The notes beneath the pieces are model-generated. The model did no database searches. It was not told the DNA's origin and saw only the letters and a list, made by a program, of their open reading frames with translations. From NCBI GenBank assembly GCA_023249405.1, contig JAHFCR010000020.1, positions 1-46,653 of the forward strand: 46,653 nucleotides of DNA, in the 5' to 3' direction. Shown piece by piece: positions 1-46,653 of the stretch; positions within the stretch are counted from its first letter, which is position 1; each line of letters starts with the position of its first letter. A program made the translations under genes and the position numbers. The DNA comes from Peptococcaceae bacterium (lineage in GTDB: Bacteria > Bacillota > DSM-12270 > Thermacetogeniales > Thermacetogeniaceae).

Positions 1-63
1 ATTAATATTCTCGGGGGAAGGAAGTTATTTTAATAACATGCCCAAGCAGTTTGCTTTTTTAGG

Positions 64-2184
64 CTATTGTTCCTGTTCGTTTTTCTTCTGCATGCTGCGC
101 ATTGCTTCTTTCCGGGACAGATTGACGCGCCCCTGCCTATCTATTTCGGTAACCTTGACGATGATCTCGTCTCCCTCCTTGAGCACGTCCCGCACCCGGC
201 CCACCCGGCGTTCATCCAGCTGGGAGATGTGCACCAGACCCTCTTTGCCCTGGAGGCCCAATACCCCCGGGATGATCTCCACAAAGGCGCCGAAATCCAT
301 CAGCCTGGTCACTTTGCCCATGTAGATCTTGCCCACTTCCACGTCCTTGGTCAGGACCTCGATAATATGCAGCGCTCTTTGCGCCGCCTCGGCATCGGTC
401 GCCGCTATAAAGGCCCGGCCATCGTCCTCGATGTCGATCTGCACGCCGGTCTCCTCGATGATCTTACGGATGGTCTTGCCACCTGCCCCGATCACGTCGC
501 GGATCTTCTCCTGGTCGATGGTGATGCTGATGATTCTGGGAGCATATTTGGAGAGTTCAGGTCGCGGCCCCGGCAGGGCCTCCAGGATCTTGGACAGAAT
601 GAACATGCGACCCTCTTTGGCCTGCTCCAGCGCCTTTTTGAGAACTTCCGCGGACACGCCTTTGACCTTGATGTCCATCTGCAGCGCAGTGACCCCTTTG
701 GCAGTCCCGGCCACCTTGAAGTCCATATCGCCCAGGGCGTCCTCGATCCCCTGGATATCGCTCAGCACGGCAAACTTATTCTCGCCTGTCACCAGTCCCA
801 TGGCTATTCCGGCCACCGGGGAGGAGATCGGAACACCAGCATCCATCAGCGCCAGGGTACTCCCGCAGACGCTGGCCATAGAGGTCGAACCGTTTGATTC
901 CAGGATCTCCGAAACCACCCGGATGGCGTAGGGAAAAACTTCCTCCTTCGGCAGCACCTGCAGTAGGGCGCGCTCTGCCAGGGCTCCGTGGCCGATCTCC
1001 CGCCGGCCGGGCCCCCGCATCGGTCTGGTCTCGCCTACGCTGTAGGGGGGGAAGTTATACTGGTGCATGTATCTCTTGGATTCCTCAACGCCGAGGCCAT
1101 CCAGTATCTGCTCCTCGCTGACCGCCCCCAGGGTGGCCACGGTCAAGGCCTGGGTCTGACCTCTGGTAAAAAGGCCGCTGCCGTGAGTGCGCGGTAAGAT
1201 TCCGGTCTCACAGGTAATCGGCCTGATCTCATTCAGCTTCCTGCCGTCCGGCCGCTCCTGTTCCTCCAGGATCATCTGCCTGACAGTCTCCTTTAAGACG
1301 CTGTGAAAGATCTCCTTGATATCTTTTACTTGCTCGGGGTAATCCTCGCCAAAGTGGGCCACAGTTTCCTGCTCCAGCGCATCCGTGGCATCCTGCCTGG
1401 CCAGCTTGTCCGGGTTGCGCACAGTCCCGCTCACCCGCTCACTGATATATTCACGAACTGACCGCTCCAACTCCGGATCGGCCTGGTATGTCGGAATCTC
1501 CAGCTTGGGCTTACCGACTTGGGCGACAATATCATCCTGAAAAGCGACGACCTCTTGAATTACCCGGTGGCCGAAAACGATCCCTTCCAGCATGGTCTCT
1601 TCCGGCACTTCCTTGGCGCCCGCCTCCACCATCATCACGGCATCCCTGGTCCCGGCAACTACCAGGTGCATCTCGCTCTGCTCAGCCTGCTCCAGGGATG
1701 GGTTGATGATAAACTCCCCGTTGATCCTGCCCACCACCAAACCGGCAACCGGACCCGAGAAAGGAATGTCGGAGATGGAGAGAGCGATAGAGGCGCCGAT
1801 CATGGCTGTCACATCCGGCGAACAGTCCTGGTCCACAGACAGAACCGTAGCTACCACCTGCACGTCGTTTCTAAATCCGTAAGGAAAGAGGGGACGGATC
1901 GCCCTGTCGGTCAACCTCATGGAGAGGATGGCCTTTTCGCTCGGCCTGCCTTCCCGCTTGATAAAGCCGCCCGGAATTTTTCCGACCGCGTACATACGCT
2001 CCTCATAGTCAACCAGCAACGGGAAAAAATCGATCCCCTGGCGTGGTTCCTTGGAGACCGTTGCCGTTACCAGGACAACGGTATCGCCATAGCGGAGCAT
2101 TGCCGATCCGTTAGCCTGTTTGGCCACTTTGCCAATCTCGGCTACCAGGCTTTTACCGCCCAGAGTCGTGCGGAAAACTTGCAT
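64..2184 (-). CDS. pnp: Polyribonucleotide nucleotidyltransferase (PNPase)
   Basis: A 706-residue protein of normal family length. PNPase degrades RNA 3'-to-5' by phosphorolysis and is a cytoplasmic trimer. Two RNase PH domains (about residues 10-140 and 310-450) flank an all-alpha linker. The second carries the phosphate-binding [10 protein letters not shown] stretch and the metal-binding acidic pair in [16 protein letters not shown] domain with the GAGG loop (about 550-610) and an S1 domain (about 622-690) follow. The start has an AGGAGG-type ribosome-binding site close upstream. It is the last gene of the nusA-infB-rpsO block in this window, about 110 bases after rpsO with a hairpin between them. 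No other function is plausible. Confidence 0.98.
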
Positions 2185-2240
2185 AGTCTACCTCCTAATA
2201 TCTGAGATTAGATGTCCATTTAGACCCTGCATAACAATTG

Positions 2241-2264
2241 GAAAGAGCGGTATACCGCTCTCCC
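2241..2264 (-). terminator. Hairpin between rpsO and pnp (attenuator or processing site)
   Basis: A perfect 18-base palindrome (AGAGCGG, TATA, CCGCTCT) is extended by G-U pairs and followed on the minus strand by TTTCC. It lies in the rpsO-pnp gap. The short, poor U-tract suggests partial termination or an RNase processing site. In other bacteria pnp mRNA is controlled at a hairpin in this same position; that role here is an inference. Confidence 0.5.
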
Positions 2265-2293
2265 TGAGTCGTCAAGCCAACCTTTTAGCCAAG

Positions 2294-2563
2294 CTACCGC
2301 CGTAATCCCAGCTTATCGATGATGACCCTGTACCTCAGGGGGTCGTTCGCTTTCAGATAGTTCAACAGGGCTCGCCTCTGACCAACCATCTTCAGCAGTC
2401 CCCTTCTGGAGTGGTGATCCTTGCGATGTATTTTCAGGTGCTCGTTAAGGTAGGTGATTCTTTCAGTAAGAAGAGCGATCTGAACCTCAGGAGAGCCCGT
2501 ATCCTTGTCATGGATCTTAAATTTTTCGATAATTACCTTTTTTACAGTGGCACTGAAAACCAA
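2294..2563 (-). CDS. rpsO: 30S ribosomal protein S15
   Basis: An 89-residue protein matching S15 over its whole length. It carries the [23 protein letters not shown] block, which contacts 16S rRNA in the central domain of the small subunit. The start codon is TTG, preceded by GGAGG at 8 bases. It has its own likely promoter and precedes pnp, the usual bacterial pairing. S15 often represses its own translation by binding its leader; the roughly 90-base leader here is long enough, but I did not resolve a specific fold. Confidence 0.97.
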
Positions 2564-2653
2564 CTTAGATTCCTCCTACCAGTCGCATTGAAGTTTTTTG
2601 CCGGGCAGAACCGGAAGTCTCTTCCTACTGCCATAGGTTAATTATTACATATT

Positions 2654-2682
2654 ATCTTATCATACATCAATCCTTATGTAAA
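2654..2682 (-). promoter_or_regulatory. Likely sigma-A promoter of rpsO-pnp
   Basis: TTTACA and TAAGAT hexamers are separated by 17 bases, in an AT-rich gap between ribF and rpsO. This predicts a leader of about 85 bases before the TTG start. It would uncouple rpsO-pnp from ribF. Identified by eye only. Confidence 0.5.
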
Positions 2683-2727
2683 TCTTGTGAGTCCTGAATC
2701 GGAAAATAGCACCTGTTTTGATCGATC

Positions 2728-3672
2728 TTAGCAGAGAACTCCTGCCCAGGCGCTGACTGTTACGGCTGCTTCGATATCTTTGTTAATCTGAAACACGAGG
2801 GCTTCAGCTGAATCAAAGCGCTGTTCCCATCGCAATCTCCTGTAGATCTCGATCTCGATAGCCTCCCCATAGGCTGATCCCTGAAAATTAAGCAGGTGGG
2901 CCTCAATAACCCGTTCCTGGCTGTCAACAAAGGTAGGCCGGAAACCGATGTTTAGGACTGCGGTATAGCAATTGCCGGCGATCTTTGCCGATCCTGCATA
3001 CACGGCAACGCAAGGTACAAGCAGCGGCCCGGCAGTGGCGACATTGGCGGTGGGAAACCCGATCTTCCTGCCGCGCCGGTCACCCTGTACCACCGTCCCC
3101 CTGATGATCGGCCAATATCCGAGCAGTTGCTGCGCCTGATCAATATCGCCTGCGTCTAGGGCTGTTCTGATAGATGTGCTGCTTACCAGCGTTTCATTGA
3201 TAAAAACCGGTGGAATCACGGTAACCGAAAATCCATGTTGTTTACCCAGGCTCACCAATTGTTCCGGTGTGCCTAGAGCCCGGCGTCCGAACCTGTAGTT
3301 AAAACCGACATAGACTGCCGCTACCCGCAGCTTTTCTACCAGAACCGTTCTCGCAAAATCCCCGGCCTCCAACGCAGCCATCTGGGTGTCAAAGGGAATG
3401 ACAAAAGCAGCTTCAATCCCGACCCCCGCCAGCAGTTCCAGCTTCTTATCCAGATCGAGGAGCAGTTTCGGTCCATGGTCGGGGTTCAAAAAGTTCTGGG
3501 GGTGAGGATGAAAAAGAAATACTGCCGGCACTTTCCCTTCCTGCCGCGCATAACTCACCATCTGGCGCAATAAGTCCTGATGCCCCCGGTGCACGCCGTC
3601 AAAATTGCCCAGGGCCAAAACCAGCTGGTCATCGTCATATGGAAGCGGCTGCAGACAGTGCCATACCTTCAT
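2728..3672 (-). CDS. ribF: Bifunctional riboflavin kinase / FAD synthetase
   Basis: It converts riboflavin to FMN and FMN to FAD. The N-terminal adenylyltransferase half carries the nucleotidyltransferase motif GNFDGVHRGH near residue 24. The C-terminal flavokinase half carries the GRKIGFPTAN motif (about residue 205). From the chosen ATG the protein has 314 residues, normal for the family. The ATG is preferred over an upstream GTG because AGAGAGG sits 7 bases before it. It follows truB closely in the standard nusA-operon order, so it is probably co-transcribed. Confidence 0.96.
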   Translation of the reverse strand: MKVWHCLQPLPYDDDQLVLALGNFDGVHRGHQDLLRQMVSYARQEGKVPAVFLFHPHPQNFLNPDHGPKLLLDLDKKLELLAGVGIEAAFVIPFDTQMAALEAGDFARTVLVEKLRVAAVYVGFNYRFGRRALGTPEQLVSLGKQHGFSVTVIPPVFINETLVSSTSIRTALDAGDIDQAQQLLGYWPIIRGTVVQGDRRGRKIGFPTANVATAGPLLVPCVAVYAGSAKIAGNCYTAVLNIGFRPTFVDSQERVIEAHLLNFQGSAYGEAIEIEIYRRLRWEQRFDSAEALVFQINKDIEAAVTVSAWAGVLC

Positions 3673-3695
3673 TTTAAATACCTCTCTCACGCAGC

Positions 3696-4625
3696 TTAAT
3701 TCTCTGTCAGATTAAATACTTTGGTCAGTTTATATGACCAGACACCCTTCACCTGTCCCTGAAACTGGCCCAGAGCCAGCAATACGCCATCAGGACCATA
3801 GAGGCGCACAAATGGCGGTAGATTGCTGTTGCCGATTCCTCCGCAGATGCCCGAGGGCGACAATGGCAGACCGTTCCTGACAGTAGCCACAGCCTTTTCT
3901 TTTACTGTCAAGGCAGGGATCTCCAGCAGTCCATAATCAAGGGGAAGCAGAAAAGAGGTGTCCCCCCGTTCCCACAGCTCCGCCACCTGTTCCATGGTGT
4001 AAGCATCCTTGAGAGCAAAAGGACCGCTGGCAGTACGGAGCAAAAAAGAGAGAAAGGCGCCACAACCAAGTTTGTTTCCGAGATCGGCGCATAAGCTTCT
4101 GATATAGGTTCCTTTAGAACAGGTGATGTCCAGCAGCAGGCTCGGGTAAGGACCCGAATCGGAATAGCGCAACGAATTTAAGGAGTAGATAGTAACCCGG
4201 CGCGGTTTGCGTTCCACGCTCTTGCCCTGTTGCGCCAGCTTATAAAGCCGCTGGCCCTGCACGTGCAGGGCGGACACCATGGGAGGGACCTGTTTGATCT
4301 CTCCTCGAAAACCCTCGAGCGTTGAGATCAACTTATTGTACGATAAAGAAACAGACGGCAGTCTGTTGACGATTTTGCCTCCGGCATCATGGGTATCCGT
4401 CTCGATGCCAAAGGTAATTTCAGCCCGATAAGTTTTACTCTTATCGATCAGGAATTCCGTCACCCTGGTGCCTTGACCGACACAAATCGGGAGCACTCCT
4501 GCCGCTCCCGGATCAAGAGTGCCCGTATGGCCGATCTTTTTAATATTGAATAGTCTGCGCAAACGCTGCACCACATCATGGGATGTCGGCCCCGGAGGTT
4601 TGATCACGTTGATCAGGCCATTCAT
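3696..4625 (-). CDS. truB: tRNA pseudouridine(55) synthase
   Basis: It isomerises U55 in the T-loop of tRNAs. The catalytic aspartate lies in GHTGTLDPGAAGVLP near residue 40, and the KPPGPTSHDVV N-terminal motif is present. A longer open frame exists upstream, but the family begins at MNGLINVIKPPG. That ATG overlaps the nrnA stop by four bases (ATGA), which indicates translational coupling. The protein is 309 residues, normal for the bacterial family with a C-terminal PUA-like region. Confidence 0.97.
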   Translation of the reverse strand: MNGLINVIKPPGPTSHDVVQRLRRLFNIKKIGHTGTLDPGAAGVLPICVGQGTRVTEFLIDKSKTYRAEITFGIETDTHDAGGKIVNRLPSVSLSYNKLISTLEGFRGEIKQVPPMVSALHVQGQRLYKLAQQGKSVERKPRRVTIYSLNSLRYSDSGPYPSLLLDITCSKGTYIRSLCADLGNKLGCGAFLSFLLRTASGPFALKDAYTMEQVAELWERGDTSFLLPLDYGLLEIPALTVKEKAVATVRNGLPLSPSGICGGIGNSNLPPFVRLYGPDGVLLALGQFQGQVKGVWSYKLTKVFNLTEN

Positions 4626-5611
4626 AACACTTCTCGCTTTTTCTGCAGGTAGTCCCTGGCAGCGTCGATGACCAACGCCTCCACCTCTTGCAGAGTACCC
4701 TTGACTGTACATCCTGCGGCTCGCATATGCCCTCCGCCACCAAACCGGCCAGCCAGAGCATTGACGTCTGCAAAGCTCTTCGATCGAAATCCGATCCGGA
4801 CCTCGTGATCACCGATCTCCTTGAAGAGCACGGCAATCTCCACCCCGGCGATCGATTTTGGATAATTGATCAAATCTTCGCTTTCTTCCATCCGGCATCC
4901 TTCATCCAGACAATTAAGCCTGGAGATGGTCATCCAGGCAACTTGCCCTTCCTGATCAAGGGACAGAGTGGATAACCCTTTCTGCAGCAGGCGGATGCTG
5001 GCCAGTGTTTTCTGCTCGTTTAAACACTGTTGCACCAGATGGTGGTCTGCTCCACGCTCCAGAAGCAATGAGGCAACCAGATGGCAGCGGTTTGTGGTGT
5101 TCTGGTATCTGAAGGAACCGGTATCGGTTACCAGGGCGGCATACAGATTGGTGGCCACATCCGGAGATATCCCGATCTTCAGAGCAGACAGCACCTGATA
5201 GAGAATCTCCGCGGTTGCCGAGGCGGACGAGTCTACTATATTGACAGCGCCAAAGAAATCATTGCTTACATGGTGGTCAATATTGATCAGGGTCCCACAG
5301 CAGTCGAAAAGCTTATTAACCTCTTCAGGCAGCCGCTCAAGGCCGGTGCAGTCCAGCACGATGCCGCAATCGAAACGTCTCCCGTGCACCCCTTGCGGGG
5401 TTGATACCATCTCAGACCCGGGCAAAAAGTGATACGAGGGCGGCACGGGCTGACCTGAGATGATGGCAACATTCTTACCTATATCCCGCAACGCCAGGCC
5501 TAAACCGATCATAGAGCCGATGGCATCACCGTCGGGATGCATATGGCTGGCCAGGAGAAAGCTGCCGGCGGTTTTAATAACTTCCGCTCCCTGAATACCG
5601 ATCGAAATCAA
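4622..5611 (-). CDS. nrnA: DHH-family phosphoesterase (NrnA-type oligoribonuclease/pAp phosphatase)
   Basis: A 329-residue DHH/DHHA1 phosphoesterase. Metal-binding motifs are SHMHPDGDAIGS (about residue 22), an Asp near residue 87 (VLDCTG) and IDHHVSN (about residue 112). The DHHA1 signature GGGGHMRAAG is near residue 295. NrnA proteins degrade nano-RNAs and dephosphorylate pAp; the assignment rests on family and on the conserved rbfA-nrnA-truB position. Its start overlaps the rbfA stop by four bases. The exact substrate range cannot be told from sequence. Confidence 0.93.
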   Translation of the reverse strand: MISIGIQGAEVIKTAGSFLLASHMHPDGDAIGSMIGLGLALRDIGKNVAIISGQPVPPSYHFLPGSEMVSTPQGVHGRRFDCGIVLDCTGLERLPEEVNKLFDCCGTLINIDHHVSNDFFGAVNIVDSSASATAEILYQVLSALKIGISPDVATNLYAALVTDTGSFRYQNTTNRCHLVASLLLERGADHHLVQQCLNEQKTLASIRLLQKGLSTLSLDQEGQVAWMTISRLNCLDEGCRMEESEDLINYPKSIAGVEIAVLFKEIGDHEVRIGFRSKSFADVNALAGRFGGGGHMRAAGCTVKGTLQEVEALVIDAARDYLQKKREVL

Positions 5612-5970
5612 TCCCCAATCTCTTTATCCATGACCTCGCTGATGAGGTGCGTCAATTCAATGCCTCTTTTTATTGAAGGGTCCAGGGAAAAGGTCAACTC
5701 CGGAAGAAACCTCAGCCGGATTCTTTTCCCCAGTTCCATGCGTATAAAACCACCGGCGCTCTGCAGCCCTACCAGTGTCTGCGACTGCTCCTGCTCGGTT
5801 CCGTAAACGCTCACGAACACCTTAGCATAACGCAGATCCCGGGATACCTCGACATCAGTGATGCTGGTCAGTTTACAGATCCGGGGATCGTTCAATTCTA
5901 CCTGAAGCATGTCGGTGACTTCGCGTTTGATCTCCTCTGCAAGCCTGTGAGGCCGAAAACTCATGATCAT
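5608..5970 (-). CDS. rbfA: 30S ribosome-binding factor A
   Basis: A 120-residue KH-fold ribosome assembly factor, needed for late 16S rRNA 5'-end maturation and cold growth in other bacteria. Recognisable stretches are RPHRLAEEIKREVTDML at the N terminus and the VSRDLRYAKVFVSVYG strand-helix segment. It follows infB by 15 bases and overlaps nrnA by four, the common order. Length and sequence are ordinary. Confidence 0.96.
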   Translation of the reverse strand: MIMSFRPHRLAEEIKREVTDMLQVELNDPRICKLTSITDVEVSRDLRYAKVFVSVYGTEQEQSQTLVGLQSAGGFIRMELGKRIRLRFLPELTFSLDPSIKRGIELTHLISEVMDKEIGD

Positions 5971-5985
5971 TCACCCTTCGTAGAG

Positions 5986-8583
5986 TTAGAGCACTCGTTT
6001 GATCTCTTCGATAGTGTATCCTTCCAGGATATCGTTCTGCTTCATGTCCTGAAACTTATCGAGACCGATGCCGCACTCGAAGCCCGTTTGAACCTCGCGC
6101 ACGTCTTCCTTGAATCGTCTGAGAGAGGCGACAGTCCCTTCATAGATCACAACACCGTCCCTGATCACTCGTACCTTGCCGTTTCTGGTCATTTTACCAT
6201 CCGTGATATAGCCTCCGGCAATAACACCGATCTTCGGAATGCTGAAGATATCCCTGACTTCCGCCCTTCCGACTACAACTTCCCGCAACTCCGGCTCCAG
6301 CAAACCCTCCAGAGCCGCCTTGACATCATCCAGGATCTCATAGATCACCCGGTACAGGCGAATTTCCACCTGCTGCATTTCCGATGTCCGCTTGGCGTTG
6401 ACCTCCGGCCGCACATTGAAGCCGATAATCAGCCCGTTGGAAGCGCTGGCCAGCATAACGTCGGTCTCTGTTATTGCCCCCACACCTGAATGAATAATAT
6501 TCAAACGCACTTCCGATGTGCCCAGTTTCGTAAGGGACTGCAGCAGGGCCTCGACAGAGCCCTGAACGTCAGCCTTGACAACCAGGTTCAATTCTTTGAG
6601 CTTACCCTGCCGGATCTGTTTGAAGAGGTCCTCCAGGGTCACCTTCTCGGGGTTCACATTATCCAGTTGTCGTTTTTGTTTAACCCGTTCGTCAACGATC
6701 TGGCGAGCGAGTTTTTCATCAGTCAGCACATAAAAAGGATCGCCGGCGTTGGGGACTTCAGACAGCCCCAAGATCTCTACCGGTGTTGACGGCGGCGCCT
6801 TTTTCACCCGTCGCCCCTTGAAGTCCATCATCGCCCTGACCCGCCCATAGGCCGTACCAAGCAGGATATAATCCCCGACATACAGGGTGCCCTTCTGGAC
6901 CAGTACCGTGGCTACCGGGCCTCTTCCCTTGTCCAGCCTGGCATCGATCACCGTTCCCCGGGCAGGACGGTTGGGATTGGCCTTGAGTTCCTCCATTTCG
7001 GCTACCAGCAGCAGCATCTCCAGGAGGCGCTCGATCCCATCCTTGGTAGCGGCCGAAACCGGCACACAGATAGTTTCACCGCCCCATTCCTCGGGGACCA
7101 GGGCATACTCCGTCAACTGCTGCTTAACCCGATCCTGATTGGCGTTGGGCTTGTCGATCTTATTGACAGCCACCACGATCGGCACATCAGCCGCTTTGGC
7201 GTGGTTGATCGCTTCTATTGTCTGGGGCATAACCCCGTCATCTGCCGCCACTACCAGAATGGCGATATCGGTCACCTGCGCCCCCCGGGCGCGCATAGAA
7301 GTGAAGGCTTCATGGCCCGGTGTATCTAAAAAGGTGATCTTCTTTCCTTTTAGTTCAACCTGGTAAGCCCCGATGTGCTGAGTGATCCCGCCTGCCTCGG
7401 TAGCGGTAACATTGGTCTGCCGGATGGCATCGAGCAATGATGTCTTGCCATGGTCGACATGGCCCATCACGGTGATCACCGGCGGCTTCAACTCCAGCGC
7501 TGATTCATCGTCGCCCTCATCCTCAAGGGCAACCTCCAATATTGCCTCGCTCTTCTCGATCTCCACATTGGCGCCGAACCCCTGAGCAACCAAAGTAGCC
7601 GTTTCCGCATCGATGATCTGATTTACCGTCACCATGACTCCCAGTTCGATCAGTTTTTTGATCACTAAGCCTGGGTCCACCTGCAATCTGACGGCCAGAT
7701 CCTGTACCGTCACCTGTTCTTCGATGCTGATGGCCTTGGGAAGAGCATTGTCAGTCGCCGGTTGGTGCTGATGATGAGTAGCCGGCTTGTGCCGCCGTTT
7801 GCCATGATTGCGTGCTGATAGAGAGACTACTTTGGAAAGCAGTTTCCGCTGGCTCTGCTCCTGGCTACGCCGCTGCTCTTCTCTTCTTTCCAGGGCTTTT
7901 TTGCGGTAGTCCTCGCGATCGACCACCACCTTCGTGTCTGAGGCCGGTGCAGCTGCCTTGGGCTTCACCTGGTTATCAGTCCGGGTTGGCCTGGCTGGCG
8001 GCTTCGTTTGTTGCGGCGGCCTGGGGCCTGCCGTTTGAGCGGGCCTGGTAGGCTTCGCAGCCTGTCCGGGCCTGGCAGAACCGGACGGTTGTGCCGTTCT
8101 GGCCGGAGCTGACGGCTGGCCCGTTCTGGCCGGAGCTGACGATTGAGACGGCCTGGCCGGAGCTGACGGCTGGCCCGTTCTGGCTGGGGCTGACGATTGA
8201 GACGGCCTGGCTGGACCGGATGGCTGGCTCTGCCTTGGGCCTGAAGGCTGAGCAGATCTTACCGGTCTTGACGCTTGAGCCTCTCTAGACGTACTCGGCG
8301 CCTGAACCGACCTGTTAGTTCCAGGGCCCGGAGCCGCTGGCGCAGGCCTGGTATCCTGGCTCGGTTTAACAGTCTTGACAGCCTGCCCTGCCGGTATTTT
8401 TGGCGCAGGTTGAGGCTGCTTCTCTTTTTTTGTTAATGCCTCTTTGACCCGCCCAATCTCTTCATCCTCCAGAGTGCTCATGTAACTCTTTACGGGCAAA
8501 CCCATCTGCTGTACTTGCTCAAGCAATGCTTTGCTGTTCATTCCTAGTTCCTTAGCTAATTCAAAGACTCGAATTTTTCCCAT
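5986..8583 (-). CDS. infB: Translation initiation factor IF-2
   Basis: An 865-residue GTPase that places initiator fMet-tRNA on the 30S subunit and promotes 50S joining. The IF2_N motif ([20 protein letters not shown]) opens the protein. A low-complexity Pro/Ala/Ser/Gln/Arg linker (about residues 55-215) follows, then a second IF2_N domain. The G domain has GHVDHGKT (G1, near residue 372), DTPGHE (G3) and NKID (G4). Domains II, III and C2 complete it. The linker contains near-identical tandem repeats at the DNA level. It lies between ylxR and rbfA as usual. Confidence 0.98.
8060..8250 (-). repeat. Tandem repeats encoding the IF-2 Pro/Ala-rich linker
   Basis: Near-identical units of about 27 and 54 bases recur inside infB. 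They encode copies of the SAPARTGQP / SAPARPSQS type. Repeats in this linker are common in the family and tolerate length change. They are in frame and need no mobile-element explanation. Confidence 0.75.
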
Positions 8584-8663
8584 TAAATCACCTCCAAGTC
8601 ACCACATACATGTGATATTGCCCTTCTCTGCGCTAGTCTGATGCCCAGGCTGCCCATACCTGA

Positions 8664-8942
8664 TCAGGCAGGAGATTCTACGGCCAATTGGGCCTTCAAG
8701 CCTTCCACGATCTCCGGAGGCAGGTCTACGTGCAATGCCCGTTGCAGCTTCTTTCCGGTTAAGGCCAGTCCCAGGCACCCGAGATCCCGGCACAGGTAAG
8801 CGCCTCTTCCTGAGAGCTTGCCTGTGGCATCGATCTTTACCTGCAGGTCCGGTGTTCTGACTATTCTAATCAACTCTTTTTTGTTTTTATTCTGCTGACA
8901 ACCCACGCATATCCGTTGGGGGATTTTCCTTACTCTACCCAT
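8664..8942 (-). CDS. ylxR: YlxR family RNA-binding protein (RnpM)
   Basis: A 92-residue YlxR protein with the diagnostic RICVGC motif near residue 10 and SGRGAYLC near residue 45. The family sits between nusA and infB in most Bacillota. A B. subtilis member has been described as a modulator of RNase P (RnpM). The start overlaps the nusA stop by eight bases, implying coupling. The L7Ae-like ylxQ gene that usually follows is absent: about 80 non-coding bases lead straight to infB. Confidence 0.93.
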   Translation of the reverse strand: MGRVRKIPQRICVGCQQNKNKKELIRIVRTPDLQVKIDATGKLSGRGAYLCRDLGCLGLALTGKKLQRALHVDLPPEIVEGLKAQLAVESPA

Positions 8943-10023
8943 CGCTGCTGTTCACCTCGCAGTCGAGGTCATTAGCGCTCTCTTCCTTATCCCGCATTTG
9001 GGACAGGCTCTTGATGTCAATTTTCCAGCCAGTTAGTCGGGCCGCCAGGCGGGCATTTTGTCCTTCCTTGCCGATGGCCAGAGAAAGCTGATGATCAGGA
9101 ACGGTTACGCGGGCGACTTTATCTTCCTCATCGATCCCGACGGCGATCGGCTTGGCCGGGCTCAGGGCGTTGGCGACAAATTCCATCGGGCTATTGTCCC
9201 ACTTGATAATATCGATCTTTTCACCTTTCAGTTCATTGACGATCGCCTGTACCCTCATTCCCTTCGGACCAACGCAGGCGCCTATGGAATCCACGTTCTC
9301 ATCCCTGGAGTAGACCGCGATTTTGGAACGGCTGCCAGGTTCTCTGGCAACAGCCTTGAGTTCCACTATCCCCTCGTAGATCTCCGGGACCTCTAATTCA
9401 AAAAGGCGTTTGACCAATCCGGGATGAGTCCTGGAAACCAGGATCTGTGGACCCTTGGTGGTTTTTTTAACCTCGATGACGTAGGTCTTGATCCGGTCGC
9501 CCCGATTATGTTTTTCGGTTGGTATCTGTTCGCTTGGAGCAAGCAAGGCCTCGGCCCGGCCCAGATCTATAAAAACATTCTTGGCCTCCTGGCGCCGGAT
9601 CACCCCTGTTACAATGTCCCCCTCCCGGCTCAGGTATTCTTCGTAGATCAGGCCGCGCTCCGCTTCCCTGATCTGCTGCATGACCACCTGTTTGGCAGCC
9701 TGGGCGGCAATTCGGCCAAAATTCTTCGGTGTTACCTCCACCTCTACAGTATCCCCAAGGGCCGCCTCGGTATCGCTCTCGTCAACATCTCCGGCAGCGA
9801 TCTCCATGCGCTCGTCGGACACTGTATCCACTACCACTTTGAGAGCATAAACTTTAATTTCACCGGTTTCCCTTTCGATCTCGATCCGGCAATTTTGAGC
9901 AGAACCAAAATTTTTCCGAAATGCGGTCAGCAGGGCATGTTCAGTAGCCTGCAACAGGAACTCCACGCTAATGCCTTTTTCTTTTTCGATCTCTTTGAGG
10001 GCATTAATAAAATCAGCGTTCAT
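8935..10023 (-). CDS. nusA: Transcription termination/antitermination protein NusA
   Basis: A 362-residue protein of the short Gram-positive type without the C-terminal acidic repeats. It has an N-terminal RNA polymerase-binding domain (about 1-125), an S1 domain (about 135-200) and tandem KH domains (about 205-345) with the GPKGMR and GKEGQNARLAARLTGW signatures. It binds elongating RNA polymerase and affects pausing and rRNA antitermination. The ATG is preceded by GGGAGGACGCATAA. Unusually it is the first gene after a promoter; rimP normally precedes it. Confidence 0.97.
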   Translation of the reverse strand: MNADFINALKEIEKEKGISVEFLLQATEHALLTAFRKNFGSAQNCRIEIERETGEIKVYALKVVVDTVSDERMEIAAGDVDESDTEAALGDTVEVEVTPKNFGRIAAQAAKQVVMQQIREAERGLIYEEYLSREGDIVTGVIRRQEAKNVFIDLGRAEALLAPSEQIPTEKHNRGDRIKTYVIEVKKTTKGPQILVSRTHPGLVKRLFELEVPEIYEGIVELKAVAREPGSRSKIAVYSRDENVDSIGACVGPKGMRVQAIVNELKGEKIDIIKWDNSPMEFVANALSPAKPIAVGIDEEDKVARVTVPDHQLSLAIGKEGQNARLAARLTGWKIDIKSLSQMRDKEESANDLDCEVNSSDG

Positions 10024-10103
10024 TTATGCGTCCTCCCGATCCTTTCAAAGGTTCGCGACCTGGGCCGTCCAATGTTGATAACGTAATATAGATCAAATAA
10101 TAT

Positions 10104-10130
10104 TTAAGAGTGGGCATGAACCCACTCCAT
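10104..10130 (-). promoter_or_regulatory. nusA leader hairpin overlapping a nine-codon micro-ORF
   Basis: GAGTGGG and CCCACTC form a 7-bp stem with a 6-base loop about 85 bases upstream of nusA. The same bases can be read as ATG-initiated MEWVHAHS followed by TAA, with a GGGGAGG ribosome-binding site six bases before the ATG. As I recall, GAGTGGG-type hairpins are common in the leader just before rimP in Bacillota. The hairpin may therefore be the preserved rimP leader. Whether the micro-ORF is translated is unknown. Confidence 0.45.
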
Positions 10131-10203
10131 CAGCAACCTCCCCAAAATAATTACCTTACCTATTGCCAGGTGTAATCTTAAAATCACAAACACGCTCAAA
10201 AAA

Positions 10204-10232
10204 ATTATATCAAAACGTCATGCGTTCCGCAA
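10204..10232 (-). promoter_or_regulatory. Sigma-A promoter of the nusA operon
   Basis: TTGCGG and a consensus TATAAT are separated by 17 bases, just downstream of proS. Transcription would start about 175 bases before nusA, giving a long leader with the GAGTGGG hairpin. This separates the nusA-ribF unit from the isoprenoid/proS unit upstream. Confidence 0.65.
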
Positions 10233-10242
10233 CACTTACACC

Positions 10243-11955
10243 TTAATTGTTTGAAACAAGTTTGCTGCGCAGGTAGGTACAGAGATCTGCATAGGGAATT
10301 TTTTCAACATTGCCCGTATTCCGCCATTTAACTTCCACCAGTCGATCTACTACTGAGCCATCGTTGATCACGACCCGCACCGGATACCCGATCAGGTCCG
10401 CGTCTTTAAATTTCACTCCAGTCCTTTCGGCTCTGTTATCGTAGATAGCATCTATGCCCGAGGCGAACAACTGTTGGTACAACGCCTCTGCCAGGTTTGT
10501 CTGCAAGGCATCGCGCTGGCTGACCGGTATGACCACGACTTCATACGGGGCAATGCTATACGGCCAGATAATCCCGTCTTTGTCATGCCCCTGCTCGACG
10601 GCAGCAGCCAGAGTCCGGGTAACCCCGATGCCATAACAGCCCATCACCATGGGGACCTCCTTGCCGCCCTCGTCCAAGATAGTTGCACCCAGAACTTTGC
10701 TATATTTCGTTCCCAACTTGAACAGCTGTCCCACCTCAATACCCCGCCTCAACTGGACCGGCTGGCCACACTTGGGGCAGGCGTCCCCTTCCCGGGCGAC
10801 ACGAAAATCATCGAAGGCATATACCTGGTAATCTCTACCATAATTCACGTTGCGGTAATGGTGATCTGGCTCGTTTGCTCCCGCCACTCCGTTGGCCAGG
10901 TGCCTGACCTCATTGTCTGCCAGTACCCTGACCTGGGATTGAAGTCCTACGGGTCCAGCGAAGCCTGGCGGCAAGCCAAACTTGGCAGCCACATCCTCAG
11001 CATTAGCTATTTCCAATCGTATGGCCTGAAGATAGTTTTGTACCTTGATCTCATTTACGCTGCGGTCGCCCCTGATCAGAACAGCTACGGGCTCGCCGTC
11101 CGCCAGGTACAGCATGATCTTCAATACCTGCATCGCTGGAATGCCAAGATATTTGGCAACCTCTTCAACAGTGCGCGTACCCGGTGTGCGCACCCGCTCC
11201 AGTGGCTGTTTCTCGATAGCCGCTGGCTGGCCATCCACGGGACAGGGGGCTTTTTCAATGTCCGCAGCATAATCACAGGCCGTGCAGAAGATGATCTCCG
11301 CTTCACCGGTGTCTGCCATCACCATGAACTCGTGAGTGTCTCCCCCTCCGATAGCGCCCGGATCTGCCTCGACTACCCTGATAGAAAGACCACAACGGTC
11401 GAAAATGCGGCTGTAGGCAGTATACATCTTACCATAGCTGATTTCGAGTCCCTGCTCATCAATGTCGAAGGAATACAGGTCCTTCATGATGAATTCCCGG
11501 CCGCGCAGCAGTCCGAAACGCGGCCTGCGCTCATCCCGGTATTTGTTCTGGATCTGGTAGAGCAACAGGGGGAGTTGCCGGTAAGATTTGATCTCCTGGC
11601 CTACCAGGTCCGTTATCAGCTCTTCATGCGTTGGCCCCAGACAGAAGCCGCGCTCATGCCGGTCTTTCAAGCGAAACATCTCCGGACCGTAAACATCCCA
11701 TCTGCCGCTCTGCTGCCAGATCTCTGCCGGCTGAATGATCGGCATCAGCAGTTCGATACCCCCGGCCCGGTTCATCTCTTCCCGGACAATCCTCTCTATT
11801 TTTAGCAGCACCCGGTGCCCCAGGGGCAGGATGGAATAGATCCCCGCCGCTACCTTGCGCAGCATGCCGGCCCTGAGCAGCAACTGGTGGCTGATGGTGT
11901 CCGCCTCTGCCGGTATCTCTCTCAATGTGGGGATGAACGCCTCAGTCGCTCGCAT
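10243..11955 (-). CDS. proS: Proline--tRNA ligase (bacterial type, with editing domain)
   Basis: A 570-residue class II prolyl-tRNA synthetase. Motif 2 region has GPTHEEL (about residue 143). The INS editing domain (about 220-400) removes mischarged alanine. Motif 3 is GCYGIGVTRTLAAAVEQ (about 442-458), and an anticodon-binding domain ends the protein. Length is normal for the editing form. Its start overlaps the ispG stop by 14 bases. Gene order ispG-proS is usual; the next expected genes, polC and rimP, are missing. Confidence 0.98.
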   Translation of the reverse strand: MRATEAFIPTLREIPAEADTISHQLLLRAGMLRKVAAGIYSILPLGHRVLLKIERIVREEMNRAGGIELLMPIIQPAEIWQQSGRWDVYGPEMFRLKDRHERGFCLGPTHEELITDLVGQEIKSYRQLPLLLYQIQNKYRDERRPRFGLLRGREFIMKDLYSFDIDEQGLEISYGKMYTAYSRIFDRCGLSIRVVEADPGAIGGGDTHEFMVMADTGEAEIIFCTACDYAADIEKAPCPVDGQPAAIEKQPLERVRTPGTRTVEEVAKYLGIPAMQVLKIMLYLADGEPVAVLIRGDRSVNEIKVQNYLQAIRLEIANAEDVAAKFGLPPGFAGPVGLQSQVRVLADNEVRHLANGVAGANEPDHHYRNVNYGRDYQVYAFDDFRVAREGDACPKCGQPVQLRRGIEVGQLFKLGTKYSKVLGATILDEGGKEVPMVMGCYGIGVTRTLAAAVEQGHDKDGIIWPYSIAPYEVVVIPVSQRDALQTNLAEALYQQLFASGIDAIYDNRAERTGVKFKDADLIGYPVRVVINDGSVVDRLVEVKWRNTGNVEKIPYADLCTYLRSKLVSNN

Positions 11956-13018
11956 GATTGTTCTCCTTTTCCTCCAGCATTTGTCTGATCTCCATAACCA
12001 GGGTCTCGACCAGATCCTGTTCCGGAACCCTGCGGAGCAATTGGCCCTGCTTGAACAGCATCCCTTTCCCGCGGCCGCCGGCGATACCGACGTCTGCTTC
12101 CCGGGCCTCGCCCGGACCGTTCACCATACAGCCCATGACCGCCACCTTGAGGCTCTGATCAGTCTCCGGCAACCGCTCCTCCACCGCCCTGGCGATCTCC
12201 ACCAGGTTGATCTGGCAACGTCCGCAAGTTGGGCAGGAGATCAGTTCGATACCGCCTTGGCGCAAGCCCAGGCTCCTGAGAATCTGCCTGCCGGCCCTCA
12301 CCTCTTCGTGGGGAGTGCCCGTCAGCGATACCCGGATAGTGTCCCCGATCCCCTCGGCCAGCAATGTGCCGATCCCCACAGCCGACTTGATGGTGCCGGC
12401 CCATGGGCCGCCCGCCTCGGTGACGCCCAGGTGCAAGGGGTAGTCCACTCTCCCGGAGAGCAGACGGTAGGCCTCGATGGTCAGAGACACATCTGAGGCC
12501 TTCACAGAGATCTTGATGTCGAAAAACTGCTCCCGCTCCAACAATATCACATGAGACAGGGCGCTTTCCACCAGTGCCACGGCGGTCCTGCCGTATTTCT
12601 CAAGAAATTCCGGATCCAGAGAGCCGGCGTTGACCCCGATTCTGATCGGAATCCGGTGTTCCGCCGCTGCCTGGGCGACCGCCCGTACGCGCTCCTGCGA
12701 ACCGATGTTGCCGGGATTGATCCGCAGCCCGTCGACCCCGCTCTCGATCGCCTGCAGCGCCAGACGGTAATCGAAATGAATATCCGCCACTAGAGGAATC
12801 TTGATGCCCGATCTGATCCTGGCCAGTTCCCGCGCCGCCAACTCATCAGGCACAGCCACCCTGACAATGTCGCAGCCGAGCTGCTCCAGCTCTCTGATCT
12901 GGGATATGGTGGCTTCCGCATCCCGGGTGTCTGTCTTGGTCATCGTCTGGACGGAGATGGGGGCGCCGCCCCCGACAGCCAGACTGCCCAGCATGATACG
13001 CCTGGTGCTTCGCCTCAT
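11942..13018 (-). CDS. ispG: (E)-4-hydroxy-3-methylbut-2-enyl-diphosphate synthase
   Basis: The [4Fe-4S] enzyme of the penultimate MEP-pathway step, converting MEcPP to HMBPP with electrons from a reduced donor. Cluster ligands are visible in CPTCGRC (two of its cysteines) and GCMVNGPGEA. The TIM-barrel N terminus has SVQTMTKTDT. The chosen ATG gives 358 residues and lies four bases after the rseP stop; a longer upstream frame is not family-like. With dxr and uppS it supplies isoprenoids from one transcript. A ferredoxin gene in the same block is a candidate electron donor. Confidence 0.97.
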   Translation of the reverse strand: MRRSTRRIMLGSLAVGGGAPISVQTMTKTDTRDAEATISQIRELEQLGCDIVRVAVPDELAARELARIRSGIKIPLVADIHFDYRLALQAIESGVDGLRINPGNIGSQERVRAVAQAAAEHRIPIRIGVNAGSLDPEFLEKYGRTAVALVESALSHVILLEREQFFDIKISVKASDVSLTIEAYRLLSGRVDYPLHLGVTEAGGPWAGTIKSAVGIGTLLAEGIGDTIRVSLTGTPHEEVRAGRQILRSLGLRQGGIELISCPTCGRCQINLVEIARAVEERLPETDQSLKVAVMGCMVNGPGEAREADVGIAGGRGKGMLFKQGQLLRRVPEQDLVETLVMEIRQMLEEKENNHASD

Positions 13019-13022
13019 ACCT

Positions 13023-14051
13023 CTAGCCCCCCGTAAACAACCGCATGATATCATTATAGGTGATCAACAGCACCAGACCCATTAGCAGCGCAAATCCCAC
13101 CAGGTGGATCATCCCTTCTTTTTCCGGGTTGAGTGGCTTACCCCGCATTCCTTCCAGGAGCAGAAAGATGATGCGGCTGCCGTCCAGCGCCGGAAACGGC
13201 AGGAGATTGAGGATAGCCAGGTTGATCCCCAACATTCCGGTAAACATCAACAGGGTGCCCAGACCGCTGTGCGCCGAATCACCGATCTGCTGCATCACCC
13301 CCACGGGGCCGGAGAGATTCTGCATGGCCACCTGTCCGGTGATCAGTTGATAGAGAGACACAATAATCAGGCGCGCAAAATCGATGGCGCTCTTCAGCCC
13401 GACGTTGACGGCAGGGAGGAAGCCCTGGCGCTCCCAGACAATGGCCGGCGAGATGCCGATCTGGCTGATCTTCAGGTCCTGGTCATACCTGGGGACGACC
13501 TTGAAATCTTGGAGTTGTTTGTTGCGTTCCACCGTAACCGTCATCTGCTGCTGGCCCTTGGCGTGAATCGCCGAGGCCACATCATCCCAGGCCGCGGTCC
13601 TGACGCCGTCAATCTGGACGATCCGGTCGCCGGCCTGGAGTCCGATCTGCTCAGCCGGACTGTTCCGGAGCACTTCCCCGATCATATTGGCGTTCGAGGG
13701 CGTAGCCTGACCGATAAAACTCAGGGTGAAGATGAATAACAGCGCCGCGATCAGAAAATTGGAGAGTGAACCGGCCAGGATCACTCCAATTCTTGCCGTC
13801 AGAGGCTTTTTATCAAAACCGTCGGGGCGATCGTCGTTAGGCTCCATGCCGGCGATCTTGTTGTATCCGCCCAGCGGCAACAGCCTGAGGGAATACCTGG
13901 TCTCCCCCCATTGCTTGCTGATAATGGCTGGTCCGAACCCCAGACTGAATTCGTCAACCGCCATTCCGGACAGCTTGGCCACCACAAAGTGGCCCAGTTC
14001 GTGAACGAAGATCAGAAAGCCCAGTACTATTAAAGCAATGACGATAAACAT
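13023..14051 (-). CDS. rseP: RIP metalloprotease RseP (site-2 protease family)
   Basis: A 342-residue membrane zinc protease that cleaves transmembrane substrates such as anti-sigma factors and leftover signal peptides. The zinc motif HELGH is at about residue 18, a PDZ domain spans about 115-190, and the second active-site motif NLLPFPALDG lies near residue 280. Several hydrophobic segments flank these motifs. The dxr-rseP-ispG order is standard. The specific sigma pathway it serves is not encoded here. Confidence 0.96.
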   Translation of the reverse strand: MFIVIALIVLGFLIFVHELGHFVVAKLSGMAVDEFSLGFGPAIISKQWGETRYSLRLLPLGGYNKIAGMEPNDDRPDGFDKKPLTARIGVILAGSLSNFLIAALLFIFTLSFIGQATPSNANMIGEVLRNSPAEQIGLQAGDRIVQIDGVRTAAWDDVASAIHAKGQQQMTVTVERNKQLQDFKVVPRYDQDLKISQIGISPAIVWERQGFLPAVNVGLKSAIDFARLIIVSLYQLITGQVAMQNLSGPVGVMQQIGDSAHSGLGTLLMFTGMLGINLAILNLLPFPALDGSRIIFLLLEGMRGKPLNPEKEGMIHLVGFALLMGLVLLITYNDIMRLFTGG

Positions 14052-14065
14052 GGTCCGTTACCACC

Positions 14066-15214
14066 TCAGGTCAGCATTTGTCCTGCAATCTGCCGTGCCC
14101 AACCGTCCGCTTCCAAAATCTCTTCCAGTCCAGGCGAGTCAATCAGATCGTGACGACTCATGGTTTTTTCAATAATCTCCGGTATCGATAAAAATGAGGT
14201 CTCTCCCCGCAGAAAAGCCGTGACTGCCACCTCGTTGGCAGCATTTAAAACCGCCGGCATGGTGCCTCCCATTGTTCCCGCCTCGATGGCCAGCGCCAGG
14301 CAGCGAAATGTCTTCAGGTCCGGCGCCTCGAAGGTCAACTGGGCGGCGCGCGAGAGATCAAGAGGTTCCAGGCAGTTGGCTATGCGCTCCGGGTAACAGA
14401 GGGCATACTGGATCGGTACCCGCATATCAGGCCATCCCAGTTGAGCGAGCACTGCTCCATCCTGATAAGCAACCAGACCGTGCACGATACTCTGCGGGTG
14501 GATCAGCACATCAATCTTCGGATAGTCCAACCCGAACAGCCACCTGGCTTCTATAACTTCCAGGCCCTTGTTCATCAGGGTGGCCGAGTCGATAGTGATC
14601 TTTGCTCCCATCTGCCAGGTCGGATGTCTGAGCGCCAGGTCCGGGGTCACATTCTGCAACTGCTCACTCTTCCAACCGCGAAAGGGGCCTCCGGAACCGG
14701 TGATGATCAGCCGCGCAACGCCACCTTTTTGCTGTAAGCACTGATGGATGGCCGAGTGTTCGCTGTCCACGGGGATCACCTGAACGCCCCGGCGCTGTGC
14801 CGCGCCCATGACCAGCGAACCCGCGGCTACCAGCGTCTCCTTATTGGCCAGGGCGACGGTCTTGCCGCCGGCAATCGCTTCAAGGGTGGGAACCAGACCG
14901 GCAGTACCGCTGACAGCCACCAGGACGATCTCTGCTTCCGGCAACCCGGCCAGCTCGCTTAGGCCGTCATTGCCCTGCAGGCATGTGACCCGACGACCAC
15001 GGCAGCGCTGCTCAAATTCTCCGGCAGCCGCAGGATCCGTCACCGCCGCAACAGGTACGCCAAATTTCAAGACCTGCTTGAAGAGCAGGTCTATGTTATT
15101 ATTTGTAGCCAGGCCGACCAGTCGGAACCGTTCCGGCCACCAGCCGATCACCTCCAGGGCCTGCCTGCCGATAGACCCCGTAGATCCCAGTACGACAACA
15201 TTTTTCCTATCCAC
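14066..15214 (-). CDS. dxr: 1-deoxy-D-xylulose-5-phosphate reductoisomerase
   Basis: The second enzyme of the MEP pathway, an NADPH-dependent rearrangement of DXP to MEP. The NADPH-binding GSTGSIGRQALEV is at residues 10-22. Substrate/metal motifs DSEHSAIHQCL and ITGSGGPFR are present, and a helical C-terminal domain finishes the 382 residues. Its ATG directly abuts the stop of the upstream permease. It is the family-typical neighbour of cdsA, except that a permease gene has come between them. Confidence 0.98.
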   Translation of the reverse strand: MDRKNVVVLGSTGSIGRQALEVIGWWPERFRLVGLATNNNIDLLFKQVLKFGVPVAAVTDPAAAGEFEQRCRGRRVTCLQGNDGLSELAGLPEAEIVLVAVSGTAGLVPTLEAIAGGKTVALANKETLVAAGSLVMGAAQRRGVQVIPVDSEHSAIHQCLQQKGGVARLIITGSGGPFRGWKSEQLQNVTPDLALRHPTWQMGAKITIDSATLMNKGLEVIEARWLFGLDYPKIDVLIHPQSIVHGLVAYQDGAVLAQLGWPDMRVPIQYALCYPERIANCLEPLDLSRAAQLTFEAPDLKTFRCLALAIEAGTMGGTMPAVLNAANEVAVTAFLRGETSFLSIPEIIEKTMSRHDLIDSPGLEEILEADGWARQIAGQMLT

Positions 15215-16315
15215 TCAAGTCCCTGCTTTCCCATCCTCGAAAAAAGCCTTGTAGGCGATGACCACGGCAGGACCCAATACCAATCCCCAGAATCCTAACA
15301 GCATCAGCCCCAAGTAGATGGCGATCAGGGTTGTCAAGGGATGCAATCCGATGTTGTGGGCAATAACCTTCGGCTCGATCAACTGCCTTGCGAGGACAAT
15401 TATACCATACAGCACCAGCAAACCGATGCCCAGGCGCAGATTGCCGGCAAACAACAACCAGACCGCCCAGGGCACGTAAAATGCCCCAATCCCGAAAATG
15501 GGGATAAAATCGCAGATAGTAGCGACAATGGCCAGGATGTAAGCATAACCCAGCCCCAATATCGACAGGCCGATCAGGCTCTCCATTCCTGTCAGCAGCA
15601 CTAGGAACAGTTCGGCTTTCAGGTATCCCTGCAAGGCCCTGTTCAGGCCTGAAGCCACTTTCCGCACCGGAGCCTGCAGTCTGACGGGAAGCTCCCGGAA
15701 CAGGTTGATCCTGATCAGTTGGTAGTCCCGGGCAAAGAAGAAACTGGCGATGACGATCACAATCAGCACAAAGAGATAGTGCGGCAGAGACATGACCAGG
15801 GAGAACATCTGCAGCAGCAAGAAATTAACGATGCCTTTCAGGAACAAAAATACCTGTTGGTAATTCTGCAAGGCGTTTTGAATGGTATCAGGCGGCAGTT
15901 GCAGTTGCGTCAACAGTTGCCGCACTTTATCCATGAGCATGTTGATATCGGTAACCCCCAGACCCTGGGAGATGGTCGACAATTGCTGGTATAGCTGCAG
16001 CAGTTCCCGGATCAGGTTGGAGACCAGCAGCAGGATCAGCCCGCCAATCACGGCCAAAAACACGGCCAGGGCCGTAATGGCGCCCAGGGTGCGATTGATG
16101 TGCAGTCTGCGCTCCATAAGATTGATCACCGGATTCAGGATCAGGGCTATCAGATAGGATACAAAAATAGGCAGCACTATTTTGATGCCGGTGTCGATCA
16201 GCGCCGCCACCAGCGGCCAAAAATACCGGAATAACCAGTACAGCCCGAGGCCGACCAGGATCATTGCCACCAACCTGATCAATATCAGCAGATTGCGCTC
16301 CAGCAGGGGGGACAA
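15215..16315 (-). CDS. AI-2E family transporter / YtvI-like permease
   Basis: A 366-residue integral membrane protein with about seven to eight hydrophobic segments: an N-terminal pair, one near residues 60-105 and a dense C-terminal group. The GLGYAYILAIVATICDFIPIFG stretch and the following FVPW-like segment are typical of the AI-2 exporter superfamily (UPF0118). The family includes TqsA-like and Na+/H+ antiporter-like members, so the substrate cannot be predicted. Insertion between cdsA and dxr, with its stop abutting the dxr start, implies co-expression with envelope precursor genes. Confidence 0.9.
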   Translation of the reverse strand: MSPLLERNLLILIRLVAMILVGLGLYWLFRYFWPLVAALIDTGIKIVLPIFVSYLIALILNPVINLMERRLHINRTLGAITALAVFLAVIGGLILLLVSNLIRELLQLYQQLSTISQGLGVTDINMLMDKVRQLLTQLQLPPDTIQNALQNYQQVFLFLKGIVNFLLLQMFSLVMSLPHYLFVLIVIVIASFFFARDYQLIRINLFRELPVRLQAPVRKVASGLNRALQGYLKAELFLVLLTGMESLIGLSILGLGYAYILAIVATICDFIPIFGIGAFYVPWAVWLLFAGNLRLGIGLLVLYGIIVLARQLIEPKVIAHNIGLHPLTTLIAIYLGLMLLGFWGLVLGPAVVIAYKAFFEDGKAGT

Positions 16316-16329
16316 GTATTTTCCCTCCT

Positions 16330-17136
16330 TTAACGGAATAAAACCAGCGTCAGATAAAAATATGCCACCGGCACGCTGAAAAGAAGGCCGTCAAAACGAT
16401 CCAGAAGCCCACCATGTCCTGGAATCAGGGTACCGGAATCCTTGACTGCAGCCATTCTCTTAAAAGCTGATTCCACGAGGTCACCCACCTGCACGAAAAG
16501 GCCGATCAGCAAAGCCAACGCCAGGTTGTCGAAATAAGAGAACAGGGGGTGTACTCTCTGGAATAACAGAGCAATACAGATAGCGAAGAATAAGCCTCCC
16601 ACTACTCCCTCTACAGTTTTTTTAGGGCTCAGCGAGGGGCATAAAAGATGGCGGCCCCAGAGAATTCCCGTAAAATAGGCTCCGGTATCATAGGACCAGG
16701 TCATTATAAGCACATACAGCAGATAAGAAAAACCATCCGGGCTGATATGCCGCATCAGGATCAGATAGCTGGTCAGGATTCCGACATAGGCGCTTCCCAG
16801 GTAGGAGACAGCGATCTCGGCCGCTGAATATCTGGGAAAACAGATGATCATGATGATCAGATGGAGCATTAAAAAACAGGTGATACCGGCATAAAGTGTT
16901 ATCGGTTGCTGTAACCGGGGATAAAGGTAAATCGCTATCGGAAATAATACTCCATTCCCGTACATGATAATGCCGGGGACGCGTAGATTTATGCGCAATA
17001 ACAGGTTTCTTAATTCATAGAGTCCTGTCAGCGTAAAAAAAATAACGCCCGCGAGAAAGATCAACTTTCCCTCATAGATTAGATAGATTAACACTGGAAT
17101 ACCAAGTAATGCGCTAGCAATACGTTTTACCAGCAA
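16330..17136 (-). CDS. cdsA: Phosphatidate cytidylyltransferase
   Basis: It makes CDP-diacylglycerol from CTP and phosphatidic acid at the membrane. The CDS signature is clear: SAFKRMAAVKDSGTLIPGHG followed by GLLDRFD. About seven to eight hydrophobic segments cover the rest. The frame is open up to 17169 (TTG), overlapping uppS by 14 bases. I place the start at the internal TTG because AAGGGGGG lies about 11 bases before it and the family begins near LVKRIASALLG. The exact start is uncertain. Confidence 0.94.
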   Translation of the reverse strand: MLVKRIASALLGIPVLIYLIYEGKLIFLAGVIFFTLTGLYELRNLLLRINLRVPGIIMYGNGVLFPIAIYLYPRLQQPITLYAGITCFLMLHLIIMIICFPRYSAAEIAVSYLGSAYVGILTSYLILMRHISPDGFSYLLYVLIMTWSYDTGAYFTGILWGRHLLCPSLSPKKTVEGVVGGLFFAICIALLFQRVHPLFSYFDNLALALLIGLFVQVGDLVESAFKRMAAVKDSGTLIPGHGGLLDRFDGLLFSVPVAYFYLTLVLFR

Positions 17137-17155
17137 AAACAGCGTTGCCCCCCTT

Positions 17156-17962
17156 CTAAAGACCTCCAAACCGGCGTTCTCTTTTTTGGAAGGCTATTAG
17201 TGCGCTGAGAAAATGGGTGTGGTCCTGGAAGTCCGGCCAGTAAGCCGGCGTACTCCAGAACTCGGTATAAGCTATCTGCCATAATAGAAAATTGCTCACC
17301 CGCAACTCACCCGCCGGCCGGATCAATAGGTCGGGGTCCGGTAGATCGGCAGTATAGAGTCGTTGTCCGAACAGCGCCTCATCAATCATTGCCGGATCAA
17401 TGGCACCTGACTTAGCTTCGACAGCTAGACTGCGGGCAGCGTCCACTATTTCCAGGCGACCGCCATAGTTCAAGGCAATATTAAAAATTAGTCCGTCGTT
17501 GTCGGCAGTCAATTTCTGAGAGCGCAGCAATTCGGACCGAACCTTGGAAGGCAGTTCCTCGATATGACCGATCGTCCTGATGCAGACACGTTGGCGATGG
17601 AGCTCGTCCAGTTCTTTCTGGATGTACTCGCATAACAGGTTCATCAGTACATTGATCTCTTCCTGCGGTCTTTTCCAATTCTCGGTGGAGAAGGCATACA
17701 CTGTCAGCACCCTGATCCCTAACTCACTGCTCAGTTTGACGATCTCCCGGAGCGATTCCATCCCCGCCCGATGTCCTAGCACCCGGGGAAGGCCCTTGGC
17801 CTGGGCCCAGCGGCCGTTGCCATCCATAATGATCGCTACATGACGCGGCAGTTGTGCTTTGATCAGTTTTTTCCGCAGTTGAAGGACGCTCAGCCTCCTG
17901 TTGCCCTGAAAAGCCTTGCTGATTGCTTCTTTAATCAAGGCCTCACCCCGCTCTCCCGGCAC
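17156..17962 (-). CDS. uppS: Isoprenyl transferase (undecaprenyl diphosphate synthase)
   Basis: A cis-prenyltransferase making the C55 lipid carrier for cell-wall synthesis. The catalytic Asp lies in IIMDGNGRWA near residue 47; AFSTENWKRP and RPAGELRVSNFLLWQ are also present. The conserved RTSGE/RTGGE motif reads RPAGE here, but the key arginines and serine remain. The open frame starts at GTG and gives an N-terminal extension of about 35 residues. A TTG at 17938 is an alternative start. A terminator-like hairpin lies immediately upstream. Confidence 0.95.
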   Translation of the reverse strand: MPGERGEALIKEAISKAFQGNRRLSVLQLRKKLIKAQLPRHVAIIMDGNGRWAQAKGLPRVLGHRAGMESLREIVKLSSELGIRVLTVYAFSTENWKRPQEEINVLMNLLCEYIQKELDELHRQRVCIRTIGHIEELPSKVRSELLRSQKLTADNDGLIFNIALNYGGRLEIVDAARSLAVEAKSGAIDPAMIDEALFGQRLYTADLPDPDLLIRPAGELRVSNFLLWQIAYTEFWSTPAYWPDFQDHTHFLSALIAFQKRERRFGGL

Positions 17963-17966
17963 TTAA

Positions 17967-17989
17967 GAAAAACCCCCTCCTGGAGGGGG
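17967..17989 (-). terminator. Rho-independent terminator after the ferredoxin gene
   Basis: A CCCCCT/AGGGGG stem with a five-base loop is followed on the minus strand by TTTTTCTT. It lies about 20 bases after the ferredoxin stop and directly before uppS. It could separate the rpsB-ferredoxin unit from uppS-proS or act as a partial attenuator. No clear promoter for uppS was found after it. Confidence 0.7.
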
Positions 17990-18010
17990 AAAGTGTTGCT
18001 TTGTCTGCGC

Positions 18011-18181
18011 TTACTCTTCGGAGATGGCATCGTTCGGGCAAACATCAATGCAGGAGCCACAGTCTTCACATTTCTCGGTGTTGATCTTGTAGACGCCATC
18101 GACCTCTTCAATGGCTCCATTTGGGCATTCATCCAAACAGGAACCGCATGCTTCGCACTTGTCAGAAATCTTGTACGGCAC
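18011..18181 (-). CDS. 2[4Fe-4S] ferredoxin
   Basis: A 56-residue clostridial-type ferredoxin starting at GTG. Two CxxCxxCxxxCP motifs (C9-C12-C15-C19 and C38-C41-C44-C48) hold two low-potential cubane clusters. AAGGAGGTGA lies six bases before the GTG, a near-perfect ribosome-binding site. Its first 20 bases overlap the end of the preceding small ORF. It is soluble and would carry electrons in the cytoplasm. Its position just upstream of dxr-ispG suggests, but does not prove, that it reduces IspG. Confidence 0.95.
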   Translation of the reverse strand: MPYKISDKCEACGSCLDECPNGAIEEVDGVYKINTEKCEDCGSCIDVCPNDAISEE

Positions 18182-18404
18182 GATCTGTCACCTCCTTTTC
18201 GTTGATACTGGGATCTTGATAAAACTCAAAACCCTGTGTCAACTCTATCATGCTTTCACTCAACTGCCGTTGTCGCAGCACTCTGGCCCGGTAAGGCCGG
18301 GAGGATCCGGAAGTGATCACCGCCACCTGATAACCCGCTTGCTGCAAAATACGGCATGCTTCTGACAATAAATAACATTCAACGTCCGGCACGGGCTCTG
18401 CCAT
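18162..18404 (-). CDS. Small hypothetical protein overlapping the ferredoxin gene
   Basis: An 80-residue frame between frr and the ferredoxin; I do not recognise a named family. Visible features are an N-terminal CYLLSEACRILQQAGYQVAVITSGSS-like alpha/beta segment, then basic and glutamine/glutamate-rich residues. The spacing to frr is about 20 bases. Its last codons contain the ferredoxin ribosome-binding site, so translation of the two is probably coupled. The Gly-Tyr-Gln-Val-Ala-Val-Ile strand looks like a real folded protein rather than a chance frame. Confidence 0.65.
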   Translation of the reverse strand: MAEPVPDVECYLLSEACRILQQAGYQVAVITSGSSRPYRARVLRQRQLSESMIELTQGFEFYQDPSINEKEVTDRAVQDF

Positions 18405-18425
18405 TAAAACAGCCTCCGGTCAAAT

Positions 18426-19728
<1,303 letters not shown>

Positions 19729-19760
19729 CTACGCCTGTTGCGAATATCCTCTCCGGCCAG

Positions 19761-20357
19761 CTATGCCTCTTCACCCAGGCGGAACCTGACAAAGCGGCTA
19801 ATGATAATATTTTCCCCCAATTTAGAGATCGCCTCGTTGAGCAGATCTCTCACTGTCCGGTTGGGATCCCTGATGTAAGGCTGTTCCAACAGGCAAACAG
19901 ATTGATAAAACTTTTCCACTCTTCCTTCCACTATTTTAGGGATCACTTTTTCCGGCTTGCCCTCAGCGAGGGCTTGCGTCTTGGCGATCTCTTTCTCCTG
20001 CTCCAAAACCTGCTCCGGTACCTGGTCGCGGTTTAAATAACTGGGATCGGCAGCAGCAATCTGCATGGCAATTTCATGGCATAAATTCTGGTATTCATCG
20101 GTTTTTGCCACGAAATCTGTCTCGCAGTTGACCTCGAGCAGCACGCCCAATCTTGCCCCTGGATGGATATAAGCCTCTATTTTTCCGTCTTTTGCGGTTC
20201 TGCCGGCCTTTTTCGCCGCTGCCGCCAGGCCTTTTTCGCGCAGGTACACAATCGCCTTCTCTATATCTCCGCTGGTTTCGGTCAGCGCCTTTTTACACTC
20301 CATCATACCGGATCCGGTCCGCTCTCTCAGTTCTTTTACGTGCTCCGCCTTGATCAA
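19761..20357 (-). CDS. tsf: Elongation factor Ts (short form)
   Basis: A 198-residue guanine-nucleotide exchange factor for EF-Tu. The N-terminal UBA-like domain has [19 protein letters not shown], and the core has the [23 protein letters not shown] block. It lacks the second half of the long E. coli form, a length also seen in other Bacillota, thermophiles and Cyanobacteria, so this is not a truncation. It follows rpsB by about 80 bases. Confidence 0.97.
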
Positions 20358-20436
20358 TTCATTCCCTCCATCTGTCTCTACTCAGTCAGTAATATATCCG
20401 ATGGCTTACCGCCACTAGGTCCAGTAAGTTTCCTCT

Positions 20437-21135
20437 TTATGCCTGGAGTTGCTCGCCCTGCTTGGCCTCCAAAACAGCATCCGCCATCTTGGATGTCAGC
20501 AGGCGCACGGCCCTGATCGCATCGTCGTTGCCGGGAATTACGTAATCGATCTCGTCCGGATCGCAGTTAGTATCAACTATTCCTACTGTAGGTATGCCCA
20601 ATTTTCTGGCTTCACAAACAGCGATGCGCTCTTTTCTGGAATCGACTATGAATAACGCCCCGGGCAGATCTCGCATCTCTTTGATGCCCCTCAGGAATCT
20701 CATCAGTTTTTCCTGTTCTGCCTTGAGCTTGATGACCTCTTTTTTAGGAAGCAACTCAAAATGGCCCTGCTCTTCCATCTTTTCCAGTTCCCGGAGGCGA
20801 TCGACCCGTTTTCTAATGGTGCTGAAATTGGTGAGCATGCCTCCCAGCCAGCGTTCGTTCACAAAAAACATGCCGCACCGCCCGGCCTCGTCCTGGATCG
20901 ATTCCTGGGCCTGCTTCTTGGTGCCGACAAATAAAATGGTACCATTGTTCTTGACTACCTCTTTGACAAAGTTGTAGGCCTCATCGATCCTCTTGACCGT
21001 TTTTTGCAGATCGATGATGTAAATTCCATTCCGTTCGGTAAAAATGTAGGGAGCCATCTTCGGATTCCAGCGCCTGGTCTGATGCCCGAAATGCACTCCC
21101 GCTTCCAACAACTGCTTCATTGATATTACTGGCAT
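20437..21135 (-). CDS. rpsB: 30S ribosomal protein S2
   Basis: A 232-residue S2. It starts with [19 protein letters not shown] and has the [22 protein letters not shown] block plus the coiled-coil arm around residues 100-150. The frame is open 99 bases further upstream, but AAAGGAGG lies just before the chosen ATG and the family begins there. The first gene of rpsB-tsf-pyrH-frr, it has its own strong promoter. The leader of about 100 bases can fold a hairpin that could support S2 autoregulation. Confidence 0.97.
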
Positions 21136-21176
21136 GGTAAATCCTCCTTTGGTTTTTTCCTCCGCTGCTTTCATCT

Positions 21177-21204
21177 CCCGGCAGGCCTCCCATGGAGGAC
21201 CTCC
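21177..21204 (-). promoter_or_regulatory. rpsB leader hairpin
   Basis: In the transcript, GGCGG pairs with CUGCC and CCUCC pairs with GGAGG around an AUG loop, with a small internal loop between the two stems. It lies between the promoter and the rpsB ribosome-binding site. A role in S2 autoregulation is inference from the known autoregulation of rpsB in other bacteria. Confidence 0.4.
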
Positions 21205-21239
21205 GCCGGTATCGGCAGCGTGTGTGTTAGCCAACGCCT

Positions 21240-21269
21240 AGTATAACATAACAAAATAACGGCTGACAA
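21240..21269 (-). promoter_or_regulatory. Sigma-A promoter of rpsB-tsf-pyrH-frr
   Basis: TTGTCA and TATACT are separated by 18 bases in a short AT-rich patch inside an otherwise GC-rich gap. The start site would lie about 100 bases before the rpsB ATG. Confidence 0.65.
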
Positions 21270-21270
21270 T

Positions 21271-21466
21271 AAAGGAAACTTAGCGCCACGCCTGTGCGGT
21301 TTTCCGGCGCACGGGCACTCCTTGAACCCGCCGTTTCCAGAGGGACGGCCCGGCACCCGGAAGTTCACAGCCTTCGTTCCTTCGAGCATTAGTCTGGAAC
21401 AGCGCTCACTCCTAAATAGATGGAGACTTAGTGGCGGTTAGCCATCGGGTAAACAAGCACCGCTGA
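21271..21466 (-). other. Structured GC-rich intergenic segment, possible insertion-element end or small RNA
   Basis: The gap between the swrB-like stop and the rpsB promoter is rich in short inverted repeats: GCCGT/ACGGC, CCGG/CCGG, GTGAAC facing GGTTCA, and a GCGCC/GGCGC pair. A TGTGAAC...GGTTCAAG layout resembles the right end and overlapping omega-RNA of IS200/IS605 (TnpB) elements as I remember them. No tnpA or tnpB reading frame is present. A 72-codon open frame across it has no protein-like features. Identity is unresolved. Confidence 0.3.
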
Positions 21467-22057
21467 TCAGGGTTTTTTCCCCTTCAAGCCCAGCACCAAT
21501 GTCACTTCATCCTGTCCCACGTTCAATTTTTTAGCAATCTCCTGGGCTGACATGCCGTGAGCTGCCAACTCCGATACCTTGGCATACTTCTCGCCGTCAT
21601 TGATAGCGACCGCTTCCCCTGATTCACCGGCAGGGGCAACATATTCCCTCTGCCTGCCGTCGTTTCGGTTGCCACCCCAGCCTTTGCCTCTTCCGGATTG
21701 CCGCGGACCCCGGTCCCGTTCCCGGTGTTCATCCTGTTTCTCTTTTAACGCTCCCGCCGGCTGCGGACGATGCTCCTGGTTGGCTACGGCAGCAGCTATC
21801 TGTTTTAGCTGCCCCTCTACCTGAACCAGAGCGTTTTCATTCTTCTTGAGGGCAGCGAGCGCAGGCGTCAGTTCGCCCCTGATCTTTTCCAAACCCCTGG
21901 CCGCTTCTTCCAATTGAGACAGGCCTGTGGCCAGCTCTTTTGTTTTCAATTCCCGGCGATCTCGCAAAACGATAATGCAGATCAGGGCAACGATTAGGGC
22001 AATAAGCAAAATAATGCTTCCCAGATAATAAATTAATGTTTGCGTTTGTGGTAACAT
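21467..22057 (-). CDS. SwrB/YlxL-like membrane-anchored protein (DUF6115-type C terminus)
   Basis: A 196-residue protein with one N-terminal membrane segment (LIYYLGSIILLIALIVALIC), a coiled coil (about 40-95), a low-complexity Gln/Arg/Gly-rich linker, and a C-terminal helix-turn-helix-like motif (VSELAAHGMSAQEIAKKLNV). This plan matches SwrB-type proteins, which in B. subtilis lie between sigD and rpsB at the end of the fla/che operon and help activate flagellar export. Here it lies directly between codY and rpsB with no flagellar genes. The ATG at 22057 is preferred over an upstream GTG. Assigned from architecture and position. Confidence 0.7.
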   Translation of the reverse strand: MLPQTQTLIYYLGSIILLIALIVALICIIVLRDRRELKTKELATGLSQLEEAARGLEKIRGELTPALAALKKNENALVQVEGQLKQIAAAVANQEHRPQPAGALKEKQDEHRERDRGPRQSGRGKGWGGNRNDGRQREYVAPAGESGEAVAINDGEKYAKVSELAAHGMSAQEIAKKLNVGQDEVTLVLGLKGKKP

Positions 22058-22210
22058 TCGCTCGAATAACACCTCTGTACTATAATTTACTTCCGGTATT
22101 TAGCGATCAGGCAGCCCCGGAAGAAGGCGGCTAACCAAGCTCTGCCCGGATCAGATCGAATGTCATCCCTCCTTCTGACAGGCGGGGTGCCAGAGGCAAT
22201 ATATTCTTCC

Positions 22211-23026
22211 CTATATTTTTTTAAGATTTTTTACTGATTTCCTGCTAGAGTTGTTTTTTTTCAATTCATCCGGCAGGTTGTCATTGAGTACCCGGATGTA
22301 GGTGCCCTTCATCCCCAGAGACTTGGACTCGATCACGCCGGCGCTTTCCAGCTTGCGTAAGGCATTGACGATCACAGAGCGGGTGATGCCCACCCGGTCG
22401 GCAATGCGGCTGGCTACCAGCAATCCCTCAAGTCCGCCCAGTTCGTAAAATATGTGCTCTACAGCCTCCATCTCCGAGAAGGACAGGGTGCTCAGGGCAA
22501 TCTGGACCGAAGCCTTTTTCCTGGTGTCCGATTCGGCCCGCTCCTGTTTAACCCTCATGATCTCCATCCCCACCGCAACGGCGCCATGCTCGGCCAGGAT
22601 CAGGTCTCCCGAATCCAGTTCCGATCCGATCCTGGTTAGGACAAGGCTCCCCAGCCGTTCCCCACCGCCGAAGATAGGGACGATGGTCATCCTCTTATCC
22701 GCTAACGGACATTGGGCAGAGGGATTGAAGAAACAGAAGTCGTTTTCCTGGGGAAGATTGGATACGGTTTCACTGACCTGCAGCAGTTCTGAATTGTAGC
22801 TCTCCGGAAAAGATTCGCTGTAGCTGAGGATCTCGTTCATAATGCTGCAGGAAAATCTTTCTTTAAACTGGCAGGCCAAAATCTTGCCGCGCCTTCCTAC
22901 TAAATAGATATTGGCATCCATGTTTTCGCTCAGAACCTCTGCGAGCGCTTCAAAATCCACTGGTTGTCCCGCAGACATCTGCATCATCCGATTCATGGTC
23001 CTAGTTTTTTTAAGTAAGGCCTCCAA
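22211..23026 (-). CDS. codY: GTP-sensing transcriptional pleiotropic repressor CodY
   Basis: A 271-residue global regulator that represses nutrient-limitation genes when branched-chain amino acids and GTP are high. The N-terminal GAF domain (about 1-155) binds isoleucine/valine. The C-terminal winged helix has SRIADRVGITRSVIVNALRK near residue 207. The frame begins at TTG behind a TAGGAG sequence. It follows hslU by under 20 bases, the usual xerC-hslV-hslU-codY order. Likely targets include the ilv operon at the other end of this window, though that is inference. Confidence 0.96.
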   Translation of the reverse strand: MEALLKKTRTMNRMMQMSAGQPVDFEALAEVLSENMDANIYLVGRRGKILACQFKERFSCSIMNEILSYSESFPESYNSELLQVSETVSNLPQENDFCFFNPSAQCPLADKRMTIVPIFGGGERLGSLVLTRIGSELDSGDLILAEHGAVAVGMEIMRVKQERAESDTRKKASVQIALSTLSFSEMEAVEHIFYELGGLEGLLVASRIADRVGITRSVIVNALRKLESAGVIESKSLGMKGTYIRVLNDNLPDELKKNNSSRKSVKNLKKI

Positions 23027-23044
23027 CTGCTCCTACCCCCGCTT

Positions 23045-24436
23045 TTATAATATATATCTGCTCAAATCATAATTCTTGACGATCTCAACAAGTCTCTCCC
23101 TAATATATTCCTTATCAATGGTGATTTTTTTGGGAGCGATCTCCGTGGCATTGAAGGACAGTTCCTCGAGCACTTTTTCCATGATGGTGTATAACCGCCG
23201 CGCCCCGATGTTTTCGGTTTGGGCATTGACGGCGTCCGCCATCTCCGCCACTTCTTCCAGGGAGTCCCTGGTAAATTCGATCTCAATCTGATCGGTTCTG
23301 AGCAGCTCTGTATACTGGCGAATTAATGAATTATCAGGCTCCGTCAGGATCTTGATAAAGTCGTCCCTGGTCAAAGGCTGTAACTCTACCCGGATCGGGA
23401 ATCGCCCCTGAAGTTCGGGAATAAGGTCTGCCGGCTTGCTGGAATTAAAGGCGCCGGCGGCTATAAACAGCATGTAATCGGTTTTTACGGGCCCGTACTT
23501 GCTAACCACAGTTGATCCTTCGATGATCGGCAAGATATCCCTCTGCACACCACCCCGGGAAACATCGGGCCCCCCCGAACTGTTTTCCCGCCCGGCGATC
23601 TTGTCGATCTCGTCGATGAACACGATCCCTGACTGCTCAGCCCGGTCAATCCCCGCGGCTATGATCTCGTCCATGTCGATCAGCTTCTGGGCCTCTTCCT
23701 GAGTCAAGATCTTCCGGGCATCCTTAACCGGCAATTGGCGCTTTTTCTTACGCTTGGGCATGATATTTCCCAGCATGTCCTGGATGTTGATCCCCATCTC
23801 CTCCATGCCGGCTCCGGAGAAGAGCTCGAACAACTGGGGAGATTTTTCCTCGATCTCCATTTCCACAACAGACTCCTCAAGTTCTCCCGCAGCCAGCTTT
23901 GTCTGCAGCAGTTGGCGGTTGGTCTTGTGGGTCTCGTCCTCAGCGACCTCTTCGGCAGGCGCTCCCCCCATCTCTGAAAATAAATATTCAAGTGGATTCC
24001 TTGTAGTTTTTCTGCGCTTGGGATAATTCAGCAGCAGATCAAGGATCCTCTCATCGGCCAATACGGCTGCCCTGGCTAAAACTTCAGCCATTTTCTCATT
24101 CTTGACAGTGCGGATCGCCACCTCCACCAGGTCGCGCACCATCGACTCCACATCGCGGCCGACGTATCCGACCTCCGTGAATTTGGTAGCTTCCACTTTG
24201 ATAAAAGGGGCCTTCACAAGTTTGGCCAAGCGCCGGGCAATTTCGGTTTTACCGACTCCCGTGGGCCCGATCATGATGATATTCTTCGGTACGATCTCGT
24301 CCTGAAGCTCAGGAGGCAACTGTCTTCTCCGATACCTGTTGCGCAGGGCAATCGCTACAGCCTTCTTGGCTTCGACCTGGCCAACAATGTACCGATCCAG
24401 TTCAGCAACTACCTGTGCCGGGGTGAATTCCTCCAC
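23045..24436 (-). CDS. hslU: ATP-dependent protease ATPase subunit HslU (ClpY)
   Basis: A 463-residue AAA+ unfoldase that feeds substrates to HslV. Walker [14 protein letters not shown] is near residue 58, Walker [13 protein letters not shown] near residue 255, and the GRFPIRVEL sensor/arginine-finger region near residue 330. The extra I-domain lies between about 110 and 230. The GYVGRDVES pore motif is present. The protein ends in DLSRYIL, the usual HslV-contacting tail. It follows hslV by ten bases. Confidence 0.97.
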
Positions 24437-24446
24437 AATCTCACTC

Positions 24447-24974
24447 CTACAACTTTTCTACGCTAATGTAATTATTGGTGTAAATGCAGATCGAAGAGGC
24501 TATCTCCAGGGCTGATTGCACTATTTGGGGCGCCTCCAGACCGGTATGGGCCAGCATCGCCCTGGCCGCGGCCAGGGCATAGGGCCCTCCGCTGCCGATA
24601 GCCGCGATATTGTCATCGGGCTCGATCACTTCGCCATTTCCGGAAATGATCAGCAACTGCTCCTTGTTGGCCACCACCAGCATGGCCTCCAACCGCCGCA
24701 GATATTTGTCCATACGCCACTCCTTGGTCAGCTCCACCGCGGCTCGCAGCAGATTGCCCCGGTATTCCTCCAGCTTGTGTTCAAAATGATCGAAGAGAGT
24801 CAGAGAATCAGCCACAGAGCCGGCAAACCCAGCCAGCACCTGATCGCTGTATAGCTTCCTGATCTTGCGCGCCTGAGCCTTGATGATGGTGTTGTTCCCG
24901 AAGGTTACCTGGCCATCTCCCCCCAGCGCAACCTGCCCATTTCTCTTAACGCCGATAATGGTGGTCCCAATCAA
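24447..24974 (-). CDS. hslV: ATP-dependent protease subunit HslV (ClpQ)
   Basis: A 175-residue proteasome-beta-like threonine peptidase. The start codon is TTG. Short N-terminal processing (MIG) would expose the catalytic threonine in the [19 protein letters not shown] motif. The [17 protein letters not shown] and [15 protein letters not shown] stretches are typical. It forms a dodecamer capped by HslU and is encoded directly upstream of it. Confidence 0.96.
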
Positions 24975-24991
24975 AGATCGCCCTACCCCCT

Positions 24992-25906
24992 CTAGCTCTT
25001 CAGTTTTGCTCTCGGATGAGCGTCTTCGTAGACTCTCTTAATGCGTTCACCAGAGACGTGAGTATAGATCTGGGTGCTGGACATTCTGGCATGCCCCAGC
25101 AACTCCTGGACAGATCTCAGATCCGCTCCCCCTTCCAGCAGATGGGTGGCAAAGGTGTGTCTGAGCGCATGGGGAGTCAGGTGTCGGGCAATGTCCAGTT
25201 GCCGTAGATATCTGATAATAATCTGATATAGTCCCCTGGTGCTCAAACGCTGTCCTCTCCAGTTGACGAACAGCGGCCCGTTCCGGTCAGTCGGGCCTGG
25301 CGACAGGATCGACCTCGCCCTGTTCAGATATAGTCTCAGGGCTTCGGCAGCATGCCTGCCAAAAGGCACCATTCGTTCCTTACGCCCTTTTCCCTTGACA
25401 ATCAGCGATCCCAGGTCCAGATCGATATCCCCGATGTTGATCTGAACCGCCTCACCGACTCGCAGCCCGGAACTGTAGAATAATTCCAGAATGGCCCGGT
25501 TTCTGATCCCCAAATGGCTCTCTGACTCCGGCTCCTCCAGCAGTTGTTCCATCTCTTGCCGGTACAGAAACTGTGGCAAACGGCTCACTTTTTTAGGAGC
25601 ATGCAACAATAACAGCGGGTTGGCCTCAAGCACCTGGCATTGGCAGAGATACCGGAACAGTGAGCGCAGACAGGCCAGGTGTCGGGCAATAGTGCTGCGG
25701 GCATAACCCGCCTCATAAAGACGGGCCAGATATTCCCGCATAACTTTTACATCAATATGTGCGGGCTCATTAATATATGATGATGACAAAAAGGTAAAAA
25801 AGCGATCGCAATCTGACAAATAGTTTAGAATTGTCTTATCGCTGAGGTTTTTTTGATTTTTGAGAAAGTTTTTGTAGTCAGCCCGTATCTCCAAAAATGT
25901 TTCCAT
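24992..25906 (-). CDS. xerC: Tyrosine recombinase XerC
   Basis: A tyrosine recombinase that resolves chromosome dimers at dif together with XerD. The catalytic set is visible: Arg in [11 protein letters not shown], Lys in [24 protein letters not shown], His in [17 protein letters not shown], and the nucleophilic Tyr in IYTHV. The N-terminal SAM-like domain binds DNA. The frame opens at 25936, but [11 protein letters not shown] at 25906 fits the family start better, giving 304 residues. This is the CodV position next to hslVU. The trmFO gene that often sits between topA and xerC is absent. Confidence 0.93.
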
Positions 25907-25977
25907 ATATCTCATACCTTTTCTAAATGCTAGCATATATCTCAGCCATAAACAAGGTCCAATGGCTAAATATTCTA

Positions 25978-28086
25978 TTAATTGACGCCTATTGGCTTAG
26001 GACTTATGTCCTCTTTTGGCCGTCCTAGTTCTTTTAGGTCCTCTTCTTCATATTTCTGATCGCAGGTTGGGCAGTGCAATTTACTCCCCCCTTTGGTGTA
26101 GACCAAAAAGTGCCCACAAACCGGGCAGGCATACGCCGAGGGCTCGTTCCAGGTTGTAAAACCGCAGTCAGGATAATTGCTGCAGCCGAAAAAGCGCTTG
26201 CCGCGGTGTGATTTGCGCTCCACGATCATCCCGCCGCAGAGTGGGCAGGTAGCCCCGGTCCGTTCATAGTAGCGCTGGGTATGGCGGCAGTCCGGAAAAC
26301 CTGGGCAGGCCAGAAACTTTCCATAGCGCCCCTGTTTGATGGTCAGGTAACGTCCGCATTTGGGACATTGTTCCTCGCTCTGCTCCTCTACCAGGGAGAT
26401 GTTTTCAATCACCTGCTCCGCATGCTCCAGATTGGCTTCAAACGGCTGATAAAACTCTTCTACTATTTTTTGCCAGGCAACACCGCCCTCTTCGACCGCG
26501 TCCAGCCTTTCTTCCATGCTGGCAGTAAATTCTACGTCCACGATCTGGGGAAAATAGTCCTTTAACATGTCAACAACAATAAAACCCAGGTCCGTAGGAA
26601 TTAAATTCTTTTCCTTTTTAATCACATAGCCCCTGGTCTGGATGGTATCGATAATAGTGGCATAGGTGCTCGGTCGTCCGATGCCTTTCTCCTCGAGCAT
26701 CTTCACCAGGGCAACCTCTGTATAGCGGGGTGGCGGTTGGGTAAAGTGCTGCTTGGGAAGGATGTTCTCCTTCGTGAGCGCCTCTCCCTCATGCAATTCC
26801 GGCAACACCGGTTCCGCCTCCTCTGTTTCTTTATAAACACGTAGAAAACCAGGAAACCGCACCACAGACCCACTGGCGCGGAACAGATACTCGCCTGCCT
26901 GAATATCAACAGTGGTCGCATTCATGATCGCCGGATTCATCTGAGAGGCGATAAACCGTTCCCAGATCAACTTGTACAGGCGATACTGGTCCCTGCTCAG
27001 CAACTGTTTTACCTGGTCCGGCAAGCGTTCCGTACTCGTGGGCCTGATCGCTTCATGGGCCTCCTGCGCCCTGCCGGCGCTTTTAAACACAGGCGGTGTC
27101 GGAGGCACATAATCTGGACCATAGGTTTCTTCAATAAAATTTCGGGCTGAGGACTGGGCGCTTTCGGAGATCCGGGGGGAATCCGTACGCATATAAGTGA
27201 TCAGCCCCACGGCGCCCTCCTTCCCCATATCCAGCCCCTCGTACAACTGCTGGGCAATCTGCATGGTCTTGCGCACGGGATAATTGAGCAGTCTGCCGGC
27301 CTCCTGCTGCAAGGTGCTGGTGGTAAACGGAGGCAGCGGTCTGCGTTTTCTTTCCCGGCTGGCGATCTTGGCAACTACGAAAGATGCACCCTCGAGATCG
27401 GACAATATCCGGTTGACAGCGTCCTCGTTCTCCAACTCCAGCTTGACTTTTCCCCTCGATAACAGTTTGGCTTCAAGGGTTTTGCGTTTGGATTGCAGAA
27501 GAGCAGTAATGATCCAATATTCCCTGGATTGAAATTCCCTGATCTCCTGTTCCCGATCACAGATTAACCGGACAGCCACGGACTGTACCCGGCCCGCGCT
27601 CAGCCCGCGCCTGATCTTGTGCCACAGCAAGGGGCTGAGTTTATATCCGACGACCCGGTCCAGCACCCTTCTTGCCTGCTGTGAATTCACCCGGTCCTGG
27701 TTGATCAGGTGCGGCTGTTTGACAGCCTGTTCCAGCGCCGTTTTGGTGATTTCGTGGAATTCGATCCGGCAGGGGCTATTGCCAGGCAGATTGAGAATTT
27801 GCTGTAGATGCCAGGCGATCGCCTCCCCCTCCCGGTCGGGGTCAGGGCCCAGCAATACCTTATCGGTCTTGCGGGCGGCATCCCGTAAATCCTTGATGAT
27901 ATCTCCCTTGCCCCTGATCGTGATGTACTTGGGACTGAATCCTTCATCCACATCAATACCAAACTGACTCTTGGGAAGGTCCCGCACGTGCCCCAGCGAT
28001 GCCTTGACAATGTATTTCCGTCCCAGCATTTTGCCGATCGCCCGCGCCTTGGCGGGAGATTCTACAATCACAAGCACCTTTGCCAT
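25978..28086 (-). CDS. topA: DNA topoisomerase I
   Basis: A 702-residue type IA topoisomerase relaxing negative supercoils. The Toprim domain has DPDREGEAIAWHL near residue 83, the active-site tyrosine is in LITYMRTDSPRIS near residue 305, and three C4 zinc ribbons end the protein (CPKCGRYL, CPLCGGMI and CPVCGHFL, each with its downstream CxxxxxC or CPTC partner). It lies between dprA and xerC, the standard order, about 30 bases after dprA. Confidence 0.98.
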   Translation of the reverse strand: MAKVLVIVESPAKARAIGKMLGRKYIVKASLGHVRDLPKSQFGIDVDEGFSPKYITIRGKGDIIKDLRDAARKTDKVLLGPDPDREGEAIAWHLQQILNLPGNSPCRIEFHEITKTALEQAVKQPHLINQDRVNSQQARRVLDRVVGYKLSPLLWHKIRRGLSAGRVQSVAVRLICDREQEIREFQSREYWIITALLQSKRKTLEAKLLSRGKVKLELENEDAVNRILSDLEGASFVVAKIASRERKRRPLPPFTTSTLQQEAGRLLNYPVRKTMQIAQQLYEGLDMGKEGAVGLITYMRTDSPRISESAQSSARNFIEETYGPDYVPPTPPVFKSAGRAQEAHEAIRPTSTERLPDQVKQLLSRDQYRLYKLIWERFIASQMNPAIMNATTVDIQAGEYLFRASGSVVRFPGFLRVYKETEEAEPVLPELHEGEALTKENILPKQHFTQPPPRYTEVALVKMLEEKGIGRPSTYATIIDTIQTRGYVIKKEKNLIPTDLGFIVVDMLKDYFPQIVDVEFTASMEERLDAVEEGGVAWQKIVEEFYQPFEANLEHAEQVIENISLVEEQSEEQCPKCGRYLTIKQGRYGKFLACPGFPDCRHTQRYYERTGATCPLCGGMIVERKSHRGKRFFGCSNYPDCGFTTWNEPSAYACPVCGHFLVYTKGGSKLHCPTCDQKYEEEDLKELGRPKEDISPKPIGVN

Positions 28087-28118
28087 TATTGATCACCTTT
28101 GGAAGACTATTTTAACCA

Positions 28119-29228
28119 TTAAACGACAGGCCCGGCGCTGATGAAGTAGTGCCCGGGAAGCCTTCTGGCCAGGCCCTTGATCTCCAGCATGGTCAGGAGA
28201 CCGCCGACAATCGATACGGTCATGCCGGTGCTCTCGGCCAACTGGTCAATATGCACCGGGTCCAGGCTCAATTTTCGGAGCAGAACGCCCTCATCTCCAG
28301 ACGGTTTCTCCGTCGGTTTCTCCTCCTCAGAATCTCGCCGGCCCTGTTGCGCCATTTGTAAATAAGGATATTCCACCACAATGTCCTCTATGGTCTCCAC
28401 CAGCTTGGCCCCCTGCTTGATCAGGCCATTGGTTCCCCGGCTGCGCTCGCTGGTGACAGGCCCCGGTACGGCAAATACATCCCGGCTCTGCTCCAGGGCT
28501 ATGTAGGCCGTGATCAGGGCGCCGCTCTTGATTCCGGCCTCGACCACCAGTACCCCTAGCGAGCAGCCGCTGATGATCCGGTTCCTGATCGGGAAGTTTC
28601 TGGCGACGGGGCTGGCGGATGGCGGAAACTCGCTGATCAGTCCACCCTGCGACTGGATACGATCCCGCAACCGTTCATTCTCCCGCGGGTAACAGACGTT
28701 GACGCCGCACCCGAAAACCGCCAGTGTATAACCATTGCCGGCCAAGGTCCCAACATGAGCCGCAGTATCCACACCCCTGGCCATGCCGCTGACAACCCCC
28801 CAACCGTACTCCGCCAGACCCTGAGCCAACTCTCTGGCCATGGCCACCCCGTACGGCGTGGCCTGCCGCGCCCCCACTACCGCCAGCAGGGGCAATGCCG
28901 GCGCCGGTAATTTTCCCTTTACATACAGCATGGCTGGCGGATCAGCGATCTCCGTCAGAGCCCGGGGATATTCCGGGTCTCCCAACATCACGATCTCGAC
29001 CCCGTTCGCCGACAAATCCTCATACGTTTTCACAGGATCGGCGTACTTCTGAAAAAAGAGGATCCGCTCGATCACCCGGGAAGATAGGCGCGGCACCTGC
29101 TGCAGTTCTGCGGCGCTGGCCAGCAGAGCATCCTGACCGCGCCGGCAATGCCGGTACAGGTGCAGCAGGCTGCGAGGTCCCAGGTCTGCGGCTATATGCA
29201 GAGCCGCCCAGTAAAAACAATCCTTCAA
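28119..29228 (-). CDS. dprA: DNA processing protein DprA
   Basis: It loads RecA on incoming single-stranded DNA during natural transformation. The Rossmann-like core has GARQATPYG, SGMARGVDTAAH and the GALITA stretch, and a C-terminal winged helix follows a Glu/Lys-rich linker (about residues 285-305). The frame opens at an ATG at 29267, but that ATG lies upstream of a TATAAT box. The TTG at 29228 is preceded by GGGGAGAGG, so it is the better start and gives 369 residues. It heads the minus-strand block. Confidence 0.95.
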   Translation of the reverse strand: MKDCFYWAALHIAADLGPRSLLHLYRHCRRGQDALLASAAELQQVPRLSSRVIERILFFQKYADPVKTYEDLSANGVEIVMLGDPEYPRALTEIADPPAMLYVKGKLPAPALPLLAVVGARQATPYGVAMARELAQGLAEYGWGVVSGMARGVDTAAHVGTLAGNGYTLAVFGCGVNVCYPRENERLRDRIQSQGGLISEFPPSASPVARNFPIRNRIISGCSLGVLVVEAGIKSGALITAYIALEQSRDVFAVPGPVTSERSRGTNGLIKQGAKLVETIEDIVVEYPYLQMAQQGRRDSEEEKPTEKPSGDEGVLLRKLSLDPVHIDQLAESTGMTVSIVGGLLTMLEIKGLARRLPGHYFISAGPVV

Positions 29229-29253
29229 GCAAACCTCTCCCCGTTTGCTGATT

Positions 29254-29259
29254 ATTATA
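29254..29259 (-). promoter_or_regulatory. Possible -10 element for dprA-topA
   Basis: A consensus TATAAT on the minus strand lies 26 bases before the dprA TTG codon. No good -35 hexamer is visible at 16-18 bases, so activity is uncertain. If real, the leader is about 20 bases and the upstream ATG cannot be the dprA start. Confidence 0.35.
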
Positions 29260-29340
29260 ATGTACATTTCGCCTGTTGCCTAATAATCCTTCCCACTGTT
29301 TATATTTTTTATCATTATTCATAAGTTATTTCTAAATTAA

Positions 29341-29471
29341 ACATCATGCCGGCGGGCCGGCACACAGAACCATGAAAATGAAGCAGAGTGCATGATGTCT
29401 GCAGGGGCACCAGGTTGGGACTAGCCCCAGGCCTCTCCTTATTAGTCAAGGAAGGTCCATTTTCGTGATAA
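29341..29471 (+). other. Hairpin-rich intergenic segment upstream of the HicBA-like pair
   Basis: A perfect 9-bp inverted repeat, ACATCATGC and GCATGATGT, spans about 40 bases and encloses a GCCGG-CGGG-CCGGC hairpin. It is followed by GGGGC...GCCCC and by an imperfect stem closed by TCCTT/AAGGA. The series ends just before a promoter. No protein frame covers it. It could be a small RNA, a mobile-element remnant or a terminator cluster. Confidence 0.35.
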
Positions 29472-29475
29472 ATAG

Positions 29476-29503
29476 TTGATTAGCCCGGTAATTCGCATAT
29501 AAT
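29476..29503 (+). promoter_or_regulatory. Sigma-A promoter of the HicBA-like operon
   Basis: TTGATT and a consensus TATAAT are separated by 16 bases. The predicted start site falls at the beginning of the GTAGCTAC repeats, so a repressor bound there would block initiation. Confidence 0.7.
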
Positions 29504-29507
29504 AGAA

Positions 29508-29534
29508 GTAGCTACGGTAGCTATCGTAGCTACA
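29508..29534 (+). promoter_or_regulatory. Triple 9-bp repeat, likely operator
   Basis: Three back-to-back units, GTAGCTACG, GTAGCTATC and GTAGCTACA, cover the presumed start site and end at the AAAGGAGG ribosome-binding site. Each core GTAGCTAC is itself palindromic. Nine-base spacing places the sites on different faces of the helix, which suggests a cooperative binder. Autoregulation by the downstream antitoxin-like protein is inference. Confidence 0.6.
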
Positions 29535-29547
29535 AAGGAGGCTTATT

Positions 29548-29994
29548 ATGAGCACAACTGGCCAAAACGCTCAAAAGTTCAGTTATAATGTTAAACAGAC
29601 CAAAAATGAGTACTCGAAGGTCAATAATCTGGCGCTACGAGGATTTGAGGTTTGTACTTATAAAGATGAAAAAGATTCTAAAGAAGTTGTAAGTCACATT
29701 AGAAAGACAATTTTTGATTACCTTCTGAGCCGTGTGACTTTTACGATCAACGAGGTATACGATGAAGAGATGGACGGCTGGACCGTCGCTGTTCCTGAAA
29801 CTGATCTATACGGCGAAGGCGCCACCAAAGAGGACGCCATTAAAGACCTGATTTATAGTATTCATGAGTATATCTCGATCTATCAGAATTCAGATTTTCT
29901 TTCACAGCACGAACCTGCGGATAAGCAGGCCGCCATTCTCAGACTCATGCGCTGCGAGAATGATGATGAAATACAGAAAATGTTGGGCCTGTAA
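29548..29994 (+). CDS. HicB-like antitoxin-type protein
   Basis: A 148-residue protein behind AAAGGAGG at six bases. Residues about 70-115 (TFTINEVYDEEMDGWTVAVP, then a Gly-Glu-Gly turn and a helix beginning TKEDAIKDLI) match the partial-RNase-H HicB fold. The N-terminal 65 residues are charged and unlike classical HicB. The C terminus lacks an obvious ribbon-helix-helix or helix-turn-helix domain. Two bases separate it from the HicA-like gene. Gene order is antitoxin first, the reverse of classical hicAB. Function as an antitoxin is inferred from fold, size and pairing. Confidence 0.65.
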   Translation: MSTTGQNAQKFSYNVKQTKNEYSKVNNLALRGFEVCTYKDEKDSKEVVSHIRKTIFDYLLSRVTFTINEVYDEEMDGWTVAVPETDLYGEGATKEDAIKDLIYSIHEYISIYQNSDFLSQHEPADKQAAILRLMRCENDDEIQKMLGL

Positions 29995-29996
29995 CG

Positions 29997-30236
29997 ATGC
30001 CACCACGCTTTGATCACGGAGATATCCGCCGTTTATTAAAACATTTTGGGTTTAAGCACATGAGCCAGGCCAGTTTTATCTATGTTGGTCAAACATTTGG
30101 CGCTAATAGAACTGTAAAATTTGACTATCATTCTGACCATACGCAACTCAAAGTTGGTACGGCTGCGCAAATAGCTAAATCTTTAGGCTTCAAAGATCAA
30201 CAGGCCATGAAGAACTACTTCATGGACAACCTTTAG
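29997..30236 (+). CDS. HicA-like toxin-type protein
   Basis: A 79-residue basic protein with the HicA pattern: an N-terminal helix ending in KHFGFKHMSQ, a strand, then KVGTAAQIAKSLGF, the family's LKxGTLxxILxxxG element. HicA toxins are double-stranded RNA-binding-fold mRNA interferases whose catalytic histidine follows a conserved GS. Here that place reads ASFIY, so the histidine appears to be missing. It may be inactive, use another residue, or belong to a related non-nuclease family. It starts two bases after the upstream stop with no clear ribosome-binding site, implying coupling. Confidence 0.6.
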   Translation: MPPRFDHGDIRRLLKHFGFKHMSQASFIYVGQTFGANRTVKFDYHSDHTQLKVGTAAQIAKSLGFKDQQAMKNYFMDNL

Positions 30237-30615
30237 CCTGTTGCCGTCAGTAAATATTTTCAGGAGTGGTAATAATAATCTCGATCTCGTTAATAGTTGG
30301 ATGTGACAAGGACTTTAAATTAACCGGATGCCCTTTCCGGGGGTTCACCATCCACTGAAAAGGAGTGCCCCGCTCTTTTAGAAGCCGCCCTGGAGATTGC
30401 TGCTGCAGGCGGCCATAACATCCCGCTGGTGGGGCCGCCGGGAACAGGCAAAATGCTGCTCGCTCCTTCGCCTCCTTGACGGGGTGGCCCTGCGTGCCGT
30501 TCCCACCGCGCCAGTCATACATGAACGCTACCTGCAAATCTGTAGGGCGCATGAAAGCCAGCCACTCTCCGTCGTGAGATCGGGCCGGGTTCGTTGCTGA
30601 TGTCTGACCGTATCG
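30237..30615. other. Intergenic segment with decayed coding fragments
   Basis: No intact gene is visible. On the + strand it holds the comM relic listed separately. On the minus strand one continuous 101-codon frame runs through it. Its two ends look protein-like and each contains a GHPV tetrapeptide, while its middle is merely the antisense of the comM relic. The ends may be pieces of one lost gene into which the comM fragment was inserted, but I recognise no family. Confidence 0.4.
30387..30464 (+). pseudogene. Relic of a second comM Walker-A region
   Basis: This 78-base stretch aligns without gaps to 32000-32077 in comM. It encodes [15 protein letters not shown] and [11 protein letters not shown], that is, the ATPase P-loop. 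Ten bases differ (about 87% identity), eight of them synonymous. That pattern suggests the copy diverged as a functional gene before decaying. Similarity stops abruptly at both ends. No start, stop or flanking comM sequence is present. Confidence 0.8.
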
Positions 30616-30909
30616 TCAAGGGTGCTTGGTAATCGTCAAAATTGTAATATGGTCCTTTTCCGGACCGTAACACCAGAATATCCGGTAGGCCGCAGGAGTT
30701 GCCTGTTCGACATAGGCCTCGAATACTTTTTCTCCCCGGGGTCCTTTCAGGGTTGTAAATTCGTGAGTCTGAAGCCCTTTATGCCGGGGGTTTTCAGCTA
30801 ACAGACAAAGCCCCTTACTCACAGCCTTATATCTTTTATTCAGACCGCGATCGGACTTGAGAATATTTAACTGATTCCTTGCCTGCTCAGTGAGATATAT
30901 CACAAACAT
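30616..30909 (-). CDS. RelE/ParE-family toxin
   Basis: A 97-residue basic protein. It has an N-terminal TEQARNQLN helix and a strand-rich core with HEFTTLKGPRGEKVFEAYVE followed by AAYRIFWCYGP. The C-terminal ITILTITKHP is typical of a ParE/RelE-like family often paired with a roughly 90-residue antitoxin of the type found upstream. Members inhibit ribosomes or gyrase; the target cannot be told here. It starts eight bases after the antitoxin stop without a strong ribosome-binding site, so expression is probably coupled. Confidence 0.8.
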   Translation of the reverse strand: MFVIYLTEQARNQLNILKSDRGLNKRYKAVSKGLCLLAENPRHKGLQTHEFTTLKGPRGEKVFEAYVEQATPAAYRIFWCYGPEKDHITILTITKHP

Positions 30910-30917
30910 GTCCGTAA

Positions 30918-31196
30918 TTACAGCTCTCCCAGGTCAAGACGGGAGATTTTATCCTCGGAGGCATCCTTAATCCCCTTAAGAACCGATTCCATGGCATCCC
31001 TGTTCTGATAGAGCCATAGTTCGGAGGCGGGGATTTCCACGACAGGTTGCAAAAGAACTTCTCCCCGCTCATTCTTGTAAAGGCGCACCCTCTTGTATCC
31101 CCCCATCAGTTCACCCAGGGTAAGCCTGTTGCGTTCGTCTATCGTCCGGGTATCAATCTCTTTGAACTCATCATGGATCATAAAAGTATTCTCCAT
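30918..31196 (-). CDS. Antitoxin partner of the RelE/ParE-like toxin
   Basis: A 92-residue acidic protein. The N-terminal half (TRTIDERNRLTLGELMGG) resembles an AbrB/SpoVT-like DNA-binding element. The C-terminal half (IPASELWLYQNRDAMESVL, then an acidic tail) is the likely toxin-binding part. The ATG is chosen because GGGAGGTG lies six bases before it; an upstream frame extension would overlap the promoter. A promoter with an inverted repeat lies directly upstream, as expected for an autoregulated module. Confidence 0.75.
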   Translation of the reverse strand: MENTFMIHDEFKEIDTRTIDERNRLTLGELMGGYKRVRLYKNERGEVLLQPVVEIPASELWLYQNRDAMESVLKGIKDASEDKISRLDLGEL

Positions 31197-31217
31197 TTGA
31201 TGCACCTCCCAAAAAAC

Positions 31218-31246
31218 ATAATACCACATCGCCCTAAATGGGTCAA
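31218..31246 (-). promoter_or_regulatory. Sigma-A promoter of the RelE/ParE-like module
   Basis: TTGACC and TATTAT are separated by 17 bases. The -10 ends about 20 bases before the antitoxin start codon. Confidence 0.7.
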
Positions 31247-31256
31247 TGGGATGTGG
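31224..31256 (-). promoter_or_regulatory. Inverted-repeat operator of the RelE/ParE-like module
   Basis: CCACATC and GATGTGG arms, 19 bases apart, bracket the -35 hexamer and touch the spacer. The position would let the antitoxin or complex occlude RNA polymerase. Assignment as an operator is inference from symmetry and location. Confidence 0.55.
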
Positions 31257-31366
31257 CCCCTAAGGTAATGGACATTCGATATGGCCCTTTCAACCCGGCA
31301 GGAAACCCCTTAAGCAGCAACGAATAGATATAGCGGCATAAATTTCCTTATCGTGAGGTCACGCCG

Positions 31367-32920
31367 GTGCTCGGTATCGTGAACTGCTGTTGCTGCCTGG
31401 GAATGAAGACGCACTTCGTCCGGGTGGAGGTGGACGTCTCCCCCGGTCTGCCGGCGTTCAATATTGTAGGGTTGCCCGATACGGCGGTCAGGGAATCCAC
31501 CGAACGGGTGCGCGGCGCGATCAGAAACGCCGGGCTGGAGTTCCCCCTGAAGCGGATCACCGTCAACCTGGCGCCTGCGGACCTGAAAAAGGAGGGCGCC
31601 CTGTTCGACCTGCCGATCGCCGTCGGTATCCTGACCGCCACCGAGCAGATAGCCCAGGAACAGGTGGCCCGGTTTTTGATGGTGGGGGAGTTGTCTCTGG
31701 ATGGCAGCGTCTGCTCCGTTCCGGGGATTATCCTGATGGCGGGAGATATCGCCGCTGAGCGCCCGGGCGCCGCTTTCATCGTCCCCCTGATCAATCTGGA
31801 AGAGGCCTCGCTGGCGCCTGGTATTCAAGTATACGGCGGTGGTCACCTGGCGGAAATAATCTCCTTCCTGCGCGGCCAGAGAGAGATTGCCACCGGCGAC
31901 ACCTGCGACGAGGAGAGGCGTGCGGCCATGCTGAGCGGCGGTGCCGCCGGCTTCAGTCTCGATTTCTCGGAGGTCAGCGGTCAGGAAAAAGTCAAGCGCG
32001 CCCTGGAGATTGCGGCCGCGGGCGGCCATAATATCCTGCTGGTGGGGCCGCCGGGCACGGGTAAAACGCTGCTCGCACGCCGGTTGCCATCCATACTGCC
32101 GCCGATGAACTGGGCGGAATGCCTTGAGGTCACCAAGATCTACAGCGTGGCCGGCCTGCTCCCCCAGGACAGCCCCGTGATCACTGCCAGGCCCTTCCGG
32201 TCGCCCCATCATACCGCCTCGGCGGTCAGCATCATCGGTGGTGGCAGGACGCCTCATCCGGGGGAGATCAGCTTTGCCTCCCACGGCATCCTGTTCCTGG
32301 ACGAACTGCCCGAATTCAACCGAGATGTGCTGGAGGCCCTGAGGGAGCCGCTGGAGGAGAACATGGTCACCGTGGCCAGGGCTGCGGGAGCGTTTACCTA
32401 TCCGGCCAACTTCATCTTCGTTGGCAGTATGAATCCCTGCCAATGCGGCTTTCTCGGCGACCCCAAGAAGACCTGCACCTGCACTCCCTATCAGGCGCAG
32501 CACTACCGCAACCGGATCTCCGGCCCCATCCTGGACCGCATCGATCTGCAGGTGGAGGTGCCGCGGCTGGAACTTGCCGAACTGGCCAATCACAGCCAGG
32601 GAGAAACTTCGGCGGAGATCAGAAAAAGAGTGATCACGGCTCATCAAATAGCGCAGACACGCTTCCAGGACGAAGGGATCATCAACAATGCCGAGATGAA
32701 GGGCCGTCAGATCAAAACCTTCTGTAAACTGCAGCCGGAGCCCCAGGAACTGCTGTACAAGATCTTTCAGAAGTTCGGCCTCAGCATGAGAGCCCTGGAC
32801 CGGGTGCTCAAGGTATCCCGGACGATTGCCGATCTGGCCGGCGCCGAACAGATCGCGCCCCTGCACCTGGCTGAGGCGGTGCAGTACCGCTGCTTCGACC
32901 GTCCCCTCTTCTCTAATTGA
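31367..32920 (+). CDS. comM: YifB/ComM family Mg-chelatase-like AAA+ helicase
   Basis: A 517-residue ComM, a hexameric helicase that promotes branch migration during natural transformation. The N-terminal Lon-substrate-binding-like domain has VEVDVSPGLPAFNIVGLPDTAVRE. Walker A is GPPGTGKTLLARR near residue 225, Walker B FLDELPEFNRDVLE near residue 310, and the cysteine motif NPCQCGF...CTCTP near residue 355. The start is GTG behind a weak GTGAGG; the N-terminal LGIVNCCCCLGM aligns with the usual LAKVxSxALxGL. It is divergent from dprA, whereas the two are usually co-directional. Confidence 0.96.
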   Translation: MLGIVNCCCCLGMKTHFVRVEVDVSPGLPAFNIVGLPDTAVRESTERVRGAIRNAGLEFPLKRITVNLAPADLKKEGALFDLPIAVGILTATEQIAQEQVARFLMVGELSLDGSVCSVPGIILMAGDIAAERPGAAFIVPLINLEEASLAPGIQVYGGGHLAEIISFLRGQREIATGDTCDEERRAAMLSGGAAGFSLDFSEVSGQEKVKRALEIAAAGGHNILLVGPPGTGKTLLARRLPSILPPMNWAECLEVTKIYSVAGLLPQDSPVITARPFRSPHHTASAVSIIGGGRTPHPGEISFASHGILFLDELPEFNRDVLEALREPLEENMVTVARAAGAFTYPANFIFVGSMNPCQCGFLGDPKKTCTCTPYQAQHYRNRISGPILDRIDLQVEVPRLELAELANHSQGETSAEIRKRVITAHQIAQTRFQDEGIINNAEMKGRQIKTFCKLQPEPQELLYKIFQKFGLSMRALDRVLKVSRTIADLAGAEQIAPLHLAEAVQYRCFDRPLFSN

Positions 32921-33247
32921 ACCGCAGTGAACCGCGGACTCTAAATACGATCTCTGCCTACAACTCTACAAGTTCTTGCAATGCGCATCAGCCATTTTTA
33001 AAGGACATACCGGCAAGCCCCCCCTAAATATCCATCCTAACAAAAAAAGTCAATAGTCATTCCATCGGCGTGTACCGAGTTGTCCCTCAGCCCTTCCCGC
33101 AATGCCGTTTCTTTCAGGAATATGTCGAAACAAGCAATTGTTTATCTATAATAGTCATTTGCTGTCGTGCATATCACAGACGCAATCTGTCCCGCTAAGT
33201 TCCTGTCGGGCAGGCCATTGCGCGACATATTGCCCATAAAAAATAAA
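32921..33247. other. Intergenic region after comM
   Basis: This stretch lies between convergent comM and the small membrane protein gene. I see no protein frame with family features, no strong terminator for comM and no RNA gene. A TATAAT on the + strand near 33147 has no good -35. Confidence 0.5.
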
Positions 33248-33277
33248 TGTCCCGGCAGCCGAATCGGCATCGGGACA
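33232..33277 (-). terminator. Rho-independent terminator of the small membrane protein gene
   Basis: A two-part stem, TGTCCCG/CGGGACA with an inner GCCGA/TCGGC, is followed on the minus strand by TTTATTTTTTAT. It lies about 25 bases after the gene's stop codon. Confidence 0.8.
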
Positions 33278-33300
33278 TTGCGGGCGCCTTACCGTGGTCT

Positions 33301-33498
33301 CTACTCTTTTGGCTTTAAGTTTATGGCAATATCCCTGGCAGCATTAGCCAATTGTTCATGCGCTCTCATAAACCGCCATGCCGTAATCAGAATAAAAACA
33401 AAGCCGGCCAATGTGATCAGCATGAAGATACAGTTCAGGATCATTGACGGTGTCGCTAAAGGATTATGCATCATTGGTCCCCCGGGGAATCTGTACAT
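33301..33498 (-). CDS. Small single-pass membrane protein
   Basis: A 65-residue protein of no recognised family. One strongly hydrophobic segment (MILNCIFMLITLAGFVFILI) is followed by a positively charged, helical tail (AWRFMRAHEQLANAARDIA), which predicts a cytoplasmic C terminus. AAGGAGG lies 11 bases before the ATG, and a strong terminator follows. Protein-like composition, ribosome-binding site and terminator together make it a credible gene. Its role is unknown. Confidence 0.65.
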   Translation of the reverse strand: MYRFPGGPMMHNPLATPSMILNCIFMLITLAGFVFILITAWRFMRAHEQLANAARDIAINLKPKE

Positions 33499-33858
33499 CA
33501 GCGTCTGCGCCTCCTTTCTGTTATTTGCATATACGGACGCGGTGATCCGTCTGATCTTCTTACCTTAGTTGCGGCTTACTCTGATTCTATTACTATTTTC
33601 CAATATAATCCTTAGAAATAAATAAGAATTATCTTCATCTGGAACTGAACCGGGTGATAGAGGAATTGACCGCCTCCTTCGAGAATTCTAAGTCATCACC
33701 TTGAGCATAATGGGAACTCAAGCTCATAGCAGAGATAATCTGTCAGCCGGCAATGAGAAATATGGTGAACGGAGTTCATACAATAGAGCAGGGCTTTGGA
33801 ACAGGGCTTTTTTTCGGAATAGTGGGATTGATAGCAAGGCCTGGAGGGAGGCTGTATC
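33499..33858. other. Intergenic region between divergent genes
   Basis: The spacer between the small membrane protein and the DUF151 protein is AT-rich in its left half. TATATT on the minus strand and TTGACC on the + strand hint at promoters for the two genes, but neither has a convincing partner hexamer. No RNA gene was recognised. Confidence 0.4.
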
Positions 33859-34338
33859 ATGATTCCGGTGCTGGTAAAAGAGATCGCCTTCGATATGTCA
33901 TTGAGCCCCGTGGTATTGCTGGTAGACGAAGCCGAACAGCGCGTCCTGCCGATCTGGGTAGGGCCCTTTGAGGCACAGGCGATCGCCATGGCTATCCAGG
34001 GCGTCCTGGCGCCGCGCCCGATGACTCACGACCTGATCAAATCTCTTTGCGAGCACCTGGGTGTGACTGTACGCAGCATGATCATCAGCGACATCAAGGA
34101 TGGCACCTATTTCGCGGAGATGTACCTGCAGACCGCCTCCGGCGAGATCATCGTGGATTCCCGCCCCAGCGATGCCATCGCCCTGGCCCTGAGAACCGGC
34201 GCCAAGATGTATATCTCCGACAAGGTCGCCGACTATACCGTATCCCTCGCCGAACTGATTGACGAGAGCCAGCAGGAGGAACTGCAAAAACTGCTCGGGT
34301 TCGAAGGCCCCGACGATTACAAAAAATCCCTTCACTAA
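33859..34338 (+). CDS. Bifunctional nuclease family protein (DUF151)
   Basis: A 159-residue DUF151/BFN protein. The family pattern is visible: VLPIWVGPFEAQAIAMA near residue 28, RPMTHDLI near residue 53, and the SRPSDAIALALRTGAKMYIS block near residue 95. Plant and bacterial members have been reported as DNA/RNA nucleases; the physiological role in bacteria is not settled. GGAGGGAGG lies eight bases before the ATG. It appears monocistronic and converges on recQ. Confidence 0.92.
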   Translation: MIPVLVKEIAFDMSLSPVVLLVDEAEQRVLPIWVGPFEAQAIAMAIQGVLAPRPMTHDLIKSLCEHLGVTVRSMIISDIKDGTYFAEMYLQTASGEIIVDSRPSDAIALALRTGAKMYISDKVADYTVSLAELIDESQQEELQKLLGFEGPDDYKKSLH

Positions 34339-34447
34339 AAACGCGGTACTGAAGCGGCTTCTCGTATTAACCTTAAGCTTGCAAGCTAGCGCCAAAGATA
34401 AATACTGTGCGTTAGCCCTGATCAAGCCGGGCGAGAGTAAAAATAAG

Positions 34448-36235
34448 TTATTTGCCGGCCTGGTCCCGTTCCTGCAGATAGCGGCAGATCTCCGCCAGGA
34501 ACAACTCCCCGTAGAGAGCAAACTTATGCTCCCCCATGCCCTTGATGGCGAGCATGGCCTCCCGGTCCTGCGGACAGAGACGGCACATCTCGGTCAGGGT
34601 ACTGTCATGGAACACCAGATACGGTGGGATCTGCCGCTGCCGCGACAGTTCCTTGCGCAGCGCCCGCAGCCTCTCAAACAATAGGCCTGCGGCGGGTGCA
34701 GCGGCCGGTGTTTCTGCTCGCGCCCGCCGCTGCACCCGCTCCTCGCCCTGCAGCACCAACCCGGCCTTCTCAGTCAGCTTCAACAGCGGATACTGCCCCT
34801 CGCTCAGCGCCAGATAACCCTCGGCGATCAGGGCGTTGATCAGGTCGACGATCTCCTTTTCCTTCATCGCCTGCAATGCTCCGTACGTCGCCAGCCTGTT
34901 CAGACCGTATTGCAGCACCTTCTTGCCGGTTGAACCCCGCAGGACGGCGGCCACCAGCGTCATTCCGAACCGCTCCCGCAATGACAGCACACATGTGAAA
35001 ATCTGTCGCGCCTCCTCTGTGGCATCCACCAGTTCCCGGTCATCCTGGCAGTTGCCGCACCGGTCGCAGGGGCCATGCGTCTGTTCCCCGAAGTAATCGA
35101 GAATATAGTTGCGCAGGCAGGACGGCGTGTGGCAGTAATCGACTATCAATTGCAGGCGGTGATACTCCTGCGCCTGCCGCTCAGGAGTGATCGGCGACTG
35201 CTCGATCAGGAACTTCTGGATGTGGACATCCTGGGGGCTGAATAACAGGATGCAGTCTGCCGGGTCTCCGTCCCGTCCGGCGCGCCCGGCCTCCTGGTAG
35301 TAAGCCTCGATGCTCCGCGGCATGTTGTAGTGGATCACGTAGCGGACGTTCGACTTGTCGATCCCCATCCCAAAAGCGTTGCTGGCCACCATGATCCGGA
35401 TGTCATCATAGAGAAACTGCTCCTGGTTCTGCGCCCGCTCCCGATCACTCAGCCCGGCATGATAGCGTCCGGCGGCCAATCCCTGCTGCTGCAGGGAGGC
35501 GCAGATCCGGTCCACCTCCCGGCGCGTGGCGGCATAGACGATGCCCGCCTGGTTCCGGTGGGCCTGCACGTACCGCCGCAGATAATCCCGTTTGTTCTCT
35601 CCCCTGACGACGGCCAGGGAGAGGTTCGGCCGGTCAAAGCCGGCGATGTAGATCTCCGGGCAGTCGAGGCGCAGGAGTCGCACAATGTCGTCCCGGACTT
35701 CCGGAGTTGCCGTGGCAGTGAAAGCGGCCACTGCCGGCCGCTGCCGCAGTCTGCCGATCATGGGGGCGATGGCCAGATAGCTGGGCCGGAAATCATGTCC
35801 CCAGTGCGATACACAGTGCGCCTCGTCTACGGCTATCAGGGAAATAGGCAGGGCGGCCAGCATTCCCATAAAGCGCTGGGACTCCAGCCGTTCCGGAGCG
35901 ATATACAGGAGGCGGTAGGATCCGTGTCGCGCCTGTTGCAGGCGACGCTCCGCTTCCGCCCCGTCAAGGGAACTGTTGATGAAGGTAGCCGGTATACCCA
36001 ACTCCTGGAGGGCGTCAACCTGGTCCTTCATCAGGGAGATCAGCGGGGATATGACGATGGTTGTGCCAGGCAGCAGCAACGCAGGGATCTGGTAGCAGAT
36101 CGACTTGCCACCTCCGGTGGGCATGATCCCGAGGGTGTCGCGTCCGGCGATGATGCTGTCGATGACCTGCTGCTGCCCTTCCTTGAAAAAGCGGTATCCA
36201 TAGTACCGCTCCAGGATCTCCCCCGCCTCTGGCAT
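34448..36235 (-). CDS. recQ: ATP-dependent DNA helicase RecQ
   Basis: A 595-residue superfamily 2 3'-to-5' helicase. Walker A is MPTGGGKSICYQ (about residue 40), the DEAH box AVDEAHCVSHWGHDFRP (about 140), and motif VI QEAGRAGRDGDPAD (about 315). The RQC zinc site has CLRNYILDYFGE and CDRCGNC, followed by a winged helix. A C-terminal HRDC domain completes the full-length RecQ form. It acts in recombination and fork repair. It appears to be transcribed alone. Confidence 0.97.
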   Translation of the reverse strand: MPEAGEILERYYGYRFFKEGQQQVIDSIIAGRDTLGIMPTGGGKSICYQIPALLLPGTTIVISPLISLMKDQVDALQELGIPATFINSSLDGAEAERRLQQARHGSYRLLYIAPERLESQRFMGMLAALPISLIAVDEAHCVSHWGHDFRPSYLAIAPMIGRLRQRPAVAAFTATATPEVRDDIVRLLRLDCPEIYIAGFDRPNLSLAVVRGENKRDYLRRYVQAHRNQAGIVYAATRREVDRICASLQQQGLAAGRYHAGLSDRERAQNQEQFLYDDIRIMVASNAFGMGIDKSNVRYVIHYNMPRSIEAYYQEAGRAGRDGDPADCILLFSPQDVHIQKFLIEQSPITPERQAQEYHRLQLIVDYCHTPSCLRNYILDYFGEQTHGPCDRCGNCQDDRELVDATEEARQIFTCVLSLRERFGMTLVAAVLRGSTGKKVLQYGLNRLATYGALQAMKEKEIVDLINALIAEGYLALSEGQYPLLKLTEKAGLVLQGEERVQRRARAETPAAAPAAGLLFERLRALRKELSRQRQIPPYLVFHDSTLTEMCRLCPQDREAMLAIKGMGEHKFALYGELFLAEICRYLQERDQAGK

Positions 36236-36391
36236 CAGTTCCCGTCACTCCCTCAACTTGCAATCCTCTCCAAGCATACTTATTCCCGCAACCAAAAGCA
36301 ACTCCCGCCGCCGGGCGCTCACCGCCGTCCAGGCATGATTTTGGGGGTTCCCTCAACCGGTAACCGGCACAGTAACATGCCGGGCGAACCA

Positions 36392-36423
36392 AATGGGCTC
36401 ATCCGATAACGGATGAGCCCATT
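36392..36423. terminator. Long hairpin terminator between the CBM gene and recQ
   Basis: A perfect 14-bp stem, AATGGGCTCATCCG and its complement, has an ATAA loop and is followed by TTTT on the + strand and ATTTGGTT on the minus strand. It lies about 35 bases after the CBM gene stop and most likely ends that transcript. It may work in both directions. Confidence 0.75.
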
Positions 36424-36457
36424 TTCCATCAGCATTGCCGGTATGCCCATAAAGCCC

Positions 36458-36760
36458 TTAACGCCTGATCTGGTAGCTCCAGTTGAGATTGCTGTTGTTG
36501 TCCCAATTGTTGGCGCCATCCTTGAAACAGAAGTTGAACTGTCCTTCACGGGTGATGTCCACGTTCTGTTCAAAGCCCTCCGAGACCCTGTTCATGTGAT
36601 AATCGTATTCATCCTGCCAGCTGCCCGCCCCGTAACCGGTACGCAGCCAGACCTGGTCGGCCCCTGAACTGGCCAGCAATCCGTGGTATTTGATTTTTAC
36701 TTTATCGCCGACACGGCTGGGAACAGGATTGATGCTGAAGGCCGGGTGTAGGTCGAACAT
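36458..36760 (-). CDS. Stand-alone starch-binding-type carbohydrate-binding module (CBM25/53-like)
   Basis: A 100-residue single-domain protein. VGDKVKIKYHGLLASSGADQ, a tryptophan-rich middle (VWLRTGYGAGSWQDE) and FCFKDGANNWDNNSNLNW at the C terminus match the beta-sandwich fold of CBM25/CBM53 starch-binding modules, with the aromatic ligand residues present. No signal peptide and no catalytic domain are seen. GGAGGG precedes the ATG by about seven bases. It may bind intracellular glycogen or starch; no glycogen gene is nearby. Confidence 0.75.
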   Translation of the reverse strand: MFDLHPAFSINPVPSRVGDKVKIKYHGLLASSGADQVWLRTGYGAGSWQDEYDYHMNRVSEGFEQNVDITREGQFNFCFKDGANNWDNNSNLNWSYQIRR

Positions 36761-36822
36761 ATTGCATCCCTCCGTTTGCGGATATTTGACAACGTTTTTA
36801 TTATGAAAGATCCCGGAGGCTT

Positions 36823-37431
36823 TTATTCCTGACCGTCCACCTGCCGCCGCAGGTGGACGGTCAGATCGACACCGAGCACAAAGAGGGATGCGGTGGAGAG
36901 GTATCTGGGCGATACGGCATCAAATAGGATGTTGGCTTTGGCCGGAAACTCCCCGTCGCCCAGCCAGAGAGTCACCGCCAACATAATTCTTGGTAAAACC
37001 GGAATGGCAACTGCCACATCTCCGGCCAGCTTGATCGCAGCTCCTCCCAGCCGCCGGGCTGCCATGATCAATTGCTGCGGCTGTCCTTCAAAAACCTGAA
37101 CCAGGGGCGCGATCCCCTCGGCCCTGAAGGGAGTATCGTGCAGCATCCCGCTGGGGAGTTCGGCAAAGGCGATCCATCGCCCGGTCTGGGGAGCGCCGCT
37201 GGCCTGGCTGAGATACTGCAGCAGCAGAGCCTCTTCATCGCGGGTCAGTTCACCCGCCTGGTCTCCCAGTATTTTCCCGCTGGGATAGAAGACCTCGTAA
37301 AACTTGTTCAGATAGCAGAGTCTGAGCGCCTGCCGGTCAGGCAGGTATTCAGACTGGCTCAGCCCCGCCATCTGCGCAGGGTCTTTCCTGGAGAAATCAT
37401 CCCTGGCGGCGATCAGCACCTGCGGTTCCAT
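36823..37431 (-). CDS. DUF3786 domain-containing protein
   Basis: A 202-residue protein of a family common in anaerobic Clostridia and sulfate reducers, of unknown function. Typical elements are the Tyr-containing YLNKFYEVFYPSG strand, the LLLQYLSQASGAPQTG block, WIAFAELPSGMLHDTPF, and the C-terminal LPRIMLAVTLWLGDGEFPA. The ATG lies 12 bases after the glcF stop behind GGGGGTGG, so it is the third gene of the glcD-glcF operon. The context suggests a link to redox or corrinoid/iron-sulfur metabolism, but this is weak. Confidence 0.8.
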   Translation of the reverse strand: MEPQVLIAARDDFSRKDPAQMAGLSQSEYLPDRQALRLCYLNKFYEVFYPSGKILGDQAGELTRDEEALLLQYLSQASGAPQTGRWIAFAELPSGMLHDTPFRAEGIAPLVQVFEGQPQQLIMAARRLGGAAIKLAGDVAVAIPVLPRIMLAVTLWLGDGEFPAKANILFDAVSPRYLSTASLFVLGVDLTVHLRRQVDGQE

Positions 37432-37443
37432 CGAAGCCACCCC

Positions 37444-38715
37444 CTACCCCGCCCGGAGATCGCAGTCCGCCTCGCCGGCATAGGTCATGCTCAGCAGTTC
37501 TGCCAGATGCATGACCTGAACTGGCGACTGTTCCTGTTCCAGGACGTGGGTGATCTGCATGATGCAGGAGGGGCAGCCGGTTACCACCAGGCCGGCGCCC
37601 GTTTCCTGGATGTTTTTGGCCTTGCGCTTGCCGATCCTGTTAGACAGGTCGTAATAGGACAAGTTGAATGAACCGGCCGCCCCGCAGCAGCGGTCAGCTT
37701 CCTTCATCTCCTGGAACTCCAGGCCGGGCACGCCCCTGATCAGCTTGCGGGGGGCTGCGTAGACTCCCTGCCCGCGCCGGAGATGGCAGGGGTCATGATA
37801 TGTGGCCAGCAGCGGCACCTCCCGGTCGCCGGGCTGGAAGTCGACAGCATCGTTCAAAAACTGGCTGAAATCCATCACCTTGCCTGCAAAGCCCCGGGCC
37901 TCGCCGCCCTCGATCAGGTCGGCGTAATCGTGCAGCATGCTGCCGCAGGAGGCGCAGTCGGTGATGATGGCATCGACTCCGGCCCTGGTAAAGGTTTCGA
38001 TGTTCCTACGGGCCAGGGCTGCCGCCGAGGCCTCGTCTCCGCTGGCCAGGGCCGGAATCCCGCAGCACCACTGTTCCGGGATCACGATCTCCACCCCGTT
38101 GCGCTTGAGCACATCGACTACCGCAAAACCAGTCCCGGGGTAGACGTAATTGGTGAGGCAACCCGTATAATAGGCCGCTCTGATCCGCGGGCGGCTGCCG
38201 GTGATCACTCGGGGCACCTGCCGGCGGAAGGGGTGCCTGGCCACCTTCGGAAGCAACCCCTCTTTTTTGGCCAGATCATCGCTGATCAGCTTGAGCAGAC
38301 CGGTTTTCCGGACCAGCCCCTGAGCGCCGCTATGCTGGTAGAGATAGCCCATCCGGGCCGCCAGAGACAGATTTCCGTTATTCTGCAACAGGTTCTGAAA
38401 GATATTTTTCTTGATAAAGGAGATGCCCTTCTCCCCGGCGATCTCCCGGCGCGCCGCCAGCACCAGCTGATCGACCGGCACCTTGTTCGGGCAGTTGTCC
38501 ACACAGGCCTTGCACAGCAGGCACAGGCTCATCAGTTCCTTCATCTTGGGAGATAACTCAACCTTGCCCTCAAGATAGCTCTTGATCAAAAAGATTTTGC
38601 CCCGTGCCACATAGGACTCGGCCTGGGTCTCCCCGTACAGGGGGCAGACTGCCTGGCAACCACCGCATTTGCTGCAGCGTTTTAAGGCCTCACTGGCCGT
38701 GGCCAGAGTTTCCAA
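37444..38715 (-). CDS. glcF: Glycolate/D-lactate oxidase iron-sulfur subunit (GlcF-like)
   Basis: A protein of about 423 residues that takes electrons from the flavin subunit. Two N-terminal CxxCxxCxxxCP motifs (CSKCGGCQAVCP near residue 15 and CLLCKACVDNCP near residue 65) bind two [4Fe-4S] clusters. Two C-terminal CCG domains have CCGIPA and DRCCGAAGSF. The start is probably TTG at 38715 behind GGGGGTG; the frame also allows a TTG at 38730. It overlaps glcD, implying coupling. The final electron acceptor is not encoded here. Confidence 0.93.
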   Translation of the reverse strand: METLATASEALKRCSKCGGCQAVCPLYGETQAESYVARGKIFLIKSYLEGKVELSPKMKELMSLCLLCKACVDNCPNKVPVDQLVLAARREIAGEKGISFIKKNIFQNLLQNNGNLSLAARMGYLYQHSGAQGLVRKTGLLKLISDDLAKKEGLLPKVARHPFRRQVPRVITGSRPRIRAAYYTGCLTNYVYPGTGFAVVDVLKRNGVEIVIPEQWCCGIPALASGDEASAAALARRNIETFTRAGVDAIITDCASCGSMLHDYADLIEGGEARGFAGKVMDFSQFLNDAVDFQPGDREVPLLATYHDPCHLRRGQGVYAAPRKLIRGVPGLEFQEMKEADRCCGAAGSFNLSYYDLSNRIGKRKAKNIQETGAGLVVTGCPSCIMQITHVLEQEQSPVQVMHLAELLSMTYAGEADCDLRAG

Positions 38716-40099
38716 GGTGTTCACCCCCAAAGATCTTGCCCGGGTTGAGAATATTTTTCGGGTCGAGAGCCTGCTTGATGGCCAGCATCGCCTGATAGCC
38801 GGCCTCTCCCGTTTCCAGTTTCAGATAAGGCGCCTTCATGGTGCCGATGCCATGCTCGCCGGACAGAGTGCCGCCCAGCTCGACAGCTGCCTGGAAGAGT
38901 TCGCCGACCGCCTTTTCCACCCGTTCCATCTCCTCTGCGTCCTTCTGATCGCAGAGGATATTGGGATGCAGGTTGCCGTCGCCCGCATGCCCGAAGATCA
39001 CCAGGTCCAAATGGTACCGGAGGGCGATCTCCCGGAGTTTTCTGGCCATATCCGGTATCTGGCTGCGGGGCACGCTGACGTCCTCGCTGATCTTGGTCGG
39101 CTTGATCTGCACCACGGCAGCGGATACCGCCCGGCGGGCCGCCCAGATCTCGTTTCTCTCCTGCTCGTTGCCGGCCGTTCTGATCTCCCTGGCGCCGCCC
39201 TCACGGCATAGCTCCGCCACGCGCCCCGCCTGTGACTCGATCAGGTCGCGGGCGCCGTCCACCTCGATAATCAGGATCGCCCCGGCATCCACGGGCAGGC
39301 CCAGGTGCAGATAGTTCTCCACGCACTGGATCGTCCGGTCGTCCATCAATTCCAGGGTCACCGGGATGATCCCCCGCTTGATGATCAGGGTTACTGTCTG
39401 CGTTGCCTCATCCAGCTTCGTGAAGACTGCCATCAGTGTCTTGATCGCTTCCGGTTTGGGAATCAGCCGCAGATAGATCTTGGTGATGATGCCCAGGGTA
39501 CCCTCAGAACCGGTGTAGAGCCTGGTCAGGTCATATCCGGTCACGCTCTTCACGGTCTTGCCGCCGGTGGTTACCAGTTCACCCTGGGGCGTGACCACCT
39601 CCAGGCCCATCACGTAGTCCCTGGTAACGCCGTACTTGAAGGCCCGGGGCCCGCCGGCGCATTCGGCCACATTCCCGCCGATGGTCGAGGTCTTCAGGCT
39701 GGCCGGGTCCGGCGGATAGAACAGGCCCCGCCGTTCCACCTCCTGCTGGATGGCAAAGGTAACCACGCCGGGCTCCACCACTGCTACCAGGTTCTCCTCA
39801 TCGATCTCCAATATTCTGTTCATGCGGGTCAGGTCCAGCACCACACCGCTGTTGACCGGCAGCGACCCCCCGCTCAATCCGGTTCCGGCGCCCCGGGGAA
39901 TGATGGGAAACAGGTGCCGGTTGGCCAGCCTGACGATTGCCTGGATCTCCCCGGTGTTGCCCGGACGGGCTACCAGATCCGGTATAAAGGCATTAGGAGT
40001 GCCATCGTAGCCGTAGCACATTCTCTCTTCCAGCGAAATGAAGATGTTCTCCTCGCCCACAACCCTGGCGATCTCATCGATAACAGAGGGCGGGATCAT
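38690..40099 (-). CDS. glcD: FAD-linked glycolate/D-lactate oxidase subunit (GlcD-like)
   Basis: A protein of about 469 residues of the FAD_binding_4/VAO family that oxidises 2-hydroxy acids such as glycolate or D-lactate. The FAD-binding motif is PRGAGTGLSGGSLP near residue 70, with GGNVAECAGGPRAFKYG near residue 140. The C-terminal catalytic half has the metal-binding FGHAGDGNLHPNI and SGEHGIG. GAGGAGG precedes ATG codons at 40105 and 40099; spacing favours the second. It heads glcD-glcF-DUF3786. No etfAB lies nearby, so an electron-confurcating form is not indicated. Confidence 0.94.
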   Translation of the reverse strand: MIPPSVIDEIARVVGEENIFISLEERMCYGYDGTPNAFIPDLVARPGNTGEIQAIVRLANRHLFPIIPRGAGTGLSGGSLPVNSGVVLDLTRMNRILEIDEENLVAVVEPGVVTFAIQQEVERRGLFYPPDPASLKTSTIGGNVAECAGGPRAFKYGVTRDYVMGLEVVTPQGELVTTGGKTVKSVTGYDLTRLYTGSEGTLGIITKIYLRLIPKPEAIKTLMAVFTKLDEATQTVTLIIKRGIIPVTLELMDDRTIQCVENYLHLGLPVDAGAILIIEVDGARDLIESQAGRVAELCREGGAREIRTAGNEQERNEIWAARRAVSAAVVQIKPTKISEDVSVPRSQIPDMARKLREIALRYHLDLVIFGHAGDGNLHPNILCDQKDAEEMERVEKAVGELFQAAVELGGTLSGEHGIGTMKAPYLKLETGEAGYQAMLAIKQALDPKNILNPGKIFGGEHLGNSGHGQ

Positions 40100-40105
40100 C
40101 TGCAT

Positions 40106-40386
40106 GCCTCCTCTTCTGCGTTTGTAGCGACGATCCGGCTCTTTTTACTGTTTTATCGCCCAGTCTTTCAAGCCAATATTAGCACAAGAAAGGACTGAAT
40201 CATATCCCGCTTAAAAAGCTCTGCCCTGCTGGAATAAAAAATAAATAGAGAATTACAAGGATCTATGGGGTGTCGTATCTAATATTTATATGTCGAAAGG
40301 AACAAACTGCCTATGGAGGTGAGAATACAGGAACTATCTCTGAAATTGTAATTTTTTTTAGTAGACTAAAGAGGGGGCTAAAGATT
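40106..40386 (+). promoter_or_regulatory. Intergenic region and leader of the nucleoside transporter operon
   Basis: The gap between divergent glcD and the BMP lipoprotein gene is AT-rich. A possible promoter, TTACAA-17-TATCTA, lies near 40252-40280. Downstream is a ten-codon ATG frame (MSKGTNCLWR) and an A/T-rich run with TTTTTTTT before the ribosome-binding site. I looked for a purine riboswitch core and did not find one. Confidence 0.3.
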
Positions 40387-41487
40387 TTGAGGTCAAAGAA
40401 GTTGGCAATTGCGTTGGCGCTTACCCTGATGCTTTCCATCGGGTTGACGGGATGTAGCAAGGCGACCAATCCGTCCAGCCAGGCGCCGGCAAAATTGAAG
40501 GTGGCTTTCATCTATGTGGGGCCGGTTGGTGACGCCGGTTGGACCTATGCCCAGGATCAGGGGCGCAAGTATCTGGTGGATCACGTTTCCGGCATCGAGA
40601 CCACCTATCTGGAAAACGTACCGGAGGCCGACGGCGAGAAGGTGGCCGATCAGTTGGTGGCACAGGGCAACAAGGTGATCTTCGCCACCAGTTTCGGCTA
40701 TATGGACGGCATTCTCGCCTCTGCCAAGAAACATCCGGATGTCATCTTCCTGCACTGCTCCGGCGTTAAAACCGCAGACAACGTGGGCACCTACTTCGGT
40801 CGCGAGTATCAGGCCCGCTATCTGACCGGCATCGTGGCCGGAAAGACCACCAAGAGCAATCAGATCGGCTACGTGGCCGCCTTCCCGATCCCAGAATGCG
40901 TCAGAGGGATCAACGCCTTCACGCTGGGCGTGCGCTCTGTCAATCCGAACGCCGTCGTCAAGGTAGTCTGGACCAATACCTGGCTGGATCCGGCCAAGGA
41001 AAAGGATGCCGGACTGAGCCTGGCCGAACAGGGATGCGACGTGCTGGCGCAGCACCAGGATAGTCCGGCCGTAGTCCAGGCCGCCGAGGAAAAGGGAATA
41101 CACGCCCTTGGCTATGACAGCGATATGTCCAAGTACGCTCCCAATGCCTACCTGACAGGCCCGGTCTGGAACTGGGGCCCCTATTTCGTCAAAACAGTGC
41201 AGGCTGTCAAGGACGGCACCTGGAAGACCAATGCGTACTGGGGACCGATGTCTGACGGCGTGATCGACATTGCGCCATTCTACCACGTGCCAACAGATGT
41301 CCAAACACTGGCCAACGAAAAGAAGCAGTTGCTCTTATCCGGCAAGTGGGACGTTTTCACCGGCCCGATCAAGGACCAGCAGGGCGCTGTGAAGGTTAAG
41401 GACGGGGCATCCCTGACAGACAATGAGATGCTCAGCCTGGACTGGTTCGTGCAAGGGGTACAGGGCACCATTCCCAAAACACAGTAA
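40387..41487 (+). CDS. BMP-family nucleoside-binding lipoprotein of an ABC transporter
   Basis: A 366-residue lipoprotein with a KKLAIALALTLMLSIGLTGC signal peptide and lipobox (LTGC), so it is anchored outside the membrane. The Bmp/PnrA fold shows FIYVGPVGDAGWTYAQDQG near the start of the mature part, plus FATSFGYMDGILASAKKHPD and HCSGVKTADNVGTYF. The family binds purine nucleosides. The open frame reaches 40270, but the TTG at 40387 follows GAGGGGG and puts the signal peptide at the N terminus. It is the first gene of a four-gene nucleoside uptake operon. Confidence 0.92.
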   Translation: MRSKKLAIALALTLMLSIGLTGCSKATNPSSQAPAKLKVAFIYVGPVGDAGWTYAQDQGRKYLVDHVSGIETTYLENVPEADGEKVADQLVAQGNKVIFATSFGYMDGILASAKKHPDVIFLHCSGVKTADNVGTYFGREYQARYLTGIVAGKTTKSNQIGYVAAFPIPECVRGINAFTLGVRSVNPNAVVKVVWTNTWLDPAKEKDAGLSLAEQGCDVLAQHQDSPAVVQAAEEKGIHALGYDSDMSKYAPNAYLTGPVWNWGPYFVKTVQAVKDGTWKTNAYWGPMSDGVIDIAPFYHVPTDVQTLANEKKQLLLSGKWDVFTGPIKDQQGAVKVKDGASLTDNEMLSLDWFVQGVQGTIPKTQ

Positions 41488-41549
41488 TAATCGGACAGCT
41501 GCTGGCAGGTATGCTCCTGCCAGCAGCACCTTTTTTTAGGAGGCCCGCC

Positions 41550-43076
41550 ATGGCCGAAATCCTGGTTGATATGCGGTCTATTACCAAGCGCTTTCCCGGC
41601 ATTCTGGCCAATGACGCTATCGATTTTCAAGTCGAGCGGGGAGAGATTCATGCCCTGCTTGGAGAGAACGGCGCCGGTAAGAGCACTCTGATGAGTGTCC
41701 TGAGCGGTTTCTACCGCCCGGACGCCGGCGAGATCTGGCTGCGCGGCCGGAAGGCCAGCCTGCATTCGCCGCGCCAGGCCCTGGACCACGGCATCGGCAT
41801 GGTTCACCAACATTTCAGGCTGGTCGAGACCTTCACCGTAGTGGAAAACGTGCTGTTGGGAACGACAGGCGGCCCTCAGCTATTTCTGAATCGCCGTAAA
41901 TACGAGGGCACCATCGCCGGCTTTGCCAAAAATTATGGTATCGACATCGACCCTCGGGCCAAGATCTGGCAGCTGTCCGTGGGAGAGAAACAGCGGATCG
42001 AAATACTCAAGCTGCTTTACCGGGGCGCCGACATACTCATACTGGACGAGCCGACGGCGGTCTTGACCCCCCAGGACGTGAGAGATCTTTTCAAGACGTT
42101 GCGCCAGATGACCGATAGCGGCCAAGCAATTATTCTGATCACTCATAAATTGCAGGAAGTCATGGAAGTGGCCGACCGGATCACTGTCCTTCGCAAAGGC
42201 AGGAACGCCGGCACGGTCTTTAAGAAGGATGTGGATGAGCGGATGCTGACCGGCATGATGGTGGAGCGGGATCTGCTCACCGTCACCCCGCCGCGACAGC
42301 ACCGCATCGGCGCTCCGGTGCTGCGCCTGAAAAATGCCAGCGTCATCGGAGACCGCGGCCTGATCGCCCTGAAGGGCGTCTCCCTCGAGGTGCGTTCGGG
42401 CGAGATCTTGGGCGTTGCCGGTATTACCGGCAACGGGCAGCGCGAACTGGCCGAGGCGATCACCGGGCTCCGCCCCTTAACCAGAGGCAAGCTGCTGATC
42501 GGCAACGCCGACCTCACCAATCAGGGACCAGGGCGGCTGATCAGGGCGGGAGTCGGCAGCATTCCGGAGGACCGTCTGGGCACGGGGCTGGTTCCCGGTC
42601 TTGACATATATGATAATGTGATCTTGAAAGATTACCGGCGCGATCCGATCAGCCGCCGACAGATCATCGATCGCCATGCGGTGAGCGACAGGGCCAACAG
42701 GCTGGTCTCCAAGTTCCAGATCCAGACTTCCGACCTCAATTACCCGGTCAGGCTGATGTCCGGCGGCAACCTGCAGCGCCTGCTGCTGGCGCGGGAGATC
42801 TCCCTGCAGCCCAAATTGGTGATCGCATCCTATCCTGTGCGCGGCCTCGATGTCGGGGCTACTGAGTCTGTCTACCGGCTGCTGACCGATCTCTGCAATA
42901 AAGGGGTGGCCATTCTTCTGATCTCTGAAGACCTCGACGAACTCCTCTCCCTGGCGGATCGGATCGCCGTACTGTTCCGGGGAGAGATCATGGGGATCGT
43001 CGATGCCAAAGAGGCGGACATAGAAGACCTGGGCCTGATGATGGTAGGCGTTTTAAAGGAGCCGGCAGGAGCATGA
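41550..43076 (+). CDS. nupO: Nucleoside ABC transporter ATP-binding protein (NupO-like)
   Basis: A 508-residue double-cassette ATPase. Cassette 1 has Walker A GENGAGKST (about residue 38), signature LSVGEKQRIE and Walker B LILDEPTAVL. Cassette 2 has a Walker A-like GITGNGQREL, signature MSGGNLQRLLLA, and Walker B VIASYPVRGLD with the catalytic Glu replaced, as is common in the YufO/NupO and RbsA families. TAGGAGG lies seven bases before the ATG. It energises guanosine/purine nucleoside uptake with the two permeases that follow. Confidence 0.94.
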   Translation: MAEILVDMRSITKRFPGILANDAIDFQVERGEIHALLGENGAGKSTLMSVLSGFYRPDAGEIWLRGRKASLHSPRQALDHGIGMVHQHFRLVETFTVVENVLLGTTGGPQLFLNRRKYEGTIAGFAKNYGIDIDPRAKIWQLSVGEKQRIEILKLLYRGADILILDEPTAVLTPQDVRDLFKTLRQMTDSGQAIILITHKLQEVMEVADRITVLRKGRNAGTVFKKDVDERMLTGMMVERDLLTVTPPRQHRIGAPVLRLKNASVIGDRGLIALKGVSLEVRSGEILGVAGITGNGQRELAEAITGLRPLTRGKLLIGNADLTNQGPGRLIRAGVGSIPEDRLGTGLVPGLDIYDNVILKDYRRDPISRRQIIDRHAVSDRANRLVSKFQIQTSDLNYPVRLMSGGNLQRLLLAREISLQPKLVIASYPVRGLDVGATESVYRLLTDLCNKGVAILLISEDLDELLSLADRIAVLFRGEIMGIVDAKEADIEDLGLMMVGVLKEPAGA

Positions 43077-44161
43077 TCAACAACTGGTTCGACAAACGAT
43101 TCTCATTGACGCTTGAAAAGCAGATGAGCGTCCCCCCCTGGGTCTCACTGCTGGTGCCGCTCGCCTCCATTGCCCTGGCCCTGTTGGTAGGCGCGGCCTT
43201 TCTCGGCCTGACCGGCAATAACCCCTGGCAGATCTATGGTGTCATGTTTCAGGGGGCTTTCGGCACTGCCTACGGTCTGTCGGAAACCGTCGTCAACGCC
43301 ATTCCCCTGCTGTTGACCGGATTGGGCGTGGCTCTGGCCTTTCGCATGCTGTTGTGGAATATTGGCGCCGAGGGCCAGTTCTTCATGGGCGCCTTTGGCG
43401 CCGGCTGGGTCGCCCTCTCCTTTCCGCACGCTCCGGCCTATCTGGTGCTGCCCGGCATGCTGCTGGCCGGCTTTGCCGGAGGCGCTCTCTGGGGATTGCT
43501 GCCAGCCATCCCCCGCGCCCTGCTCGGCGTCAACGAGACCCTGACCACGCTCATGCTCAACTATGTGGCGATCCTGTGGGTAGACTACCTGATCTACGGC
43601 CCCTGGCGCGACCCGCACGGCTTCAATTTCCCGCTCACCGCCCAGTTCTCGCAGGCAGCCACGCTGCCCAGCCTGTTCGGTACGCGGATGCACGCCGGTC
43701 TCTTCATCGCCCTGGCGGCAGCTGTGGCCGTCTACATCATCATGAAACACACCACCTGGGGTTATGAGATCAGGGTGATCGGCGAGAGCCATCAGGCCGC
43801 GAGGTACGCCGGGATCAACGTGGCCAAGAACATCCTGTTGGTAATGCTGATCAGTGGAGGCTTGAGCGGCCTGGCCGGATTCTGCCAGGTATCCGCCATC
43901 ACCCACCGCCTTCAGGAATCGATCTCGCCCGGCTATGGTTACACGGCGATCATCGTCGCCTGGCTGGGCAAGCTGAATCCCTGGGCGATCATCGTGGTCT
44001 CCTTGCTGTTTGGCGGTTTTCTGGTGGGTGTCTACATGATGGAATCTGCCGGGCTGCCTGCGGCTACGGTCTCCATTCTCGAGGGAGCGATCCTGTTCTT
44101 TGTCCTGGCCGGAGAAATGCTGACCCGCTACCGCATCCGCCTGGAAAGGAGGAATGCTTAG
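43073..44161 (+). CDS. nupP: Nucleoside ABC transporter permease (NupP-like)
   Basis: A 362-residue BPD_transp_2 permease with about nine to ten hydrophobic segments. Family motifs are RMLLWNIGAEGQFFMGAFGAGW near residue 93 and LGVNETLTTLMLNYVAILWVDY near residue 150. The cytoplasmic coupling loop carries EIRVIGESHQAARYAGINV. Its ATG overlaps the nupO stop by four bases. It forms a heterodimeric channel with the next gene product. Confidence 0.94.
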   Translation: MINNWFDKRFSLTLEKQMSVPPWVSLLVPLASIALALLVGAAFLGLTGNNPWQIYGVMFQGAFGTAYGLSETVVNAIPLLLTGLGVALAFRMLLWNIGAEGQFFMGAFGAGWVALSFPHAPAYLVLPGMLLAGFAGGALWGLLPAIPRALLGVNETLTTLMLNYVAILWVDYLIYGPWRDPHGFNFPLTAQFSQAATLPSLFGTRMHAGLFIALAAAVAVYIIMKHTTWGYEIRVIGESHQAARYAGINVAKNILLVMLISGGLSGLAGFCQVSAITHRLQESISPGYGYTAIIVAWLGKLNPWAIIVVSLLFGGFLVGVYMMESAGLPAATVSILEGAILFFVLAGEMLTRYRIRLERRNA

Positions 44162-45092
44162 TATGGAATCGGTCACAGTTGCCGTTCTATCAGCCGCAGT
44201 AACCGTCGGAACGCCGATTCTCTACGCCACGCTGGGCGAGTTGTTTGCTGAAAGAGCAGGCGTCCTGAACCTGGGCGTGGAGGGCATGATGCTGGTGGGA
44301 GCGGTCTCGGGTTTCATGGCCACCGTGCATACGGGCAATCACTGGCTGGGAATACTGGTGGCCATGGCTGCCGGTTGCCTGGTGGCGCTGATCCACGCTT
44401 TTTTGACAGTCAGCCTGGGCGTCAACCAGGTGGTCAGCGGGCTGGCTCTCACCATCTTCGGCACCGGATTGAGCGGTTATCTGGGCAAGGACATGGTCGG
44501 CATTCCCTCCCCCTCGCCCTTCAGCAGTCTCAATCTGGGCTTTCTGAGCCACATACCGTACATCGGACAGATCCTGTTCCAGCATGACGCTATGGTCTAC
44601 CTCACCTACCTGCTGGTACCGCTCTGCTGGTACTTCCTCAACCACACCGCCTCCGGGCTCGATCTCCGGGCCGCCGGAGAAAACCCCGGCGCTACTGACG
44701 CCGCAGGCCTCGATGTAGGCCGGATCAGATATGCCGCGGTGATTTTCGGAGGGGCGATGGCCGGAGTTGGCGGCGCCTATCTGTCCCTCGTTTACGCTCC
44801 TGCCTGGCTGGAGAACATGACCGCCGGCAGGGGATGGATTGCCGTGGCCCTGGTGATCTTCGCCATCTGGGACCCGTTTCGGGCGATGTTGGGGGCCTAC
44901 CTGTTCGGCGGCATCGAAGCCCTGGGATTTCGTCTGCAGGCGATCGGCATCACCATGTCCCCCTTTGTCCTGAGCATGCTGCCCTACCTCTTCACCATCA
45001 TCGCCCTGATCCTGATCACCTACGGCAGCCGTAAGAACCACGTGGGCGCCCCTGCGGCCCTCGGGCTTGCCTACGAACGAGAGGAGCGGTAA
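44154..45092 (+). CDS. nupQ: Nucleoside ABC transporter permease (NupQ-like)
   Basis: A 312-residue partner permease. It has the LGELFAERAGVLNLGVEGMM motif near residue 28, the VSLGVNQVVSGLALTIFGTG segment near residue 87, and the coupling loop LRAAGENPGATDAAGLDV near residue 178. About eight to nine hydrophobic segments are visible. The start overlaps the nupP end by eight bases. It is the last gene of the operon and converges on ilvN with a short GC-rich gap that has inverted GCCGG repeats but no U-tract. Confidence 0.93.
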   Translation: MLSMESVTVAVLSAAVTVGTPILYATLGELFAERAGVLNLGVEGMMLVGAVSGFMATVHTGNHWLGILVAMAAGCLVALIHAFLTVSLGVNQVVSGLALTIFGTGLSGYLGKDMVGIPSPSPFSSLNLGFLSHIPYIGQILFQHDAMVYLTYLLVPLCWYFLNHTASGLDLRAAGENPGATDAAGLDVGRIRYAAVIFGGAMAGVGGAYLSLVYAPAWLENMTAGRGWIAVALVIFAIWDPFRAMLGAYLFGGIEALGFRLQAIGITMSPFVLSMLPYLFTIIALILITYGSRKNHVGAPAALGLAYEREER

Positions 45093-45162
45093 CACTCTCT
45101 TGCCGGCGCCCGGCCCGATCCGGATAACGGCCGGCTTGTCTGCTGTCTGCCCGGATGCCTGA

Positions 45163-45459
45163 TCAATTTCCGGTTCCCCTGCTGATCAGTTCATGTATCC
45201 TGTTGAATAATGTAGTGTCATAGTCCTCATGCAGTGAGACCTCCAGCACATCGTGCAGCTTTTCCAGTTGTTTTACGATCTGCTCCAACCCCCGATCCTT
45301 ATTGACCAGCAGGTATATCCTGCTGGTGGTTCCGTCACCGAGCCTTCCGCACAGTATGCCTTCCAGATTGAACGCCCGCCTCGAAAAAAGCCCCGTGATG
45401 TGGTACATGACTCCGGGATGGTTCCGCACTTTTAAACCGACCACCATCGATTCATTCAT
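45163..45459 (-). CDS. ilvN: Acetolactate synthase small subunit (IlvN type)
   Basis: A 98-residue regulatory subunit with a single ACT domain. VRNHPGVMYHITGLFSRRAFNLEGI is the valine-binding signature. The length matches E. coli IlvN (AHAS I) rather than the roughly 160-residue IlvH type, so it is not truncated. The ATG overlaps the end of the ilvB frame by eight bases. Since ilvB upstream has lost most of its catalytic chain, this subunit probably has no local partner. Confidence 0.9.
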   Translation of the reverse strand: MNESMVVGLKVRNHPGVMYHITGLFSRRAFNLEGILCGRLGDGTTSRIYLLVNKDRGLEQIVKQLEKLHDVLEVSLHEDYDTTLFNRIHELISRGTGN

Positions 45460-46197
45460 CGCTCTCACCGCCGATCATTTCATATATCGCCCTGCCCGGG
45501 GGTACCATCGGAAAAACGTTCGCCGCCTGATCTATGGGCACGTTAATGAGGCACGGGCCAGGTTCAGCCAGGGCCTTTTGGAAAATGGAAACAGGCTCGC
45601 CATCCTCCCCGCTCAAATCGTAGCCATTAATGCCAAAACCTCGGGCAATAGCAACAAAGTCGGGGTTGGTCATGAATTTGGAGGCTATGTAGTTCTGCTC
45701 ATAAAACAGTTCCTGCTGCTGCCTGACCAGTCCCAGGTGTCCGTTCTGGAACAGGATGACGGTGACATCGAGCCGCCAGTCGGCCAGCGTGGCCAGTTCC
45801 TGAATATTCATGAGCAGCGAACCGTCTCCGCTAAAGCAGATCACTCGCTTGCCGGGGTTGGCAAGGGCAGCGCCGATCGCCGCCGGCAGTCCAAAGCCCA
45901 TCGTGCCGAGACCGCCGGAAGTCAACAGCGTGCGGGGCCGCTGAAACGGATATGCCTGGGCGACCCACATCTGATGCTGTCCGACATCAGTTGCCACAAT
46001 GGTATCCGGGGCGGCCAACCCGCCTATGGTCTTGATGATGTTGATGGGATGGTATACCTGGCCAAGACATGCCGAATGCTGCTCCCGTTAAGGGCATTAT
46101 ACAGGGGGAGATTGGCGCCTCCCGGAATGCCGGCAATTATTTTTATGCCCTGTCTTTCCAGAAGTTTGACAATAATTTCAGCGCCAGAATACTTCAT
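45452..46197 (-). pseudogene. ilvB: Acetolactate synthase large subunit with a large internal deletion
   Basis: The first 47 codons (MKYSGAEIIVKLLERQGI ... SSIRHVLAR) match the N terminus of AHAS I IlvB, including the catalytic-Glu region start. The sequence then jumps to the C-terminal ThDP-binding domain (VYHPINIIKTIGG ... TDVGQHQMW, GDGSLLMNIQE). About 335 codons present in E. coli IlvB are missing. The two parts are in different frames: the N-terminal frame ends 57 codons in at 46024, and the C-terminal part is open as a 188-codon frame from TTG at 46018. A GAGGAGG ribosome-binding site precedes the ATG. A CAGG-type microhomology at the junction is plausible. Confidence 0.88.
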
Positions 46198-46257
46198 GCC
46201 CGTCCCTCCTCACGTGTTTGCAGATATTAAGCGCTGTCTGACAACAAATCTCCCGGA

Positions 46258-46535
46258 CAATAAAAAAACCCTCGTCCGTCTAGGACGAAGGTTGACCTCC
46301 GTGGTACCACCCAAGTTTGTACAAGTGTACACGCTCATTCAGGTACGGGCGTAAATGCCGATACCCTTCCCCGATAACGGTGGGATTCCGTTGAAGTCTA
46401 CTCTCCTCGGATTTCGGTTCACAGCTCAGAGGCTACCTTCTATATACCCGTCTGGGGGATTTTCCACCGCCATCCCCTCTCTATGTTTCAGGAGTATATA
46501 TACTCCTCCTCTTCATAGCCTTTCCGGAGTATTTT
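46258..46535 (-). promoter_or_regulatory. T-box riboswitch leader of ilvBN, probably isoleucine-specific
   Basis: The T-box core GGGTGGTACCACGG lies at 46299-46312 and the terminator at 46262-46291. Upstream are a Stem I with AGAGAGGGGATGGCGGTGG-like loop elements and a conserved GAGAGTAGAC linker. The likely specifier loop reads GAA-ATC at 46410-46415, so the specifier would be ATC (Ile). Uncharged tRNA would stabilise the antiterminator and switch on the ilv operon. The specifier call is by eye. Confidence 0.88.
46262..46291 (-). terminator. Intrinsic terminator of the T-box leader
   Basis: A CCTTCGTCC/GGACGAGG stem with one bulged base and a five-base loop is followed by seven Us on the minus strand. 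Its 5' arm lies just after the T-box bulge sequence, so antiterminator and terminator compete, as in the standard T-box design. Confidence 0.85.
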
Positions 46536-46540
46536 TTTGA

Positions 46541-46569
46541 ATTCTAACTGGATAGATAATATTTGTCAA
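46541..46569 (-). promoter_or_regulatory. Sigma-A promoter of the T-box ilv operon
   Basis: A consensus TTGACA and TAGAAT are separated by 17 bases, immediately upstream of the T-box Stem I. Confidence 0.8.
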
Positions 46570-46653
46570 GCGCTAGTTTTTGCGCGTCTTCCCTCCGTCA
46601 TGAAATCTCCACAATCTGTCCCACAGGATACCATTGCACGTTTTTATTGAACA

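Follow-up and report, generated by a model that had tools for sequence, protein, structure and literature searches.

In the genus represented by the DNA analysed here, rimP has been deleted from between its leader and nusA, and the promoter and attenuator that formerly preceded rimP appear to be retained as a NusA-responsive control of nusA and the genes that follow it, a reading to which we assign a probability of about 0.8. The whole stretch that was analysed (the window) comprises 46,653 nucleotides from a Peptococcaceae bacterium. Its minus strand carries, in order, ispG, proS (10243..11955), a 219-nt gap (10024-10242), nusA (8935..10023, with matches to the NusA_N, S1, and KH_5 domains), ylxR (8664..8942), infB (5986..8583), and rbfA (5608..5970), a further 30S assembly factor gene that is kept. 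As the earlier note had claimed, the gap contains no rimP. The gene directly upstream of nusA is proS. The gap holds, all on the minus strand, a promoter with a weak −35 element TTGCGG (10227..10232, 3/6 to consensus) and a perfect −10 element TATAAT (10204..10209), an SD-like GGGGAGG (10136..10142), and directly 3' of it the hairpin GAGTGGG-TTCATG-CCCACTC (10127..10108), a putative attenuator stem that leads straight to nusA and is the sole exact match within the window. The stem is followed by the tract TTAAATATTATT (10096..10107), which is interrupted compared with TTTCATATTAT in relatives, and by the nusA ribosome-binding site GGGAGG (10032..10037). The element GGTCGCGAACCTTTGAA (10044..10060), 5' of this site, is invariant in all three genomes of the genus, and the spacer around it has diverged (congener loci L131 and L132).

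A search of the genome for rimP and a comparison of nusA upstream regions, both proposed in the earlier note, were carried out. The window's genome (G000; 98.8% complete, 168 contigs, 3.6 Mb) gave no match to the Pfam model RimP_N, which was positive in 10 of 14 control genomes. Likewise, a RimP profile built from nine proteins, eight of them from the window's own family, found nothing in G000 at a cut-off of E<=10; the same profile recovered the positive controls G003 and G172, each of which had contributed a row, and also G134 and G343, which had contributed none. With no RimP found in G000 by either method, the loss named in the earlier note stands and the relocation offered beside it falls away. 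The two congeners, G001 and G002, which are only 84% and 71% complete, yielded no accepted RimP by either method, a single weak profile match in G001 (E 0.05, inside a 338-aa frame) having been rejected.

The order proS, promoter, hairpin, nusA, without rimP in between, was found in all three genomes of the genus. In the rest of the family, rimP sits between the hairpin and nusA in 12 of 12 rimP-bearing loci examined, and proS precedes rimP in L133, L134, and L136, the three checked loci with a long enough stretch. RimP_N was present in 15 of the family's 20 genomes; the five without it are the three of the genus, G009, which is also without a NusA_N match, and G010, whose nusA lies 131 nt from a contig end, and the misses in G009 and G010 are assembly gaps. 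Because rimP is absent from the genus and present at the same spot elsewhere in the family, it was deleted at the genus level, and the arrangement is neither a relocation nor an ancestral state. Thus RimP is missing from a near-complete genome and rimP is found in sister genera, the pattern of a lineage-specific loss. The deletion is also as clean as had been suspected, since the 86-91 nt spacer contains no convincing rimP sequence. Nucleotide alignments of the spacer to 12 relatives did no better than chance: of 200 shuffles each, 75 were equally good in the case of the window, 124 for G001, and 186 for G002. Moreover, scanning the spacer translations with the RimP profile gave no match in the window (14/100 shuffles as good) or G001 (58/100); one match in G002, to an SRTFEG-like stretch, was equalled by 0/100 shuffles and is probably due to chance.

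The state of the locus was further evaluated in a phylum sample of 398 genomes with a completeness of at least 95%. RimP_N was present in 386 of them, which speaks against the class-wide ancestral arrangement, with rimP located elsewhere, that the earlier note had named as the alternative. Four of the 12 genomes without RimP_N (G239, G253, G315, and G345) are also without a NusA_N match, and in G237 the nusA match begins at a contig edge; in these the region therefore looks unassembled, and they were not counted as losses. In G266, nusA is preceded by a rimP-leader-like hairpin, GGAGTGGG...CCCACTCC (L146), with no RimP match between; a relative, G343, has the very divergent RimP that the profile recovered, and G266 possibly carries a decayed or very divergent rimP. 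The remaining six genomes represent three lineages: G000, the genus g17 of family f10 (G028, G150, and G250), and the family f76 (G149 and G282), which is possibly the Sulfobacillaceae. RimP_N was found in none of the 34 f76 genomes, which span 11 genera and include one assembled in a single contig (G431) and two in two contigs (G282 and G429), and in none of the five g17 genomes, whereas the single genome of the other f10 genus has it. The nine-protein profile also found nothing in the eight f76 and five g17 genomes searched. A NusA match was present in 32 of the 34 f76 genomes, and in all 30 loci read, from 11 genera, the hairpin stands 65-94 nt before nusA without rimP. In g17, the hairpin was found neither in three loci nor in two genomes searched in full; nusA can thus live without the leader, as g17 has lost both rimP and leader. 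In a NusA phylogeny of 52 selected sequences, three changes of the rimP label were forced by well supported branches, with the bootstrap not fully settled. Taken together, rimP was lost independently three times, and the leader was retained in two of these lineages.

These data also bear on the possibility that rimP is present and was missed because it has moved, diverged strongly, or fallen into an assembly gap. The G000 assembly consists of 168 contigs, and the RimP of one other family is so divergent that matches drop to E 2e-8. However, the locus lies on one contig in each of the three genus genomes with an empty interval between leader and nusA, the nine-protein profile, drawn almost entirely from the window's family, gave no match in G000 at E<=10, and closed and near-closed f76 genomes are in the same state. 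We therefore regard an overlooked rimP as very improbable.

The sequence of the hairpin indicates that it corresponds to the published rimP-leader attenuator, from which the element's name was taken, and the earlier note's association of this hairpin type with rimP leaders held, with the refinement that the proposed regulator is NusA. The rimP-leader was described as the most ubiquitous attenuator of a survey, with a sequence-conserved terminator stem and no antiterminator; NusA was given as the best candidate regulator, and feedback by RimP was left open (Naville and Gautheret, 2010; PMC2965389). The window element shares with the description in PMC2965389 a short, sequence-conserved stem, with GGG in the 5' arm and CCC in the 3' arm, no visible antiterminator, NusA as the suggested regulator, and a position before the operon, rimP itself being absent. 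Its stem lies 103 nt from nusA, within the 4-130 nt given in PMC2965389, although the published range refers to the distance to rimP. In contrast to the published element, which precedes rimP, the window leader stands directly before nusA, has an interrupted U-tract, and carries an SD-like GGAGG 5' of the stem. Both synteny and the promoter show that it descends from the leader that stood before rimP. No Rfam family matched the window leader, the only match being a chance snoRNA with E 0.64. Because the proposed regulator is NusA, the hairpin's presence alone need not mean that its function is connected with rimP.

Genome-wide, G000 has only one site that matches a looser pattern, GAGTGGGN(2-14)CCCACTC, and the hairpin was found at one place per genome in all eight leader-bearing genomes tested. 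In the genus it lies 103-108 nt from nusA (3/3 genomes). Among 80 nusA loci used for comparison, a RimP match was found upstream of nusA in 78, two being too short to judge, and a strict GTGGG...CCCAC hairpin was found in 67, at 541-896 nt before nusA; of the others, two were too short and 11 were without the strict hairpin, one of them with AGCGGG...CCCGCT instead.

The promoter, described in the earlier note as a good one, has a perfect −10 element and a weak −35 element. TTGCGG-17-TATAAT was not listed by a consensus scan because the −35 element is weak. A related promoter (TTGCGG/TTGCAG/TTGCAT-17/18-TATAAT) was found 5' of the hairpin in 14 of 15 family loci tested, that is, in 3/3 of the genus and 11/12 of the rimP-bearing relatives, with no match in L119. 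As most of these loci carry rimP, the window promoter is the inherited, former rimP promoter.

Retention of the hairpin might reflect no function at all, the element being a decaying leftover of the rimP deletion. Such decay would be consistent with the U-tract, which is interrupted in all three genus genomes, and with the terminator scan, which did not list the hairpin. After CCCAC, the genus reads TCTTAAATATTAT in 3/3 genomes and same-family relatives mostly read TCTTTCATATTAT, the tract having the form TTAAATATT in the genus versus TTTCATATT. TCTTT is present in 59 of 67 rimP-bearing leaders and kept in 30/30 f76 loci; TCTTA is present in 0/67, and the genus tract is TCTTAA. The window tract TTAAATAT has 4 T of 8, below the threshold of the terminator scan. 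Nevertheless, the 7-bp stem is perfect in all three genus genomes despite a differing loop and an otherwise diverged spacer, its energy is equal in the genus and in relatives with rimP (medians of −16.3 and −16.2 kcal/mol, respectively), and f76 retains the hairpin in every locus read. We therefore consider a functionless relic unlikely. Given the interrupted tract, termination in the genus may be weaker, more dependent on NusA, or replaced by pausing.

According to our preferred reading, in which the leader serves nusA, a deletion between leader and nusA would have removed rimP in the genus, and promoter and attenuator would have persisted by virtue of their control over nusA and the downstream genes. 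RNA polymerase would initiate downstream of the promoter (10204-10232) and transcribe the hairpin, where NusA would raise termination or pausing and thereby restrict transcription of its own gene; at low NusA levels, more of the polymerases would read through. The genus version of this control is probably weaker, more NusA-dependent, or pause-like, as its U-tract is interrupted. That NusA would act on the window hairpin is extrapolated from the published proposal and from Bacillus subtilis, where NusA is autoregulated through NusA-stimulated termination in the 5' leader (2025 review, PMC12288461). Both systems have a leader terminator before a NusA-encoding operon; unlike that of B. subtilis, the window operon is without rimP, and its NusA-stimulated termination is putative. 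The autoregulation statement of the review reportedly goes back to Mondal 2016.

Two lineages without rimP have retained the leader immediately upstream of nusA, in one case throughout 11 genera; this suggests that selection maintains the leader for the sake of nusA and not of rimP. Furthermore, since RimP is absent from these leader-keeping lineages, it cannot be the regulator there. The uncoupling of the attenuator from its namesake gene is thus evidence for nusA as the target. The rimP-leader attenuator and its proposed control by NusA were already known (PMC2965389); what is new is a family in which all sampled genomes are without RimP yet every locus read has the hairpin before nusA. Against the preferred reading stand the loss of the leader in g17, the TCTTAA tract of the genus, the silence of the terminator scan, the incompleteness of G001 and G002, the weak profile match in G001, and the fragmentation of the G000 assembly, which leaves a small chance of a hidden rimP.

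The SD-like motif was also compared among leaders. Of 18 family leaders, with or without rimP, 17 carry GGAGG within 25 nt 5' of the stem, versus 1/67 comparison loci and 1/30 f76 loci. This distribution would suit a family leader that senses free 30S subunits, in which a 30S bound to GGAGG blocks the hairpin and thereby causes readthrough. However, no start codon or peptide is conserved, the ATG in the window leader being AGG in both congeners, and such sensing leaves the element outside the window's family unexplained; we consider it a quite improbable account. A leader peptide, MEWVHAHS, across the hairpin was tried as a candidate and rejected on the absence of this ATG from both congeners. 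Somewhat less remote, though still doubtful, is the combined idea that rimP was lost at least three times from medium-sized genomes of the phylum, with nusA staying in place, that the rimP-less lineages complete the 30S central pseudoknot through a yet undescribed substitute factor or modified pathway, and that an attenuator sensing nusA gained an SD-like 30S-binding site in the family.

RimP stabilizes the central pseudoknot and helps S5 and S12 join; it is reported to be strongly conserved among bacteria, and its loss by deletion to slow growth in Gram-negatives and to be lethal in Streptococcus pneumoniae (review PMC9032327). An effect of the rimP loss on 30S assembly, as the earlier note supposed, is plausible and remains putative. 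S12, the reported partner of RimP, was found in 31 of 32 genomes searched, giving 30 loci and 27 proteins (16 rimP-less and 11 rimP-bearing; three rimP-bearing ones were not extracted), and comparison of these 27 proteins revealed no change common to the three rimP-less lineages. Changes confined to the genus are A in place of P in PQKRG, M in place of L in VVLVRGG, and T in place of V in GVQ. Loss of RimP has a precedent in the Mollicutes, where few members have RimP and RbfA is retained (PMC4014445), just as the window retains rbfA. Mollicutes genomes are reduced, in contrast to that of G000 (3.6 Mb) and those of f76 (up to 5 Mb). The passages on RimP loss consulted in PMC4014445 make no mention of leader retention, and in the literature searched we found no account of a rimP loss with a retained leader. 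The rimP-less lineages, among them an entire family (34 genomes sampled), represent natural models for learning which 30S assembly step can be bypassed.

Two further observations were made in the window. The gene ylxQ (L7Ae/L30e family) is absent between ylxR and infB in all three genus genomes (window gap 8584-8663): at this site only chance matches or none were obtained in the window, G001, and G002, and clear ones in G003, G014, G010, and G018. In the congener loci L131 and L132, a CAGTGGRGG-type hairpin occupies the ylxR-infB gap where relatives have ylxQ. In addition, a T-box leader was detected at 46278-46525 on the minus strand, with a score of 109 bits.

Follow-up and report, generated by a model that had tools for sequence, protein, structure and literature searches.

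The closest described relatives of the locus analysed here are the hicBA modules of Class 5, in which the gene order is reversed and HicB carries an N-terminal Phd/YefM domain; in the same classification, a C-terminal Shared Domain on HicA defines Class 6 (Gerdes 2024, PMC10865869). The HicA toxins reported so far are RNases (PMC7180214). In known HicAs, toxicity or RNase activity depends on a histidine at the start of strand 2, His24 (PMC3969222, PMC12297915), and it is close in space to a second histidine, His40, which follows strand 3 (PMC12297915, PMC3969222). His40 is dispensable in gonococcal HicA, whereas His29 is needed there though it is not universally conserved (PMC12297915). The position of His40 is therefore not normally catalytic, and the requirement for His29 implies that the active site of HicA is not fully defined. 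Among related antitoxins with described operators, TGTACA forms the core of the YefM and Axe operators, with a spacing of 12 (PMC7730913).

Here we describe a reversed pair of this kind from a Peptococcaceae bacterium. The window, that is, the whole stretch of DNA that was analysed, comprises 46,653 nucleotides. Judged from sequence, the pair is probably, with confidence a little better than even, a chromosomal type II toxin-antitoxin (TA) module of the reversed hicBA type (Class 5), autoregulated and encoding a HicA-type toxin with a shifted active site.

Gene order and domain composition

Two open reading frames on the forward strand, separated by 2 nt, encode an antitoxin-like protein followed by a HicA-like protein (Table 1), so that both the order and the coordinates given in the original prediction are borne out. 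This tight linkage with hicB upstream is that of Class 5. The pair has a GC content of ~40%, compared to 55–65% in the flanking dprA and comM genes.

The antitoxin passes the curated cut-off of PF12910 (PHD_like) by a wide margin, and all 12 antitoxin relatives tested match the same family, while three of the 12 also match PF02604 (PhdYeFM_antitox) weakly, with a best E of 0.008. When the two halves of the antitoxin family were compared with canonical HicBs by hhalign, the C-terminal half matched the four HicB sequences used, consistent with the partial RNase H domain of HicB (Prob 91.9, E 7e-7), and the N-terminal half did not (Prob 0.1). Taken together, the Pfam matches and the hhalign comparison of the halves identify the 65-residue extension as a Phd/YefM-type DNA-binding part, as in Class 5, and the remainder as HicB. 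The protein had been described as HicB-like with a charged N-terminal extension and no obvious C-terminal DNA-binding domain; the latter point stands, but the extension is itself the DNA-binding part, of Phd/YefM type and within PF12910. The toxin is a mono-domain HicA without a C-terminal extension and hence without the Shared Domain, again as in Class 5. Because reversed order combined with a Phd/YefM N-terminus has already been published as Class 5, the architecture is not new, and we rejected the idea of a new gene order.

Table 1. Features of the hicBA-like locus, with positions in the window
Feature	Position	Strand	Basis
Promoter-like TTGATT-16-TATAAT	29476..29503	+	10/12 consensus matches
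Operator-like array of three palindromes, GTAGCTA(C/T), spaced by exactly 9 bp; downstream of the -10 box and upstream of the ribosome-binding site	29508..29533	.	Direct sequence
Ribosome-binding site GGAGG of hicB	29537..29541	+	Direct sequence
HicB-like antitoxin, 148 aa, PHD_like (PF12910)	29548..29994	+	PF12910 E 2.2e-19, 70.3 bits, cut-off 27, residues 13-146
N-terminal Phd/YefM-type DNA-binding part, ~aa 13-58 (the charged extension)	29584..29721	+	Within PF12910 match; PF02604 in relatives
HicB (degenerate RNase H-like) domain, ~aa 67-115	29746..29892	+	hhalign vs canonical HicBs
HicA-like toxin, 79 aa, group II	29997..30236	+	A8 vs canonical HicA profile Prob 96.9, E 1.8e-10; PF07927 alone 12.2 bits
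A25-S26-F27-I28-Y29, at the site of the canonical catalytic turn GSHxx; catalytic His replaced by Phe	30069..30083	+	Direct sequence, profile alignment
His45 codon, end of predicted strand 3; proposed catalytic His	30129..30131	+	Invariant in groups II + III, 21/21 toxins
LKxGTxxxIxxxLG helix-2 element, LKVGTAAQIAKSLG, residues 51-64	30147..30188	+	Direct sequence; aligned to canonical HicA helix 2

The window also contains a second small gene pair, on the reverse strand (30616-30909 and 30918-31229; 97 aa and 103 aa), which by appearance encodes a RelE-like toxin and its partner and for which no Pfam match was found up to E 10. It is kept beside comM in a same-genus genome (G001, locus L173; 94% and 90% identity), but we did not find it there in the other relatives checked. 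A 78-nt comM fragment (30386-30463 and 31999-32076 of the window; 88% identity to the intact gene) is located between the hicBA pair and this second pair and records an insertion or duplication here.

Pairing, distribution and selection

Our census covered 399 genomes belonging to one phylum, 64 of which contain PF12910. At 69 of the 74 PF12910 loci examined, a HicA-like gene lies directly downstream on the same strand, and the toxins of these 69 loci comprise group I (49 loci), group II (12 loci), to which the window belongs, and group III (eight loci). An independent search with the group II toxin profile returned 23 places in 19 of the 399 genomes; of these group II/III toxin matches, 19 immediately follow a PF12910 gene, and the remainder consists of three degraded copies and one solitary gene. 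The search for homologous pairs proposed with the original prediction thus finds the pairing conserved, with the pair occurring in nine or more families.

In the antitoxin tree, partners of group I toxins are divided from those of groups II and III (SH-aLRT 95), and the group II partners lie on one side of a branch with a support of 86. Toxin and antitoxin distances are correlated across groups II and III (Spearman 0.65, 0/1000 permutations) and also within group II alone (Spearman 0.44, 14/1000 permutations).

Several loci deviate from the simple two-gene layout. At L136/L198 and at L199 (about 1347-1737), a group III-like toxin gene lacks an intact upstream antitoxin; at L199, 49 residues left over from the C-terminus of an antitoxin precede it. 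Fusions of the HicB-like and HicA-like parts into a single ORF occur in two same-genus genomes (L005, about 1150-1740, and L009/L112), with the Phd-type N-terminus mostly missing. The genome from which the window derives also encodes a group I hicBA whose HicA has an in-frame insertion of ~43 residues, placed in the loop that precedes helix 2 (L062, G000:C107), and a group III pair with a toxin broken after residue ~64 (L091, G000:C89).

Compared to the same-genus orthologue L002, which was the only match in an antitoxin search of genome contigs, pN/pS is 0.103/0.742 for the toxin and 0.108/0.644 for the antitoxin, values that indicate strong purifying selection on both genes. This selection, together with the clade-wide conservation, led us to reject chance ORFs. 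In the genome containing L002, the hicBA pair is found in another context, and the pair at 30616-31229 stays beside comM; a different context in a genome of the same genus fits a mobile module. No relatives of the window toxin were found in the plasmid collection, and none of a group II toxin in the plasmid and phage collections. Viral contigs yielded none for group II or III toxins and six for group I.

Toxicity is so far putative for every member of these groups, and a few toxin-like genes are solitary (L136/L198, L199). Both observations would be compatible with a small regulatory operon outside the TA systems, consisting of an autoregulated DNA-binding protein and an RNA-binding partner. 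We regard such an operon as very unlikely, as the patchy distribution (19/399 genomes), the low GC content relative to the flanks (40% vs 55–65%), the differing contexts in two genomes of the same genus, and the frequent broken copies are typical of TA modules.

Relation to HicA and the histidines of the toxin

The window toxin falls below the cut-off of the Pfam HicA family (12.2 bits against PF07927, cut-off 27), which one group III toxin passes (30.7 bits), and NCBIfam and PADLOC gave no match. Homology to HicA is evident from profile comparison. The alignments of group II (A2) and group III (A3) match each other (hhalign Prob 99.2, E 6.9e-20), and the joint profile of 15 aligned sequences (A8) matches the canonical HicA profile with the values given in Table 1, while the antitoxin profile, used as a control, does not match HicA (Prob 0.2). 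Groups I and II do not match directly (Prob 0.6) and are linked through canonical HicA only. The canonical profile consists of 13 sequences from the same phylum, collected by a pattern requiring GSH; it is therefore unusable for counting how many HicAs retain the canonical histidine, and this share was taken from papers instead. The LKxGTxxxIxxxLG element recognised in the original prediction is indeed present, as LKVGTAAQIAKSLG.

Searches of PDB sequences with the window toxin and with profiles A2 and A3 gave nothing useful, TTHA1913 (1whz) appearing only at E 1.3, and matches of group I to designed beta-trefoils were dismissed as repeat-driven artefacts. The AlphaFold models have low confidence owing to their two-row alignments (pLDDT 53.7 for the toxin and 39.9 for the antitoxin) and are too poor for a fold search. 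As a consequence, the presumed closeness of His45 to the face that binds RNA is taken from the alignment and from published work on HicA.

The proposal that ASFIY replaces the GSH site is confirmed by profile-profile alignment, in which A25-S26-F27 of the window toxin align with Gly-Ser-His; the catalytic histidine by which the HicA family is recognised is thus Phe27 here. In groups II and III, 0/21 toxins have a histidine at the start of strand 2, and its absence from all of them indicates that the change is not a local mutation. A histidine at strand 3 is present in 21/21, His45 in the window, which is an alternative conserved histidine of the kind that the original prediction suggested looking for. 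By profile-profile alignment His45 corresponds to the histidine of the VPxH motif in canonical HicAs, and its position is that of His40 in known HicAs. The only invariant columns in A8 are G31 and H45. The automatic count also flagged the histidine of GGSIH in the fused proteins of L005 and L112, which is located a few residues further along and is not aligned with the catalytic position.

Of 41 readable group I toxins, 38 have the histidine at the strand-2 start and 18 an HKEI-type second histidine. The group I toxins without the former (L076, L086, and L093) have SDYW or SKDEI replacing TDHW.

With the GSH motif gone, the locus might be viewed as a decaying HicAB whose toxin has lost its active site. 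Decay is hardly credible and was rejected, because the entire clade, which spans no fewer than nine families, shares the loss, and the toxin is under purifying selection (pN/pS 0.10/0.74). Instead, the loss of the strand-2 histidine, the invariance of the strand-3 histidine, and the closeness of the latter position to His24 lead us to propose that the strand-3 histidine took over. In this clade of reversed hicBA modules, comprising groups II and III, the catalytic histidine, originally at the start of strand 2, may have been relocated to the end of strand 3, with the RNase site rebuilt on the same small fold; we advance this tentatively, as a reading with slightly less than an even chance of being correct. 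The RNase activity and toxicity of the window toxin and the role of His45 are predictions from sequence.

Two other readings of the same residues were considered. The module could be of the same class with a non-cleaving toxin, which blocks translation through binding to RNA or the ribosome, the invariant histidine contacting RNA or the antitoxin. The missing canonical histidine in all 21 group II/III toxins would suit such a toxin, as would the lack of any other classical catalytic set among the invariant positions, which are G31 and H45 only. We nevertheless consider it unlikely, since a single histidine that is invariant down to about 21–25% identity is what is expected of a catalytic residue, and reported HicAs are RNases (PMC7180214). 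The non-nucleolytic RNA-binding pair offered in the original prediction likewise leaves the invariance of one histidine unexplained. Alternatively, catalysis might be retained through other residues, such as a conserved Arg, Lys, or Tyr, and His45 could be structural only. R38, K41, and Y44 occur often in group II, and the need for the non-universal His29 in gonococcal HicA (PMC12297915) shows that the active site is incompletely defined. None of the three is conserved in group III, unlike the histidine, which makes this alternative improbable.

The takeover of catalysis by the strand-3 histidine, our preferred reading, bears on the original suggestion that the pair forms a TA subfamily of its own whose active site differs. 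The conservation pattern supports that suggestion, in that the histidine between beta1 and beta2 is absent, another histidine is invariant, and the pairing is kept; the gene order and the N-terminal extension are not new, as these already define Class 5.

Promoter region and comparison with known systems

Upstream of hicB is a promoter-like sequence (Table 1), although matches of such quality also occur by chance (two were found and 2.4 expected); the L002 orthologue is also preceded by TATAAT. At 13 of the loci tested, including the window and L002 and counting L107, which is the same locus as L002, a palindromic hexamer recurs unchanged at a spacing of 9. Other spacings listed occur at one locus each at most, and the shuffle mean is 0.16. 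By a looser measure of self-alignment, lag 9 is the single best lag at 22 of 49 group I loci and four of 13 group II loci, compared to 3% in shuffles, and group III shows little 9-bp periodicity (1/8).

These features suggest a working model. The Phd-type domain would dimerise on the array of 9-bp palindromes and thereby repress the operon, while the HicB domain would cover the active face of the toxin. Toxin freed from its partner would then bind and cut RNA, with His45 possibly serving as the catalytic residue in place of the histidine lost from the start of strand 2; it could also be structural.

RNA cleavage by HicA is poorly understood beyond one histidine, and a clade without that histidine and with another nearby constitutes a natural test of the mechanism. 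Annotation based on the GSH motif, on Pfam HicA, or on NCBIfam misses the toxins of groups II and III. The antitoxin of the window is a full-length member of PF12910 (70 bits), a family described as a RelE/RelB antitoxin; in the sampled phylum its partner is HicA-like at 69/74 loci, not RelE, and there the family is better described as a HicA-partner antitoxin family.

The operator-like array resembles the yefM-yoeB and axe-txe operators (PMC7730913), where a Phd/YefM-type antitoxin is likewise associated with a pair of TGTACA-core palindromes at the promoter, and TGTACA repeats are present in the group I relatives. It differs in having a spacing of 9 bp rather than 12 bp, and the repeat in the window is GTAGCTAC. 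Canonical HicAB modules (from E. coli and B. pseudomallei, and HicAB3 of Y. pestis) share with the window pair a HicA-like toxin, as judged by profile comparison, and a HicB domain in the antitoxin. In contrast to them, the window pair has the opposite gene order, its toxin lacks the GSH catalytic histidine, and the DNA-binding domain of its HicB is at the other end and from another family. With Class 5 hicBA (PMC10865869) the pair has in common hicB preceding hicA, a Phd/YefM-type N-terminus, a mono-domain HicA, tight linkage, and predicted autoregulation. Compared to the description of that class, rather than to a list of its members, the window toxin is set apart in two ways: no histidine occupies the strand-2 start, and an invariant one is present at the end of strand 3.
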